DNA of 64,000 bases from Commensalibacter communis (lineage in GTDB: Bacteria > Pseudomonadota > Alphaproteobacteria > Acetobacterales > Acetobacteraceae), in the NCBI RefSeq assembly GCF_947179015.1, contig NZ_CAMXCM010000001.1:62001-126000 (forward strand), read 5' to 3'. Position 1 is the first letter of the stretch, and the number at the start of each line of letters is the position of its first letter. A program made the translations under genes and the position numbers. Shown here piece after piece: positions 1-64,000 of the stretch. The notes under the pieces were generated by a model. The model saw only the letters and a list, made by a program, of their open reading frames with translations. It made no database searches and was not told the origin of the DNA.

Positions 1-6
1 TTTTTC

Positions 7-828
7 ATGATTGTAGCTCGTACTCTACAAGAATTTTTACAGGCCAGAGCTGGGTTCAACGATTATTCTGTTGCACTCGTTCCGACAATGGGTGCGTTGC
101 ATGAAGGGCATATGGCCTTGGTAAAACGTGCCAAGGAGCTATCCCATTATTGTATTGTAACGATATTTGTTAATCAATTACAATTTGACCAGCAAGAAGA
201 TTTTACCCGTTATCCAAAAACAGAAGAACAAGATATTCGATTATTAGAGCAACATCACGTTGATTTGGTCTGGTTGCCAAGGGTAGGAGATATCTATCCT
301 AAAGATTTTGCTACACATATTACAGTTGGTGGCCCTTCTTTGTTATGGGAAGGAGAAAAAAGACCAGGACATTTTTCAGGGGTTGCGACGGTTGTTTATC
401 GTTTATTTTCCTTGATAAAACCTCATATTGCTTGTTTCGGAGAGAAAGATTGGCAGCAACTACAAGTAATCCATAGAATGGTCGAAGATTTGAATATACC
501 TATTTCAATTTTTGGTGTGCCAATTGTCCGAGAAACTGACGGACTTGCAAAATCGTCTCGGAATCGTTTCTTATCACAAGAAGATCATCAGAAATCTGCA
601 TTATTATATAAAGTGTTAAAGCGTAGCCATCAAAGATTATTGAACGGTGAGGTCGTTGCAGAAGTTTTACAAGATGCTGTGCAACAATTATCAGACAATG
701 GATTTGAGGTGGATTATTTTAATGCTGTAGATGGTCAATCTTTATGTAGAATTACAGAATGGCAACAAAATGCACGATTAATTACGGCAGCCAAGTTGGG
801 ATCTGTCCGCCTATTGGATAATATATAA
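7..828 (+). CDS. panC: Pantothenate synthetase
   Basis: PanC condenses pantoate with beta-alanine using ATP, the last step of vitamin B5 synthesis in the cytoplasm. The 273-aa product has the family length. It shows the nucleotide-binding motif VPTMGALHEGH (residues 25-35), GEKDWQQLQ (145-153) and the DGLA-SSRN block (178-186). Two usually conserved positions differ: the FVNPxQF motif reads FVNQLQF (54-60), and the methionine of DGLAMSSRN is lysine (K182). The ATG at position 7 gives a normal N-terminus. Only six bases precede it, so the ribosome-binding site and any upstream operon partner such as panB lie outside the window. The gene converges on dksA through a shared hairpin. Confidence 0.95.
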   Translation: MIVARTLQEFLQARAGFNDYSVALVPTMGALHEGHMALVKRAKELSHYCIVTIFVNQLQFDQQEDFTRYPKTEEQDIRLLEQHHVDLVWLPRVGDIYPKDFATHITVGGPSLLWEGEKRPGHFSGVATVVYRLFSLIKPHIACFGEKDWQQLQVIHRMVEDLNIPISIFGVPIVRETDGLAKSSRNRFLSQEDHQKSALLYKVLKRSHQRLLNGEVVAEVLQDAVQQLSDNGFEVDYFNAVDGQSLCRITEWQQNARLITAAKLGSVRLLDNI

Positions 829-838
829 GAGAATTAAA

Positions 839-866
839 AAAACCTTGTTATAAAAAACAAGGTTTT
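839..866. terminator. Bidirectional intrinsic terminator between panC and dksA
   Basis: A perfect inverted repeat has arms AAAACCTTGTT (839-849) and AACAAGGTTTT (856-866) around a 6-nt loop. The A/T runs at both ends give a U-tract on either strand. It lies between convergent panC and dksA and probably ends transcription of both. Confidence 0.8.
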
Positions 867-888
867 AAAAAGCGATCTGGGGCTAAGA

Positions 889-1320
889 TCAGTCTACGGG
901 AAGATCATCTCGGTAGATTTTTTCTTTTCTCTCATGCATTTCTTGTGCTTCGATAGACAAAGTTGCAACTGGGCGTGCTTCCAGCCGTTTTAAACTGATT
1001 GGTTCGCCAGTCACTTCGCAATAACCATAGGTGCCATCTTCAATTTTTCTTAGCGCATGTTCAATTTTTGAGAGTAATTTTCTTGCGCGATCATGCGTTC
1101 TTAATTCTAATGCACGGTCTGTTTCAGAGCTGGCCCGATCATTTAGATCAATGTCAGCGGGTCGGTCTTGAGAGAGATGGTTTAATGCTTCGTTTGAGTC
1201 GTTTAGAATAGAAGCTCGCCATGCTTCTAATTTTGCCTTAAAGTATGCGAGTTGACGAGGGTTCATAAACTCTTCGTCATCAGAAGGTTGGTAGTCATTT
1301 TTCAATGAAATCGTGTTCAT
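889..1320 (-). CDS. dksA: RNA polymerase-binding transcription factor DksA
   Basis: DksA binds the RNA polymerase secondary channel and, with ppGpp, tunes rRNA and amino-acid promoters. The 143-aa protein has the coiled-coil region with the tip acidic pair D58 and D61 (motif DLNDRAS). The globular end reads YGYCEVTGEPISLKRLEARP. Only C101 remains of the four cysteines that bind zinc in E. coli DksA; the others are replaced (for example ATLSIEAQ). I recall this being usual in alphaproteobacterial DksA, so it is not decay. The start ATG follows a long AT-rich leader in which I could not fix a promoter. Confidence 0.92.
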   Translation of the reverse strand: MNTISLKNDYQPSDDEEFMNPRQLAYFKAKLEAWRASILNDSNEALNHLSQDRPADIDLNDRASSETDRALELRTHDRARKLLSKIEHALRKIEDGTYGYCEVTGEPISLKRLEARPVATLSIEAQEMHERKEKIYRDDLPVD

Positions 1321-1558
1321 ATATTTAAGTACCTACTTTTTGCATATAGTAAAAATTGATAGATATTGAAAATTACCCTTACTCTTTGTTTTTTAAGGGT
1401 TATAATATCAACCGAACCTTACGCCAAGAAAAAAATGTACTTTCAATTAAAAAAATTTTAATCTACGAAATATACAAGACAAATATATCAGTTATATTCA
1501 CTTTTATTACGAATATTTTAAGTATTTATTAATTAGATGTTGAATTGTATCGTTTTTT

Positions 1559-2503
1559 TTAAACAAAGCCCATTTTGTTTAAAAATTCTCTACTGGCTTT
1601 GACATCTTGTAAACTTCCATCAGCATGACGAGGATCTCTTTCTTGTTCAATGGTTATAAATCCTTCGTATTTAATTTGTTTCAACATAGTGTAAATGGAT
1701 GGATAGTCCAATATGCCCTGACCAATTGGGCACATAACGCCTTTGGCACAAGCATCAAAGAAACGTATTTTTTCTTGCATGATGTTATGAAAGACAGACA
1801 AATTAATATCTTTAAAATGAATATAATCGATACGCTCTTGATAGTGTAAAAGCGTTTTAACTGGATCCATTCCAGCATAATATGTATGACCTGTATCAAT
1901 ACATAATCCAGCAGTTTGAGAATCAACATCTTGGACTATTTTTTCAATTTCGTCTGAAAATTCGATATATCCACCTGCGTGTGGGTGAATAACAGTACGT
2001 ATACCATAAGTATCAAAAGAATGTTTTGCGATTAATTTAATTGTTTCTATCATGCCTTTCCACTCATCGGATGATAAACGTGGTGCACGGTCACTATGCC
2101 CAGCAGAGAAATCTCTAACGTCATGCCCCCAATCCATGATGGTTAAATAAGGAGCAGCATAATGTTGATTCGGATACTGATTCGGTTTCGGAAGTTGTGA
2201 TATTAAACGACAAATATTATCGGTTTGTAATAATAGCGCTTGACGGTTCGATAAGGATACAAGATCGTTAAAAATAGTCCCTGCGATAATAAATAAATTA
2301 TATTGATTAAGTGCATTTGAAACCAGATTGACATCCAATGGTAAATATCCATATGGACCCAGTTCTAGCCCTTTATATCCAGCCAGGGAAGCCTCTTCTA
2401 AAACACGTTGCCACGCTGGTAGATAGGGGTTTTTGGGGTCATCAACCCCCCAACAACAGGGTGCTGTCGTAATAAACATATTAAGTGGATTTTGTTTGGT
2501 CAT
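1559..2503 (-). CDS. Sugar phosphate isomerase/epimerase, IolE (inosose dehydratase)-like
   Basis: This 314-aa protein belongs to the AP-endonuclease-2/xylose-isomerase-like TIM-barrel superfamily. The N-terminus (CCWGVDDPKNPYLPAWQ, residues 17-33) resembles inosose dehydratase-type proteins. Metal-binding candidates sit at the ends of predicted beta strands: VIHPHAGGY, LCIDTGHTYYAG, YIHFKDI and ITIEQERDPR. The substrate is not determined by sequence alone. IolE itself dehydrates 2-keto-myo-inositol, but no other inositol-catabolism gene is nearby and the gene stands alone. It could equally be a hydroxypyruvate-isomerase-like or sugar epimerase protein. A weak hairpin with arms AACCCTT and AAGGGT near 1377-1403 may be its terminator. 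Confidence 0.75.
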   Translation of the reverse strand: MTKQNPLNMFITTAPCCWGVDDPKNPYLPAWQRVLEEASLAGYKGLELGPYGYLPLDVNLVSNALNQYNLFIIAGTIFNDLVSLSNRQALLLQTDNICRLISQLPKPNQYPNQHYAAPYLTIMDWGHDVRDFSAGHSDRAPRLSSDEWKGMIETIKLIAKHSFDTYGIRTVIHPHAGGYIEFSDEIEKIVQDVDSQTAGLCIDTGHTYYAGMDPVKTLLHYQERIDYIHFKDINLSVFHNIMQEKIRFFDACAKGVMCPIGQGILDYPSIYTMLKQIKYEGFITIEQERDPRHADGSLQDVKASREFLNKMGFV

Positions 2504-2815
2504 GATCTTATATCTTTGATTGCAAATTATCGTATTATTACGTTAATAATGTATAAGAAAATTTACAAAACACAGCTTTGTTACAAAACGTAAATTATAC
2601 ATCTCGTTGTCTGGTAAATATAAACATTTTTATAAAAAAATATAATTTTCATAAAAAAAGACTTGTGATTCATTGGATAAAGGATCATATAGTAACCCAA
2701 ATATGACGTCAGTCATTTGTTTCATGGAATATAGAGTGATTAAAATTATTTTAGCCTAGGTTAACCTATATAAGTATTGATTTTGGTCATATAAAATATA
2801 TTCTACTTTTTCGAA
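2504..2815. other. AT-rich intergenic region, no gene seen
   Basis: This stretch separates the divergent IolE-like gene and speD. It is very AT-rich and holds no open reading frame with a plausible ribosome-binding site. It must contain promoters for both flanking genes, but I could not assign -35/-10 boxes with confidence. Confidence 0.5.
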
Positions 2816-2821
2816 TTCGTT

Positions 2822-2876
2822 TGGCCCAAGGGGGCGTAAAGCCCAACAGGCTATCTACTGGTTTAGGGGTACGTTG
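2822..2876 (+). promoter_or_regulatory. Candidate structured 5' leader of speD
   Basis: Immediately before speD the composition changes abruptly to GC-rich. Two short hairpins can be drawn: GCCC-AAGG-GGGC near 2824-2835, and GCC-CAACA-GGC near 2841-2851. They are followed by the ribosome-binding site AGGGG (2865-2869), 7 nt before the ATG. C-rich segments of the hairpins could pair with AGGGG and hide it. This would suit translational control of polyamine synthesis. I do not recognise a known riboswitch class, so function is inference. Confidence 0.4.
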
Positions 2877-3338
2877 ATGAACGCACTTGCTCAACTGGGG
2901 ATGGTCTCGGAAGTTCCGAGAAGTAACCAGGTTTCGGGTGATCTTTCATATGAGGAAGATCGCAAAGATTATTTTATTGTTAGAGACGGTATGCGTTTTG
3001 CGGGGACACATTTGCTTGTGGATCTGTGGGATGCGACGAATCTAGATTCTCCTGAAGAAATAGATCGCGTTTTGCGCGAGGCTGCAATTGTTGCGGGCGC
3101 AACAATTTTGCATAGCCATTTCCATCATTTCTCTCCGAATGGTGGTGTATCAGGCGTCGTTGTGTTGGCAGAGAGCCATATTTCGATTCATACGTGGCCA
3201 GAACGCAATTTTGCCGCTTTGGATATTTTTATGTGTGGTTCATGTGATCCATATACATCTATCCCTGTATTGCAACGTTTCTTTAAGCCAGAACGTATTG
3301 TTCTGGACGAACAGAGACGTGGAAAAGAAAATCTCTAG
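2877..3338 (+). CDS. speD: S-adenosylmethionine decarboxylase proenzyme (class 1B)
   Basis: SpeD decarboxylates S-adenosylmethionine, supplying the aminopropyl donor for spermidine synthase. The enzyme is made as a proenzyme and self-cleaves at a Glu-Ser bond to form a pyruvoyl group. That site is visible in AESHISIHTWPE, and FMCGSCDP follows with the conserved cysteine. The protein is about 153 aa, slightly longer than short bacterial class 1B enzymes because of an N-terminal extension. I chose the ATG at 2877 because AGGGG lies 7 nt upstream; a TTG directly before it at 2874 is a less likely start. speE follows, beyond a terminator. Confidence 0.93.
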   Translation: MNALAQLGMVSEVPRSNQVSGDLSYEEDRKDYFIVRDGMRFAGTHLLVDLWDATNLDSPEEIDRVLREAAIVAGATILHSHFHHFSPNGGVSGVVVLAESHISIHTWPERNFAALDIFMCGSCDPYTSIPVLQRFFKPERIVLDEQRRGKENL

Positions 3339-3375
3339 GCCAGATAATTGATCGGCGAGAGTTACAGATCAAGGA

Positions 3376-3406
3376 AAGCTGGGCAAATATAATGCCCAGC
3401 TTTTTT
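3376..3406 (+). terminator. Intrinsic terminator/attenuator between speD and speE
   Basis: The arms AAGCTGGGC (3376-3384) and GCCCAGCTT (3394-3402) pair perfectly around a 9-nt loop, with a six-T run at 3401-3406. It sits inside the speD-speE interval. It either separates two transcription units or reduces read-through into speE. A second 6-bp repeat (TTGATC 3348-3353, GATCAA 3367-3372) lies just upstream. Confidence 0.8.
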
Positions 3407-3436
3407 GTATTTGAAGATAGTGAAAAGGACAACAAA

Positions 3437-4297
3437 ATGTCTAAACAATGGATCGATGAAACACTTTACGATGAATGGAAGCAAAGCTTTCGTGTTGATA
3501 AAGAGCTAGCTCATAAACAATCTGATTATCAAGATATTCGAATTATTGAGAATGAATTCTACGGACGTGTGCTGTTGTTGGATGGTGTAACGCAAATTAC
3601 TGAAAAAGATGAATTTGTTTACCAAGAAATGCTGACGCATGTTCCATTATTCACGCATGGCAATGCCAAAAGAGTTCTTATCATAGGTGCTGGGGACGGG
3701 GGTGTTCTACGTCGTGTTTTACAGCATCCAGAAGTAGAAAAAGCAACCATGGTGGAAATTGATGGGGATGTTGTATCTTTATCAAAAGAATTCTTACCTA
3801 AGATTTCTGATGGATGTTGGGATAATCCAAGAGCAGAACTTATTATTGGCGATGGTATTCGATATGTTGCGGACGCCAAAGATGAAAGTTTCGATGTGAT
3901 TATCGTTGATAGCACAGACCCAATTGGTGTTGGTGAAGTGTTATTCACAGATGCATTTTATCGTGATTGCGCCCGTATTTTAACAAGCCAAGGGTTGATT
4001 GTTAATCAATGTGGCGTTCCATTTATGCAAGCTGATGAGCTTCGTGAAACAAGTTTGCGTAGGGCCAAATTCTTTTCATATGTGTCTGCTTATGTTGCTG
4101 CGGTTCCAACCTATGTTGGTGGGTTTATGACATTAGGTATTGCTGGAAAAGGCAAGGATCAAACACGACAATCCGTCGATGTAATTACTGAGCGTGCCCA
4201 AAAATCAGGCATTTTAGGTAAAACAAAATATTGGTCACCAGAAGTTCATGCAGCTTCTTTTTGTCTGCCACCATATATTCAAACGCAATTGCCTTAA
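3437..4297 (+). CDS. speE: Spermidine synthase (polyamine aminopropyltransferase)
   Basis: SpeE transfers the aminopropyl group of decarboxylated S-adenosylmethionine to putrescine, giving spermidine. The 286-aa product has the Rossmann-fold signature VLIIGAGDGGVLRRVL, followed by an acidic strand end (MVEID). It also has the substrate-binding loop DSTDPIG, and a C-terminal block (PTYVGGFMTLG) typical of the family. The frame stays open upstream to 3392, but that earlier ATG lies inside the terminator hairpin loop. The ATG at 3437 has an AAGGAC ribosome-binding site and gives the usual N-terminus. It pairs functionally with speD upstream. Confidence 0.95.
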   Translation: MSKQWIDETLYDEWKQSFRVDKELAHKQSDYQDIRIIENEFYGRVLLLDGVTQITEKDEFVYQEMLTHVPLFTHGNAKRVLIIGAGDGGVLRRVLQHPEVEKATMVEIDGDVVSLSKEFLPKISDGCWDNPRAELIIGDGIRYVADAKDESFDVIIVDSTDPIGVGEVLFTDAFYRDCARILTSQGLIVNQCGVPFMQADELRETSLRRAKFFSYVSAYVAAVPTYVGGFMTLGIAGKGKDQTRQSVDVITERAQKSGILGKTKYWSPEVHAASFCLPPYIQTQLP

Positions 4298-4309
4298 ATG
4301 ATGGGCAAG

Positions 4310-4345
4310 GAATATTAGAAGTGGTTCTAGATACTTCTAATATTC
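4310..4345. terminator. Hairpin downstream of speE, probable terminator
   Basis: A perfect 13-bp inverted repeat has arms GAATATTAGAAGT (4310-4322) and ACTTCTAATATTC (4333-4345) around a 10-nt loop. It begins 12 nt after the speE stop. The stem is AT-rich and the following T-run is poor, so termination may be incomplete. Confidence 0.6.
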
Positions 4346-4691
4346 TATGTATAATGTTTATTGAAGAAGCTGTATAATTTTCAACTTGTCATGATGTATA
4401 TATTTATTTCTTTTGACGCTATTAATTCTTGATCGTCTTGAGTAAGCGTATGTATTATATCTTGTTATAAAAAATAAAAAATTTGCCATAGATCACAGGT
4501 TTAAAAGCTAACAATATAATGTTGAAATATCGATTCAATCGATTTATAAAAAGCTTTAACTATGGCTAATTATTTGTAAAGCTAAGTTATATATTGAATG
4601 AGTGTGATATTGTAAGATCATACTGGTATTTTTGTGATAGCAATTTATTGCAATTGTTGGATTGCATAATTCATGAGAGCAGAGGCGAATA
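4346..4691. other. AT-rich intergenic region, no gene seen
   Basis: This interval between the speE hairpin and the 51-aa membrane peptide gene is AT-rich, with stops in all frames. I see no RNA gene or long repeat. It should contain the promoter of the small gene and the CobC-like phosphatase gene behind it. Confidence 0.4.
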
Positions 4692-4847
4692 ATGAACCAA
4701 GTGATGATTTTGCTGACCGTTTGTATTATTGCTTTAGCGATGTTTGCAATTTTTTATTCGTTATGGGATGTCTTAATGGGGCGTTGGTCAGAAAAGAAAC
4801 GTATACAGAGCCAGATCGAAGACCAAAATGATTTTGATAATAGTTGA
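4692..4847 (+). CDS. Small single-pass membrane protein, 51 aa, unknown function
   Basis: A short open frame starts at an ATG preceded by AGAGG (4681-4685). It encodes a hydrophobic helix (about residues 5-25: MILLTVCIIALAMFAIFYSL) and then a charged tail ending DQNDFDNS. The architecture is that of a small type-I/II membrane protein. It ends 12 nt before the CobC-like phosphatase gene on the same strand, so the two are probably co-transcribed. I do not recognise the family. It superficially recalls small oxidase-associated subunits, but no oxidase genes are nearby. Confidence 0.6.
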   Translation: MNQVMILLTVCIIALAMFAIFYSLWDVLMGRWSEKKRIQSQIEDQNDFDNS

Positions 4848-4859
4848 ACGATCTAAGTT

Positions 4860-5420
4860 ATGATGACAAACAAAAACAATAATGTAACACGAGTTCATTT
4901 TCAAATTGGTTTAATCCGTCACCCTCCTGTGAATGTGCCTGTTGGATTATGCTATGGACATACTGATGTTCCTTTGAAAGAAGAGTGGGAACAATATGCA
5001 GTGCTGCCAAGTAATTTTCAAAATGTGACAATATATACATCGCCAGCAACACGTTGTTTAAAGCTGGCTCAAAAAATTGCAGAACAATATCATCTTCCTT
5101 ACCAAATAGAAGACCGTTTATTAGAATTTAATTTTGGTAATTGGGAAGGAAAATTGTGGGATGATTTGACTAAGGAACTCATTGATGAATGGGCTAAAGA
5201 TCCTTGGGGATGGAACGTGCCGGGAGGGGAGAATGGTCAGGAATTATTTGATCGTGCTTCTGAAGTTTGGCAAGAAATTTATCAAAAACAGGAAAATGCA
5301 CTGATTGTATCTCATGCGGGTCCCCTGCGTTTATTACGCCAAGTGGCAATGAATATAAAACCGATTGAGTTATTGGGTGATTTACCCAATTTTGGAAAGT
5401 TAGAAATTTTTAATTTTTAA
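4860..5420 (+). CDS. cobC: Histidine phosphatase family protein, CobC (alpha-ribazole phosphatase)-like
   Basis: The protein has the phosphohistidine motif near the N-terminus (GLIRHPP, in place of the commoner RHG). It also has the block GLCYGHTDVPL, characteristic of CobC-like phosphatases, and the second catalytic histidine in LIVSHAGPLRLL. CobC removes phosphate from alpha-ribazole phosphate (or cobalamin phosphate) at the end of B12 assembly. This role fits the adjacent cobS and cobT, which make and use the same intermediate. At 186 aa it is of ordinary length. It converges on cobS with one base between the stops. Another broad-specificity phosphatase role cannot be excluded from sequence. 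Confidence 0.7.
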   Translation: MMTNKNNNVTRVHFQIGLIRHPPVNVPVGLCYGHTDVPLKEEWEQYAVLPSNFQNVTIYTSPATRCLKLAQKIAEQYHLPYQIEDRLLEFNFGNWEGKLWDDLTKELIDEWAKDPWGWNVPGGENGQELFDRASEVWQEIYQKQENALIVSHAGPLRLLRQVAMNIKPIELLGDLPNFGKLEIFNF

Positions 5421-5421
5421 G

Positions 5422-6201
5422 CTAAAACAAGGCCACAAAGATAGTGCTGGATACTAGAATCCCAGTTGCTACAAAAACTTGTATAGCACCCAGAATATCC
5501 CCTGTATATCCTTGAATATGTTGATAAGAGAATGAAGTAATTCCGATTGCGATGATAATTGCTAGAAGACTATAGGCGATTGCACAGATCAACGGGGCTA
5601 ATGAAAAAGTAAGGATGAAGGTGGCTAGGGCAGCTATGATTGTTGAAGGAAGCGCAGTATTTTTTAATGTGCTGGCTAAACCATCATCTCTTGCTGGTTT
5701 GCTAATGTAAATTGGTAATAAAATGCTCATTCGCGAAAGGATCGCAGTAATGATTAAAATAGGAATAGCTTTATAAGAATATTGTACAAGAAACGCAAGA
5801 CTGCTGGCTTGTAGTCCTAAGATAATTACTAGCGTTAAAACACCATAAGTTCCTAAACGACTATCTCGCATAATGAATAACTTATGTTCTTTATCTTTTC
5901 CTCCCCCAAATCCATCAGCCATATCGGCCAATCCGTCTTCATGTAATCCTCCAGTCAATAGTAACTGAAATCCAATGGTTAGAAATGCGACGATCCAAGA
6001 GGATGGAAAATAACGAGATGCAGTAAAGAAAAAAACGCCGTTCAAGGAGCCTAAAAGAACGGAGACTAAGGGCCATGTCCAAATGGCTCGACCAAAAGAG
6101 AATGGAAAATCTGAACGATAAAGCCATTGGACGGGTAATCGAGAAAAGAACGAAAGCCCGCAATAGAGATCGGCATGAATTTTTCTAAAAAATAAATTCA
6201 T
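5422..6201 (-). CDS. cobS: Adenosylcobinamide-GDP ribazoletransferase (cobalamin synthase)
   Basis: CobS joins adenosylcobinamide-GDP to alpha-ribazole (phosphate) in the inner membrane, completing the cobalamin lower ligand. The 259-aa protein is rich in hydrophobic helices. It carries the signature GGLHEDGLADMADGFGGG (residues 84-101), whose acidic residues bind Mg, followed by MRDSRLGTYG. Its start overlaps the cobT stop by 4 bp (ATGA), indicating translational coupling in a cobB-cobT-cobS operon. Confidence 0.93.
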   Translation of the reverse strand: MNLFFRKIHADLYCGLSFFSRLPVQWLYRSDFPFSFGRAIWTWPLVSVLLGSLNGVFFFTASRYFPSSWIVAFLTIGFQLLLTGGLHEDGLADMADGFGGGKDKEHKLFIMRDSRLGTYGVLTLVIILGLQASSLAFLVQYSYKAIPILIITAILSRMSILLPIYISKPARDDGLASTLKNTALPSTIIAALATFILTFSLAPLICAIAYSLLAIIIAIGITSFSYQHIQGYTGDILGAIQVFVATGILVSSTIFVALF

Positions 6202-7217
6202 GATTGTGGCGAGGGAAGTCCTGCATCTTGATAGCTATTCATACCTGTGTAACACGCCAAAGCGCCTTTGAGTAAAGGCACGACTGTTGCTGCACCCGTT
6301 CCTTCTCCTAACCGCATGTTAAATGCAATTAAAGGATAAAGACCTAAATTCCCAGCGAGGAGCAAATGTCCTTTTTCAGCAGAAAGATGGCTGATTTTGG
6401 TATGATCTAATCCTACGGGATTTAATTTTTGTAATGCAGCGATGGCAGCCGTGCATACAAACCCATCTAATAAAACCGGAATATTTAAATGACGCGCTGC
6501 AAGAACAGCACCTAGTAACGCTGCATGCTCATACCCGCCTAAACGACGACAAGTTTCCAAAGGATCGTGTAAGAAAGATTCATGGAGTGCTAAGGCTTTA
6601 TCAACGGCTTTTTGTTTGTTGATTGTATGTTCTGCTGCGGTGCTGGTGCCTTTGCTGACCCATTGTGAGCCATCCCCACCAAACAAAGCAGCACTTAATG
6701 CTGCTGCAATGGTTGTATTTCCAATGCCGACTTCTCCTAAACAAAGCAAATCAATATTGGGTGTAACAGCGTTATAGCCAGCTTCGACAGCTTGTAAAAA
6801 TTGTTTTTCTGTCATGGCTGGTGCTTGGGTAATATTAGCGGTCGGTTCCAAGTTATTAACAGGAATAACCCTTAACTCTGCATTAGCATTTTTGACTAAT
6901 TGATTAATTGCTGCGCCACCTTGATTGATTTGTGCAACCATTAACTCTGTGATGCTGGCAGGATAAGGGGTGACATTTTCTGCTGTTACGCCATGATTGC
7001 CAGCAAAAATCATCATGCAAACACGATCAAGCGTTGGATTAGGCTTGTTTTGCCATGCTGCCAACCAACCAACTAAATTTTCCAATTCCCCAAGGCTGCC
7101 AGGGGGTTTCAATAAAGTTTTTTGTTTTTCATATGTTGCTTGTTCGCTGACATCGTCTTGAGAAGAGAGGTCTAAACATGCTTGTCTAAATTGGTCTAAT
7201 GTTTCAAAATTTTTCAT
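6198..7217 (-). CDS. cobT: Nicotinate-nucleotide--dimethylbenzimidazole phosphoribosyltransferase
   Basis: CobT activates dimethylbenzimidazole with nicotinate mononucleotide to give alpha-ribazole phosphate, the precursor used by CobS. The 339-aa protein has the family hallmarks KPPGSLG near residue 37, FAGNHGV (about 70-76), the glycine-rich GEVGIGNTT, and the catalytic glutamate in NMRLGEGTGA near the C-terminus. It overlaps cobB upstream and cobS downstream by 4 bp each. Confidence 0.95.
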   Translation of the reverse strand: MKNFETLDQFRQACLDLSSQDDVSEQATYEKQKTLLKPPGSLGELENLVGWLAAWQNKPNPTLDRVCMMIFAGNHGVTAENVTPYPASITELMVAQINQGGAAINQLVKNANAELRVIPVNNLEPTANITQAPAMTEKQFLQAVEAGYNAVTPNIDLLCLGEVGIGNTTIAAALSAALFGGDGSQWVSKGTSTAAEHTINKQKAVDKALALHESFLHDPLETCRRLGGYEHAALLGAVLAARHLNIPVLLDGFVCTAAIAALQKLNPVGLDHTKISHLSAEKGHLLLAGNLGLYPLIAFNMRLGEGTGAATVVPLLKGALACYTGMNSYQDAGLPSPQS

Positions 7218-8530
7218 GATTGTAATGCAATACTATGGAAAAAACAGCCTGTGATAAGATTTCGGCGCCCACCTTCTGTCCCTAGAGGGTTTCCAGTGCC
7301 GTCGGTCAGCGTAGCATAAGGAAGATCATCCCCTGGGTCAATGACCGTGGCATAATGAAATTCGTGTCCATGGATCAATTCTCGTTTAGGTGTATTAAGG
7401 AATGCTCGACGATAACCAAGATGTATTTTATGTTTTTCATAACTACAAGAATGGCTTAATAATCCCGTCATTTGATGAGAAATACCATCTTTATCGATTA
7501 ATGTTTTCCCCATGACCATATAGCCTCCACATTCCCCATGCACAGGGCGCGTTTGAGCAAAGGATTGCAACCCTTTTATAAATTGATCTGCATTGGCTAA
7601 CTGCCCAGCATAAAGCTCTGGATAGCCCCCAGGAAGCCAACAAGAATCACAATGTTCGGGAGGGGGATCATTATTCATAGGAGAGAAAAAGTGAATGTTA
7701 GCCCCTTGGTCTTTCCATCCTTTCAGAATATGTGGATAGATAAAGCTAAAGGCAATATCTTTGGCGATGGCAATTTGTTGTCCAGGCGGAGGCAAAGCAA
7801 TATAAGTTGATGTGTTTGGAGTTTGGATTGTCATATCCAGTTCCAAGATTGCATCGATATTGATATATTTCTCTGCAATATCTGCTAAGTGATTTAAATG
7901 AAGATTAAGATCATGATGTTCTTCTGCTTGAATTAGCCCCAAATGACGCGCTGGTAAATGAAGTGTAGGGTCACGTGGAATTGATCCAAGAACAGGAATA
8001 TTGATGCGTTTAAAGGCGGCTTCGGTGCTGGCGTGATGTCGTGGAGAGGCAACATTATTGAGAATGACACCTTTAACTTGAATATTGGGATTGATATTGG
8101 CAAAACCATAAGCAATCGCAGCAGCAGATTGGGCTTGTCCTGTAATGTCCAGCACTAAAATAACAGGCAGGTTATAGTGTTCTGCCAGATCAGCCCCACA
8201 GCCTCTGTGACCATCTTGGGTTTCAATGCCATCAAAAAAACCCATCGAGGACTCGATAATTGTAAGGTCAGATTCTTGTAGTGTGGTCGCGAGCAAATGA
8301 TCTAATAAAGGAGTAGGCATTGCCCAGCTATCTAAGTTAAAAGAAACTGCATCGGTGGCAACGCCATGAAATGCAGGATCAATATAATCTGGTCCAGATT
8401 TGGCAGCACGGACTTTGATATTTCTGCGTTTTAATGCAGTGAGTAAACCCAAGGTAATGGTGGTCTTTCCGCTGGCAGATTTTGGGGCAGCGATAATGAA
8501 CCCCTTTGCGTTTTGTTCAGAATGCGTCAT
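7214..8530 (-). CDS. cobB: Cobyrinate a,c-diamide synthase
   Basis: CobB/CbiA amidates the a and c side chains of (hydrogeno)cobyrinate using glutamine and ATP. The N-terminal P-loop-type domain begins FIIAAPKSASGKTT. The C-terminal class-I glutamine amidotransferase domain contains WLPGGYPE and the nucleophilic cysteine in HGECGGYMVMG. I chose the ATG at 8530 (438 aa) because it is just before the conserved domain. An in-frame upstream start at 8608 would overlap divergent cbiD. Only 23 bp separate the start codons of cobB and cbiD, so their promoters must overlap each other's coding sequence. Confidence 0.92.
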   Translation of the reverse strand: MTHSEQNAKGFIIAAPKSASGKTTITLGLLTALKRRNIKVRAAKSGPDYIDPAFHGVATDAVSFNLDSWAMPTPLLDHLLATTLQESDLTIIESSMGFFDGIETQDGHRGCGADLAEHYNLPVILVLDITGQAQSAAAIAYGFANINPNIQVKGVILNNVASPRHHASTEAAFKRINIPVLGSIPRDPTLHLPARHLGLIQAEEHHDLNLHLNHLADIAEKYINIDAILELDMTIQTPNTSTYIALPPPGQQIAIAKDIAFSFIYPHILKGWKDQGANIHFFSPMNNDPPPEHCDSCWLPGGYPELYAGQLANADQFIKGLQSFAQTRPVHGECGGYMVMGKTLIDKDGISHQMTGLLSHSCSYEKHKIHLGYRRAFLNTPKRELIHGHEFHYATVIDPGDDLPYATLTDGTGNPLGTEGGRRNLITGCFFHSIALQS

Positions 8531-8553
8531 AGTTTGCTTTGAAGGGAATATGA

Positions 8554-9624
8554 ATGAACCAAGAGAATCAACCATTACGATATGGATGGACAACAGGGGC
8601 TTGTGCAACGGCTGCTGCCAAAGCGGCTTATCTTGCTATACATAATGGTTTTTTCTTGGATTGTGTAGAGATTACCTTGCCACAAGGTAAAAAAGTTTCT
8701 TTTTCTTTATTTAAAAAAGAGTTCGTTACCGCAGATTGTGCGATTGCCTCGGTCATCAAAGATGCTGGAGATGATCCTGATGTGACACATGGCGCAGAAA
8801 TATGGGTGCAGGTTAAACGATTAGATGTTGGACAAGGGATTGTTTTTAAAGCAGGTAAAGGGGTTGGAACAATTACCAAACCAGGATTGCCTTTGGCGGT
8901 AGGTGAGCCAGCAATTAATCCAGTGCCTCGTCAAATGATTATTCAGGCTTTATCAGAAGTTGTTGAGAATTGTGATGTCGAAATTACAATCGGTGTCATC
9001 AATGGTGAAGCAATCGCCTTAAAGACGATGAATCCACGGTTAGGGATATTGGGAGGCTTATCGATCTTAGGAACCACAGGGATTGTTGTTCCGTTTTCTT
9101 GTGCCGCGTGGATTGCCTCTATTCATCGTGGGATTGATGTGGCGAGGGCTGCGGGTTTAGATCATCTGATTGCTTCAACAGGAAATGTTTCAGAGGTTGC
9201 CGCACAAAAGATTTATAATCTGCCCGAAAGTGCATTGATCGAAATGGGAGATTTCGCTGGTGGGGTTTTAAAATATATCAAAACTCATCCCGTAAAAAAA
9301 CTAACATTGGCTGGTGGAGTTGCCAAAATGACCAAACTTGCCCAAGGGCATTTGGATTTACACTCTAAACGCTCTTCTGTCGATTTGGAATTGTTAGCCG
9401 AATGGGTCGCACAGCTTGGGGCTAGTAAAGAAATGGTCGAACAAGTTAGAAATGTAAATACAACGGCTGAAGTTTTTTCGTTATGTCAGGGGCGTATTGC
9501 GTTAGGAGATTTTGTTGCACAGAAAGCATTGGAAATTGCAAGACAAATGCTTGGTCCTGTCTTAATTGAAATAGAAATATTGCTTTTTGATCGGCAGGGG
9601 CAGTTACACGGGCAGATTGGTTAA
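8554..9624 (+). CDS. cbiD: Cobalt-precorrin-5B C1-methyltransferase CbiD
   Basis: CbiD performs the C-1 methylation and ring deacylation step of corrin synthesis. The 356-aa product starts with the family signature RYGWTTGACATAAAKAA (residues 9-25) and contains GVGTITKPGL, GLSILGTTGIV and TLAGGVAKMTKLAQG. CbiD belongs to the anaerobic-type pathway in textbook schemes and replaces CobF. Here it accompanies CobM, CobE, CobK and CobL. The ribosome-binding site is GAAGGGA. It is divergent from cobB. Confidence 0.95.
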   Translation: MNQENQPLRYGWTTGACATAAAKAAYLAIHNGFFLDCVEITLPQGKKVSFSLFKKEFVTADCAIASVIKDAGDDPDVTHGAEIWVQVKRLDVGQGIVFKAGKGVGTITKPGLPLAVGEPAINPVPRQMIIQALSEVVENCDVEITIGVINGEAIALKTMNPRLGILGGLSILGTTGIVVPFSCAAWIASIHRGIDVARAAGLDHLIASTGNVSEVAAQKIYNLPESALIEMGDFAGGVLKYIKTHPVKKLTLAGGVAKMTKLAQGHLDLHSKRSSVDLELLAEWVAQLGASKEMVEQVRNVNTTAEVFSLCQGRIALGDFVAQKALEIARQMLGPVLIEIEILLFDRQGQLHGQIG

Positions 9625-9723
9625 TTTATAATTTGATATATATTATTATCTATAATAAATAGCATGTTTAATGGATTTATATATAAAAATATTTTCAACT
9701 AATATGGATAGGCTGTCAATGAA

Positions 9724-10089
9724 ATGGATAATTTTGTAGGCGTATTAATACTACCTTTTATAATGTTGGCTCTATCGATATTTTTGATAGTTAGGAGTTT
9801 TTTACCGCCATCACAAAAGACAGCAAAGTGCGATCAGTGTGGTTCTTCGAATGTCGATTGCATTCACCGTGAAGAAATAGAACGCTTTTTAGAGCGTAGT
9901 ACAAAACAGTTTCAGCCAAACCAAATTACAACAGTTAAGATCAGTAAAACTTATATTTGCTCATCATGTCATCATGAATTTAAACTGATGGACTATTACC
10001 AACTGACTCGCAGAATACTAGATCAATTTGATTTGGAAGATCAAGCTATTCAAAGAAATAGGCAAAAATATAATTTAAACTCTGAATAA
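9724..10089 (+). CDS. Zinc-ribbon protein with N-terminal membrane anchor, unknown function
   Basis: The 121-aa product has a hydrophobic N-terminal helix (about residues 6-28). A four-cysteine zinc ribbon follows: CDQC (about 36-39) and CSSC (about 77-80), the latter followed by HHEF. About 35 polar residues lie between the pairs. The arrangement predicts a membrane-anchored cytoplasmic metal-binding domain. I do not recognise a named family. It lies 99 bp after cbiD on the same strand; nothing shows a link to cobalamin synthesis. Confidence 0.65.
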   Translation: MDNFVGVLILPFIMLALSIFLIVRSFLPPSQKTAKCDQCGSSNVDCIHREEIERFLERSTKQFQPNQITTVKISKTYICSSCHHEFKLMDYYQLTRRILDQFDLEDQAIQRNRQKYNLNSE

Positions 10090-10436
10090 TTTTGTATGGA
10101 TATATTATTTTGAAGCGCTTTATTATTAACAAATAATTTCGTATTTTTGATTAAGTTATTCACTCTGAAACGAGTGAATAAAGATAATGTAATATTCACC
10201 AATTTTTATACTTAAATATGATATAAGTTTCTTGCCGAAAGCATATTGATCCAATATTCTCGTCTATCGTAAGCACTTATGCTTGGGTTTGGATAAAATA
10301 ATCAGTAGAAATGCAATTACTCTTTATAAATTTATATTTCTATATTTGGAGCAATTCATGATAACGTTTTTTTTGTTAAAGAAAAATATCATATACATTC
10401 TTTAAAACTAACCCTTTTAAAAAACTTATGCTGACG
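10090..10436. other. AT-rich intergenic region with one hairpin
   Basis: This lies between the zinc-ribbon gene and the end of eutC. Its main structure is the hairpin at 10156-10181. A 14-codon open frame at 10358 follows a GGAG box but is too short to call. Nothing else is recognisable. Confidence 0.4.
10156..10181. terminator. Hairpin between convergent genes, possible terminator
   Basis: A perfect 10-bp inverted repeat has arms TTATTCACTC (10156-10165) and GAGTGAATAA (10172-10181) around a 6-nt loop. The gene ends at 10089 (plus) and 10437 (minus) converge on it. There is no strong T-run, so termination is only likely. Confidence 0.5.
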
Positions 10437-11210
10437 TTAAGCGATATAAAGCGGTTTGATGGTGTCTGATAAAGCAGCATTATCGCTTTCATCTTTCAAA
10501 CGAACGCCACTGATTTGTTTGATAAAACTTTGCTCTAATAACCATGCAAGCTTAAATGCAGCCAGATCGTGTTTTAACCCTTCTGGACGAACATTTGAAA
10601 TACAATTGCGATCGGCATCATTGCGTGTATCATTTGGTTGCCACGTCATATAAATACCAAGGCTGTCTGCAGAGGATAATCCAGGACGCTCGCCAATTAG
10701 CATCGCAATGGATTTTGCACGTAGGATACTCCCAATTTGATCGCCAAGTGCCACTCTGGCTTGATGTGCAAGAATGATTGGTCCCAATTGCATATTTAAT
10801 TTCTTTAAATAAGGTAGTAACGCACGAATAACGCATACAGCCTGACGATCAACTGCATAAGAAGATAACCCATCCCCAATAATAATGATTAAATCAAAAG
10901 GGTTTTGATAGGCTTTTTCAAGTTTCTTAATACTTTCTAGGTTTAATTTTCGTCCTAAATCTGGGCGACGCAAATATTCTTCTCGATTTTTAACGCAGCT
11001 GTGAACGGTAAGTGTTGATAAACCCATTTTATGTAATTCACTTTGGATTTGATCGCTATCAAAAGGTTGATGCACAGCATCTCTTGCTTGTGCGTGAGAT
11101 AGAGAAAAATTCAAAATTTCGTTGGTTGGTAAGCTAACACCATTACGTCCTAAAGCGATTCTTGCTTTGGTAAATTGTTTTAAAAATAACCAATTATCAG
11201 GAAGGGTCAT
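10437..11210 (-). CDS. eutC: Ethanolamine ammonia-lyase light chain
   Basis: EutC is the small subunit of adenosylcobalamin-dependent ethanolamine ammonia-lyase, which splits ethanolamine into acetaldehyde and ammonia. The 257-aa protein shows family blocks LGRNGVSLPTNEIL, FSLSHAQARDAVH, RPDLGRKL, IIIGDGLSSYAV and GERPGLSSADSLGIY, which contribute to the B12-binding interface. It lies 2 bp downstream of eutB. The enzyme needs B12, matching the flanking cobalamin genes. Confidence 0.95.
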   Translation of the reverse strand: MTLPDNWLFLKQFTKARIALGRNGVSLPTNEILNFSLSHAQARDAVHQPFDSDQIQSELHKMGLSTLTVHSCVKNREEYLRRPDLGRKLNLESIKKLEKAYQNPFDLIIIIGDGLSSYAVDRQAVCVIRALLPYLKKLNMQLGPIILAHQARVALGDQIGSILRAKSIAMLIGERPGLSSADSLGIYMTWQPNDTRNDADRNCISNVRPEGLKHDLAAFKLAWLLEQSFIKQISGVRLKDESDNAALSDTIKPLYIA

Positions 11211-11212
11211 GT

Positions 11213-12595
11213 TTATTCTCCTGCTGGTAAAGAAGCGAGTAAAGGATGATTAGAATTGGCGGTTTGTAATTGCCCCATTTGATCGGTGATATGCATTTGT
11301 TCTAGCCATTTTCCAAATTCAGGAGCGTGTTTGAGGTTTAATAGACGACGAAGATATAATGCATCATGAAAAGAGGTGCTTTGATAGTTTAACATAATAT
11401 CATCAGCGCCAGGAACATTGATAATAAATGGGATATGGGCTGTTCCTAATAAAGTGAGTAATGTATCCATATCATCTTGATCGGTCTGGGCATGATTTGT
11501 ATAGCAAACATCACAACCCAACGGTAAACCCAGTAACTTTCCACAGAAATGATCTTCTAACCCAGCTCTGATAATTTGTTTACCATCATATAAATATTCT
11601 GGTCCTATAAATCCGACCACGGTATTGACGAGTAAAGGCTTGTAATGTCTTGCTACTGCATAGGCTCTGGCTTCACAGGTTTGTTGATCGACCCCATGAT
11701 GTGCATCGGCAGATAAACAACTACCCTGCCCAGTTTCGAAATACATGACATTATTTCCAACAGTGCCTCTATTTAAAGAAAGTGCAGCCTCGTAAGATTC
11801 TTGTAAAATATTTAAATTAATTCCAAAGCTAGTGTTGGCTTTTTCTGTGCCTGCAATGGATTGAAAAACGAGATCTACGGGAATATTTTTTTCTATCAGT
11901 TGAATCGTATTGGTAACATGTGTGAGCACGCAGGATTGTGTAGGAATTTCAAAACGTTGAATGACTTCATCCAGCATTTGGTTAATTTTTCCCAAGATGG
12001 GTAAACTGTCACTTGCTGGGTTAATTCCAATCACTGCATCGCCACTACCATAAAGTAACCCATCCAACATGCCTGCAGCAATTTCTTGTAAATCATCGGT
12101 TGGGCTGTTGGGTTGTAATCGGGTGCTTAGATGTCCTGGCAATCCTATCGTATTTCGAAATTTTGCTACAACATGACATTTTTTTGCGGCGATAATCAGG
12201 TCTTGATTACGCATTAATTTACTGACTGCTGCGGCCATTTCAGGGGTAATCGCAGGGCTTGCAGAGGTGATCATTTCTGGTGTGGTTGTATCGGCTAAGA
12301 TCCAGTTACGAAAATCCCCAACCGTTAAATGGCTAATAAGCTGAAATTTTTCTTTGTCATGACGATCAACGATGAGGCGTGTAACTTCATCTTGTTCATA
12401 GGGGATTAACTGATCCTCTAGAAAAGTTTTTAATGGAATATCAGCCAGCGCCATTTTTGCAGCAGCGCGTTCCTCATCACAACTGGCAGCAACACCCGCC
12501 AACACATCGCCTGAACGTAGAGGGGATGCTTTGGCCATTACTGTTTTTAAATCTTCAAAAACCCAAGTCTGATTAGCTAAAATTGTTTTATACAT
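11213..12595 (-). CDS. eutB: Ethanolamine ammonia-lyase heavy chain
   Basis: EutB is the catalytic subunit of ethanolamine ammonia-lyase, a TIM barrel holding substrate and cobalamin. The 460-aa product has normal length. Conserved stretches include GDVLAGVAA, GLPGHLSTRLQPN, GDAVIGINPASDS, MYFETGQGSCLSA, HGVDQQTCEARAY and NTVVGFIGPEYLYDG. It lies between the permease gene and eutC, in the order permease-eutB-eutC. No reactivase (eutA), acetaldehyde dehydrogenase (eutE) or microcompartment shell genes are visible nearby, so this is a minimal, shell-free module. Confidence 0.95.
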   Translation of the reverse strand: MYKTILANQTWVFEDLKTVMAKASPLRSGDVLAGVAASCDEERAAAKMALADIPLKTFLEDQLIPYEQDEVTRLIVDRHDKEKFQLISHLTVGDFRNWILADTTTPEMITSASPAITPEMAAAVSKLMRNQDLIIAAKKCHVVAKFRNTIGLPGHLSTRLQPNSPTDDLQEIAAGMLDGLLYGSGDAVIGINPASDSLPILGKINQMLDEVIQRFEIPTQSCVLTHVTNTIQLIEKNIPVDLVFQSIAGTEKANTSFGINLNILQESYEAALSLNRGTVGNNVMYFETGQGSCLSADAHHGVDQQTCEARAYAVARHYKPLLVNTVVGFIGPEYLYDGKQIIRAGLEDHFCGKLLGLPLGCDVCYTNHAQTDQDDMDTLLTLLGTAHIPFIINVPGADDIMLNYQSTSFHDALYLRRLLNLKHAPEFGKWLEQMHITDQMGQLQTANSNHPLLASLPAGE

Positions 12596-12619
12596 AATAT
12601 ATACTTGCTCTTAATGTTA

Positions 12620-13990
12620 TTAAGGTTTTTCTGGATTCATTTTACTTCTAAAGGATCGAGTAGATAAAAAATAAAGATATCCAATTCCCATAAACCCGAT
12701 AAAGCATCCTGCTAGTTCAAGGTTATAGAGTGCCATTGTAATCAAGCATAAGATAGACATGATCATTGCAAAAAGCGGTGCAAAAGGATACAAGATGGCT
12801 TTAAATGGTCGATGAAGATTGGGTTCAGTACGGCGTAATTTAAATAAGGATGCCATTGAAATAATATACATCAATAATGCACCAAATGCAGCCACAGTCA
12901 TAATACTTGCTGTTAAAGGCTGATTTGCAATAATGATCAGAGAGTCTGAAAAAATGGCACCGATACCAACGAAACCACCTGCTAAAATAGCAATATATGG
13001 TGTATGGGTATATTTATTTACTTTTGCTAAACATGGGGGTAAATAGCCCTCGCGTGCCAAAGAAAATATTTGTCGAGAGTAACCCATAATAATGCCGTGC
13101 AAAGAAGCAATTAACCCAAATAACCCAAGCCACACTAATAAATTTAACCAGATACTTTTTGCACCAACAACGGCTTTCATTGCTTGTGGTAAAGGGTCAT
13201 TAATATTAGCCAGCAAACGCCAATCACCTTTTGCTCCTCCTGCAAATAGCATAATCAGTAATGCAAGCAGAGTAACGGTAATAATGCCAGCCCCCAATGC
13301 TTTTGGAATTGTGCGTTGTGGATCTTTTGCTTCTTCAGCTGCCATAGAAGCGCCCTCAATGGCGAGGAAAAACCAAATGGCAAAAGGTGTTGCAGCTAAC
13401 ATGCCTTCAATCGTTGAAAAGTGAAATTGGTTTTGTCCACCCCATCCATTACTAGCAAAATGTTCCCATGAAAAAGTAGGAGCAACGATTATCATAAACA
13501 GAATTAATGCAAAAATGGCCAGTAAAGTAACGACTAATTCAAAGGTTGCCGCAATATGAACGCCAATAATATTAAGCCCCATAAAGAGTAAAAACGCTGT
13601 GCAGGCAATTAGCTTAGTATTAATAAAAGGAAATTGAACATTGATATAAGCCCCAATCGCCATCGCAATCGCAGGAGGGGCAAAAACAAATTCAATTAAT
13701 GTTGCAAATCCAGCGAAGAAACCAATTGTTGGTCCAAAAGCTCTTAATGCATAAGCAAAAGGTCCCCCTGCATGAGGAATGGCGGTACTCAGCTCGGTTA
13801 AACTAAAAATAAAGCAGCAATACATTAATGCAATTAACAGAACGACAATTAAAAACCCTAATGTTCCAGCAGAAGCCCAACCATAGCTCCATCCAAAAAA
13901 AGATCCAGAAATGACCAGTCCAACTGCAATTCCCCAAAGGTGGAAACCACTTAATGTTTGTTTAAGAGCTGTGTTTGATGACATAAGCAA
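12620..13990 (-). CDS. eat: Ethanolamine permease (APC family)
   Basis: This 456-aa amino acid/polyamine/organocation transporter has about twelve predicted membrane helices. Near the N-terminus is the typical GIAVGLVISGSFFGWSYGW, followed by PHAGGPFAYALRAFGP in the early helices. It is the first gene of a set with eutB and eutC, which is the main reason to call the substrate ethanolamine. Its start is divergent from the MarR-GNAT regulator across a 238-bp AT-rich region. Confidence 0.85.
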   Translation of the reverse strand: MLMSSNTALKQTLSGFHLWGIAVGLVISGSFFGWSYGWASAGTLGFLIVVLLIALMYCCFIFSLTELSTAIPHAGGPFAYALRAFGPTIGFFAGFATLIEFVFAPPAIAMAIGAYINVQFPFINTKLIACTAFLLFMGLNIIGVHIAATFELVVTLLAIFALILFMIIVAPTFSWEHFASNGWGGQNQFHFSTIEGMLAATPFAIWFFLAIEGASMAAEEAKDPQRTIPKALGAGIITVTLLALLIMLFAGGAKGDWRLLANINDPLPQAMKAVVGAKSIWLNLLVWLGLFGLIASLHGIIMGYSRQIFSLAREGYLPPCLAKVNKYTHTPYIAILAGGFVGIGAIFSDSLIIIANQPLTASIMTVAAFGALLMYIISMASLFKLRRTEPNLHRPFKAILYPFAPLFAMIMSILCLITMALYNLELAGCFIGFMGIGYLYFLSTRSFRSKMNPEKP

Positions 13991-14163
13991 CCTTTTGTAT
14001 AAATAAAAAAACTATAAAAAATGCTAATTAAATTATAAAAATAAAGCAAATAAAAAAATTAATAGGATATTTTTTATGAAATATTTGAAATATTTGAAAT
14101 ATTGGATTGTTAATGTTTGTTTTAAATCTTTTGTTATCATTAAAAAAAGAGCAAAATTATAAT

Positions 14164-14191
14164 TTGACAAGAGGTAAAATAATTATATAAC
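14164..14191 (+). promoter_or_regulatory. Predicted promoter of the MarR-GNAT gene
   Basis: A -35 box TTGACA (14164-14169) and a -10 box TATAAC (14186-14191) are separated by 16 bp. They lie 38-65 nt upstream of the ATG at 14229. The -10 box is embedded in the palindrome described separately. Confidence 0.65.
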
Positions 14192-14204
14192 ACGTTATAT
14201 AATT
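14181..14204. promoter_or_regulatory. 24-bp palindrome, probable MarR-type operator
   Basis: Perfect 11-bp arms, AATTATATAAC (14181-14191) and GTTATATAATT (14194-14204), flank a central AC. MarR dimers bind such palindromes. It covers the predicted -10 region of the MarR-GNAT gene, so repression of its own promoter is the obvious model. It may also affect the divergent ethanolamine operon. Confidence 0.6.
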
Positions 14205-14228
14205 ATTTTATAGTCATGGAATTGTATA

Positions 14229-15182
14229 ATGTTTGATGTATTGGGTGAGTTTGGCTCTGTCTTTTTAGGTAGTAGATTAAAACGCCTTGGCGATCGTATG
14301 CAGGCAAGTGCAGCTCGCATCATCACAAATGCAGGTTTGCCAGTTCAACCTGGGCATATGCCTATTTTATTTGCGCTTGGTCGCGAAGCAATGACAATTA
14401 ACCAAATTGTGAAGGTTGTCGGTATTAGTCAGCCAGGGATTACGCGCAGTATAGGTCAATTGATTGATCTTGGTCTTCTTTCATCCAAAGTGGGTATAGA
14501 TCAACGTCATCGAACAATTTCGCTGACCGCTGCTGGATATAAGGTGATGATGAAAGCTCAACTTTATATATTTCCTCAGGTTGAAGAAGCAATAGATCAA
14601 TTATGTGGTGGCTATGCATCAAAATTTTTAAAGCAAATGAAAGCGTTGGAAGATAGTCTGGTTGTTACCCCTTTAGATGTTTTGGCATCGCAAATAAAAA
14701 TAGATGTGATGATGATCGAAGAATTTTCTGATGAACTTGCTCATTATTTCCAAGATATTAATACTGAATGGATTGAGGCAGAGTATCAACTTGAAGATGT
14801 TGATCGTAAAGTGCTTGAAAATCCAAGGGACGAAATCATTAATACTGGTGGTGTCATTTTATTTGTTAATGTTAAAGGGCTTGGTATTGTTGGGACTGGT
14901 GCGCTTAAGAAAACAGGAGCAACAAGTTATGAGTTAATAAAATTTGGAGTGTTTACAAAAGCAAGAGGTCTAAAAGTAGGTGAATTTTTATTAAAAGAAA
15001 TTATCAAACGTGCAATGGTGATGGGTGCAGATCCGCTATATCTTGTTTCGAATAAGCGTGCAAAAGCTGCAATACATCTTTATGAAAAGCTGGGCTTTTA
15101 CCACGATGATGGGATCATGAAGCAGTATGCGGGGGCTTGTGAACGTGCTGATGTAGCCATGCGTTATATGCCTAATCGTTAA
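14229..15182 (+). CDS. MarR-family regulator fused to a GNAT acetyltransferase domain
   Basis: The 317-aa protein has two parts. Residues about 20-140 form a MarR winged helix (INQIVKVVGISQPGITRSIGQLIDLGLL, described here in two halves around residue 72), with the wing DQRHRTISLTAAG. Residues about 160-315 form a GNAT fold with the acetyl-CoA loop ARGLKVGEFLL and the later motif LYEKLGFY. This fusion architecture is known in many proteobacteria. Here it is divergent from the permease-eutB-eutC genes, so it may regulate them. The ligand and acetylation target are unknown. Confidence 0.82.
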   Translation: MFDVLGEFGSVFLGSRLKRLGDRMQASAARIITNAGLPVQPGHMPILFALGREAMTINQIVKVVGISQPGITRSIGQLIDLGLLSSKVGIDQRHRTISLTAAGYKVMMKAQLYIFPQVEEAIDQLCGGYASKFLKQMKALEDSLVVTPLDVLASQIKIDVMMIEEFSDELAHYFQDINTEWIEAEYQLEDVDRKVLENPRDEIINTGGVILFVNVKGLGIVGTGALKKTGATSYELIKFGVFTKARGLKVGEFLLKEIIKRAMVMGADPLYLVSNKRAKAAIHLYEKLGFYHDDGIMKQYAGACERADVAMRYMPNR

Positions 15183-15209
15183 GTTTATTCATAATTAGTA
15201 AAAATTTGG

Positions 15210-15605
15210 ATGCTTATCATGCTTAACAATAATAGATTATTATCTGTGGCTCTTGTTCTTTTTGGGGTAACTTTCTGTTTAATATATCCGCTTGCTATGT
15301 TGTGGCCTTCTGGTTGGGCTTGGCATGAGGGTTCTCCGGTTTCAAGTCACTACTTTATGATGATTGTTGGTATCTACGCGACCCTTGGTATCTTCATGAT
15401 TTGTGCTGCTAAAAATCCTACCGGTAACCGTTCTTTAATTTGGTTTGTTATTTGGTCAAGTATTGTCCATGCTGGTGTGATGGGATTACAAGCATTGGGG
15501 AATGGTATGCATCGTGGTCATCTTACTGGTGATGTGCCTGCATTATTAATTGTAGCGGCTGTGCTTGCATTTTTAATGAGGCGTGTTGATATGTATATTA
15601 AATAA
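15210..15605 (+). CDS. DUF6632-like four-helix membrane protein
   Basis: The 131-aa product is largely hydrophobic, with about four membrane helices (residues about 10-30, 50-68, 77-95 and 108-123). It contains WPSGWAWHEG and GMHRGHLTGDVPAL, which I associate with DUF6632-type proteins. Function is unknown. The ATG at 15219 is an alternative start. It follows the MarR-GNAT gene by 27 bp on the same strand and is probably co-transcribed. It converges on cobM. Confidence 0.65.
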   Translation: MLIMLNNNRLLSVALVLFGVTFCLIYPLAMLWPSGWAWHEGSPVSSHYFMMIVGIYATLGIFMICAAKNPTGNRSLIWFVIWSSIVHAGVMGLQALGNGMHRGHLTGDVPALLIVAAVLAFLMRRVDMYIK

Positions 15606-15626
15606 TCGTAATTTTTGATAACATTT

Positions 15627-16385
15627 TCAATAAGTATTTTTAAATCGTCGTTGATACTCCACATTATATAATGCACTTTCGGTTGCTTGTGTATCATGTA
15701 GGGCAGGGCCAACCATAATCAAGGCGGTGCGTTCAACGGGTTGTTGGTTGAATTGTTCAATAATCGTGCCGAGGGTTCCTTTTAAGATTTGTTCATTTTC
15801 CCATGTTACTCTGGCTGCAATCACTATAGGACAATCTGTTCCATAAAAAGGGATGAGGCGTTCAACAATTTCCTCTAAACGATGAATGGCGAGGTGTAAA
15901 AGAAGTGTGCATCCCGTTGTCGCAAAGATCTCTAGTTTTTCATTTTCTGGCATAGTGGAAGCTCGCCCTGAAATACGAGTGAGGACAACAGATTGTGCAA
16001 TTTCTGGAATAGTCAGTTCTTTTTCTATCAAAGCGGCCGCGGCTGCAAAAGCAGGCACGCCAGGAGTTAGCGTATAAGGAATATTATGTTTTTTTAAACG
16101 CCTAATTTGTTCGGATACAGCACTATAAACGGATAGATCTCCGGAATGAAGACGGGCAATATCTTTGCCTGCTCGGTGGGCTTTGACATATTCGGCTTCG
16201 ATTTGATCAAGATTCAACGGGGCCGTATCAATTAATGTCGCCTTAGGTGGGCAAAAATCTAGCATTTCTTTGGGGACAATAGAGCCCGCATATAAACAAA
16301 TCGGACATTCAGATAGGAGTTTATGTCCTCGTAATGTTAATAAATCCACAGCCCCAGGGCCAGCACCAATAAAATGAACGGTCAT
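15627..16385 (-). CDS. cobM: Precorrin-4 C11-methyltransferase
   Basis: CobM (CbiF in the anaerobic route) methylates C-11 of precorrin-4 using S-adenosylmethionine. The 252-aa protein has the tetrapyrrole methylase start VHFIGAGPGAVDLLTLRG, the RLHSGDLSVYSA motif, and TLTPGVPAFAAAAA. Its start overlaps the cobE stop by 4 bp (ATGA), so the two are translationally coupled. Confidence 0.95.
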   Translation of the reverse strand: MTVHFIGAGPGAVDLLTLRGHKLLSECPICLYAGSIVPKEMLDFCPPKATLIDTAPLNLDQIEAEYVKAHRAGKDIARLHSGDLSVYSAVSEQIRRLKKHNIPYTLTPGVPAFAAAAALIEKELTIPEIAQSVVLTRISGRASTMPENEKLEIFATTGCTLLLHLAIHRLEEIVERLIPFYGTDCPIVIAARVTWENEQILKGTLGTIIEQFNQQPVERTALIMVGPALHDTQATESALYNVEYQRRFKNTY

Positions 16386-16837
16386 AAAGGGTCTCCTTTG
16401 ATTGCTATGGAAAAACTAATCTTGTTATAAATCATTTTAGGAATCAGTAAACGCCCATTTTTATACATAAGTGCCAAAGCACAAGCCTCTGCCACGGCAC
16501 CAAGGCCAGTATGACGATAAGAAATTTCTGAAAAGCTACTGCATTGATGTTGTAAATTAAGTAATTTTTCTTGGTTAATAAAATGTATGGGGAGCGTTGA
16601 TAGGGTGATTAAGTCAATAGTATTTTGATCATGTTGTTTAAATGTGGGAAGAGCAATATCCGTTGCTTGATATTGATGTTGTTTAAAAAATGTTTCTAAG
16701 GTTTGGATTAGCTCAACAGCAGATATTTTTTTTGAAAATCCCATACCAACAATGACAGGTTTTATAGGGAGAGAATTTTTTTTGATAGAATTGTTTGAAA
16801 TAATTGTTTGCATCTTTTTTAATCTAAATTTAGACAA
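16382..16837 (-). CDS. cobE: Cobalamin biosynthesis protein CobE/CbiG C-terminal domain
   Basis: The 151-aa protein matches the stand-alone CobE / CbiG C-terminal fold: an N-terminal strand (VIVGMGFSKKISAVEL), then a helix, and a conserved tail (GLGAVAEACALAL) in which cobyrinic intermediates are thought to bind. CobE is associated with C-ring contraction steps. The first ATG is used here; a second at 16813 is possible. It is directly upstream of, and coupled to, cobM. Confidence 0.85.
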   Translation of the reverse strand: MSKFRLKKMQTIISNNSIKKNSLPIKPVIVGMGFSKKISAVELIQTLETFFKQHQYQATDIALPTFKQHDQNTIDLITLSTLPIHFINQEKLLNLQHQCSSFSEISYRHTGLGAVAEACALALMYKNGRLLIPKMIYNKISFSIAIKGDPL

Positions 16838-16886
16838 AATATATTTTAGAAATATGCTTATTTTTTTATAATAATTTGTTCTGCTT

Positions 16887-17426
16887 CTAACGTAAATTGT
16901 TTAAGTTCAAATTTACATTTTGATAAGAATCAATTGGTTTGTATGAATTGTAGAGATAAACAGGCGTTATTGTTTTTGCATGAAAAATGATGTGATTAGT
17001 AGGTGTGTTTTTTATCTCTTTATTCTCTGGGTTTATGTAAAGAGTTGAGATAATAAGTGATCCAGAAGCGGGCAGCAATGATAATTCTTTAAATAATACT
17101 GCGGATCCGTTCCATGTAGGATCAGGTATGATATTATCTTTACCATCTCGAATATCTTTAAAATAGAATGATGTTGTTATATGCGTCATTGCTTTCAAAG
17201 GAATGTATAAATCTTGATTTGTATTATTCTTAATGCTGATATTTAATTGTAATGTATTTTCTTTTGAATAAATACATTGTGGGTTACCAGGGCAGATAAT
17301 CGATAAACTAAGCAGATTATTATTGTCTGTGGTAACATTTTGAGCTTTGCTTTGATAAGCGAAGAAAAAAAATATAGCGAATAACAATCCAATGATTTGT
17401 TTTGATTTAATAAATAATACTTGCAT
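16887..17426 (-). CDS. Secreted/periplasmic protein of unknown function
   Basis: From the ATG at 17426 the product is 179 aa. It has a clear signal peptide: a basic start (KSK), a hydrophobic core (GLLFAIFFFFAY) and probable cleavage after SKAQ. The mature part is polar and beta-rich, with two cysteines close together (ICPGNPQCIYS), and resembles no family I know. The frame stays open upstream to 17522 inside cobL, but that would lose the signal peptide. Its position between cobL and cobE in an otherwise dedicated cobalamin set is unexplained. Confidence 0.6.
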   Translation of the reverse strand: MQVLFIKSKQIIGLLFAIFFFFAYQSKAQNVTTDNNNLLSLSIICPGNPQCIYSKENTLQLNISIKNNTNQDLYIPLKAMTHITTSFYFKDIRDGKDNIIPDPTWNGSAVLFKELSLLPASGSLIISTLYINPENKEIKNTPTNHIIFHAKTITPVYLYNSYKPIDSYQNVNLNLNNLR

Positions 17427-17448
17427 TACGATTATATTCTTATATCCC

Positions 17449-18651
17449 CTAAGGCTTCTGAACAACATATTGCGTAATGGCTCGAGCAGGTTTAAAGCCA
17501 TGATATTGTCCCAAAGGTTCATAATGTTCGAGATGTAATCGTGTCATCTCTCCACCCCATTGTTGTTGTGCTTGGAAGAGTAAAATATCGCCTTCAATAG
17601 TTACAGAGTTAATTACTAAACGTCCTAAGGGGCGTAATGCATTCCATACTGTTTTGAGTAATGTAGGCGATGTTAATCCACCACCAATAAAAATTGCATC
17701 AGGACGAGGTAAATTATGTAATATTTCAGGAGCCGTTCCTTCAACCATTTGTAATGATGGAACCCCAAGTCGTAAGGCATTTTCTTTAGCACGATGGGCA
17801 CGGTCGGTTCTAGGTTCAATAGCAATAGCTTTGCACATAGGATGTGTTAGCATCCATTCAATTGCAATAGAACCAGAGCCCGTTCCAATATCCCATAATA
17901 ATGCCCCAGGATAGGGTTGTAATGCAGATATTGTATTGGAACGAATGGGTTGTTTTGTAAGTTGCCCATCATTTTTAAACCAATGATCCTCTCGTCCATG
18001 TGTAAAAGGGAGAGGAGCAAATATGTCCAACTCAACTGCAATTATATTTAATGGGTGAATATTATTGGGTAACAGGTCTTCTTGAGTAAAATGACATATA
18101 TTTTCACTGGAACCACCCAGAGCTTCTAAAATATAAAAATGCTTATAGCTGATGTCCCATACTTTGAATTTTTCATATACATGATGAGGAGTTTGTTCAT
18201 TGGCAGATAAGATAAGTAGTCGTCGATAAGGTATGAGTGCAGGGCGTAATGTTTCAATAGGACGTCCGCATAAAGAAACGGTGTGAATATCTTGCCCATG
18301 CCACCCCAAATGATTGCATGCCAAACTATAGGCAGAAATGGTTGGAAAACTTTCCCACTCAGTGCGGGTTAATGTTTTTGTTAATAAAGGACCAATCCCA
18401 TACCAAAAAGGATCACCAGATGCCAAAACAGCAACAGAGTTCGGTTTATGTTGCAAAATTTTTTCTATAGAATGATCCAAAGGGTTTGACCATATTTGTT
18501 TTTCCCCTTGAATTAAGGTGTGTGCATGGGCAAGATGACGTTTTCCACCGACGACAAGGCTAGCATTTCGGATGCGGTGTTGGGCGGTGGGGCAAAGTCG
18601 GTCGATACCATCTTCACCAATACCAATAATGCTTAAAAACGGAAATGTCAT
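17449..18651 (-). CDS. cobL: Precorrin-6Y C5,15-methyltransferase (decarboxylating), CbiE-CbiT fusion
   Basis: CobL methylates C-5 and C-15 and decarboxylates the ring C acetate. The 400-aa product has the fused form: an N-terminal CbiE methylase domain (SIIGIGEDGIDRL, ASGDPFWYGIG) and a C-terminal CbiT Rossmann domain (GALLWDIGTGSGSIAIEW). The start is 23 bp from that of divergent cobK. The C-terminus is followed closely by a secreted-protein gene. Confidence 0.95.
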   Translation of the reverse strand: MTFPFLSIIGIGEDGIDRLCPTAQHRIRNASLVVGGKRHLAHAHTLIQGEKQIWSNPLDHSIEKILQHKPNSVAVLASGDPFWYGIGPLLTKTLTRTEWESFPTISAYSLACNHLGWHGQDIHTVSLCGRPIETLRPALIPYRRLLILSANEQTPHHVYEKFKVWDISYKHFYILEALGGSSENICHFTQEDLLPNNIHPLNIIAVELDIFAPLPFTHGREDHWFKNDGQLTKQPIRSNTISALQPYPGALLWDIGTGSGSIAIEWMLTHPMCKAIAIEPRTDRAHRAKENALRLGVPSLQMVEGTAPEILHNLPRPDAIFIGGGLTSPTLLKTVWNALRPLGRLVINSVTIEGDILLFQAQQQWGGEMTRLHLEHYEPLGQYHGFKPARAITQYVVQKP

Positions 18652-18674
18652 CGAGATCTGGGGGTCAATTCAAT

Positions 18675-19421
18675 ATGAAGAAAAAGATTTTAATACTAGG
18701 AGGAACGACAGAGGCTTCAGCTTTGATTCAATCCTGCGTTGACCATGTAAATTATGATCTGATCTTATCATTGGCTGGTGTAACCAAAAATCCTGTCTTA
18801 CCCCCACAAGTGACAGCTAGGATAGGAGGATTTGGCGGCGTAGTAAAGATGGCAGAGTGGATGCAAGGTAATAATATTCATGCTGTTGTTGATGCAACGC
18901 ATCCTTTTGCTCAACAAATTACAAGCAATGCGTATCAAGCAGCACAGATAGCCAATATTCCTTACTTACGGTTGGAACGACCTGAATGGCAAAAAGAATC
19001 AGATGATCTTTGGTATGAAGTAAAAACTGTAGAGGATGCAGTCTTAAAATTGGGCAAAGATCCTTTACGTGTTTTCGTAACAATTGGCCGTAAAGAGCTA
19101 TTGCCTTTCAAAAACGGTGTTGTTTCTCATTATTATTGGATCAGAAGTGTTGATCGTCCTGATGAGTGTTATCTTCCTCGTCATGCTCAGTTGATCCAAG
19201 CCAAGGGACCCTTTGATGAAGCGGATGAAATCGCTTTTTTAAAACAGCACCAGATTGATTGTATTGTCAGCAAGAATTCGGGTGGACAAACTGTGTATGC
19301 AAAGATCAGTGCTGCACGAAAATTAAAGATCCCTGTATTATTGATTCAAAGACCCAGAATGGAATCAATGCCACGTGTAGATACGTGGCAACAAGCCCAA
19401 CAATGGATATTACAGATTTAA
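18675..19421 (+). CDS. cobK: Precorrin-6A reductase
   Basis: CobK (CbiJ) reduces precorrin-6A with NADPH, just before the CobL reaction. The 248-aa product starts with the nucleotide-binding ILILGGTTEASAL. It also has VVDATHPFAQQI, LRLERPEW, FVTIGRKELLPF and a late IVSKNSGGQTVYAKISAAR, all family landmarks. I chose the ATG at 18675 (ribosome-binding site GGGGT) over an in-frame ATG at 18645 that would overlap cobL. It converges on the DUF1348 gene with 2 bp between stops. Confidence 0.93.
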   Translation: MKKKILILGGTTEASALIQSCVDHVNYDLILSLAGVTKNPVLPPQVTARIGGFGGVVKMAEWMQGNNIHAVVDATHPFAQQITSNAYQAAQIANIPYLRLERPEWQKESDDLWYEVKTVEDAVLKLGKDPLRVFVTIGRKELLPFKNGVVSHYYWIRSVDRPDECYLPRHAQLIQAKGPFDEADEIAFLKQHQIDCIVSKNSGGQTVYAKISAARKLKIPVLLIQRPRMESMPRVDTWQQAQQWILQI

Positions 19422-19423
19422 TA

Positions 19424-19897
19424 TCATAATCCTAACTCTGATAATGAAGCATGGTCTTCAGGTCTTGCTGCTCCCATAGACCAAAAATATTTACGTTCAT
19501 GTTCTTTAATAGGTAAATCATTGATACAAGCAAAACGCTTGCTCATTAGCCCATGTTCATCAAATTCCCAATTTTCATTGCCATAAGAACGAAACCATTG
19601 ATTTTCTGTATTACGCCATTCATAAGCAAAGCGAACGGCTATTTTATTATGTGTATAAGCCCATAACTCCTTGATTAATCGATACTCTAACTCTGTTTGC
19701 CATTTTTGGGTTAAAAATTGGACGATTTCTTGTCGTCCATTGATAAATGCAGAGCGATTACGCCACTGACTGTCAATCGTGTAAGCCAAGGCAACTTTTT
19801 CTGGAGCTTGGTTATTCCACGCGTTTTCAGCGAGACGCACTTTTTGGCAAGCAGTTTCAAAAGTAAAAGGAGGTAAAGGTGGGCGTTGCTCTGTCAT
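19424..19897 (-). CDS. DUF1348 (NTF2-like, SnoaL-related) protein
   Basis: The 157-aa product matches the DUF1348 family, which adopts an NTF2-like cone fold. Conserved pieces include [32 protein letters not shown], the central IAVRFAYEW, and [15 protein letters not shown]. The biochemical role of the family is not established. It lies downstream of the kinase gene on the same strand, 45 bp away, and may be co-transcribed with it. Confidence 0.8.
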
Positions 19898-19942
19898 TAT
19901 ATTATGGCTTTCGAATGAGGAAGTTGTGCAGGCTTGTTTACT

Positions 19943-20602
19943 TTAAATATTTCTCCACTCAATATCTAAATCAACATTTTGCTTATGTTGTTCGATCAGT
20001 TGAGCATTGGGTTCATCCGTATGCGCTACCCATGCTTTGGCATCTTCTTCGGAACGCCCAAAATAACAGTGACGATCAATTAAACGTTGTTGACGCTCTG
20101 CAACAGGGGCCGTTACAAACCAACGTTCATCAAATATGGATGCTAATGTCTGCCATTTCCCTTGGGATAATAAAAGGTAATTGCCTTCGGTAATAATCAA
20201 AGGAATATCTTCAAACACAGGAATAGATCCAGCAATCGGTTCCTCTATGGTTCGATAAAATTCAGGTGCATAAATAATTTCGTTTTCTTGTTGATTTTTC
20301 AACCGTTCAATCAGCGATTTGTATCCCCATACATCAAATGTATCAGGCGCACCTTTGCGCTCTTTGCGTCCTAGGCGTTCCAGTTCTTTGTTGGATAAAT
20401 GATAACCATCCATTGGGACAATCATGGAAATCTCTTTGAGGGCTTCATGCAATAATCTGGCAACCGTTGACTTCCCAGAACCTGGCGCGCCTGCAATGGC
20501 AAGGATCGTGCGTTTATTCTTCTTGGCTAATGCTCTGGCACGTTCAATATATTCTTCAGCCAATACTAACCCTTGCACAGGATTTTCACTGATATTTGCC
20601 AT
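19943..20602 (-). CDS. P-loop kinase of the uridine kinase/phosphoribulokinase type (FrcK/YggC-like)
   Basis: The 219-aa protein has a Walker A loop GAPGSGKST (residues 38-46) and the substrate block VPMDGYHLSN followed by RKERKGAPDTFD. These are characteristic of YggC/FrcK nucleoside-triphosphate-dependent small-molecule kinases related to pantothenate kinase and fructokinase. The exact substrate is not determined by the sequence. It is divergent from the first of three small orphan genes. Confidence 0.8.
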   Translation of the reverse strand: MANISENPVQGLVLAEEYIERARALAKKNKRTILAIAGAPGSGKSTVARLLHEALKEISMIVPMDGYHLSNKELERLGRKERKGAPDTFDVWGYKSLIERLKNQQENEIIYAPEFYRTIEEPIAGSIPVFEDIPLIITEGNYLLLSQGKWQTLASIFDERWFVTAPVAERQQRLIDRHCYFGRSEEDAKAWVAHTDEPNAQLIEQHKQNVDLDIEWRNI

Positions 20603-20656
20603 TATTTTGTCCTTTAAAAACGAGTGTTTGATATAGAATAATATAATTTGTAAAAA

Positions 20657-21130
20657 GTGAAAGTCATTCTTATGGAAATGCTTGATGATGCAGTTAAAAG
20701 AGAACTCAGGAAATTACCATTTCAAATAAGAATTATCGATGATGTAAGTAGCCAGCGTTATTTAGCCAGTATTCTGAACGAGCAGTTTACGTGGCGTGGC
20801 TCTAAAATTGATTGGTTTACGTCCATTGGTCATCAAACTTGTGAAATTAATTTTGACAATCAAGCCTATGAACAAATAGAGCATTTTATTAATGATTCTC
20901 AAGTTGCAGAAGTAGTTTTGAATAATTCAGAAATTTATTATATGAATGATTCAGCCCTCAATTTCAGCATTTGTATCAATGGAAAAGATATGTTGCCTTT
21001 TATTAAATGGATTGTTGAGACTATACCCTTACATCATTATTTTTTTGATTTAACAGGGCATTGGTGTTTGGCGATTACGATGGAAGGCTATGTTGATTTT
21101 GGTTTTTCTGCGTTTATGTTTCATTCATAA
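20657..21130 (+). CDS. Hypothetical protein, 157 aa
   Basis: I do not recognise this soluble protein. The first codon is GTG; ATG codons at 20672 and 20678 are alternatives. It is acidic to neutral, with alternating strands and helices, no signal peptide and no membrane helix. It is the first of three tandem small genes on the plus strand that look accessory. Nothing nearby identifies a partner, such as a toxin that would make it an immunity protein. Confidence 0.55.
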   Translation: MKVILMEMLDDAVKRELRKLPFQIRIIDDVSSQRYLASILNEQFTWRGSKIDWFTSIGHQTCEINFDNQAYEQIEHFINDSQVAEVVLNNSEIYYMNDSALNFSICINGKDMLPFIKWIVETIPLHHYFFDLTGHWCLAITMEGYVDFGFSAFMFHS

Positions 21131-21155
21131 TGATTGAATTGATAATGAGAAGATC

Positions 21156-21464
21156 ATGATGCAAGATAATTGTTGCCCATCTGAAGAGCTAAACGATCTT
21201 TTGCGACACAAAATATATATGATTTTTAGTGAAAATCTTTTGGTGTTTGGTGCAAAAGAATTTTCGGATCAACTTGTCATTCCGTTATATGATCCTGATG
21301 AACTCTATTTAGATAATATTATTCTTGATTGCGTGGAAGCACTTGAACTACCCTTTGAGTTAATTTATCAAGGAACGGCGCTTGATCAATATTATGATTA
21401 CGATCCGAATAATCTTTTAACCATTGCAAAATTTGCAGATATTTTGATTGATATTTATCTTTAA
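21156..21464 (+). CDS. Small acidic hypothetical protein, tandem paralogue of the next frame
   Basis: The 102-aa product is very acidic and helical, and follows a GAGAAG ribosome-binding site. Its C-terminal 15 residues (LTIAKFADILIDIYL) closely match the tail of the downstream frame (LTAKEFADILIHLWL), implying a tandem duplication. The size and pattern are faintly like the acyl-carrier-protein-like DUF1493 family, but I cannot confirm this. Confidence 0.55.
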   Translation: MMQDNCCPSEELNDLLRHKIYMIFSENLLVFGAKEFSDQLVIPLYDPDELYLDNIILDCVEALELPFELIYQGTALDQYYDYDPNNLLTIAKFADILIDIYL

Positions 21465-21920
21465 TATCATAGGCAATTACATAGATTTCATTCGTTACCG
21501 ATCGACATACAAGAAAAATATTATCGTAAAATATACCATATCATTGAAGAGTATTTACCATCAAAATCAAACATATTTTCTCCTGATATTATTAATCGAG
21601 GTAAATATGGTATTTGTGGTTGGGCAGCGAAAAGAATGGTGATGCGATCTACTATGGTGATGGGACTTAACCAGAAAGCCATTTATCGGTATTTTGATAG
21701 CCAAAATCTGTTTATCTTTCCGATGAGATTAAGAGATATCGTTTTAGGTTTTTTTGTTGTAATGGCTTCTATAATTAACTTGATTTTTTACACGATGAAA
21801 TGGGTTCTTACTGGTAAATGGGAATTTAATCGTTTTGCAGGACGCATTGAACAATCATTAACAGCAAAAGAATTTGCGGATATTTTGATTCACTTATGGT
21901 TAATGAAGGAAAATGATTGA
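21465..21920 (+). pseudogene. Decayed DUF1493-like gene lacking a start codon
   Basis: Reading on in the frame of the preceding gene, directly after its TAA, gives a continuous 151-codon frame. Its first part (IQEKYYRKIYHIIEEYLPSK, about 21507-21566) has the pattern expected for the N-terminus of a DUF1493-like protein. No ATG, GTG or TTG occurs in frame before 21636, which is already inside the conserved portion. The later part contains a hydrophobic stretch (DIVLGFFVVMASIINLIFY) and the shared tail. Loss of the start codon is the simplest reading. A product starting at 21636 (94 aa) is possible. Confidence 0.45.
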
Positions 21921-21959
21921 TCCATATCAATATAATCTATGGATCAACCAATAATAATT

Positions 21960-24248
21960 TTAATTTTTAAGTAATCGCAATCCGTTTGCAACGACCAACA
22001 GACTTGCGCCAACATCAGCAAAAACCGCCATCCACATGGTTCCCATGCCAATAAACGTTAAAACAAGAAACACTAGTTTGATCCCCAAAGCGAAGCTAAT
22101 ATTTTGAATAATCACATTGTGGGTTCTCTTGGATAAACGGATGAACTCAGGTATTTTACGAAGGTCATCGTCCATTAACGCAACATCAGCGGTTTCAATG
22201 GCGGTATCTGTTCCAAGACTTCCCATCGCAAACCCAATTCTTGCCGCAGCAAGGGCAGGGGCATCATTAATACCATCTCCAACCATTCCTGTTGTTCCTT
22301 GGCGTGAATATTTTACGATCACATCATATTTATCTTGAGGTAACTGATTTCCTCTGGCTTCATCAATACCAACTTCTTTTGCAATCGCTTGGGCGGTGGA
22401 CGCATTATCACCTGTCAACATTACGGTCTTCACACCCAGTTGATGTAATTCATTGATTGCTTCTTGACTACTGTCTTTGATGGTGTCGGCAATGGCAAAT
22501 AGTCCCAGAATTTGTTGACCATTATTCAGTAAAATAACTGTTTTTCCTTGATTTTCAAATTGTTCAACTTGTTTTTTGATTGCTTCATCACAGCTAATAA
22601 TCTCATTCGTTAACCGCAAGTTCCCCAAGTAATAGATTTGCCCTTGGACAACGCCTTTGATTCCTTTGCCGACTACTTCCTCAAATTGTTCCACTGTGTA
22701 TAAAGTCAAATCAGATGCAGCTTTGGCAACAGCTTGGGATATTGGATGATTAGAGTTGTTGGCAAGGCTGGCTGCTAATGTAAATCCTTGATTTGGATCG
22801 AGTTCACCATAAATGACCTGATTGGTTTGAATAGGTTTTCCGTGCGTGATGGTTCCTGTTTTGTCTAAAGCAAGGTATTTTAATTGACGTCCTAACTCTA
22901 AATAAACACCTCCTTTAACAAGGATTCCTCGACGGGCAGCAAGGGTTAAACCACTGACAATCGTAATCGGTGTCGAAATCACCAATGCGCAAGGGCAAGC
23001 AATAACCAGCATAATCAAAGCTTTATAAATCCACTCTGACCAAGTTCCGAAATGGAGCATTGGTGGAAGAATGGCAATAATCAAGGCAATCAGTAAAACC
23101 GTTGGCGTATAAATCCTAGAAAAACGATCAACAAAACGTTGAATAGGGGCTCTGTTTGCTTGTGCTTCTTCTACGGCATGAATGATACGTGCAATCGTAC
23201 TATCATTCGCCAGAGAGGTTACGCTATATTCAAATAAACCAGTTTCATTAATTGTCCCCGCAAAGATTTGGTCGCCTTTGCTTTTATCGATAGGGAGGCT
23301 TTCCCCTGTAATCGGGGCTTGATTAATGGTTGTTTGTCCATGAGTAATGATTCCGTCCAGCCCAATACGCTCACCAGGTTTGATTTTAATAATATCATTG
23401 ATTTTAACCGAGCTGACCTCTGTTTCTTGCCACGATCCATCTTGTTGCTGAACCATTGTTGTATTTGGGGTCAGGTTCATCAGAGAGCTAATCGCGTTAC
23501 GAGCACGATCCAGAGATTTTGCTTCGATAAGCTCTGCAATGTTAAATAATACCATCACCATTGCTGCCTCTGGCCATTGCCCAAGGATCAAAGCCCCTGT
23601 CACAGCAATACTCATCAGCGCATTAATATTCAGATCAAAATTCCGAATAGAAATCCAACCTTTTTTATAAGTCTTTATTCCACATGCAGCCACAGCAATC
23701 AGCGCAAGGATCAGTTGCACCCACCATGGGAACTTCATGAAATGTGTAATCTCTGCTAAGATTGCAGCCAAAGATGCAAGGATTAATAGCCAATATTGTT
23801 TTTTATGCTCGACAGATTGTGGGCTTTTGTCATTTTTATTATAAATTTCAGGTTCAAAATCTAATTGTCGAATAACGGCTAGAATTGAATCTAAAGCATC
23901 TGGACGATGCGTAACGGTTAGAACGCGTTGTATCAAATTAAAATGAAGCTCTTTAACCGCTTTCATTTCGCCGAGTTTTTTGCGTATAATGTTCTCTTCA
24001 ACAGGACAATCCATCTGCATAATGCGGATTTGCGTCAGCTGAAATCCATCAATTGTTTTTGATTCAGACAGTTCAGTCAAAGATTGAGGTTTAGAAGAAC
24101 AGCAATCATCTCCATGCTGATGTTCTTTGACTTCTGTGTGATCGTGAGAATGGTTATGATCGTGAAGATTATGGTTGTGATTATTTTTTTGTTTTTGATG
24201 ATTATCATGTGAATCACAATGACAGTGCTTATTTACATCTTTTACCAT
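21960..24248 (-). CDS. cadA: Heavy-metal translocating P1B-type ATPase (Zn/Cd/Pb exporter)
   Basis: The 762-aa inner-membrane pump exports divalent metals such as Zn, Cd and Pb using ATP. The first 60 residues are strikingly histidine-rich, with a CC pair (GDDCCSS), a likely metal-binding extension. A heavy-metal domain follows with the DCPVEE variant (MQMDCPVEENIIR). The pump core has TGESLPIDK, the metal-site helix CPCALV, the phosphorylation site DKTGT and the hinge GDGINDAPAL. It is divergent from a CadR-like regulator and starts about 35 nt after a MerR-type promoter. Confidence 0.95.
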   Translation of the reverse strand: MVKDVNKHCHCDSHDNHQKQKNNHNHNLHDHNHSHDHTEVKEHQHGDDCCSSKPQSLTELSESKTIDGFQLTQIRIMQMDCPVEENIIRKKLGEMKAVKELHFNLIQRVLTVTHRPDALDSILAVIRQLDFEPEIYNKNDKSPQSVEHKKQYWLLILASLAAILAEITHFMKFPWWVQLILALIAVAACGIKTYKKGWISIRNFDLNINALMSIAVTGALILGQWPEAAMVMVLFNIAELIEAKSLDRARNAISSLMNLTPNTTMVQQQDGSWQETEVSSVKINDIIKIKPGERIGLDGIITHGQTTINQAPITGESLPIDKSKGDQIFAGTINETGLFEYSVTSLANDSTIARIIHAVEEAQANRAPIQRFVDRFSRIYTPTVLLIALIIAILPPMLHFGTWSEWIYKALIMLVIACPCALVISTPITIVSGLTLAARRGILVKGGVYLELGRQLKYLALDKTGTITHGKPIQTNQVIYGELDPNQGFTLAASLANNSNHPISQAVAKAASDLTLYTVEQFEEVVGKGIKGVVQGQIYYLGNLRLTNEIISCDEAIKKQVEQFENQGKTVILLNNGQQILGLFAIADTIKDSSQEAINELHQLGVKTVMLTGDNASTAQAIAKEVGIDEARGNQLPQDKYDVIVKYSRQGTTGMVGDGINDAPALAAARIGFAMGSLGTDTAIETADVALMDDDLRKIPEFIRLSKRTHNVIIQNISFALGIKLVFLVLTFIGMGTMWMAVFADVGASLLVVANGLRLLKN

Positions 24249-24283
24249 TCATTTTATCCTATAACTCAATTAACATGATGGCT

Positions 24284-24314
24284 ATTCAACACCCTGAAGT
24301 AACTATAAGGTCAA
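24284..24314 (-). promoter_or_regulatory. MerR-type promoter/operator of the metal ATPase gene
   Basis: On the minus strand TTGACC (24309-24314) and TTGAAT (24284-24289) are separated by 19 bp, the lengthened spacer typical of MerR-activated promoters. The spacer contains an imperfect dyad covering 24291-24311, with outer parts ACCTTATAG and CTTCAGGGT. This closely resembles CadR/ZntR/PbrR operators. It predicts metal-induced transcription of cadA. Confidence 0.75.
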
Positions 24315-24331
24315 TCGTAAAAGAGACGAAA

Positions 24332-24727
24332 ATGAAAATTAGTGAACTAGCACGTCAAGCAAGCTGCTCGGTTGAAACTATTCGTTATTATGAAAAAGAA
24401 AAATTATTACCTCTACCATTAAGGGAGCAAGCCAATAATTATCGATATTATGATAATACCCATTTGGAAAGGTTGCTTTTTATACGCCGTTGTAGAGCTT
24501 TAAATATGTCTCACAAAGAGATCAAAATTATTCTAGAAGCGTGTGATGTGCAAAATCGTGATTGTGGCGAAATAAATAGTGTTATTCAAGAACATCTTGT
24601 GCATGTCCAAAATAAAATCGCAAAATTAAAAATTCTTGAAGAAGAGCTGCAACATCTTAATCAACGTTGCCATGCAAGTGGTGTCGTTGAAAAATGTGGA
24701 ATAGTGAATAAACTAAAGTCTTTATAA
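24332..24727 (+). CDS. cadR: Cd(II)/Pb(II)/Zn-responsive MerR-family regulator, CadR-like
   Basis: The protein (131 aa from the ATG at 24332) has the MerR helix-turn-helix start MKISELARQASCSVETIRYY. A coiled coil then leads to a C-terminal metal loop. Three cysteines, C78 (RDCGEIN), C113 (QRCHAS) and C122 (EKCGIV), match the positions used for cadmium binding in CadR. The frame stays open upstream to 24209, but that would add a non-family N-terminus overlapping cadA and the operator. Confidence 0.88.
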   Translation: MKISELARQASCSVETIRYYEKEKLLPLPLREQANNYRYYDNTHLERLLFIRRCRALNMSHKEIKIILEACDVQNRDCGEINSVIQEHLVHVQNKIAKLKILEEELQHLNQRCHASGVVEKCGIVNKLKSL

Positions 24728-24832
24728 AAATATTATTAGAATTTTGAACAAATATAGTGTTTAGAGATATTTATTAATATATTTTACATGTCAAAATATA
24801 GTGTAAGTATTAGTAGGGGTTAAATAATTTTT

Positions 24833-25936
24833 ATGAAAATTTATTATGTTATTACAAGTTTGGAAGGTGGTGGAGCTGAATTTATTGTTCCTGATTTAGC
24901 AGAATTTTTTATCAGCCAAGGTCATGATTTTAAAGTATTAGCATGCCTTCCACGAGATATGGAAACTGCAGCATTGCTAGAGGATCGTAATATTCCTTAT
25001 CAACTTCTTTCGCTGAACGGGGATCATCGGTTAAAATCGACTTATAATTTACTAAAAATCGTTAAAAAATCCCGTCCTGATTTAATTTGGACGTCATTGG
25101 CACGTGGGGCAATGGATGGGCAAATCGTAGGAAAGTTGTGTAATATTCCCGTTGTCAGCTGGAAACATAGCGCCAATATAATGGCGCATAAAATCTCTGC
25201 TGTTCGTTTTTTACAGAGATATAGTCAGTTATGGGTTGCTGATTCGGATGGCGTTGCTGATTTCTTACAAACAAGTATGGATGTGGCGGCGGATCGTATT
25301 ATGACGTGGCCTTTGTTCAAAGTGCTAGAAAATTTACCTGATATGCCCGTATGGGATGGCAAAGGTATTTTTCACATTGGCAGTATGGGTCGCTTACACC
25401 CAGTGAAGAATTTTGATGTAATGATTAAATCGATTGATTATATTAATAAGAAATATCCAGATGTCGGACAGCGTATTCATTTCTCGATCGCAGGGGCAGG
25501 GGAAGAAGAACATAAATTACGCAATTTAATACAAGAGTTGCAGCTTAAAAACGTAGAGTTGGCAGGCTTTTATACTAATGTGATGGATTATTTAAAAACA
25601 CTGCACTTATATACGCAAACATCGACGTTTGAAGGGATGTGTATTGCATTGCACGAAGCTCTGGCAGTGGGTCTGCCTGTCATTTCAACCCCTGTTGGAG
25701 AAATGCGTTTTTGTGTGAAAAATAATCCAATAGGAACGTTGTTAAAAGAGAACTCACCCGAAGCATTGGGTGAAGCTATTGTGGAGTATTTTCATCATCC
25801 TGCTAAGGCCAACGACTATGGGAAAAACGCTCGGGGTTATATTCAATCTCGATATAGTAAAGAGGCATTTCAGAATGCAGGAAAAACAATTTTACATCGT
25901 ATTGAAAACGAGATTCTACCAAAGTTCCATAAGTAA
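24833..25936 (+). CDS. Glycosyltransferase family 4 (GT-B) protein
   Basis: The 367-aa protein has GT-B glycosyltransferase architecture: an acceptor half starting YYVITSLEGGGAEF, and a donor half with HIGSMGRLHPVKNFDVMI, AGAGEEEHKLR and the nucleotide-sugar motif TSTFEGMCIALHEALAVGLP (conserved E-x7-E pattern). It probably adds a sugar in surface polysaccharide or lipid synthesis. The acceptor and donor cannot be told from sequence, and no polysaccharide cluster adjoins it. Confidence 0.85.
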   Translation: MKIYYVITSLEGGGAEFIVPDLAEFFISQGHDFKVLACLPRDMETAALLEDRNIPYQLLSLNGDHRLKSTYNLLKIVKKSRPDLIWTSLARGAMDGQIVGKLCNIPVVSWKHSANIMAHKISAVRFLQRYSQLWVADSDGVADFLQTSMDVAADRIMTWPLFKVLENLPDMPVWDGKGIFHIGSMGRLHPVKNFDVMIKSIDYINKKYPDVGQRIHFSIAGAGEEEHKLRNLIQELQLKNVELAGFYTNVMDYLKTLHLYTQTSTFEGMCIALHEALAVGLPVISTPVGEMRFCVKNNPIGTLLKENSPEALGEAIVEYFHHPAKANDYGKNARGYIQSRYSKEAFQNAGKTILHRIENEILPKFHK

Positions 25937-25945
25937 AAGTAAGCT

Positions 25946-30308
<4,363 letters not shown>

Positions 30309-30336
30309 TGGGGGAAAACAATGCTAGGACTAATGG

Positions 30337-31209
30337 TTAAAATATAGAATTCCACATACGGCTAAAGAATCCAGGCCCTTTTGCAGTTGGTTTTTCGGCT
30401 TGGTTTGAAGCGAGATTATATTTCTTTAGATCATTATAGGTGTAACGATACCATGTGCTGTTAGGATAGTTATAACCAAGTATGGATGCTGTTTTACGGG
30501 CTTGGTCTGTTAATCCAAGTTTTAAATATACCTCAACAGAACGGTGTAATGCTTCTGCAACATGGTTTGTTGTTTGGTAGTCTAAAATAACCCGTTGGAA
30601 CCGTGTAATTGCCGCTTCATAGTTTTTTTGTTGCTCATAGAAACGACCAACTAACATTTCTTTACCCGCCAAATGGTCGCGACAAAGATCAATTTTTAAT
30701 TGTGCATCGCGCGCATATGAAGTGCCAGGAAAGCGATTGACCACATCATTTAAAGCACTCAGTGCCTCTAACGTACTTTGTTGGTCGCGCGTTACGTCAG
30801 AAATACGTTCGTAATAACATAAGGAACGTAAATAAAATGCATAGGGTGCATCGGGGCTGTTAGGATGTAACTGTAAAAAGGTTTCTAATTGCTTGACGGC
30901 TTCTGGATATTTGTTTTGTAAATAAAAAGCATATCCTTGCATCAATTGTGCATTAGGAGCGTAGCTAGAATATGGGAAATTTTCTTGTAACAATTCAAAC
31001 TGCTTTGTCGCCAGTTTGTAATGTTTTGTTTTGATCGCATCTATACCATTATTATAGAGTTGCTCAGCGGTTCCTTGCTTTACATTTGCTTCGGAAGCGC
31101 TTGTTTCTAGTGTTTTTTTCTCACCTTTACTATCACTACCACTGCCGCATGCGACCAAACTAGTCACAAGCAGGACAGAAAAAAAACCGCGTGATATATG
31201 TTTAAACAT
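30337..31209 (-). CDS. bamD: Outer membrane assembly lipoprotein BamD
   Basis: BamD is a lipoprotein of the BAM complex that inserts beta-barrel proteins in the outer membrane. From the ATG at 31209 the 290-aa product has a signal peptide ending at the lipobox LVAC. TPR-like helices follow (YNNGIDAIKTKHYKLATKQF; YAFYLQNKYPEAVKQLETFL). The frame is open to a GTG at 31242, but that start would place charged residues before the signal peptide. It lies between lpxC and recN. Confidence 0.93.
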   Translation of the reverse strand: MFKHISRGFFSVLLVTSLVACGSGSDSKGEKKTLETSASEANVKQGTAEQLYNNGIDAIKTKHYKLATKQFELLQENFPYSSYAPNAQLMQGYAFYLQNKYPEAVKQLETFLQLHPNSPDAPYAFYLRSLCYYERISDVTRDQQSTLEALSALNDVVNRFPGTSYARDAQLKIDLCRDHLAGKEMLVGRFYEQQKNYEAAITRFQRVILDYQTTNHVAEALHRSVEVYLKLGLTDQARKTASILGYNYPNSTWYRYTYNDLKKYNLASNQAEKPTAKGPGFFSRMWNSIF

Positions 31210-31371
31210 ATGTGAGTGTGTTTTTGGATTCACTGTAACCACAGTTTGACAACTTTCTGCTTTAATAAAAATGGCACAATACTTGATAAGCGAAATATTT
31301 TTATATCATGTCGTTAGAGAAGTTGAAGAACTTTATTTAAAAAATTTTCATTTTAATTTGAAGTGAGGTTT

Positions 31372-32385
31372 TTAAGCCTCTTGTATTTGATGTGTTGGGT
31401 AGGAAAAATTTACCAATTGTTCTGGTGTAATTGAACGTGCAGAGCTAGGTAAATAACACCATGCTTTTTTATCAGCCATTAATTTTCGTAACAAAAGATT
31501 ATTTAAACTATGACCCGATTTATGACCGATGAATTCACCATGTATACGAACATTGGCCAAAGACAAATCGCCAATTGCATCAAGCATTTTATGTTTTACA
31601 AATTCATTCTCACAACGTAAACCATTGGGATTTAATATAGTATCATTCTCAACAACGATAGCGTTCTCAAGGCTTCCGCCTTTGGCTAGCCCCATTTTGT
31701 GAAGGATATCAATTTCACTTTTTAATACGAATGTGCGGCAATGCGCTAATTTTGTTTTGAAGTTTTCTGGCGTAAGTTGCATTTTAAAGATTTGTTTGCC
31801 AATGGCCGCAGCAGGGAAATCAATTGATAAATTCAAAGACAAACCATTATATAATGATGGATTGAGTTCCGCAAAAGCATCTTTGTGTTCGACACGGACA
31901 GTTTTCAAAATTTTAATGCTTGGTATAACTGCTAGTAAAGTTTGGCGACCTGCTTGCTCAATCAATTCATTAAATTGCGAAGAAGATCCATCTAAAACAG
32001 GAAGTTCTGGTCCATCACATTCAACAATAATATTATCAATTTGATTGCCTGATAAAGCTGCCATAAGATGTTCTATAGTTGCTATTTTTATAGAAGGATT
32101 ATGCGGACAAGCGACCACAGTGCTTAATGTAGTATCAACTACATTGTTGTAATGGGCTTGAATAGGATGATTGTTAAGGTCGGTTCTGCGAAAAATAATA
32201 CCTGTCCCAGCAGGCGCAGGTAATAATTTAAGATTTATATATTTCCCAGAATGTAATCCCACACCAGAAAAAGAAATCGGCGTGGAAATTGTATGTGCAG
32301 GTGCAACTGGAGATTGGATCAAAGGGAATGAAGAATAAATAGTGCGTGCAGTTAGTGGCAAAGATTTTGTTTGTATTTGATCCAT
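31372..32385 (-). CDS. lpxC: UDP-3-O-acyl-N-acetylglucosamine deacetylase
   Basis: LpxC is the zinc enzyme that commits to lipid A synthesis. The 337-aa product shows FSGVGLHSGK and TIEHLMAALSG (zinc histidine), the block HKMLDAIGDLSL, and the catalytic HKSGHSLNNLLL. A roughly 35-residue N-terminal extension precedes the usual start and may be artefactual, although no better start codon is apparent. It lies directly downstream of ftsZ after a terminator, so it likely has its own promoter in the 167-bp gap. Confidence 0.95.
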   Translation of the reverse strand: MDQIQTKSLPLTARTIYSSFPLIQSPVAPAHTISTPISFSGVGLHSGKYINLKLLPAPAGTGIIFRRTDLNNHPIQAHYNNVVDTTLSTVVACPHNPSIKIATIEHLMAALSGNQIDNIIVECDGPELPVLDGSSSQFNELIEQAGRQTLLAVIPSIKILKTVRVEHKDAFAELNPSLYNGLSLNLSIDFPAAAIGKQIFKMQLTPENFKTKLAHCRTFVLKSEIDILHKMGLAKGGSLENAIVVENDTILNPNGLRCENEFVKHKMLDAIGDLSLANVRIHGEFIGHKSGHSLNNLLLRKLMADKKAWCYLPSSARSITPEQLVNFSYPTHQIQEA

Positions 32386-32503
32386 AGTTTTTTCCGATCT
32401 AAATTTGATGCAACTATATTTAGATTAATACTTAGAGAGGAAATAAAACGAATGCCAGTCAAAGATTGTTGCATAGTGTTACGAGAAACGGATGATAGGG
32501 CAT

Positions 32504-32538
32504 AAAAAAAGGTCTCTAAATTAATCTTCAGAGACCTT
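32504..32538 (-). terminator. Intrinsic terminator after ftsZ
   Basis: On the minus strand the arms AAGGTCTCT and AGAGACCTT (plus-strand 32509-32517 and 32530-32538) pair around a 12-nt loop. The seven plus-strand As at 32504-32510 give a T-run at the end. It lies 15 bp after the ftsZ stop and would end the dcw transcript before lpxC. Confidence 0.8.
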
Positions 32539-32552
32539 CTAAAAAACAGAAA

Positions 32553-34088
32553 TTAGGATTTTCGTCTTAAAAATGCTGGAATATCAAGACCTTCTTCGTC
32601 TAATTTAGCTTGCGTTTCGCCGTTTGATTGACCTTGTTCTTCTGTATTACTAGTAATAGAAGGTTCGCTTTTCCCTTGCTCATTAGAAGGGTTAGGATAG
32701 TTTTTATTTCCGCGTAGTGCCCCAGTTACAATACCAAACAGACTTCTTGATGGAGGAGGAGGGGTGTCATCTTGACGATGATGGGAATCAGAGAACAAAC
32801 CTGAACGAGGAGATGTTTTTGCTGCACGTTCTGGAATCGCATCTGGGGAAGGCGCACGAGGCTCATCACTGTTATGTGTTGCGCTGTTTGTTTCAATAGG
32901 AGTTTCGATTTTTGGTTGGGTTGCTGGTTTTGCCATAGCAGGCGGTTCTTGATATTTTATCGGTTCAGGGACCTTTTGTGTCTCAACTGTTTCTGCAACT
33001 TGACCAACATTGGTGTTGGTTGTTCTATTTGTGTTCAAAGACGCGGCTTCTGGAATAACAACTTTTTTTTCAGGTTCAGTTGGCGGTGCAACAGGAGACT
33101 GTTTTTCGTATTGTACAGGGCTTTCGATACCTGTCGCAACGACAGAAACTCTGATTTTACCCGTCAGGCTTTCATCAATTGCCGAACCGAAAATAATATT
33201 GGCATCTTCTGCAACTTCTTCACGAATCCGATTCGCAGCTTGATCGACTTCAAACAAAGTAAGGTCAGAACCACCGGTAATATTAATTAATAATCCACGA
33301 GCCCCAGACATAGAAGTATCTTCTAATAATGGATTAGAAATAGCAGACTCAGCAGCACGAATCGCTCTATTTTCACCTTCTACTTCGCCCGTACCCATCA
33401 TTGCTTTACCCATTTCTGCCATGACGGTTCGAATATCAGCAAAGTCAAGATTAACAAGACCAGGTGACATCATTAAATCGGTAACACCCTTGACGCCCAT
33501 ATATAGGACTTCATCCGCCATTTTAAAGGCATCTTGCCAGGTTGTATTTTCGGTCGCTGTGCGGAATAGATTTTGGTTCGGAATGACAATTAATGTATCT
33601 ACAAATTGCTGAAGTTCGGCAATACCTGTTTCTGCAAGGCGTGCTCTTCTTGCACCTTCGAACGTAAATGGTTTTGTAACCACACCTACGGTCAAAATAC
33701 CACGTTCACGTGCCATACGTGCAATTACGGGTGCTGCACCAGTACCAGTACCACCACCCATGCCAGCAGTAATGAATACCATATGAACATTTTCCATATG
33801 ACGGGCAATTTCTTCTGCGGCTTCTTCAGCTGCTGCACGTCCGATATCAGGCTTTGCCCCTGCTCCTAACCCTTGGGTCAAGTGTGGACCAAGTTGAATA
33901 CGATTATCAGAACAACTTTTCATTAATTGTTGCGCATCAGTATTCGCAACAACAAATTCAACTCCTTTGAGTTGTAATAAAATCATATTATCAACAGCAT
34001 TAGTACCGCCACCACCAACACCAAAAACTGTGATACGAGGTGTAAAATCAGCATAGGCAGGTTGTGGAATTGTCAAATTGAGTGTCAT
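32553..34088 (-). CDS. ftsZ: Cell division GTPase FtsZ
   Basis: FtsZ is the tubulin-like GTPase that builds the division ring. The 511-aa protein has the signature [13 protein letters not shown] and other tubulin motifs in its first 320 residues. A long, Pro/Glu/Thr-rich linker (about 320-490) precedes the C-terminal anchor peptide [11 protein letters not shown], which binds FtsA. The start follows a GAGGA ribosome-binding site. It is the last gene of the division cluster. Confidence 0.98.
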
Positions 34089-34167
34089 GGATATCCTCGA
34101 ACCAAGTATAGCTTTATATTTTGTAAAGTAGGATACATTAGAAAAGTGTTAGAATCCAAAGAAATAT

Positions 34168-35550
34168 TTATATATGTATTCTGATAAACTCAATAAGCTT
34201 TTTCAAAAAACCCTCAGATTTTTTTTCTGCGAAATCCAAATCTGCTAGTGTGCGACCATCTCCCGCAGCCCACGCCAATAACCCAGCAGCCGTTGAAAAA
34301 GCAGCTGAATTTGCTGTGTCGTCTGGTAAGCCTATGATATTGTTTGGTTTTCCTAACCGAATTTGTCGATTTAAAATCCGTGCAGCCAAAGGTCCAAGCC
34401 CATCCAATAAAGAGCCACCCCCTGTTAAAATGACTCTACCATTGGCAGCATTACCGACATTTGCATTGTCTAAACGATCACGGATCAACTCTAATGTTTC
34501 CTCAATTCGAGGGCGAATAATAGAAATAACTCGTGATAGTGGTATTTTTGTAACTACTTCATAGTCATCATCACCAATCATTTGAATAGGAAGCTGTTGA
34601 TATTCATCATCATAAGAATATTCAGCACTACCCCACATGGTTTTTAACCATTCGGCGGTATCAATAGAGGTTGACAAAATACCTGCAATATCTCGGGTAA
34701 TATGTGATCCACCAATAGGAATCTGAGACGTATAAAGCAGCTGGCCTTCTCCAAAAATGCCAATAGAGGTCGTTCCACCCCCCATATCGACAATTGTTGC
34801 ACCCAATTCCCGCTCATCAGGTGCCATTACGGCAAGTCCGGCAGCTAGAGGCGTGGATATAATGGCTTCAATTTCCAGCTCTGCACGCATTAAGACGGTT
34901 GCAAGATTACGCAAAGCCGTTGCGGAAGTATCAATAATATGTAAACGTGTGCTTAATAACTCACATTGATGACCACGAGGATCTTCAACCCCAGAGGTTT
35001 CATCGACATTAAACGCCAGTGGTAGTGCATGAATAATTTCTCTACCATCTATTTGTGCTCTTAAAACCCCTTCGTTAACCAGTCGATAAATATCATGATT
35101 ATTGATTTCTTTGCCGCCAATAGGCCAATCAACATTAAAAAGCTGACTCTGAGGTTTTCCACCTGACAGATTAACATAGATCTTACTTAAACGGCGTTCT
35201 GCGGCTTCTTCTGCTTGACCAACAGCTGATCGAATGGCACGTTCTGCGGCTTGCAAGTTGACTATCCCACCTTGTTTCACCCCGTGAGATCGACGCCAAC
35301 CATATCCTAAAACTTGCAGTTGGCCATTTGACTTACCTTGTCCAATTAAACAAGTAATTTTATTACTGCCAATATCTAAAACACCAAAAATCCCCGGCAA
35401 CCAGTCTTTTTTATAAGGAAGATCATCTGGGGGAAACACACGGCTTTTTACCAGTTGTCTTGACTGTGCCAAAGTCAAAGCATTTTTGTCATGATTTGTA
35501 TTATGATTATTTTTTTGAGCTTTGTTCTTGGAAGAAGTTAGCTTGCTCAT
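34168..35550 (-). CDS. ftsA: Cell division protein FtsA
   Basis: FtsA is the actin-like protein tethering FtsZ to the inner membrane. The 460-aa product has the phosphate-binding strands GVLDIGSNKITCLIGQ and IVDMGGGTTSIGIFGEG, an adenosine loop ILTGGGSLLDGL, and a C-terminal amphipathic helix (GFLKKLIEFIRIHI) that anchors it. It carries a charged, low-complexity N-terminal extension of about 40 residues. It lies between ftsQ and ftsZ. Confidence 0.97.
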   Translation of the reverse strand: MSKLTSSKNKAQKNNHNTNHDKNALTLAQSRQLVKSRVFPPDDLPYKKDWLPGIFGVLDIGSNKITCLIGQGKSNGQLQVLGYGWRRSHGVKQGGIVNLQAAERAIRSAVGQAEEAAERRLSKIYVNLSGGKPQSQLFNVDWPIGGKEINNHDIYRLVNEGVLRAQIDGREIIHALPLAFNVDETSGVEDPRGHQCELLSTRLHIIDTSATALRNLATVLMRAELEIEAIISTPLAAGLAVMAPDERELGATIVDMGGGTTSIGIFGEGQLLYTSQIPIGGSHITRDIAGILSTSIDTAEWLKTMWGSAEYSYDDEYQQLPIQMIGDDDYEVVTKIPLSRVISIIRPRIEETLELIRDRLDNANVGNAANGRVILTGGGSLLDGLGPLAARILNRQIRLGKPNNIIGLPDDTANSAAFSTAAGLLAWAAGDGRTLADLDFAEKKSEGFLKKLIEFIRIHI

Positions 35551-35587
35551 GACCTTTACCCTGTTTATAAAGCAAAATGCTTAAGAT

Positions 35588-36499
35588 TTAATGTGCGCTT
35601 GATGGCGCGGATGTGTTGTTAGAATTATCGGAGTTATTGAGATTATCAGGATTATCAGTATCTTTGGGTTTATTTAGAAAACTTTTATCTTCTTGAATAA
35701 TTAATCGATCCGCTAAACGTAAATCAATAGTTTTTATAGGTCGATCCAAAATCTGTAGTTCTTTTTGTAGTCGATTTAACCGCTGAAGTGCCGGTAACTC
35801 TTGGTTTTCTGGTAGCAAAACGACTGTACCGTTTTTTAAATCCAAATTCCATCGCCTGTTGCCAACACGGACTGCGGCGACGACATGTTGTTTGATTTCA
35901 GGTTGCGAGGATAAGATATCAATTAATTCAGAAGCACTTGTATTCGCACCATATCCAACAACTAATGGCAGTTGTAAAAATGCTTTGCCGTCTTTTCCGC
36001 TCATGCCATGATCGTTGACGATTTCGCCTTTGCGGTCGATCAGTTTGAAATGATGGTTAAATTGCCACACAGCAAAAGGTGTTCGTTCCGTAATATGAAT
36101 GATGATGGTATTAGGTAATTGCCTCTTTAACAAAGCATGATCTACAAAAGGGAGGTCATTTAGACGATCTTGAGCATCTTGTACTGAAAAATTAAAAATA
36201 GAATCACCAACCTGAATGCCCAAAGCTTCTTTCACATCTTGTTCTGACGTAAGATTGCATCCAGTAATGAGGATTTTAGTAATTTTCATGGGTAGAATAT
36301 TTGCAACTTTTTCTTGAATAACAGAAAAATGCTGATCGCCAGCCATTTTGAAAACTAGCCATCCACCACCTATAAAAAAGCCGATAATAATAAGTAATAG
36401 AATAAAAGGGCGCAATAATCGTTTAGAACGAAGAAGCGCGATCTTACTCTTTGACGGACGGTCGTTTTGATGCTCTGGACGTTTTTTTAAATACGACAT
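35588..36499 (-). CDS. ftsQ: Cell division protein FtsQ
   Basis: FtsQ is a bitopic membrane protein that links the early and late divisome. From the ATG at 36499 it has 303 aa: a basic N-terminus, one membrane helix (about residues 35-58, FILLLIIIGFFIGGGWLVF), then a POTRA domain (KITKILITGCNLTSEQDV) and the FtsQ domain. The C-terminus is rich in Asn/Asp/Ser. It overlaps the end of ddl by 13 bp. A longer frame reaching 36550 would overlap ddl more and lacks family support. Confidence 0.93.
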   Translation of the reverse strand: MSYLKKRPEHQNDRPSKSKIALLRSKRLLRPFILLLIIIGFFIGGGWLVFKMAGDQHFSVIQEKVANILPMKITKILITGCNLTSEQDVKEALGIQVGDSIFNFSVQDAQDRLNDLPFVDHALLKRQLPNTIIIHITERTPFAVWQFNHHFKLIDRKGEIVNDHGMSGKDGKAFLQLPLVVGYGANTSASELIDILSSQPEIKQHVVAAVRVGNRRWNLDLKNGTVVLLPENQELPALQRLNRLQKELQILDRPIKTIDLRLADRLIIQEDKSFLNKPKDTDNPDNLNNSDNSNNTSAPSSAH

Positions 36500-37440
36500 C
36501 TTGCATGTTCCACCAGCCACGAGCAAAGTTCTGGATAAGATATATTGCAATAAGCCGCTTGTTCAGGCAGTAAAGAGGTTTTGGTCATGCCTGGTTGGGT
36601 GTTAATTTCCAAAATATAAAGTTTACCAGGTTTCTCTGGTGTCTCATTGGTATTATCATATCGGAAATCTGTTCTAGAAACAGGGTAACAACCTAGAATC
36701 TTGTGCGCTTGTTGTGCGTAATTCATAGCCTCTTGAAAGGCTTTCGGATGTATTTGCGCAGGCAAAATATGCTTTGATTCTCCGGCGGTATATTTTGACG
36801 TATAATCATAAAAATGATGTGTGCCAGAAGAAATGTCTGTGATGGTCAATGCTTTGTCTTGCATGACACAGATTGTTAATTCTTTTCCAGGAATGAATTG
36901 TTCAATCAAAGCATTATCACCAAAATGCCATTCTTTAACAATATTTTCTCGTTTCTGTTGGCGTAGATTTTCATCTTCTTCTGTAATAATATAAACACCA
37001 ACCGAAGACCCTTCTTCAATTGGTTTTACAACATAAGGAACGGGGAGAGGGTCTTGAGATGCTAATGCTTTAATTGGAATAACTTTGCCTGTGGCAACGG
37101 GTAATCCTGCGTCGATTAATAAAATGCGAGTCATTTGTTTATTCATCGCAATGGCAGAAGAGCAAACCCCACCATGGGTATAAGGGATATTCATCCATTC
37201 CAATACACCTTGTATCGCGCCATCTTCGCCAAAACGCCCATGTAGTGCATTAAAGACAACATCAGGACGCTTCTCTTTTAAAAATTGGATTACATATTCC
37301 AGATCATCATTAACGATTAAATCGCTGACTTGGTATCCAGCTTCTTGAAGTGCTTCGATAATATTGCTACCACTTGCAAGGCTTACTTCACGTTCAGAGG
37401 AAATTCCACCCCGCATAACGGTGACATGTTTTTTGGACAT
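36487..37440 (-). CDS. ddl: D-alanine--D-alanine ligase
   Basis: Ddl makes the D-Ala-D-Ala dipeptide of peptidoglycan precursors. The 317-aa ATP-grasp enzyme shows GGISSEREVSLASG, FNALHGRFGEDGAIQG, PYVVKPIEEGSSVGV and the metal-binding end LEINTQPGMTKTSLLP. It is ordered between murB and ftsQ as in many alphaproteobacteria. Confidence 0.96.
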   Translation of the reverse strand: MSKKHVTVMRGGISSEREVSLASGSNIIEALQEAGYQVSDLIVNDDLEYVIQFLKEKRPDVVFNALHGRFGEDGAIQGVLEWMNIPYTHGGVCSSAIAMNKQMTRILLIDAGLPVATGKVIPIKALASQDPLPVPYVVKPIEEGSSVGVYIITEEDENLRQQKRENIVKEWHFGDNALIEQFIPGKELTICVMQDKALTITDISSGTHHFYDYTSKYTAGESKHILPAQIHPKAFQEAMNYAQQAHKILGCYPVSRTDFRYDNTNETPEKPGKLYILEINTQPGMTKTSLLPEQAAYCNISYPELCSWLVEHARCRI

Positions 37441-37451
37441 TGACTGTTTTC

Positions 37452-38393
37452 CTATTGTTCTAATGGACGACCAACGCGTTTAATTTCCCAGTGAAGCTGA
37501 ATGCCAAATTGATTCATGACACGTTTTTTAACTTCTTCACCTAGATTCTCGATATCAGCAGCGGTTGCTGTGCCAGTATTAATTAAGAAATTACAATGTT
37601 TTTCACTGACTTGAGCACCACCAACCATCAAGCCTCGGCCACCAACCAAATCAATTAATTGCCATGCTTTGTACTGTGTTTCTGAAGGATCTGGATTACG
37701 AAAGGTTGATCCCCCTGTTCGAGAGCGGATTGGTTGAGACTCTTCACGCTGCTTTTTAATGGCATTCATCGCTTGGGTAATTTTCTCTTTGTCCCCAGCA
37801 ATCCCTTGAAGGCGAGCTTTAGTTACAATAGCATCTTGTGGTAACGAAGAATGCCGATAGCTTAATCCTAATTCGCTGACAGATAAACGTAATAATTGCC
37901 CTTCTCGGGTGATAATCTCTATCCAGTCTAAAATATTAGAGAGTTCTGAGCCATGTGCTCCTGCATTCATTTTCACGGCGCCACCAATAGAACCTGGAAT
38001 ACCAATTAAGAATTCCAGCCCTGAAATTCCATGAGCCGCAGCATGTTCAGCGACTGTTGTGTCTAAACAAGCAGCACCGACAATAAACCCATCATGGTCG
38101 GGTGTAATTTCGTTAAACCCTTTGCGTAGTTGGAAACTAATCCCAGCAATGCCACCATCACGGATTAAAAGGTTAGAAGTCGCACCTAAGGTAAATATTG
38201 GCCATTCTAAAGGGATTGTGTTTAAAATATACGCAAGGTCTTCGTCGTTGGCAGGATTGATCAAGGTTTCTGCATTTCCGCCTACTCTAAACCAACTGCG
38301 CGCACTCAAAGGAACATCAAAATTGATTTTTCCTCGTAGTTTGGGCAGTAAATCAGAAAATGCTTCTTTGGTAAAAAGACCTTGTTGCTGCAT
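37452..38393 (-). CDS. murB: UDP-N-acetylenolpyruvoylglucosamine reductase
   Basis: MurB reduces the enolpyruvyl group to give UDP-MurNAc. The 313-aa flavoprotein has the FAD-binding FTLGATSNLLIRDGGI and GLEFLIGIPGSIGGAVKMNAG, a catalytic serine region (RTGGSTFRNP), and LINTGTATA. It is a type II-like MurB. It lies 11 bp after murC, in the same operon. Confidence 0.96.
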   Translation of the reverse strand: MQQQGLFTKEAFSDLLPKLRGKINFDVPLSARSWFRVGGNAETLINPANDEDLAYILNTIPLEWPIFTLGATSNLLIRDGGIAGISFQLRKGFNEITPDHDGFIVGAACLDTTVAEHAAAHGISGLEFLIGIPGSIGGAVKMNAGAHGSELSNILDWIEIITREGQLLRLSVSELGLSYRHSSLPQDAIVTKARLQGIAGDKEKITQAMNAIKKQREESQPIRSRTGGSTFRNPDPSETQYKAWQLIDLVGGRGLMVGGAQVSEKHCNFLINTGTATAADIENLGEEVKKRVMNQFGIQLHWEIKRVGRPLEQ

Positions 38394-38404
38394 ATTTTAT
38401 CCTT

Positions 38405-39823
38405 TTAAGCGCTTTCTTGTTGTAATTTTTTAAGTTGTTCTGGCAAAGCATGAGCCCAATGGGTGACAGATCCTGCACCTAAACAAATTACCACATCGCC
38501 AGGTTCAGCAATTGCATTAATCATTTCCGCTAGTTGATCGGGATGAGGTAATGCAACAACAGATTGATGTCCATGCGCACGCAAACCCTCGATTAACGCA
38601 TCACGATCGAAATCGGGAATAGGATCTTCACCTGCGGCGTAAACATCTGCCACAATAACAGTGCTAGCATCATTCATGCAGGAACAAAATTCAGTAAATA
38701 AATCACGAAGTCTAGTATAGCGATGGGGCTGAACGACTGCAATAACATTATTAGAGGTTGCTTGGCGTGCTGCCTTCAGAACAGCAGAAATTTCAACAGG
38801 ATGGTGTCCATAATCATCAATAATACTGATTTTCCCAACCTCGCCTACGCGGGTAAAGCGACGTTGAACCCCTTTAAATGCAGCAAAAGCAGAGCGAATA
38901 TTATCTTCGCTGATATCCATTTCCAAAGCCACTGCAATTGCAGCCAAAGCATTTTGAACGTTATGTTGACCCAACATAGGTAAACGAAATGGCCCAATAC
39001 GACGATTAATTTGTTTGTGACGGTTGGTGACCACAACATCAAACGTGGTGCCTAATTTATCAGTAATTATTTTGTCTGCACGAACATCGGCCTGAGGGGA
39101 AAAACCATAAGTAATTAAACGACGATCAGACAAGTTCGGTAGCATTTTTTGAACGCCAGGATGGTCAATACATAAAACGGCAAATCCATAAAACGGAATA
39201 TTGGACACAAACTGATGATAGGCTTTTTCCATGGCCTCTGGGGTTCCCCAGTGATCCATATGTTCAGGATCCATATTGGTAACAATCGCGATGACAACAG
39301 GAAGATGTAAGAAAGAACCATCACTTTCATCGGCTTCGACAACCATCCAATCCCCAGAACCCATACGTGTATTGGTTCCATAGGCTTCAATAATACCCCC
39401 ATTAATAACGGTAGGGTCAAGTTTTGCATGTTCTAGTAACGTTGCAATTAAGCTGGTTGTTGTGGTTTTTCCATGGGTTCCGCCAACAGCAATAGACCAG
39501 CGTAGGCGCATTAACTCTGCCAACATTTCTGCACGGCGCACGACGGGAATAAAGCGAGAGCGTGCATCAACAACCTCTGGGTTATCTTTTTTAATTGCAG
39601 AAGAAACCACGACAACTTGAGCCAATCCAACATTATTGGCACTGTGACCAATATGAACGGTAATACCCAGTTTACGTAAACGTAAGACATTGGCGTTTTC
39701 TGACATATCTGACCCTTGGATTTTATATCCCAGATAATGCAATGTTTCCGCGATACCAGACATGCCAATACCGCCGATACCTACAAAATGAATAGTACCA
39801 ATCGAAAGGGGAAGAGATCTCAT
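38405..39823 (-). CDS. murC: UDP-N-acetylmuramate--L-alanine ligase
   Basis: MurC adds L-alanine to UDP-MurNAc. The 472-aa ligase has the N-terminal [15 protein letters not shown], the ATP loop [24 protein letters not shown] and the late [10 protein letters not shown]. It belongs to the same transcript as murG upstream and murB downstream. Confidence 0.97.
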
Positions 39824-39862
39824 AGTTACAGTGCTTTCTTTATCAAAAAATCGCTAAGATGA

Positions 39863-40960
39863 TTATATGGTGATATAGGATTCGATCAAATCTGCCAATT
39901 CTTTTGCAGCATTTGGGTAGACTAATTGATGGGATTGTGCCGCTTTGCTCAATTTATCAGGGTTATTTAATAAATCAGATAATAGCGAAGTCAGTGCTGT
40001 TACCGAAAAATCATTTTGGTCAATAATCCAAGCAGAACCTTCTTGCTCCAGTGCTTTGGCATTATAATGTTGTTCTTGATTAGCAGCAAATGGATAAGGA
40101 ATGAGAATTGCAGGTCTCCCTGACAAAGACAGTTCCGATACAGAAGAACCGCCAGCACGCCCGATGACCAGATGTGCTTGCTTTAACAAAGAAGACACAT
40201 TGGTTAAGAATGGCGCAAGCGTTGCTTGAATATTTGCTTTTTCATAGATTTGAGCCACATGGGATAAATCTTCTTTGCGCACTTGTTGGGTAATGCGTAA
40301 TTTTTGTTTAATCTCGATAGGTAAATTCGCTAAAGCGTATGGAACGATTTCTCCAAATATTTTAGCACCCAAAGACCCACCCCAAATAAGTAAAGAAATC
40401 GTATCTGTTGGTGCTTGATAGGACGAAGGGTAAAGTGCTGTGATATCAGGTCGAACAGGTAATCCTGTAGTTTTGATAGGAATATGTTTTGGAATGCCAG
40501 TGACTTCTGGATAAGAGGTTGCAATAATTGTCGCAAAATGGGACAGCATGGCATTGGCTTTGCCAATAATTGCATTCCCTTCATGGAGGATAATTTGAGG
40601 GCGGCGTTTTTTTGAAAGTAAGCGAGCAGCGGTCAAAGGGGGAATAGATGGATACCCTCCGAAACCAATAATTGCAGCAACGGGATTATTTTGTAGAATT
40701 TTCCGAGATTGAGCAATCCCTTTCAGCAATTCAAAACTATTGCTAAGTTTTTGTACGACTGATTTTTTTGCAATCCCACCACCATCAATGACAAATTGTT
40801 GGACTTCGTTCCATTCCGCTAATTGGGGATCTTCAATACGTTTATCCGTCATAAATACAACAGGATAATTCCGCTCTCTTAATTGCATAGCAAGTGCTTT
40901 TGCGGGGAAAAAATGTCCACCTGTTCCACCTGCAACAATAGCGATTTTAGGTTTGCTCAT
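39863..40960 (-). CDS. murG: Lipid II synthase MurG
   Basis: MurG transfers GlcNAc from UDP-GlcNAc to lipid I on the inner face of the membrane. The 365-aa GT-B protein starts IVAGGTGGHFFPAKALA and contains GFGGYPSIPPL, HEGNAIIGKAN and the donor loop GRAGGSSVSELSLSGRPAIL. Its ATG overlaps the ftsW stop by 4 bp. Confidence 0.97.
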   Translation of the reverse strand: MSKPKIAIVAGGTGGHFFPAKALAMQLRERNYPVVFMTDKRIEDPQLAEWNEVQQFVIDGGGIAKKSVVQKLSNSFELLKGIAQSRKILQNNPVAAIIGFGGYPSIPPLTAARLLSKKRRPQIILHEGNAIIGKANAMLSHFATIIATSYPEVTGIPKHIPIKTTGLPVRPDITALYPSSYQAPTDTISLLIWGGSLGAKIFGEIVPYALANLPIEIKQKLRITQQVRKEDLSHVAQIYEKANIQATLAPFLTNVSSLLKQAHLVIGRAGGSSVSELSLSGRPAILIPYPFAANQEQHYNAKALEQEGSAWIIDQNDFSVTALTSLLSDLLNNPDKLSKAAQSHQLVYPNAAKELADLIESYITI

Positions 40961-42123
40961 CGTAAAATACTCCTTTTGCTAAAGGGTTGATTATTATTTT
41001 TAAAAAATTGAGGAGCTTCAATGCGGCGACGGGTTAATGCTAAAACCATACCAATGGTTAATGCAATCGAAAGCGCTGATGACCCACCATAAGAAATAAA
41101 CGGTAACGTCATCCCTTTTGTTGGAATAAGATGTAATGTTGAACCCATATTGATAAAGGCTTGTAATCCAAAACCAGTAATTAATCCAGAGGCTGCCAAA
41201 ATAATAAAAGGATCATCTTCTTTAATCAGTTTAAGTAAGGTTCTGACAACGATAAAGCAAAATATAAAGATGATAAGGCAACAAATAATCATGCCATACT
41301 CTTCACCCGCAACGGCAAATACAAAGTCTGCGTGCGCATCAGGTAATAAATCTTTGACGCGCCCTTCACCAGGGCCTCGCCCCCACAATCCACCATTCCC
41401 AAACGCACGTAAGGCAGTATCAATTTGATAATGATCGCCCACTTCTGGATGTAAAAACCGTTCTACACGTGACCTTACGTGAGGTAATACAACATACGCA
41501 CCGACAAAGGCTGCAATCATTCCACCTAAGCCAGAAAAAATCCAGAACATATTCAAGCCGTTGATGAACAATTGGGTCAGCAAAACAGCAGTAATAACGG
41601 CTAGCATCCCAATATCGGGTTGAGATTTCAGGATGAATAAAATGACCGCATAGACCCCCAATGCAATGAAAATGCCAGGAATATAGAATCGTTTTTTCCA
41701 TTCCGTTAACAACCATGCTGTACAAATGGCAAAACAAGGCTTTAAAAACTCAGAAGGTTGCAACGACATGATCGGCAGCGCAATCCAGCGTTTTGCCCCT
41801 TTAATATCCATTCCATGTACTAACGTATAAGCAGTCGCAAGAATGGCAATAAACGTGCCAACGATACTTAATTTTTTTATGGTCTGGGTCGAAAGCATCG
41901 AAATAAAGATAATGGTCAGGGCAGCAATGCTAAGGAACATGACCTGTTTAAAGATAAAAACATCTCTGGACGCACCAATACGCTGCGCCACAGCAGGGCT
42001 GGCCGCCATCATCAAGATATATCCAAAACCAATAAGCAATCCAACAGAACCAAGCATCCAATGGTCAATATTACGCCACCAACGTGCAAGTAATGAATTA
42101 TCAGAGCGAGAAATTCCAGACAT
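40957..42123 (-). CDS. ftsW: Lipid II polymerase/flippase-type division protein FtsW
   Basis: FtsW is a SEDS-family membrane glycosyltransferase that polymerises septal peptidoglycan. From the ATG at 42123 (ribosome-binding site AAGGAT, 9 nt upstream) it has 388 aa, with about ten membrane helices. Conserved blocks are PSEFLKPCF, KSQPDIGM, FGNGGLWGRGPGEG, HADFVFAVAGEE and PTKGMTLPFISYGGSS. A longer frame to 42327 only reads into murD. Confidence 0.95.
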   Translation of the reverse strand: MSGISRSDNSLLARWWRNIDHWMLGSVGLLIGFGYILMMAASPAVAQRIGASRDVFIFKQVMFLSIAALTIIFISMLSTQTIKKLSIVGTFIAILATAYTLVHGMDIKGAKRWIALPIMSLQPSEFLKPCFAICTAWLLTEWKKRFYIPGIFIALGVYAVILFILKSQPDIGMLAVITAVLLTQLFINGLNMFWIFSGLGGMIAAFVGAYVVLPHVRSRVERFLHPEVGDHYQIDTALRAFGNGGLWGRGPGEGRVKDLLPDAHADFVFAVAGEEYGMIICCLIIFIFCFIVVRTLLKLIKEDDPFIILAASGLITGFGLQAFINMGSTLHLIPTKGMTLPFISYGGSSALSIALTIGMVLALTRRRIEAPQFFKNNNQPFSKRSILR

Positions 42124-42136
42124 TGATTTTGGATCC

Positions 42137-43531
42137 TTAATCCTTTGATGATTCAGAAAGAGAAGATGACAGTTGCATGACAAGTTCAGCAAAACGATCT
42201 CCACGTTCTTCAAAGCTGCTAAATTGATCAAAGCTAGCACAAGCTGGTGAGAGTAAAACGGTTGGAATACGATTTTGTTGTGCGTATTGATATGCTTCTG
42301 GTACCGCATGTTCAAGGGTGTGAACAATACGATAAGGGACTTGATAGTGCTTTAAGGTTTGTTCCAAAACAGGTGCGTCTTTGCCAATCAGTAAAGCGAG
42401 TTTTATACGAGGGAAATAAGGGGCAAGCTCATCAATGCCATTTGACTTTGCAAGGCCTCCAGCAATCCAAACAAGTTCATCATAGCAAGTTAATGCCTTT
42501 GATGCGGCGTCAGCATTGGTTGCTTTGCTGTCATTAATAAACGTAACGTTATTTAAATTTGCTACAGGTCTTTGACGATGCGCCAATCCTTGGTAAGAGC
42601 TTAACCCAGATTGTATTTGTTCTTGGTTGAGACCTAAATGGATAGCCATTGCTGTGGCAGCAGCAGCATTTTGCGCATTATGATCGCCTGGTAAAAAGCG
42701 TGCTTTGGTAAGATCAGCAATGATCCCATGTTGGTCTTGTATTAAATAGTCTTTCACCCAGATATTAGCATTGATATTCGTGCCAGCTATCGTTTTAACT
42801 TGCATCTTATTTTGTTGTTTAAGTTCATTTGCAATGGTTGCACAGATCGCATCTTCAACGCCGATGACCGCTAATTGGTTGAGGTTTTGGTGATCAAATA
42901 TATGGTGTTTTGCCTCAATATAACCTTGTATATCTCCATGACGCTCTAAATGATCCGGGGTGATATTGAGTAAACAGGAAATATCAGCAGTAAATTGAGA
43001 GAAACGCTCTAGCATATAAGAAGACATTTCTAATACATAAACACCTTGATCTTCCAACAAAGGAAGAGCCAAAGCAGCGGGGCCGAGATTCCCACCTGCA
43101 ACCGCTGGAATACCAGCTTCTTTTAACAAATGTGTTAGTAACACAGTTGTTGTAGATTTTCCGTTTGTGCCTGTAATAGCAACAAAGCGCGCTTTTGATC
43201 CTGATGCTTTAACGGCACGATATAAAAGCTCGGCATCAGATAAGATAGGAAGGTTTCGTTGAAAGGCAAGCTGAGCAACAGGATGAGGTTTAGGTAAATG
43301 ATGAGGAATACCAGGAGACATCACCAACGCATCAAAATCATGCAAATTATCAAATGGCGCAATCAAAGATTTGAGTTCTGCTGGAACTGCGTTCCTTGTT
43401 TTTTCTTGATCATCCCAGATTTGAATTGTTGAGCCTATTGCTAATAATCGTTCGGCAGCAACAATGCCATTTTTGCCTAGCCCTAGGATTGCATATCGAT
43501 GATTTTGAAAAAGAGTTGGTGAAAAATTCAT
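42137..43531 (-). CDS. murD: UDP-N-acetylmuramoylalanine--D-glutamate ligase
   Basis: MurD adds D-glutamate to UDP-MurNAc-L-Ala. The 464-aa protein has the ATP loop AITGTNGKSTTTVLL, EMSSYMLERF, NITPDHLERHG and INDSKATNADAASKAL. It follows mraY by 1 bp and precedes ftsW. Confidence 0.97.
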   Translation of the reverse strand: MNFSPTLFQNHRYAILGLGKNGIVAAERLLAIGSTIQIWDDQEKTRNAVPAELKSLIAPFDNLHDFDALVMSPGIPHHLPKPHPVAQLAFQRNLPILSDAELLYRAVKASGSKARFVAITGTNGKSTTTVLLTHLLKEAGIPAVAGGNLGPAALALPLLEDQGVYVLEMSSYMLERFSQFTADISCLLNITPDHLERHGDIQGYIEAKHHIFDHQNLNQLAVIGVEDAICATIANELKQQNKMQVKTIAGTNINANIWVKDYLIQDQHGIIADLTKARFLPGDHNAQNAAAATAMAIHLGLNQEQIQSGLSSYQGLAHRQRPVANLNNVTFINDSKATNADAASKALTCYDELVWIAGGLAKSNGIDELAPYFPRIKLALLIGKDAPVLEQTLKHYQVPYRIVHTLEHAVPEAYQYAQQNRIPTVLLSPACASFDQFSSFEERGDRFAELVMQLSSSLSESSKD

Positions 43532-43532
43532 A

Positions 43533-44624
43533 TTAACGCAACTTTAATGTGGCCAGACCAATAAGACCCAGCATGATTGCAACAATCCAAAAACGAATAA
43601 CAATTTTTGATTCTGATAGCCCCTTTTTCTCAAAATGATGATGTAAAGGTGCCATTAAAAATACACGCGTCTTGGTACGTTTATACCAAGCGACTTGAAT
43701 AATAACAGATAAGGTTTCAACAACAAATAGCCCACCGACAATACATAAAACAAGCTCATGTTTAACGGCAACGGCAACAGTTCCTAAAGCACCACCCAAA
43801 GCCAAGGAACCCGTGTCCCCCATAAAGACAGAGGCAGGAGGGGCATTGAACCATAAGAAACCTAAGCCAGCCCCAATGACGGCGGCACAAAAAATGCCTA
43901 ACTCACCAGATTGAGGCACAAAATGGAGAAATAAATATTTGGCAAAGATAGCATTTCCGACCAGATAAGCAATTAATGCAAAGACTAAAAATGCAATGAC
44001 AACAGGCACGATTGCTAAACCATCTAGCCCATCAGTGAAATTAACAGCATTTCCAAATCCAGCAATTACGACCATGCCGAATATAGGAAAGAAATATCCC
44101 AAAGGAATCATCAAATTTTGGAAAAAAGGTAAAGCAACTTGATTAGCAATCTCTGGTGGGGTGATATGCTGCAAGGCAAAAGAGGCAAGAATAGAGATTA
44201 GAAATTCTCCGCCCAGACGGGTGCGTTTAGACAATCCATCTGTATTTCTTTTGGCTAATTTTTGGTAATCGTCAAAAAATCCAATCATGCCAAATCCAAG
44301 TGTTACGAATAACACAATCCACATAAAGCCGTTTGACAGATCGCTCCATAACAACGTTGAAAACGTTAAAGTCAAAAGCATCATGATCCCCCCCATTGTT
44401 GGGGTTCCTGCTTTTTCTTTGAGATGACGTTCTGGCCCTAGGGCACGGATAGGTTGACCGTCGCGTTGGATTTTATGGAGCTTTGCAATAATATAAGGCC
44501 CAATCCACAGGCTTAGGAAAAAGGCAGTAAAACACGCCGCTCCAGCGCGAAAAGTAATATAGCGAAACAGGTTGAATGGAGAAAGATATTCCAACCCAAA
44601 ACGCGTAATTAGATCATATAGCAT
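43533..44624 (-). CDS. mraY: Phospho-N-acetylmuramoyl-pentapeptide-transferase
   Basis: MraY links phospho-MurNAc-pentapeptide to undecaprenyl phosphate, forming lipid I. The 363-aa protein has about ten membrane helices and the family motifs [41 protein letters not shown] and [12 protein letters not shown]. It overlaps the murF stop by one base. Confidence 0.97.
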
Positions 44625-46012
44625 TAATTTTTCCTTATCTCTGGAGCGGTTAAAGTGGTTACAATGGAATTCATACGCATGCTGTTACTTCCTTTGACTA
44701 ACAGCGTATCATTTTCTTGTAATTGAGATTGTATAAAAGGGATCAACTCTTGTGCTGTTGCGCACCATCCCCCTCGTAGAGGCTGAGGTAATTGTTCAAA
44801 TACAATATGCATCATTGAACCACAACAAAAAACAAGATCAGCATTGGCAATAAGATGTGGTAACAAAGAAAGATGTTCTTGCTCACTAAAATCCCCCAAC
44901 TCCATAATATCACCTAAAATAACTATCTTTCTGGCAGGTGCTAACAAAGATAATGTTTTTAATGCGGTGCTGATCGACAGGGTAGAAGCATTATAACTTT
45001 CGTCTAAAATACGACCATTAATGGTTGGTAGAGATAAGATTTTTCCTCTGCCATTGCCTGTTTGAAAATCGACAAGAGTAGTGATAGCCTGTTGGATATC
45101 TAGTCTCAAAGCATGAATTGCCCCGATCACCAATCCAGCATTGCGTATTAAATGCTCACCTGGTGAAGAAAGAGTAAAAGCGTAATCTTGTTTTTGAATT
45201 GAAATTTGGAAATTTGATTGCTGCGCACCAAGATCGATATTGCTAATTTGTACAGAAGCAGCCTTAGAGGCGCCAACAGTTTGTAATTGGACTTGATATT
45301 GTTTGGCAATGCCTTGGAAAATATCCAAGCCGTAAATTGTTTCTGGCACCAACGCAACGGCCTGAGGTGGAAGTGCTATTATAATCTGGCTTTTTTCTTT
45401 GGCAATATTATCCAGATTTTGCATATATCCTAGATGAGAAGATGCCACTTCGGTAATAATAGCGATATGTGGGCTGACAAATGTTGCCAAAGGTGCAATT
45501 TCACCAATATGATTCATGCCAATTTCACAGATACAAAAATCTGTATCTTTTGGCAATCGTGCTAGGGTCAAAGGAACGCCAAGATGATTATTATGCGAAC
45601 CAGCCGCAGCATGAACCGTTCCATAAGCAGATAACGTCATTTTGAGCATTTCTTTGGTCGTTGTTTTGCCAACACTGCCCGTAATTGCAATGACTTTGCC
45701 AGTAAAACGATTGCGTGCATAGCGTCCCATATCTGTTAACGCTTGTAATGTGTCTTTGACATACAGAATAGGCGCAGTATCAGGTATTTCTGAAATCGGA
45801 TGACTTACGATTGCACAAGCTGCTCCAGCATCTAGAGCTTTTTGAACATACGCATGTCCATCACTATTTTCACCAATAATTGCGACAAAGATATCGCCTT
45901 TTTCAATAGAGCGTGTATCGATTGAGATACCATTACCTTTGATGGAGGTGGAACAAGGAAAAATTCCATTGGTTGCTTGGATAAGGTCTGTTTCAGTCCA
46001 TAAAACGCTCAT
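44624..46012 (-). CDS. murF: UDP-N-acetylmuramoyl-tripeptide--D-alanyl-D-alanine ligase
   Basis: MurF adds the D-Ala-D-Ala dipeptide made by Ddl. The 462-aa protein has the loop [40 protein letters not shown] and a late ILDESYNAS. Its ATG overlaps the murE stop by 4 bp. Confidence 0.96.
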
Positions 46013-47475
46013 AGGCTACTCACATGTTTTCGAATAATAGTCACGTCATCAAAAGGATGAACAACAGAACCAATTATTTGTCCTTGCTCATGACCTTTTC
46101 CTGCTACGACCAGAATATCGCCACTTTGTAGCTTTTTTATGGTTTGGGCTATGGCTTCTTCTCGATCTGCAATTTCCAATGCAGCTGGGGCGCCTGCTTT
46201 AACTTCCTTGCGAATATGGTCAGGATCTTCTGTCCGAGGGTTATCATCGGTGATAATAACGCAATCTGCATATTTTGATGCTTCTTGTGCCATTAAGGGG
46301 CGCTTGCCTGCATCGCGATCTCCGCCAGCGCCGAAAATAACGTATAAGTCGTTATCAGTATGGGGGCGTAAAGATTGCAACAAATGTGCTAGCGCATCAG
46401 GTGTGTGTGCATAATCAACATAAATTGCTGCACCATTAGGCAAAATAGCAGCTTGTTCCATTCGACCTCTGACCCCTTTAAGGTGAGGCAACAGAGGGAT
46501 GAGGTTGGCGATATCTTGTTCATTTTTAGCAATGAGCGCCACAGCTAGTAAAATATTATCGACCTGATATCGCCCTAACAAAGGAATAGTTACTGAAAAC
46601 ACATCATTAAGTGCTGTTTTGATTTCTAACTTTTGCCCTTCCGGTAAAGGCGTTACAGAAAGAAGTTGTAAAAACTGTCCTTGCTCTCCAACCAATCGTA
46701 AATTTTGTTTTCGATCTAAAATAGCTTGCTTAATTTTTATTAAAGCATCTGGATCCATATCCGCATTAACGCCAGCAACCCCACCGATGGGCAGAATATT
46801 CTTAAATAACCTTAATTTTGCTTCTAAATAATGTTGAAAATCATGGTGATAATCCAAATGATCGCGCGTTAAATTGGTAAAGCCAGCAGCCTCTATCGTT
46901 AATCCATCTAAACGATATTGATCCAAGCCATGAGAGGATGCTTCTAAAGCAAGATGTTGCACGTTATGCTCAACTAAGTTTGTCAGGATCTCATGTAACA
47001 TGATACTATCAGGAGTGGTCAACACAGGTCCCGTATAGTTATAATTTGTATTACTAATAACCCCTAAAGTACCGATTGTTGCAGCTTTAAGGTTTTGTAA
47101 TTGCCAAATTTGTCGGATGAAATCAGCAGTGCTAGTCTTTCCGTTCGTTCCTGTAATTGCGACTTGGTGTTGTGGATGGTTGGGAAAGAAAATAGCTGTC
47201 ATTAGTGCTAAAACATAACGTGGGTTATCACAGTGAATAGCAATACATTGATTTGTTTCAGGAAAAGATGCATTGGTTGGTAAAAGAATAGCGCTTGCGC
47301 CTTTCTCAATAGCCACATCAATATAATCACACCCATTAGACTTTGCCCCTGGAAGTGCGGCGAAAAGATACCCCTGCTGTATTTTACGACTATCTAATGT
47401 TATTCCTGTGATTTGAGTGTCACTCGGAACAAGTGGCAAATGAATATGGTGAAGCAGCGCATTAAGAGAAATCAT
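46009..47475 (-). CDS. murE: UDP-MurNAc-L-Ala-D-Glu--2,6-diaminopimelate ligase
   Basis: MurE adds the third stem-peptide residue. The 488-aa product has the loop AITGTNGKTSTADFI, NLTRDHLDYH, the nucleotide segment YVDYAHTPDAL and the substrate-selecting motif DNPRTEDP. DNPR indicates diaminopimelate rather than lysine. It lies 13 bp after ftsI. Confidence 0.96.
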   Translation of the reverse strand: MISLNALLHHIHLPLVPSDTQITGITLDSRKIQQGYLFAALPGAKSNGCDYIDVAIEKGASAILLPTNASFPETNQCIAIHCDNPRYVLALMTAIFFPNHPQHQVAITGTNGKTSTADFIRQIWQLQNLKAATIGTLGVISNTNYNYTGPVLTTPDSIMLHEILTNLVEHNVQHLALEASSHGLDQYRLDGLTIEAAGFTNLTRDHLDYHHDFQHYLEAKLRLFKNILPIGGVAGVNADMDPDALIKIKQAILDRKQNLRLVGEQGQFLQLLSVTPLPEGQKLEIKTALNDVFSVTIPLLGRYQVDNILLAVALIAKNEQDIANLIPLLPHLKGVRGRMEQAAILPNGAAIYVDYAHTPDALAHLLQSLRPHTDNDLYVIFGAGGDRDAGKRPLMAQEASKYADCVIITDDNPRTEDPDHIRKEVKAGAPAALEIADREEAIAQTIKKLQSGDILVVAGKGHEQGQIIGSVVHPFDDVTIIRKHVSSL

Positions 47476-47488
47476 GGTAAAAGGAGCT

Positions 47489-49471
47489 TTATTGTGATCG
47501 TGTTGAAGAAGCTTTGGCCGAAGGTTTCTTTTTACTCTTTTCTTTATTTTTTTCTGGACGATTTAAACGAGGATCGCCTGGATCATTTCCAGGACCTAAA
47601 GGTCTTATCCCTCTGGGTACAGGGGGGCGCAATGGGATCGCAAGCTGAGCATCAATGGTTGCAGCATCTTTGGTATTTGGAAATAAATTCAAAATTGGAC
47701 CAATACGCCCAATAATTTTAGAGACTGCTGGAGCGGCGTTCCATCCCGCTGTTGTCCAGCCATGGGTTTCTTTGGTTGGTTTTGGACTGTCCAACATGAC
47801 ATAGACAGCATATTTAGGATCATTCATTGGAAATACAGCAGTGAAAGCGGAAACGTTGACGTGCTTTAAATATCCACCTGATTTACTGACTTTTTCACTG
47901 GTACCTGTTTTCCCACCGACAAAATAGCCAGGAACTTCCCCGTTTTTACCAGTTCCTTTGGTAACGTCCAGCCGTAAAATTTTTCTTAGGGTCTCAGAGG
48001 TTTTTTCGGATAGAACTCGCTCCCCTTGAGCCTTAGGTTGTGGTGTTGGGGCATTGTTATCTACGGGTTGTTGTGAAAGATCATTATTACTAATATCTTG
48101 CAAGGATAACAATGTTGGTTTCAGTAAGATCCCTCCATTGACTGTCGCCGCTGTTCCACGAACAATAGCTAACGGAGATTCAGCAATACCATGACCAAAC
48201 GCAATCGTCATCACAGTTGATATACCCCAATTTTTGATTGATGGTACAATGGGTCTTCCTGATTCTGGTAACTCTATGGGAACTCGAGCTAAGAAACCCA
48301 TTCTTTGCATCCACTCTCTTTGCCTCTCTGCTCCAACGTCCAATCCGATGTGGGCAGAGGCTGGATTGGATGAATAAGCCATGACTTCTGGCAAAGAAAG
48401 ATAAGGGGGGAAATGATCAGTTCTTAAATCTTTAATCGTGAACCTACCCACACGAATTGGGGCTGTTGCAAAACGATCCCAAATATGGGCTACGCCCAAT
48501 TCAAGTGCCATCGCAACATTTTGCAGCTTAAATGTTGAGCCAGGTTCATACATCCCAGTTGTCGCTCGGTTAAAACGAGAGTTAGGGGGGGCTTTACTAA
48601 ATTGATTAGAATCATAGTCCGGCAAGCTAATCATTGCCAAGATTTCACCCGTATGAACATCCATCACAATGCCACAAGCTGCCTCTGCTTGGAATTTATT
48701 CTTTGCTGCTTCGACTTCTTCTTGAACGACAGTTTGAACATGGGTGTCTATTGATAATCTTAAGGGGTGACGCGTATCCATTAACCGTTGATCAAAATAT
48801 TTTTCAACCCCGGCGATTCCATGGTCGTCGATATCAACACTGCCCAGAATGTGAGATGCTAATCGCCCCAAAGGATAACGACGACGTTCACCGGCTTCGA
48901 AATATAATCCTGGTATTCCCAGATTATTAATCGCAACTTCTTGCTGTGGGGAGATATCGCGAGCAAGATAAACAAATTGCTTTTTAGAAGACAAACGTTC
49001 ATAGGTTTGATTAACATCAAGTTTCGGCAAAATTTCTTTTAGTTTTTTTGAAACGTCCGCAGGATCAATAATTTCTAAAGGATTGGCATAAACTTGTGCA
49101 ACAGGCAAAGAAATAGCTAGTATTTGACCATTGCGATCGATAATGGACGCTCTTTTAATTTGTGGTAGAGCAAAATCACCAGACATCACGCCTTTGGGAT
49201 CACTTTTAGGTATTGCAGGAACTTGAGGGGCTATTTGTTGCTTTTGTGGGGCAAGCGGCATTAAAATAGTCGCCATTGTCAGTTTAAAAGAAACTGCACC
49301 ATACAAACAACAAAAACCACACGCTGTGATGAGTAAGCGTGCTCTGGTTTTATCCATTCGGTTATAGTTTTTTTTCTTCTTTTTTATATTAACGTGTGGT
49401 TGTGGCTCAGCACGATTTTCCCTCTCTTGAGCACGAGGGGAACCTTGATTCCGATCATCCCTGTATCGCAT
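47489..49471 (-). CDS. ftsI: Septal peptidoglycan transpeptidase FtsI (PBP3)
   Basis: FtsI cross-links septal peptidoglycan with FtsW. The 660-aa class B penicillin-binding protein has a polar N-terminus, one membrane helix (about residues 45-75), a pedestal domain, and the transpeptidase motifs SxxK (EPGSTFKLQ), SxN (YSSNPAS) and KTG (GGKTGTSEK). The C-terminus is an unusually long, Lys/Pro/Arg-rich tail (about 620-660). Confidence 0.96.
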   Translation of the reverse strand: MRYRDDRNQGSPRAQERENRAEPQPHVNIKKKKKNYNRMDKTRARLLITACGFCCLYGAVSFKLTMATILMPLAPQKQQIAPQVPAIPKSDPKGVMSGDFALPQIKRASIIDRNGQILAISLPVAQVYANPLEIIDPADVSKKLKEILPKLDVNQTYERLSSKKQFVYLARDISPQQEVAINNLGIPGLYFEAGERRRYPLGRLASHILGSVDIDDHGIAGVEKYFDQRLMDTRHPLRLSIDTHVQTVVQEEVEAAKNKFQAEAACGIVMDVHTGEILAMISLPDYDSNQFSKAPPNSRFNRATTGMYEPGSTFKLQNVAMALELGVAHIWDRFATAPIRVGRFTIKDLRTDHFPPYLSLPEVMAYSSNPASAHIGLDVGAERQREWMQRMGFLARVPIELPESGRPIVPSIKNWGISTVMTIAFGHGIAESPLAIVRGTAATVNGGILLKPTLLSLQDISNNDLSQQPVDNNAPTPQPKAQGERVLSEKTSETLRKILRLDVTKGTGKNGEVPGYFVGGKTGTSEKVSKSGGYLKHVNVSAFTAVFPMNDPKYAVYVMLDSPKPTKETHGWTTAGWNAAPAVSKIIGRIGPILNLFPNTKDAATIDAQLAIPLRPPVPRGIRPLGPGNDPGDPRLNRPEKNKEKSKKKPSAKASSTRSQ

Positions 49472-49494
49472 TATTTTTTATACAACCTTTGAGT

Positions 49495-50520
49495 TTACGG
49501 TGCAAAAGGTACAGGAGCAGGAAGCGCTTCGTCGCCACTTCCCCCTAAGGCAGACTCAGAATGTGCAACTGTGACTGTAGAAGAGCGTTTCTTTTGTATA
49601 CTATTGGAAGAGGACTGTGTTTGTTTAGGTTTTGAAGTTTTGTTGTGAGAAAAAGGATTTCCACTTTGAATATTGTAAGCGACATTCTCAATATGATTTT
49701 TCTTAATCGTTTGTGGTTTTAAATTTGGAGTATCCACAGAATCATTGGTATCAGCTGTCTCTATGGGTTTAACTTTTTTGCGATGTGTTGAGAGAGCTGA
49801 AGCAGGGGTAATAGATTGATCTGTTAGGCTATTCTCTTTTGGTTTAGCGTTTGCAACAACAGATGGCTTTTTAATTGTTTGTGGTTTTAAAGTTTGTGTT
49901 TTTATTGCATCACTAGCTTCAGCAACTTCCACAATTTTTACTTTTTTGCGTTTTACAGGTGCAGGTGCAACAACAGGTTCAGCTGGAGGATTAGTTGCTG
50001 TCACAACAGGTTTGACCGTTTGTTGCGGCTTTTGTTGTAACATAGGGGGGGAGGCATCTGCATTATTATTGGCAGGAATAATAATTGGTGGTGCTTGAAC
50101 AGATGATGTTTGATGAAGATCTTTTTGAGCGGTTGTTGCATCAGCAATAATATCGCCAGATTGTCCATGGTTTTGGGCAACGTTCTTAACCAAATCCTCA
50201 CGTGTTTTGTCTTTTTCAGGAGTCTTGGTAATCGGTGGTAACATAGAAGTAGCCGCAGACATTTGAACAAATTGTGATGGGCTATATGGATGTAATACGG
50301 GTATAAATTTAGCAGATAATTCTTTTAATCGATCAGGTTGATTAAGCAATGTCCACTCTGTACGTAACATGGCCGTACGTGACTTAATTTTTTGTGTATC
50401 ATACACAATTTTTGTAATTTGTTTGTCAAGGAGGGTTGTTTTATGCTTTTGGGCATACAAAACCATACCAGAAACCCCAGCAAAGAAAACACAAAATAAA
50501 GTAAATGGACGGATCATCAT
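49495..50520 (-). CDS. ftsL: FtsL-like divisome protein with long repetitive C-terminal tail
   Basis: The gene sits in the ftsL position between rsmH and ftsI. It starts with one membrane helix (about residues 5-22) followed by a coiled-coil segment (about 25-75, ending LNQPDRLKELSAKF), as in FtsL. Classical FtsL is about 100 residues, but this protein has 341. The extra 260 residues are rich in Pro, Lys, Thr and Gln. They include a 28-residue repeat present twice (191-218 and 247-274), each copy ending LKPQTIKK. The tail is periplasmic by topology, and its role is unknown. Confidence 0.85.
   Translation of the reverse strand: MMIRPFTLFCVFFAGVSGMVLYAQKHKTTLLDKQITKIVYDTQKIKSRTAMLRTEWTLLNQPDRLKELSAKFIPVLHPYSPSQFVQMSAATSMLPPITKTPEKDKTREDLVKNVAQNHGQSGDIIADATTAQKDLHQTSSVQAPPIIIPANNNADASPPMLQQKPQQTVKPVVTATNPPAEPVVAPAPVKRKKVKIVEVAEASDAIKTQTLKPQTIKKPSVVANAKPKENSLTDQSITPASALSTHRKKVKPIETADTNDSVDTPNLKPQTIKKNHIENVAYNIQSGNPFSHNKTSKPKQTQSSSNSIQKKRSSTVTVAHSESALGGSGDEALPAPVPFAP
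49699..49950 (-). repeat. Two copies of a 28-residue repeat in the FtsL tail
   Basis: The copies are encoded at 49867-49950 and 49699-49782. Each begins RKKVK and ends LKPQTIKK, with 17 of 28 residues identical by my alignment. The basic, proline-containing composition suggests a flexible linker or a polymer-binding segment. Confidence 0.7.
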
Positions 50521-50543
50521 AGGGAAATTTTCCTTTTATCAGA

Positions 50544-51494
50544 TCATGTAATACGTTTGATTGCACGCAGTCTGGCACTGCGTGAACGAGCATTAATATA
50601 GCATTCTTGTTCAGAGGGACGTTGTGGTTTCGAGGTCAATAATTCAAAACCAACCTTATCTTGTGACTGAGACAAGGAAAGAGGAAGATGCCGAGAGGGT
50701 TTTGCAACCCGTCCAGCAGCTTTATTCATAATATCTTTGACAATACGATCTTCCAGAGAATGGAAAGAAACAACAATTAACTTTCCACCAAGCTTCAATA
50801 AATTCAATGCGGCATTAAGAGCCGTATGGATTTGCTCTAGCTCATTATTAACTGCAATACGCAACCCTTGAAAAGAGCGTGTAGCAGGGTTGATCTTGCT
50901 TTTGTCCGTTGGGATCGTTCTTTGGATAAGGCTTGCTAAGTCTTGAGTTGTTTCAAAGAGAGATTCTGCACGTCGAGCAACAATTGCTTTTGCAATTCGC
51001 CGAGAAAAACGCTCTTCACCATAGTGGAATAAAATATCTGCAATTTCGGTCTCAGAAAGATAATTTACTAAATCAGCCGCGGTTTTTCCCGTGCGGCTCA
51101 TACGCATATCTAATGGCCCATCAAAACGAAAGGAAAAGCCTCGATCTGCTTGATCCAGTTGAAATGATGAAACCCCAAGATCTAGAACAATGCCATCACA
51201 TTCGGTCACTTCTTGTGACTTTAATAATGAGTCGATATTTTCAAAATCCCCTTGCAACAAATGTAGAGAAGGGAATTGTTTTTGAATTTCTTGTCCACGT
51301 GTAATTGCATCAGGATCTCGATCAATCCCCCACACATTACAATTAGCAGCAGCGAGAATTGCTTTGCTGTAGCCGCCACCACCGAAAGTAGCATCGACAT
51401 AAACACCATTGGTTTTGGGTTCCAACCATGCCATTACTTCATTAAGCATGACAGAGAAGTGTCCGTCATGTGCAGGATAGATTTCTTGTGTCAT
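50544..51494 (-). CDS. rsmH: 16S rRNA (cytosine1402-N4)-methyltransferase
   Basis: RsmH (MraW) methylates C1402 in the 16S rRNA decoding centre. From the ATG at 51494 (316 aa) it begins near HFSVMLNEVMAWL, with SAM-binding VDATFGGGGYSKAIL and FSFRFDGPLDMRM, then FHSLEDRIVK. The ATG overlaps the mraZ stop by 4 bp. An upstream extension to 51599 only re-reads mraZ. Confidence 0.96.
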   Translation of the reverse strand: MTQEIYPAHDGHFSVMLNEVMAWLEPKTNGVYVDATFGGGGYSKAILAAANCNVWGIDRDPDAITRGQEIQKQFPSLHLLQGDFENIDSLLKSQEVTECDGIVLDLGVSSFQLDQADRGFSFRFDGPLDMRMSRTGKTAADLVNYLSETEIADILFHYGEERFSRRIAKAIVARRAESLFETTQDLASLIQRTIPTDKSKINPATRSFQGLRIAVNNELEQIHTALNAALNLLKLGGKLIVVSFHSLEDRIVKDIMNKAAGRVAKPSRHLPLSLSQSQDKVGFELLTSKPQRPSEQECYINARSRSARLRAIKRIT

Positions 51495-51970
51495 GATTCT
51501 ATCCTTTTTATATTGGATTGTGGGGTAATTGATAAGTTTTTTTGTTGCACCTTTTGACGTGCTGTTTTGCAACGTTCCGCAGCAGCAGAAGGTTCCCAAA
51601 TTTGAAAAATGGTTCCAAGCCCCATAAATGTTACTGCATCCGTTAAATTCGCATGTTCTTTTAGAATATCTGGCAGTAATATGCGACCTTCACGATCTGA
51701 ATCAATGGGCCAAGCTTCTGCATAAAGAGTGGTGGCGATATCATCATGCTCTTCCGAAAATAAGTCTAGACTATTTAAAGAGTTTGTTAATTCAGAAAAA
51801 ATAGATAAAGGCCACCCTTCGATGCAAGGCATTTTATGAGAGGGTCGAAAAATAAGGGGATTATTTTCTTTAGATTGTTCTTTGCGTAATGCAGCACGAA
51901 AGCTTGCAGGTACAGAAACCCTTCCTTTGGCATCAAGTTTATTTTGATGTGTACCAAGGAATAAGCTCAT
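51491..51970 (-). CDS. mraZ: Transcriptional regulator MraZ
   Basis: MraZ is the DNA-binding repressor of the dcw cluster. The 159-aa protein has two AbrB/SpoVT-like halves: DAKGRVSVPASFRAAL and DSDREGRILLPDIL. It is the first gene of the cluster. Three TGGG repeats upstream fit its known operator pattern. Confidence 0.95.
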   Translation of the reverse strand: MSLFLGTHQNKLDAKGRVSVPASFRAALRKEQSKENNPLIFRPSHKMPCIEGWPLSIFSELTNSLNSLDLFSEEHDDIATTLYAEAWPIDSDREGRILLPDILKEHANLTDAVTFMGLGTIFQIWEPSAAAERCKTARQKVQQKNLSITPQSNIKRIES

Positions 51971-52065
51971 TCTTGTGTGATCCCCTTTAAACGTGCTGCA
52001 TAAATAAGAAAAAGAAACTTTAGAATCGATAATCTATTTTCACCAGAAATGATTATGTTCTTTTA

Positions 52066-52090
52066 TGGGATAGCATGGGTAATCGTGGGA
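52066..52090. promoter_or_regulatory. MraZ-type operator: three TGGG[A/T] repeats
   Basis: TGGGA (52066-52070), TGGGT (52076-52080) and TGGGA (52086-52090) are spaced exactly 10 bp apart, the pattern reported for MraZ-binding repeats. They read on the plus strand, opposite to mraZ. On the minus strand a possible promoter TTGACC (52091-52096) and TATCCC (52067-52072), 18 bp apart, is covered by the repeats. This predicts autorepression. Confidence 0.6.
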
Positions 52091-52240
52091 GGTCAAATGT
52101 TTAGAATTAAAATTTCTCTTATTTTCAGTAGGTTTTGTCAAATATTTCATATTTTACTTTCAGAGATGATAAAAAAGTTTCACTTTTCGATATCAAAATA
52201 AAAAATAGTTGAATAAAAACGGATACATAAAGGGGATTAA

Positions 52241-52651
52241 AGTCAGATAGCGTATAAGCCGGGTTCTGTGAATGTCCGAAGACAAGCGATGACCATTCAT
52301 CTAGAACACGATTCGCATCGTATTTCATGCAACCAACCCGGATAACAAGACGGAAATTCTTCGACTATCTTGCGATAATCCGTTATCCCTATTAGGTTTT
52401 GCTCCTGGTGGGGTTTACCCTGCCATTCTTGTTACCAAGAACGCGGTGTGCTCTTACCACACCATTTCACCCTGACTTGTAATTTATTGAATACTCAACA
52501 AATTCCGACAAGCGGTTTGTTTTCTGTGGCACTTTCCCTAAGGTTACCCTTGCCAGCCATTAACTGGCACCATTTTTCCGTGGAGCCCGGACTTTCCTCT
52601 CTTTATATACCAATGAAGATTTATAAACAGCGATCATCTGGCTATCTGACT
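52241..52651 (-). ncRNA. rnpB: RNase P RNA (bacterial class A)
   Basis: On the minus strand the sequence contains the highly conserved core element GAGGAAAGTCCGGGCTCC (52582-52599) near the 5' end, and ACAGAACCCGGCTTAT (52253-52268) near the 3' end. These two form the P4/catalytic core. The ends pair as the P1 helix: AGTCAGATAG (52642-52651, minus strand) with CTATCTGACT (52241-52250, minus strand). The length is about 411 nt, normal for the class. The RNA processes tRNA precursors with the RnpA protein, which is not in this window. Confidence 0.95.
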
Positions 52652-52655
52652 GCAA

Positions 52656-52686
52656 AGATAAGGACTGTTTTTATGGCAAAAGTCAA
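52656..52686 (-). promoter_or_regulatory. Predicted promoter of rnpB
   Basis: On the minus strand TTGACT (52681-52686) and TTATCT (52656-52661), 19 bp apart, lie just before the predicted 5' end of the RNase P RNA. The spacing is slightly long and the -10 box imperfect. Confidence 0.45.
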
Positions 52687-52753
52687 GAAAAATTACTTTT
52701 GAATTCTATTTTGATATAATTATATTTTTTAATATGGTGGAGCAAAAATTAAT

Positions 52754-53539
52754 ATGAAATGTTATGTAGTCGATGCTTTCAGTAATGAAATATTTAAAGG
52801 AAATCCAGCTGCTGTTTGTATTTTAGATCAGTGGGTTTCTGATGAATTGATGCAAAAGATAGCTTAAGAAAATAATTTGTCTGAGACTGCATTTGCGATC
52901 AAAAGCAATCAAGATCGTTTTGAGTTGCGATGGTTTACCCCAGGGGATGAAATTGATCTCTGTGGGCATGCCACATTGGCAACAGCCTATATCTTAATGC
53001 GTTTTTTTGACGTTAAAGATCAAATTATATTTGATACAAGAAGTGGTGCCTTAAAGGTCTGTCAAAAAGGAGATCTATACGAATTGGATATGCCTTCTTA
53101 TCAATTAGCGCCTGGTACCATCACGAATATTATAGAAGAAGCAATTGGTATTCGTCCTCAAGAAGTGTGGAAAGCAAGGGATCTGGTTTGTATTTTAGAA
53201 AATGAAGATCAAGTTAAATCTGTTATTATTGATGAACAAAAAGCAAAAATATTGGAAGGATTACTTTTGCACGTTACTGCACGTTCTACCAAGTATGATT
53301 GTGTTACCCGTAGTTTTGCGCCGAAACTTGGTGTTTTAGAAGATCCTGTGTGCGGGTCAGGTCATTGTCATATTGTGCCCTTATGGGCGAAAAAATTAAA
53401 TAAGACAACATTAATTGCTTTGCAAGCTTCACAACGATCAGGGATTTTATATTGTCGATATGACAAGGACAGGGTTTATCTTGCGGGAAAAGCGGTTTTA
53501 TATTCGATTAACGAATTATTTCTTGGTTTACTGAGTTAA
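52754..53539 (+). pseudogene. PhzF-family isomerase/epimerase gene with in-frame stop
   Basis: Translation from the ATG at 52754 gives the PhzF start MKCYVVDAFSNEIFKGNPAA and continues to MQKIA. A TAA stop at 52865-52867 (codon 38) then occurs where an amino acid is expected before ENNLSETAF. The frame continues unbroken through ETAFAIKS, DLCGHATLATAY and the late DPVCGSGHCHIVP to 53539, for 262 codons in total. A single base change would restore a normal gene. The catalytic glutamate (in LSETAF) lies after the stop. Expression of a shortened protein from a later start such as TTG at 52877 cannot be excluded, and a sequencing error is possible. Confidence 0.8.
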
Positions 53540-53540
53540 G

Positions 53541-54170
53541 CTATATTTGTTTGATCTGCGTGAAATCAAAATTCTGCCCTTTGGGATTTTCACCGATACG
53601 GATAATGTTTGGTTTTAAATAGGTATAGGGTGGAATTGGTAAATTATATGGGGCTGGCATAGATTTATAGACACGTCCGGCTAAATCAAACCTTGAGCCA
53701 TGACACGCACAATTATAAAAGCTGCCTAACTTAGCGCCTAGCTTTAATGTCGGCACACAACCTAAATGCGTGCAAGATCCAATTAAAACAACAGTTTCTG
53801 GACGAATTGAACGGTGCCAATTTTGGGTATAAGAAGGCTGCTGTAATTCTTTACTATCAGGATCTCGTAATCGTGTGATTAAGCTTGCGTCTTGTAAAGC
53901 CTGAAGCGCCTCTGTCGGACGATTTAAAATAAAAACAGGATGTCCTTGCCATGTTACGGTTATTTGCTGCCCTGCCTTTAGAGAAGAAATATCAATATCA
54001 ACAAAATTTTGTTCAAGTGTTGTGTTTTGAGAACTAAGGCTGTTTAGAAAAGGGCAGGCCACAACAACCCCTCCTACAGTCACAGAACTGGCAGTTAATA
54101 ATTGTAAAAAACTGCGACGATTTTGTGAGGGAGGTATTACAGGTGTTGGTGTGGATGGATTGTCTGTCAT
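53541..54170 (-). CDS. petA: Rieske iron-sulfur protein (ubiquinol-cytochrome c reductase subunit)
   Basis: The 209-aa protein has an N-terminal twin-arginine signal/anchor (NRRSFLQLLT followed by a hydrophobic helix). The [2Fe-2S] binding boxes are CTHLGC (C133, H135, C138) and CACHGS (C154, C156, H157). Cluster ligands should be C133, H135, C154 and H157, with C138-C156 as the disulfide. It is the Rieske subunit of complex III, acting at the periplasmic side of the inner membrane. The partner cytochrome b and c1 genes are not adjacent, which is unusual. Confidence 0.9.
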   Translation of the reverse strand: MTDNPSTPTPVIPPSQNRRSFLQLLTASSVTVGGVVVACPFLNSLSSQNTTLEQNFVDIDISSLKAGQQITVTWQGHPVFILNRPTEALQALQDASLITRLRDPDSKELQQPSYTQNWHRSIRPETVVLIGSCTHLGCVPTLKLGAKLGSFYNCACHGSRFDLAGRVYKSMPAPYNLPIPPYTYLKPNIIRIGENPKGQNFDFTQIKQI

Positions 54171-54197
54171 TTGAGTTGAACCTTGTCAATAATCACT

Positions 54198-54677
54198 TTA
54201 ATGAATAGGATAAAAGTGATTAGGAGATCCTTTGTCTACTTGTATATTACCATCTGTTCGATTGACACGAAAGGTAAATAATACAGGAAAATCAGTCCGT
54301 GTATTAGAACAACTACTATTATGCTGTTCTCTGACCTGCATATTAACTATTTCGCCGCCATTATCATTATTAATTACAAAAACAAGACAGTTGGTTGGTG
54401 TCTGAGTTAATTGGTTGTCAGTAATGACAGTGCGAAGATACTGAGTAACCTGTTTATTATCCATCCAGTTGACTTTTTGTTTAGTCCATTGGCGGGAAAT
54501 ATTATTTAACCATCCCATTTCTTGGGCACCAATAACAGCCGCAGAAAAGAGCAGCGCAAAAATAACACGCTGCATAATTCTGCGTTTCATAGAACGACGA
54601 GGTTTGCCTGTAGAGCGAGAAGTAATCTTTTCTTGCTCAACAGGCTTTTGATTCTTATCAGATAATTGCGACATCAC
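54198..54677 (-). CDS. Hypothetical single-pass membrane protein
   Basis: The 159-aa product has a basic cytoplasmic N-terminus (about 30 residues, KPRRSMKRRIM), one membrane helix (about 34-50) and an exported domain. The exported domain has two cysteines (NCLVF and SCSNTR) that could form a disulfide. I do not recognise a family. It lies between zwf and petA on the same strand, 27 bp before petA, so co-transcription with petA is possible. Confidence 0.6.
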   Translation of the reverse strand: MMSQLSDKNQKPVEQEKITSRSTGKPRRSMKRRIMQRVIFALLFSAAVIGAQEMGWLNNISRQWTKQKVNWMDNKQVTQYLRTVITDNQLTQTPTNCLVFVINNDNGGEIVNMQVREQHNSSCSNTRTDFPVLFTFRVNRTDGNIQVDKGSPNHFYPIH

Positions 54678-54680
54678 AGA

Positions 54681-56153
54681 TTAAGGCATATTTTCGTGCC
54701 AAATATGGCCATCTCTTGCTAATAATTGTTCTGATTCCAAAGGTCCCCAAGTTCCAGCCTTATATTTAGAAAGCGGTACAACGTCACGTGCCCATCCATC
54801 AAGGATAGGTTCAATCCATTTCCAAGCAGCATCAACTTCGTCCCGACGAATAAATAGCAACGGATCACCCTTTACAGCATCCATTAATAAGCCTTCGTAA
54901 GAATCAGGATAACGAATATGAAATGCGGGAGAGAACGCAATATCAATTGAGGTGTTGCGTAAGCTTGTATGAGACTTGCTTGGGTCTTTGACTTGCATAG
55001 ACAAAGAAACACCTTCGTCAGGTTGAATGCGGATATGTAAACGATTTGGTTCTGAAGCTGTAGGGAACAAAGACCATGCAGATTTTTTGAACTGAATCAC
55101 AATTTCACTTGTTTTTTCAGCCAATCTTTTTCCTGTTCTAAGGTAAAAAGGAACACCAGTCCAACGAGATGTATTGATTTGTGCTTTGATCGCAACAAAA
55201 GTTTCGGTATTGCTTTTGTCTTTTTGAAGCTCCTCTAAGTAGCCAGGAATAGCTTCTCCATCAATAGTATTTGCAGTATATTGACCTCTTACCGTATCTG
55301 TTTGAATCATTTCATCGGTCATTGGTTTTAGAGAACGTAAAACCTTTAATTTCTCGTTGCGTAAATCATCTGCGTTAAGGGAAATAGGAGGATCCATTGC
55401 TACCATACAGAGGACCTGCAGCAAGTGATTTTGCACCATATCACGCAGCGCACCCGCGCCATCATAATATCCACCGCGCTTACCGACACCAACAGTTTCA
55501 GCTGCTGTAATCTCAACATAATCAATGGAGTCTGAATTCCATAAACGCTCGAAGACAGGATTTGCAAACCGTAACGCTAAAATATTTTGAACAGTTTCTT
55601 TGCCTAAATAATGGTCAATACGGAAGATATGATTTTCAGGTAAGTGTTTACCAACACGACTATTGATTTCTTCTGCAGTTTCAAGTGAAGTACCAATTGG
55701 TTTTTCCAAAACGACCCGCGTCGTTTTTGTTAGTAATTTGCGATTGGATAAATTATCACAAATATCACCATAGAGGCGAGGGGCTGTCGCAAAGTAAAAA
55801 ATGCGAATTGCGCTGGCTTGATCTGAATTTAATAGTTTTTCGATATCAACCCATTTGCCATTTGGATCTGCCCCATCTAAGCTAACATAATAAATATGTT
55901 GCACGAACTCTTCTATTTTTTCAGGCGTGCGATCTTCTTCACGGATAAATTGGTTCAACCCATCACGAGCACGATTTCTGAAATCCTCGTCACTTAAAGG
56001 TGAACGTGCAGTACCAATAATACGTGTATTGCCAATAAGTTGGCCATCAAGGAAACGATAATATAATGCAGGTAATAATTTTCGAGTTGTTAAATCGCCT
56101 GTTGCACCAAATATGATAAAATCAAATGGTGAATAGGAGTGTGGCTGTTCCAT
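54681..56153 (-). CDS. zwf: Glucose-6-phosphate 1-dehydrogenase
   Basis: Zwf oxidises glucose 6-phosphate with NAD(P), starting the pentose phosphate and Entner-Doudoroff routes. The 490-aa protein has the dinucleotide loop FGATGDLTTRKLLPAL, the active site RIDHYLGKETVQN, and the late YEGLLMDAVKGD. In acetic acid bacteria this is a main sugar route. It is divergent from gapR across 283 bp, which contains a small odd palindrome (AGTCAG-C-CTGACT, 56255-56267). Confidence 0.97.
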   Translation of the reverse strand: MEQPHSYSPFDFIIFGATGDLTTRKLLPALYYRFLDGQLIGNTRIIGTARSPLSDEDFRNRARDGLNQFIREEDRTPEKIEEFVQHIYYVSLDGADPNGKWVDIEKLLNSDQASAIRIFYFATAPRLYGDICDNLSNRKLLTKTTRVVLEKPIGTSLETAEEINSRVGKHLPENHIFRIDHYLGKETVQNILALRFANPVFERLWNSDSIDYVEITAAETVGVGKRGGYYDGAGALRDMVQNHLLQVLCMVAMDPPISLNADDLRNEKLKVLRSLKPMTDEMIQTDTVRGQYTANTIDGEAIPGYLEELQKDKSNTETFVAIKAQINTSRWTGVPFYLRTGKRLAEKTSEIVIQFKKSAWSLFPTASEPNRLHIRIQPDEGVSLSMQVKDPSKSHTSLRNTSIDIAFSPAFHIRYPDSYEGLLMDAVKGDPLLFIRRDEVDAAWKWIEPILDGWARDVVPLSKYKAGTWGPLESEQLLARDGHIWHENMP

Positions 56154-56436
56154 AAAAAAATTAACCTTTCAGATTACTTGTATTTAGTCATATGACTTTG
56201 TGTAAAAATATACTTGGTAAAAAACGTTATAAAAATATAAACCTATCATTGAATAGTCAGCCTGACTGATTATCATGATTTAACGTTAGCTTAATATGAT
56301 ATTTTTTTTTTTCAAACTTTTAATTATTGTTTGTTAAAATAATAATGCATCAAATAATTGACCATATTAAAAGGATTGCGTAATGCAATATATATAATAG
56401 TCAATATTAGATTATATAAAAACGATAGGAATTAAA

Positions 56437-56697
56437 ATGAGTGAATTTGAAAAAACACCCGAAGTTGGTGGAATCGCAGCAGACCGTTTACGGAGTATAA
56501 TTGAACGTATTGAACGTCTAGAAGAAGAACGTAAAGGCTTAGCAAACGATATTAAAGATATTTATGCTGAAGCTAAGTCAGCGGGGTTTGACGTTCCTGT
56601 AGTTCGTCGTATTATTAGTGCACGTAAGAAAGAGCCATCTGAGATTGAAGAGCAAGAAACGCTTTTCGATATTTATCGCCGTGCGTTAGGAATGTAA
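56437..56697 (+). CDS. gapR: GapR family DNA-binding protein (DUF2312)
   Basis: GapR is a small nucleoid-associated protein, described in Caulobacter, that binds overtwisted DNA. The 86-aa product is almost entirely DUF2312: RLRSIIERIERLEEERKGLA as the helical dimer region, AGFDVPVVRRII, then EEQETLFDIYRRALGM. It has normal length and is a good marker of alphaproteobacteria. Confidence 0.93.
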   Translation: MSEFEKTPEVGGIAADRLRSIIERIERLEEERKGLANDIKDIYAEAKSAGFDVPVVRRIISARKKEPSEIEEQETLFDIYRRALGM

Positions 56698-56802
56698 CGA
56701 ATAAAAAAGGAAATTTTGACAATTTCCTTAAACTTGATAAATTCGTTTATAATTTTAAGAATATTTTTAATTACTTATAAGTTAGATAGCTGGAATAGAT
56801 TT

Positions 56803-57388
56803 ATGGCGCTTTTTTTTCCAGAATGGATTCCTTGGTGGTTACAGCTCGTCATTGTTGGTGTTGTTATCATTTTTGGGCTCTGTTTTTTATTAATGCCTTT
56901 TTCCGTTTTTGGGTTAAAAAGTCGTTTAACGTATTTGGATCATCAAATGGAAGATATCCAAGCCCAGTTACGCGTATTGTTAAAACGGATCCCAGATGCT
57001 CGTGAACGGTTAGAATTTAAATTACAACCGGTTCCAATGTCTGAGCGGGATATGGTGCGTGAAGAAACTATTGCAAGAGACAGGAAGGCTACCAATCCTC
57101 CTGAATATTACTCTGTGGTGCCTTCAACTAAAAGCAATCCGACTTGTTTTGATCCACCTTCGCAATCAGGGACGGTCGCTACACCTGTTGGAGTAACTTC
57201 AAAAACAGCAGTCTATAATGATGCTCCAGACGTCGTAACCGATAATCGGACGAGAACTAGATCTATTGAACCAGTGCAAGAGAAAGCATCTGCTCCAGTA
57301 AGAAGAGAAGAACGTGTTTATGATCCTCCACCCAAATCTGCCAGAGAAGAAAGGCAAGAAGAATCACAACAACGTCGTCGAGCAGAGC

Positions 57389-57414
<26 letters not shown>
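56803..57414 (+). CDS. Membrane-anchored proline/arginine-rich protein, unknown function
   Basis: From the ATG at 56803 (203 aa) the protein starts FFPEWIPWWLQLVIVGVVII, one membrane helix of about 35 residues. A short coiled-coil segment follows (about 45-65, LTYLDHQMEDIQAQLRVLL), then a disordered, charged, Pro/Arg-rich cytoplasmic tail. An in-frame upstream start at 56716 is less likely. Its end overlaps the convergent proB end by 26 bp. No family is recognised. Confidence 0.65.
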
Positions 57415-59577
<2,163 letters not shown>

Positions 59578-59597
59578 TTATCTATACCTTAAAATAT

Positions 59598-59628
59598 AAA
59601 GGGTCGATTCAAAACGAATCGACCCTTT
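59598..59628 (-). terminator. Strong hairpin between rpmA and obgE
   Basis: Perfect 13-bp arms, AAAGGGTCGATTC (59598-59610) and GAATCGACCCTTT (59616-59628), surround a 5-nt loop. On the minus strand it is followed by a U-rich stretch. It should separate most rplU-rpmA transcription from obgE-proB. Confidence 0.75.
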
Positions 59629-59665
59629 ATTGAATAACATAGACCCAAAAAGGTCAATGATCGTT

Positions 59666-59935
59666 TTATTCAGCAGCGTTTGCTAGTGTTTCTACGGAAA
59701 CTGTAACGTTTCCTTTGTTACGGCTATCAAAACGTACATTGCCATCAACAAGGGCAAAAATTGTGTGGTCGCGACCTAAACCGACATTAGCGCCTGGTTT
59801 AATTTTTGTTCCACGTTGACGCACAATGATGTTACCAGCGATAACAGATTGTCCACCAAATTTCTTCACTCCAAGACGACGACCTTCTGTATCACGTCCG
59901 TTTCTGGAGGAACCGCCTGCTTTTTTATGTGCCAT
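59666..59935 (-). CDS. rpmA: 50S ribosomal protein bL27
   Basis: bL27 lies near the peptidyl transferase centre. The 89-aa protein has [20 protein letters not shown] at the N-terminus, then [20 protein letters not shown], exactly as in the family. It is co-transcribed with rplU, 44 bp upstream. Confidence 0.98.
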
Positions 59936-59979
59936 GATTTATCTCCTGTTTTAAAATCAATATTGAATAGGTTTATGAA

Positions 59980-60282
59980 TTACGCAGCATTAATTTCGGT
60001 AATGCGCAAAACTGTTACAGGTTGACGATGTCCATTTTTACGACGGCTGTTTTGGCGACGGCGTTTTTTAAAGATGATGACTTTCTTTAAGCGATCTTGT
60101 GCGATAACAGTTGCTTTTACAGAAGCACCAGCAACAGTCGGGATACCAATTGTACCATCAACAGCTAATACGTCAGAAAAAGTTACTGTGCTTCCTGCTT
60201 CGACATCAAGTTTTTCAACTTTTAATACCATATCATGAGTAACGCGATATTGTTTTCCACCCGTGCGGATAATTGCAAACAT
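59980..60282 (-). CDS. rplU: 50S ribosomal protein bL21
   Basis: The 100-aa protein starts [14 protein letters not shown] and ends in the basic block [16 protein letters not shown] characteristic of bL21, an early-assembly large-subunit protein. It is the first gene of the rplU-rpmA pair. The upstream region has a likely promoter and a palindrome. Confidence 0.98.
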
Positions 60283-60364
60283 TATAAACTCTCTATAGAT
60301 GTCAAATTCTTGTAATGATCTTTACAGAATTTCTTTTTGTTATAATTCGTTTCAGAAGATTAGA

Positions 60365-60408
60365 TCTGAATTTCAGACTTATATCATATTTTTTGATAAA
60401 AAAGTCAA
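60365..60408 (-). promoter_or_regulatory. Predicted rplU promoter with adjacent palindrome
   Basis: On the minus strand TTGACT (60403-60408) and ATATAA (60379-60384) are 18 bp apart. Immediately after lies the palindrome TCTGAA-T-TTCAGA (60365-60377 on the plus strand), near the expected transcription start. The palindrome could be a regulator site. Confidence 0.45.
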
Positions 60409-60493
60409 TCACTAAGTAAATTTATTTATTTTCTTTAATTTAATAATCAGTATATTGATGCTTTGTTATATATTTCAAATCATTCAATAAAAT

Positions 60494-60631
60494 TTATCGT
60501 AAAGAACCACCAGAGCCTATTTGCAAATATGAGCCATTAACATATTGATGTTTGTCGCTGTTTTTTGTACAGTTTGTCAAAGAAAATAAAGCGATAATAC
60601 ATATAATAGACACTGTTTTTACTTGAAACAT
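60494..60631 (-). CDS. Small lipoprotein, 45 aa
   Basis: From the ATG at 60631 the product has a short lipoprotein signal: a lysine near the start, the hydrophobic core VSIICIIALFSL, and the lipobox LTNC. About 25 polar residues follow, ending GSGGSLR. An in-frame earlier start at 60697 would mask the signal. The size and form recall entericidin-type small lipoproteins, but no family match is claimed. Confidence 0.55.
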   Translation of the reverse strand: MFQVKTVSIICIIALFSLTNCTKNSDKHQYVNGSYLQIGSGGSLR

Positions 60632-60897
60632 GATTTTTAAATCTCTGTTAAAGTGATCATTATTGCGATCGTTCTTTATGACATAAACATAAAACAAAAT
60701 ATTATCAAACTTTTATTTTAGCTAATGAGTATAGTATCAAGGTTAATTAATTTTTTTATAATTTTGTATAGTAATTATTTTAAATAATGCTAAAACTGTT
60801 ATCAGTATGTATAGTAAAAGAGTGTTTATTATATAATTTTATTTAAATTTTTTAAATGAAATTCAAATATTTAGTGTGATATTTTGGATAATATAAT
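60632..60897. other. AT-rich intergenic region, no gene seen
   Basis: This very AT-rich stretch lies between the small lipoprotein gene and divergent mucR. No further gene is seen. It probably holds the mucR promoter region, where MucR-type proteins often bind AT-rich DNA. Confidence 0.4.
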
Positions 60898-61347
60898 ATG
60901 GAATTAGAAGAAAAAAATTTATCATTGTTAGAACTGACTGTCAAAGTAGTTTCCTCTCATATATCAAATAATTCGGTGGGCTCTGACCAGTTGCCAGAAT
61001 TAATCAGACAAGTCTATCAAACATTAATTTCTATAGAGAAGAATGGTTCCGATACAGAAAAGTTGCAGCCTGTTGTTCCAATTAAACGTTCTGTTTTCCC
61101 TGACTATATTATTTGTCTAGAAGATGGGAAAAAGCTTAAAATGTTAAAACGACATATTCAAAGTGCTTATGGGCTGACTCCTGAACAATATCGTGAACGT
61201 TGGAACTTGCCTGCTGACTATCCTATGGTGGCACCCAATTATGCAGAGCGTAGATCTAATTTAGCTCGTGAAATTGGATTGGGGCGTAAAAATGTAGCCA
61301 GCAGCAAAAGTGAACCACGTAATCGTAGAGGTCGTAAAGAAGATTAG
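60898..61347 (+). CDS. mucR: MucR/Ros family transcriptional regulator
   Basis: The 149-aa protein has the Ros/MucR domain: DYIICLEDGKKLKMLKRHI with the atypical zinc-finger ligands, then YGLTPEQYRERWNLPADYPM and VAPNYAERRSNLAREIGLG. MucR proteins are H-NS-like silencers in alphaproteobacteria, controlling surface polysaccharide and motility. A manC gene (polysaccharide sugar supply) lies nearby. Confidence 0.95.
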   Translation: MELEEKNLSLLELTVKVVSSHISNNSVGSDQLPELIRQVYQTLISIEKNGSDTEKLQPVVPIKRSVFPDYIICLEDGKKLKMLKRHIQSAYGLTPEQYRERWNLPADYPMVAPNYAERRSNLAREIGLGRKNVASSKSEPRNRRGRKED

Positions 61348-61371
61348 TAATATTCTTTTGACACTATAGGT

Positions 61372-61391
61372 TTGGATATCTATATATCCAA
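61372..61391. terminator. Small hairpin after mucR, possible terminator
   Basis: The arms TTGGATAT (61372-61379) and ATATCCAA (61384-61391) surround a 4-nt loop, shortly after the mucR stop. The T-run is short, so termination would be weak. Confidence 0.4.
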
Positions 61392-61441
61392 TCTTTAAGG
61401 TTATTAAATGATAGTTAATTTGTTACGGGATAGTCTGATCA

Positions 61442-62380
61442 ATGCAATTAGAAAGTGATTTGTTACTAGAACGCCAGAAAATTCGACGAAAGTTGGTTTT
61501 ATGGCGGTGTATCGCATGTACTATATTTATTGTGTCTATTGTAACAATTATTGCAGGTTCCTCTTTATCTAAAATGGGACGCAATACCGATCATTTAGTG
61601 AAGTTAAAGATTGAAGGTATTATTGGTTCTGATGTTTCTAAACAAGTTAAATTGATTGATGATGCTTTGGCGGATAAATCTGTCAAAGGGATGATTTTAT
61701 GTGTAAATAGCCCAGGGGGCGCCGTTACTGGAGGCGAGCAACTGCATGATGCGGTTACGCGTTTTGCAAAAAAGAAACCTGTAGTTGTGAGTATGGGAGG
61801 CGTTGCTGCTTCGGCTGGCTATATGATTTCCGTACCTGCTAATCGCATTTTCGCTCTTAATTCGACATTGACGGGTTCGATTGGTGTTATTATGCAAGCT
61901 CCTGATATCTCAGGATTGTTGGGTAAAGTTGGAATTAATGTAGATCAATTGGTTTCTGGTCCGTTAAAAGGTCAACCCTCAATGATTAAACCACTTTCCC
62001 CGCAAGGTCGTGAGATGTTGCAAGGATTGATTGAGAATTTTTACGATCAGTTTGTCGGGATGGTTGTTGAAGGAAGACATATGGATGCTGCAAAAGTCAG
62101 AGAACTTGGCGATGGTCGTCCATATAGTGGTCAACAAGCGGTTAAAAATGGATTGATTGATCAAATTGGTACAGAAAAAGATGCTAAAAATTGGTTAATT
62201 CAATACTCAAAATTACCATCTGATATCAACATAACGGAATTAAAGAATAAGAAACCTTCTAAATGGTTTTCTAAATTTGTAGGCGAAATGTTGGGAGATT
62301 CAATGAACGGTTTTATACATCAAATTGTGTATAAAGATCATGAAAATCTCGATGGTGCGATAGCAATTTGGAATCCTTAG
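61442..62380 (+). CDS. sppA: Signal peptide peptidase SppA
   Basis: SppA is a membrane serine protease that degrades leftover signal peptides. The 312-aa protein has one N-terminal membrane helix (about residues 20-42), NSPGGAVTGGEQL, the nucleophile S124 (GGVAASAGYMIS) and the general base K176 (GPLKGQPS). This is the short, single-domain form. It precedes ihfB, a common alphaproteobacterial order. Confidence 0.94.
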   Translation: MQLESDLLLERQKIRRKLVLWRCIACTIFIVSIVTIIAGSSLSKMGRNTDHLVKLKIEGIIGSDVSKQVKLIDDALADKSVKGMILCVNSPGGAVTGGEQLHDAVTRFAKKKPVVVSMGGVAASAGYMISVPANRIFALNSTLTGSIGVIMQAPDISGLLGKVGINVDQLVSGPLKGQPSMIKPLSPQGREMLQGLIENFYDQFVGMVVEGRHMDAAKVRELGDGRPYSGQQAVKNGLIDQIGTEKDAKNWLIQYSKLPSDINITELKNKKPSKWFSKFVGEMLGDSMNGFIHQIVYKDHENLDGAIAIWNP

Positions 62381-62410
62381 GTAAAAAATTATAAAACGAG
62401 TATAAATTAA

Positions 62411-62704
62411 ATGACTAAATCTGAGCTTATTTTAGAGATTGCAGCTGCACATCCAAATTTATTAATTAAAGATATTGATTTGATTGTTTCTACTATTTTC
62501 GATGAAATCGAAAGTTCTCTAGCCCAAGGCGGTAGAGTAGAATTACGTGGTTTTGGTGCTTTTTTCGTGAAAAATCGTAAAGCACGTACTGGTCGTAACC
62601 CAAGAACAGGAGATGCTGTAGACGTTCATGAAAAATATGTTCCTTTCTTTAAAACAGGAAAAGAATTAAGAAAACGGACAAACAGTCAAATGGATGAGGC
62701 TTAA
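62411..62704 (+). CDS. ihfB: Integration host factor beta subunit
   Basis: The 97-aa HU/IHF-fold protein bends DNA in recombination, replication and transcription. Landmarks are [31 protein letters not shown], and [20 protein letters not shown] with the DNA-intercalating proline loop. It is the beta subunit by its N-terminus and length. It lies 30 bp after sppA. Confidence 0.95.
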
Positions 62705-62748
62705 TTATTTTCGATAAAGCTTAAGGAAATCAGGCAAAGGGGTATAGG

Positions 62749-64000
62749 ATGAGTGGAACTGAAATGATAAAAATTGTTCCAGTGATTTTATCAGGTGGAA
62801 CGGGTAGCCGTTTATGGCCTGTATCTCGAGCCAGTTTTCCTAAGCAATTATGGCCGTTATTATCTGAAAATTCGATGTTGCAAGATACAGCACTTAGAGC
62901 AATTGGGTCTTTATTTACAGACCCAATCATTGTTTGTAATAATGACCATCGTTTTTTAATTGCCGAACAATTACGTGAAATCGGAATCGAAAAAGCCCGT
63001 ATTTTATTAGAGCCAATAGGAAAAAACTCTGCACCTGCTATTGCAGCTGCTAGTCTATTAGTAGAAGAAGAAAATCCACATTATATCCTTTGGGTGATGG
63101 CAGCGGATGCAGTTGTTCAAGAAACTGAACGATTAATTCAGTTGGTTGAAGAAGCAGCGTCTCTGGCTAAACAAGGGAATATAATTACTTTTGGGATTCA
63201 ACCTACTCGACCAGAAACAGGCTATGGATATATTCAAAAGGGTGATAAAGTCTCAGATGCCCAACATGCTTTTTCTGTAAAAGCATTCACTGAAAAGCCA
63301 GACTTTCAGCGGGCTTCTCAAATGGTTGAGTCTGGGCAGTATTTGTGGAATTCGGGAATGTTTGTATTTTCTGCACAAACCATGTTGCAGGAAATGGGAA
63401 AATATACGCCAGAGCTGCTTTCGAGTATCCAAACTGCCATTCAACAACGTAAAACTGATTTGTTTTTTGAGCGTATTCAATTGGAAGATTTTGAGAAAGT
63501 TCCTGATATCTCCATCGATTATGCAATTGCAGAAAAAACTGAAAAAATGTTGGTGATTGCGGCTGACTTGACTTGGTCAGATATTGGTAGCTGGGATGGA
63601 CTTTGGGACATTAGTGCAAAAGATGAGGTAGGGAATGTTGCCATTGGCAATGTTGTTCTTGAAAATACACAGAACAGCTATATCCGTTCGGATGACATGG
63701 TTGCTGCGGTCAATGGTCTTGAGAACATTGTTGTGGTGGTTACCAAAGATGCAGTTTTAGTTACAGATCGACGCAAATCTCAAGACGTAAAAAGAATCGT
63801 TGAAAAGTTAATATTAGCCAATCAGAAAGAAGCATTTGCACATACACGCTGTTACCGTCCGTGGGGATATTATGAAACTTTGGCGAGCGGGCATCGTTTT
63901 CAAGTTAAACAATTGGTTGTGAATGAGGGTGCACAACTTTCTTTGCAAAAGCATTATCATCGTTCGGAACATTGGGTTGTTGTTTCTGGAGTGGCTGAGG
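62749..64000 (+). CDS. manC: Mannose-1-phosphate guanylyltransferase/mannose-6-phosphate isomerase, partial at window end
   Basis: The open frame begins at the ATG at 62749 and runs off the window end after 417 codons without a stop. The N-terminus has the nucleotidyltransferase motif VILSGGTGSRLWPVSRASFP and the later FTEKPD, WNSGMF and WSDIGSWDGLW. The last part begins the cupin isomerase domain (YRPWGYYETL, LSLQKHYHRSEHWVVVSG). It is therefore the fused type II enzyme making GDP-mannose for polysaccharide synthesis. The ribosome-binding site is probably GCAAAGGGG (62733-62741). Confidence 0.93.
   Translation, partial: MSGTEMIKIVPVILSGGTGSRLWPVSRASFPKQLWPLLSENSMLQDTALRAIGSLFTDPIIVCNNDHRFLIAEQLREIGIEKARILLEPIGKNSAPAIAAASLLVEEENPHYILWVMAADAVVQETERLIQLVEEAASLAKQGNIITFGIQPTRPETGYGYIQKGDKVSDAQHAFSVKAFTEKPDFQRASQMVESGQYLWNSGMFVFSAQTMLQEMGKYTPELLSSIQTAIQQRKTDLFFERIQLEDFEKVPDISIDYAIAEKTEKMLVIAADLTWSDIGSWDGLWDISAKDEVGNVAIGNVVLENTQNSYIRSDDMVAAVNGLENIVVVVTKDAVLVTDRRKSQDVKRIVEKLILANQKEAFAHTRCYRPWGYYETLASGHRFQVKQLVVNEGAQLSLQKHYHRSEHWVVVSGVAE

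Follow-up and report, generated by a model that had tools for sequence, protein, structure and literature searches.

Directly upstream of speD, a short segment with a G+C content of 56% (2825-2874) interrupts AT-rich intergenic DNA, in which 50-base windows starting at 2500-2750 contain 14-34%. An earlier note on this window (the whole stretch of DNA analysed, 64,000 nucleotides) had remarked on the same contrast, which is borne out by these figures, and had proposed a leader RNA in which two small hairpins could pair with the ribosome-binding site. The locus raises the question of whether the speD mRNA carries a conserved RNA structure, how far such a structure extends and what it may do around the start codon. 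The features concerned are collected in Table 1.

Table 1. Features of the speD locus and of the RNA element, in window coordinates
Feature	Position	Strand	Remarks
Conserved leader core (model R1)	2819..2863	+	before speD in 80/80 kept relatives
P1, 5' strand UGGCC	2822..2826	+	partner 2849-2853
P1, 3' strand GGCUA	2849..2853	+	leader comparison
P2 hairpin, GGGC 2832-2835 with GCCC 2841-2844	2832..2844	+	double changes
P3, leader strand AUCU-(A)-CUGGU	2853..2862	+	A2853 common to P1 and P3
Shine-Dalgarno-like AGGGG	2865..2869	+	read from sequence; varies among relatives
speD, S-adenosylmethionine decarboxylase	2877..3338	+	ATG 2877; TIGR03330, PF02675
P3, coding strand ACUGG-GGAU (codons 6-9)	2894..2902	+	partner of 2853-2862
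P4, 5' strand CUGG (codons 7-8), overlaps P3	2895..2898	+	paired in 110/118
P5 hairpin, CUCGG 2906-2910 with CCGAG 2916-2920	2906..2920	+	inside P4
P4, 3' strand CCAG (codons 17-18)	2927..2930	+	pairs with 2895-2898
speE, spermidine synthase, gene after speD	3437..4297	+	profile matches

Locus and Transcript Signals

Among named relatives, Commensalibacter papalotli and C. intestini come nearest to the window, with 96% SpeD identity, and the window's genome contains a single SpeD match. The DNA farther upstream of the leader varies widely among genera, and a sigma-70 scan reports no + strand site directly upstream of the speD leader. Inspection by eye suggests a putative CTTGC/CCTATC-like promoter in relatives, and shows a short ORF at 2703-2759, which lies outside the conserved part of the leader. 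The minus strand at 1559-2503, divergent from speD, encodes a xylose-isomerase-like TIM-barrel protein, which is kin of the myo-inosose-2 dehydratase IolE and scores below the IolE cut-off. The speD-speE gap contains, at 3375-3406, the arrangement AAAGCTGGGC-AAATATAAT-GCCCAGCTTT followed by a T run, by eye a putative intrinsic terminator or attenuator; a terminator scan admitting loops up to 8 does not list this hairpin.

The Leader and Its Hairpins

The leaders of the best 80 of 355 relatives found were compared. In all 80 kept loci the consensus TTGGCCCAAGGGGGC-(variable)-GCCCAACAGGCTRTCTRCTGGT stands, with small changes, directly 5' of speD, and RNAalifold folds 47 distinct leaders into the helices P1 and P2. 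Among 42 distinct cores, pairing holds in 97.4% of 420 cells, and a single pair shows double changes, in 14 cells. Pairing remains at 97.0% on 79 distinct, more diverged sequences, where double-change cells number 31 vs. 8.9 in shuffles (0/500 shuffles as high), figures that come from an alignment made by the model and so lean towards the structure. At the third P1 pair, 95 distinct leaders have G-C in 81 cases, A-U in 13 and no pairing in one; in this count the 5' strand is the best-pairing choice, which leans it upward, and locus L189 lacks a tail. The double changes in P2 turn G-C into A-U and C-G into U-A, and in L055, L148 and L151 this hairpin is extended to long stems. A diverged leader form, UUGACC...GGUCAUC, is present in several genera where R1 matches poorly or not at all. 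The case for the predicted leader structure is a comparative one, the folding energy alone being unremarkable: for a single sequence of 141 nt the z-score is -1.56, with 16 of 200 shuffles equal or lower.

The examination of speD upstream regions for conserved structure and covariation, which the earlier note had advised, thus gives compensatory changes in P1 and P2 and a leader present throughout the kept relatives. Of the two hairpins proposed there the first (P2) is conserved; the second is not borne out by conservation, its strand pairing instead with 2822-2826 in P1 and with coding sequence in P3. The idea that the hairpins pair with AGGGG finds no support in the comparison, as the bases around the Shine-Dalgarno (SD) sequence vary, and pairing of the SD with the 5' CCC or with P2 was rejected because it is not conserved among relatives. 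A leader peptide was rejected as well: the reading frame of the leader is not maintained, because the P2 loop lengths vary by non-multiples of three.

Helices Extending into the Coding Region

Among 139 distinct window-type speD genes, codons 7, 8, 11, 14, 15, 17, and 18, picked after inspection of the data, show a synonymous difference of 0-0.015, compared with a mean of 0.49 and a minimum of 0.21 over 62 conserved positions elsewhere in speD. Taken together, speD codons 2-18 have a mean of 0.125, and the same codons of speE, used as a control (135 distinct genes of these loci), have a mean of 0.48. The frozen codons sit in an N-terminal extension of SpeD, before the catalytic domain, which starts at residue 41-45. 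The predicted RNA element is one that reaches from the leader into speD, to about 2930, and takes in ~55 nt of coding sequence.

The pairings involved were assessed on an alignment, A3, of 44 window-type sequences picked for diversity and 15 others. It excludes L239, whose start was not located, and the sequences with a poor fit to P4 and P5 (L225, L226, L243, L256, L273, L281, and L306, and the window-type L162, L188, and L189), so that percentages on A3 lean upward. With no structure supplied, RNAalifold pairs the leader strand CAUCU-R-CUGGU with the coding strand AYUGG-GGAUG (P3), a helix that spans the SD and the AUG; it recovers P3 and P5 on A3, P4 being absent from its result. P3 is paired in 99.6% of 531 cells of this upward-leaning set, and in 37-64% when slid. 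Five of its nine pairs are invariant, double changes occur at one pair only, in three sequences (L218, L219, and L244), and the double-change measure is matched by 138 of 500 shuffles. Measured against dinucleotide-shuffled leaders, P3 does better in 115 of 132 loci (p<=0.05), that is in 87/98 distinct window-type loci and 28/34 others, where the failures are L226, L235, L291, L306, L336, and L340 (the start of L340 may be misplaced). The best P3 partner site of L268 is other than the leader tail, and an uncompensated mismatch occurs in L225, L243, L273, and L344.

The coding helices P4 and P5 vary more and co-vary. On A3, with its upward lean, 97.5% of 530 cells are paired, falling to 20-52% when the partner is slid by 1-3 columns, and the double-change cells number 24 against a shuffle mean of 4.9 (0/500 as high). 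Among 118 distinct segments, which include all A3 exclusions except L239, L165 being without an anchor, full pairing is seen for P4 in 110 and for P5 in 109, counted in best-pairing registers that lean these numbers upward. P4 is of the type CUGG/CCAG in 94, UUGG/CCAA in 9, and CCGG/CCGG in 3, plus rarer ones; in the last-named three (L185, L193, and L196) both amino acids are altered along with the bases. In P5, CUCGG/CCGAG is replaced by CUUGG/CCAAG in other relatives. Mapped onto a tree built from 103 SpeD sequences, the changes come to at least three per side for the outer pair of P4 and to one for the middle pair of P5. This falls short of what a sign test needs, in a set in which only eight non-Acetobacteraceae loci were long enough to be included. 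The held-out L334 has the P3 strands CAUCC-GCA-CUGAU (leader) and AUCGGGGAUG (coding), the P5 strands GUUGG/CCAAC and the P4 strands UCGGG/CCCGA, so all three helices are altered yet kept. Pairing of the leader CUGGUU with AACCAG (codons 17-18) suits many relatives and was rejected, since the compensating changes track codon 7, that is P4.

Some loci show further complementarity. In L336 and L340 (genomes G148 and G717) the P5 loop has ~30 extra bases, partly self-complementary, and the stem CUUGG/CCAAG is kept. In L221, L236, L241, and L268, from other alphaproteobacterial families, CCUCUUCC, in the coding sequence just 5' of P3, complements the SD GGGGAGG, as UCUUCC further on complements GGAAGA beyond P4. 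Both are possible extensions, of P3 and P4, respectively.

Distribution

Within the order, 301 of 395 genomes have an R1 match at E<=1, those near E=1 being at chance level, and some genera have no tail-compatible match. In the class, SpeD is matched in 128 of 337 genomes, and reading of 106 speD loci (L205-L310) places the leader tail directly 5' of the start in 22. A model of the element, R2, has matches at E<=0.01 in 46 of 386 class genomes. The best 30 of these 46 matches were examined as loci, and speD stands at that place in 30/30; many of the matched loci belong to the training alignment, outside which lie L328, L331, L334, L336, L339, and L340. Eight further class matches include speD in five (G831, G881, G981, G966, and G770), and the weak matches G180, G242, and G101 (L346-L348) have no speD in the stretches examined. 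In 249 genomes of the phylum R2 has 20 matches, 12 of them inside the class, including all strong ones, and eight outside it with E-values, rough as these are, of at least 0.00275. R2 locates speD starts in other families of Alphaproteobacteria, and outside the class it has no convincing match.

The leader-tail pattern, allowed up to three mismatches, occurs in 28 of 289 class genomes. Only 3 of 30 loci with this pattern have speD, namely those of the window genome and of two others of the same genus, and the remaining matches look like chance. Inspection of the plasmid-borne speD of Azospirillum thermophilum, Microvirga, and Ensifer (L349-L351) gives no clear copy of the element.

Comparison with Known RNAs

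The earlier note recognised no known riboswitch class, and the searches agree: at curated cut-offs no Rfam 15 family matches the element in the window or in nine relatives. The sole match of the window at these cut-offs is the bacterial RNase P class A RNA (52239-52649, minus strand). Up to E=10 there is no match in 2760-2920, only sR48 at E=1 (chance level) in 2800-2960, and four chance-level matches in L316. No SAM family appears among the cmscan matches to E=10 in 2760-2920 or 2800-2960, which leaves the element without the SAM-I-type aptamer.

Ribosomal-protein operators, such as the S15 (rpsO) leader, place structure over the SD, the start codon and the early coding region, with alternative folds. 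The speD element shares this layout, with candidate alternative folds, and differs in gene and sequence; the effector of the S15 type is a known protein.

Three RNAs of polyamine genes invite comparison, as far as their open-access descriptions extend. The spermidine riboswitch of Bacillota, a SAM-I variant, precedes polyamine genes including speD, acts by transcription termination and lowers expression upon spermidine binding (PMC10853860). Like it, the element precedes speD and is proposed as feedback control of the same pathway; unlike it, the element has no Rfam match, a much smaller leader and a coding part, and belongs to Alphaproteobacteria. The odc1 motif is an alphaproteobacterial RNA at the start codon of the ornithine decarboxylase gene, with a conserved 11-residue uORF and paired UUG starts, and control of initiation has been proposed for it (PMC8632094). 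The speD element resembles it in lineage, in lying at a polyamine gene's start codon and in the proposed control of initiation, and differs in the gene, in a leader without a uORF (a conserved one of fixed length is incompatible with its shifting frame and varying P2 loops) and in its structure within the coding region. The speF element (RF00518), also alphaproteobacterial, is a long intergenic structure before ornithine decarboxylase whose ligand is not known (PMC1273637). The two are alike as leader RNAs of polyamine genes in this class with ligand not known; here, however, the gene is speD, not ornithine decarboxylase, and the speF covariance model has no match. The open-access literature searched, including PMC10853860, PMC8632094, PMC2864571, PMC1273637, and PMC11109978, describes no speD RNA element of Alphaproteobacteria, and within that scope RNA control of speD in this class seems undescribed.

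A Two-State Model and Its Alternatives

The comparison shows the speD mRNA to carry a predicted cis-acting RNA that straddles the start codon, composed of the P1/P2 hairpin, P3, and a P4 hairpin enclosing P5. The earlier proposal of a leader RNA holds in that a conserved, covarying cis RNA precedes speD, and gives way in that ~55 nt of it lie in the coding region and its key pairing joins leader to coding sequence. P3 and P4 cannot coexist, because both use 2895-2898. In constrained ensembles 66 of 114 loci have the two states no more than 3 kcal/mol apart; the energy gap is 0.3 in the window and has a mean of 1.06 and an sd of 4.39 over the loci, some anchor errors included. This exclusivity and the similar energies are compatible with a candidate two-state translational switch around the start codon. 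In both states the SD is predicted to be little exposed, and just 75 of the 114 loci show less exposure in the P3 state; simple SD masking is weakly supported by the modelling. Since SD exposure differs little between the states, closure of the whole initiation region is favoured over simple masking.

In the P3 state the helix closes a loop holding the SD and the AUG, so that a single stem would enclose the initiation region and hinder 30S subunit loading. In the P4 state codons 17-18 would hold codons 7-8, leaving the leader strand free. Less surely, spermidine, decarboxylated SAM or SAM may set the balance between P3 and P4, directly or via a protein, and plentiful spermidine would then lead to less SpeD synthesis; gene context alone suggests spermidine or a precursor as the signal. 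The best explanation overall, to which we would give about an even chance, is a cis RNA straddling the start codon, with a two-state switch between P3 and P4 and feedback on SpeD by a metabolite of the pathway. As in riboswitches, conserved structure with compensatory changes lies in a metabolic mRNA. The P3 and P4 states, though mutually exclusive, differ little in predicted SD exposure. A new alphaproteobacterial riboswitch class that senses spermidine or decarboxylated SAM and is built partly from speD coding sequence, the N-terminal extension being so shaped to serve the RNA, is conceivable as a tentative proposal.

The same conserved RNA could serve as a protein operator, through which SpeD or another RNA-binding protein represses or activates translation with no metabolite aptamer involved. 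The conserved short loops, the strictly conserved single strands and the gene-specific occurrence of the element fit such an operator, which we consider rather doubtful. A constitutive fold, fixing the level of translation or the stability of the mRNA without any signal, would accord with species in which P4 or P3 alone is strongly favoured (ddG about -7 to +7 among the examples); a static fold needs no pair of mutually exclusive helices, however, and such a pair is kept across families, which makes this reading improbable.

The ten nearly invariant bases directly 5' of the SD might also serve a trans-acting small RNA as its target, through pairing with the leader strand RUCURCUGG, but the complement of this strand is co-conserved within the same mRNA, and the chance of such a target is slight. 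Least credible is an effect of a peptide, either from an upstream ORF or from a conserved SpeD N-terminus acting as a regulatory nascent chain. TTGGCC does open a frame LAQGG...YWF in many species, and LGMVSE-PS is conserved in the N-terminus of SpeD; yet P2 length shifts the leader frame, synonymous sites are frozen and amino-acid changes accompany matching base changes, all of which speak against a peptide.

Biological Meaning

In many Alphaproteobacteria the speD mRNA carries a conserved folded RNA that looks shaped to control how much of the enzyme is made. Such an element, half leader and half coding sequence, is easily missed by searches restricted to intergenic regions. It could account for the freezing of synonymous sites in the N-terminal extension of SpeD, and polyamine sensing by mRNA in Alphaproteobacteria becomes a directly testable question.
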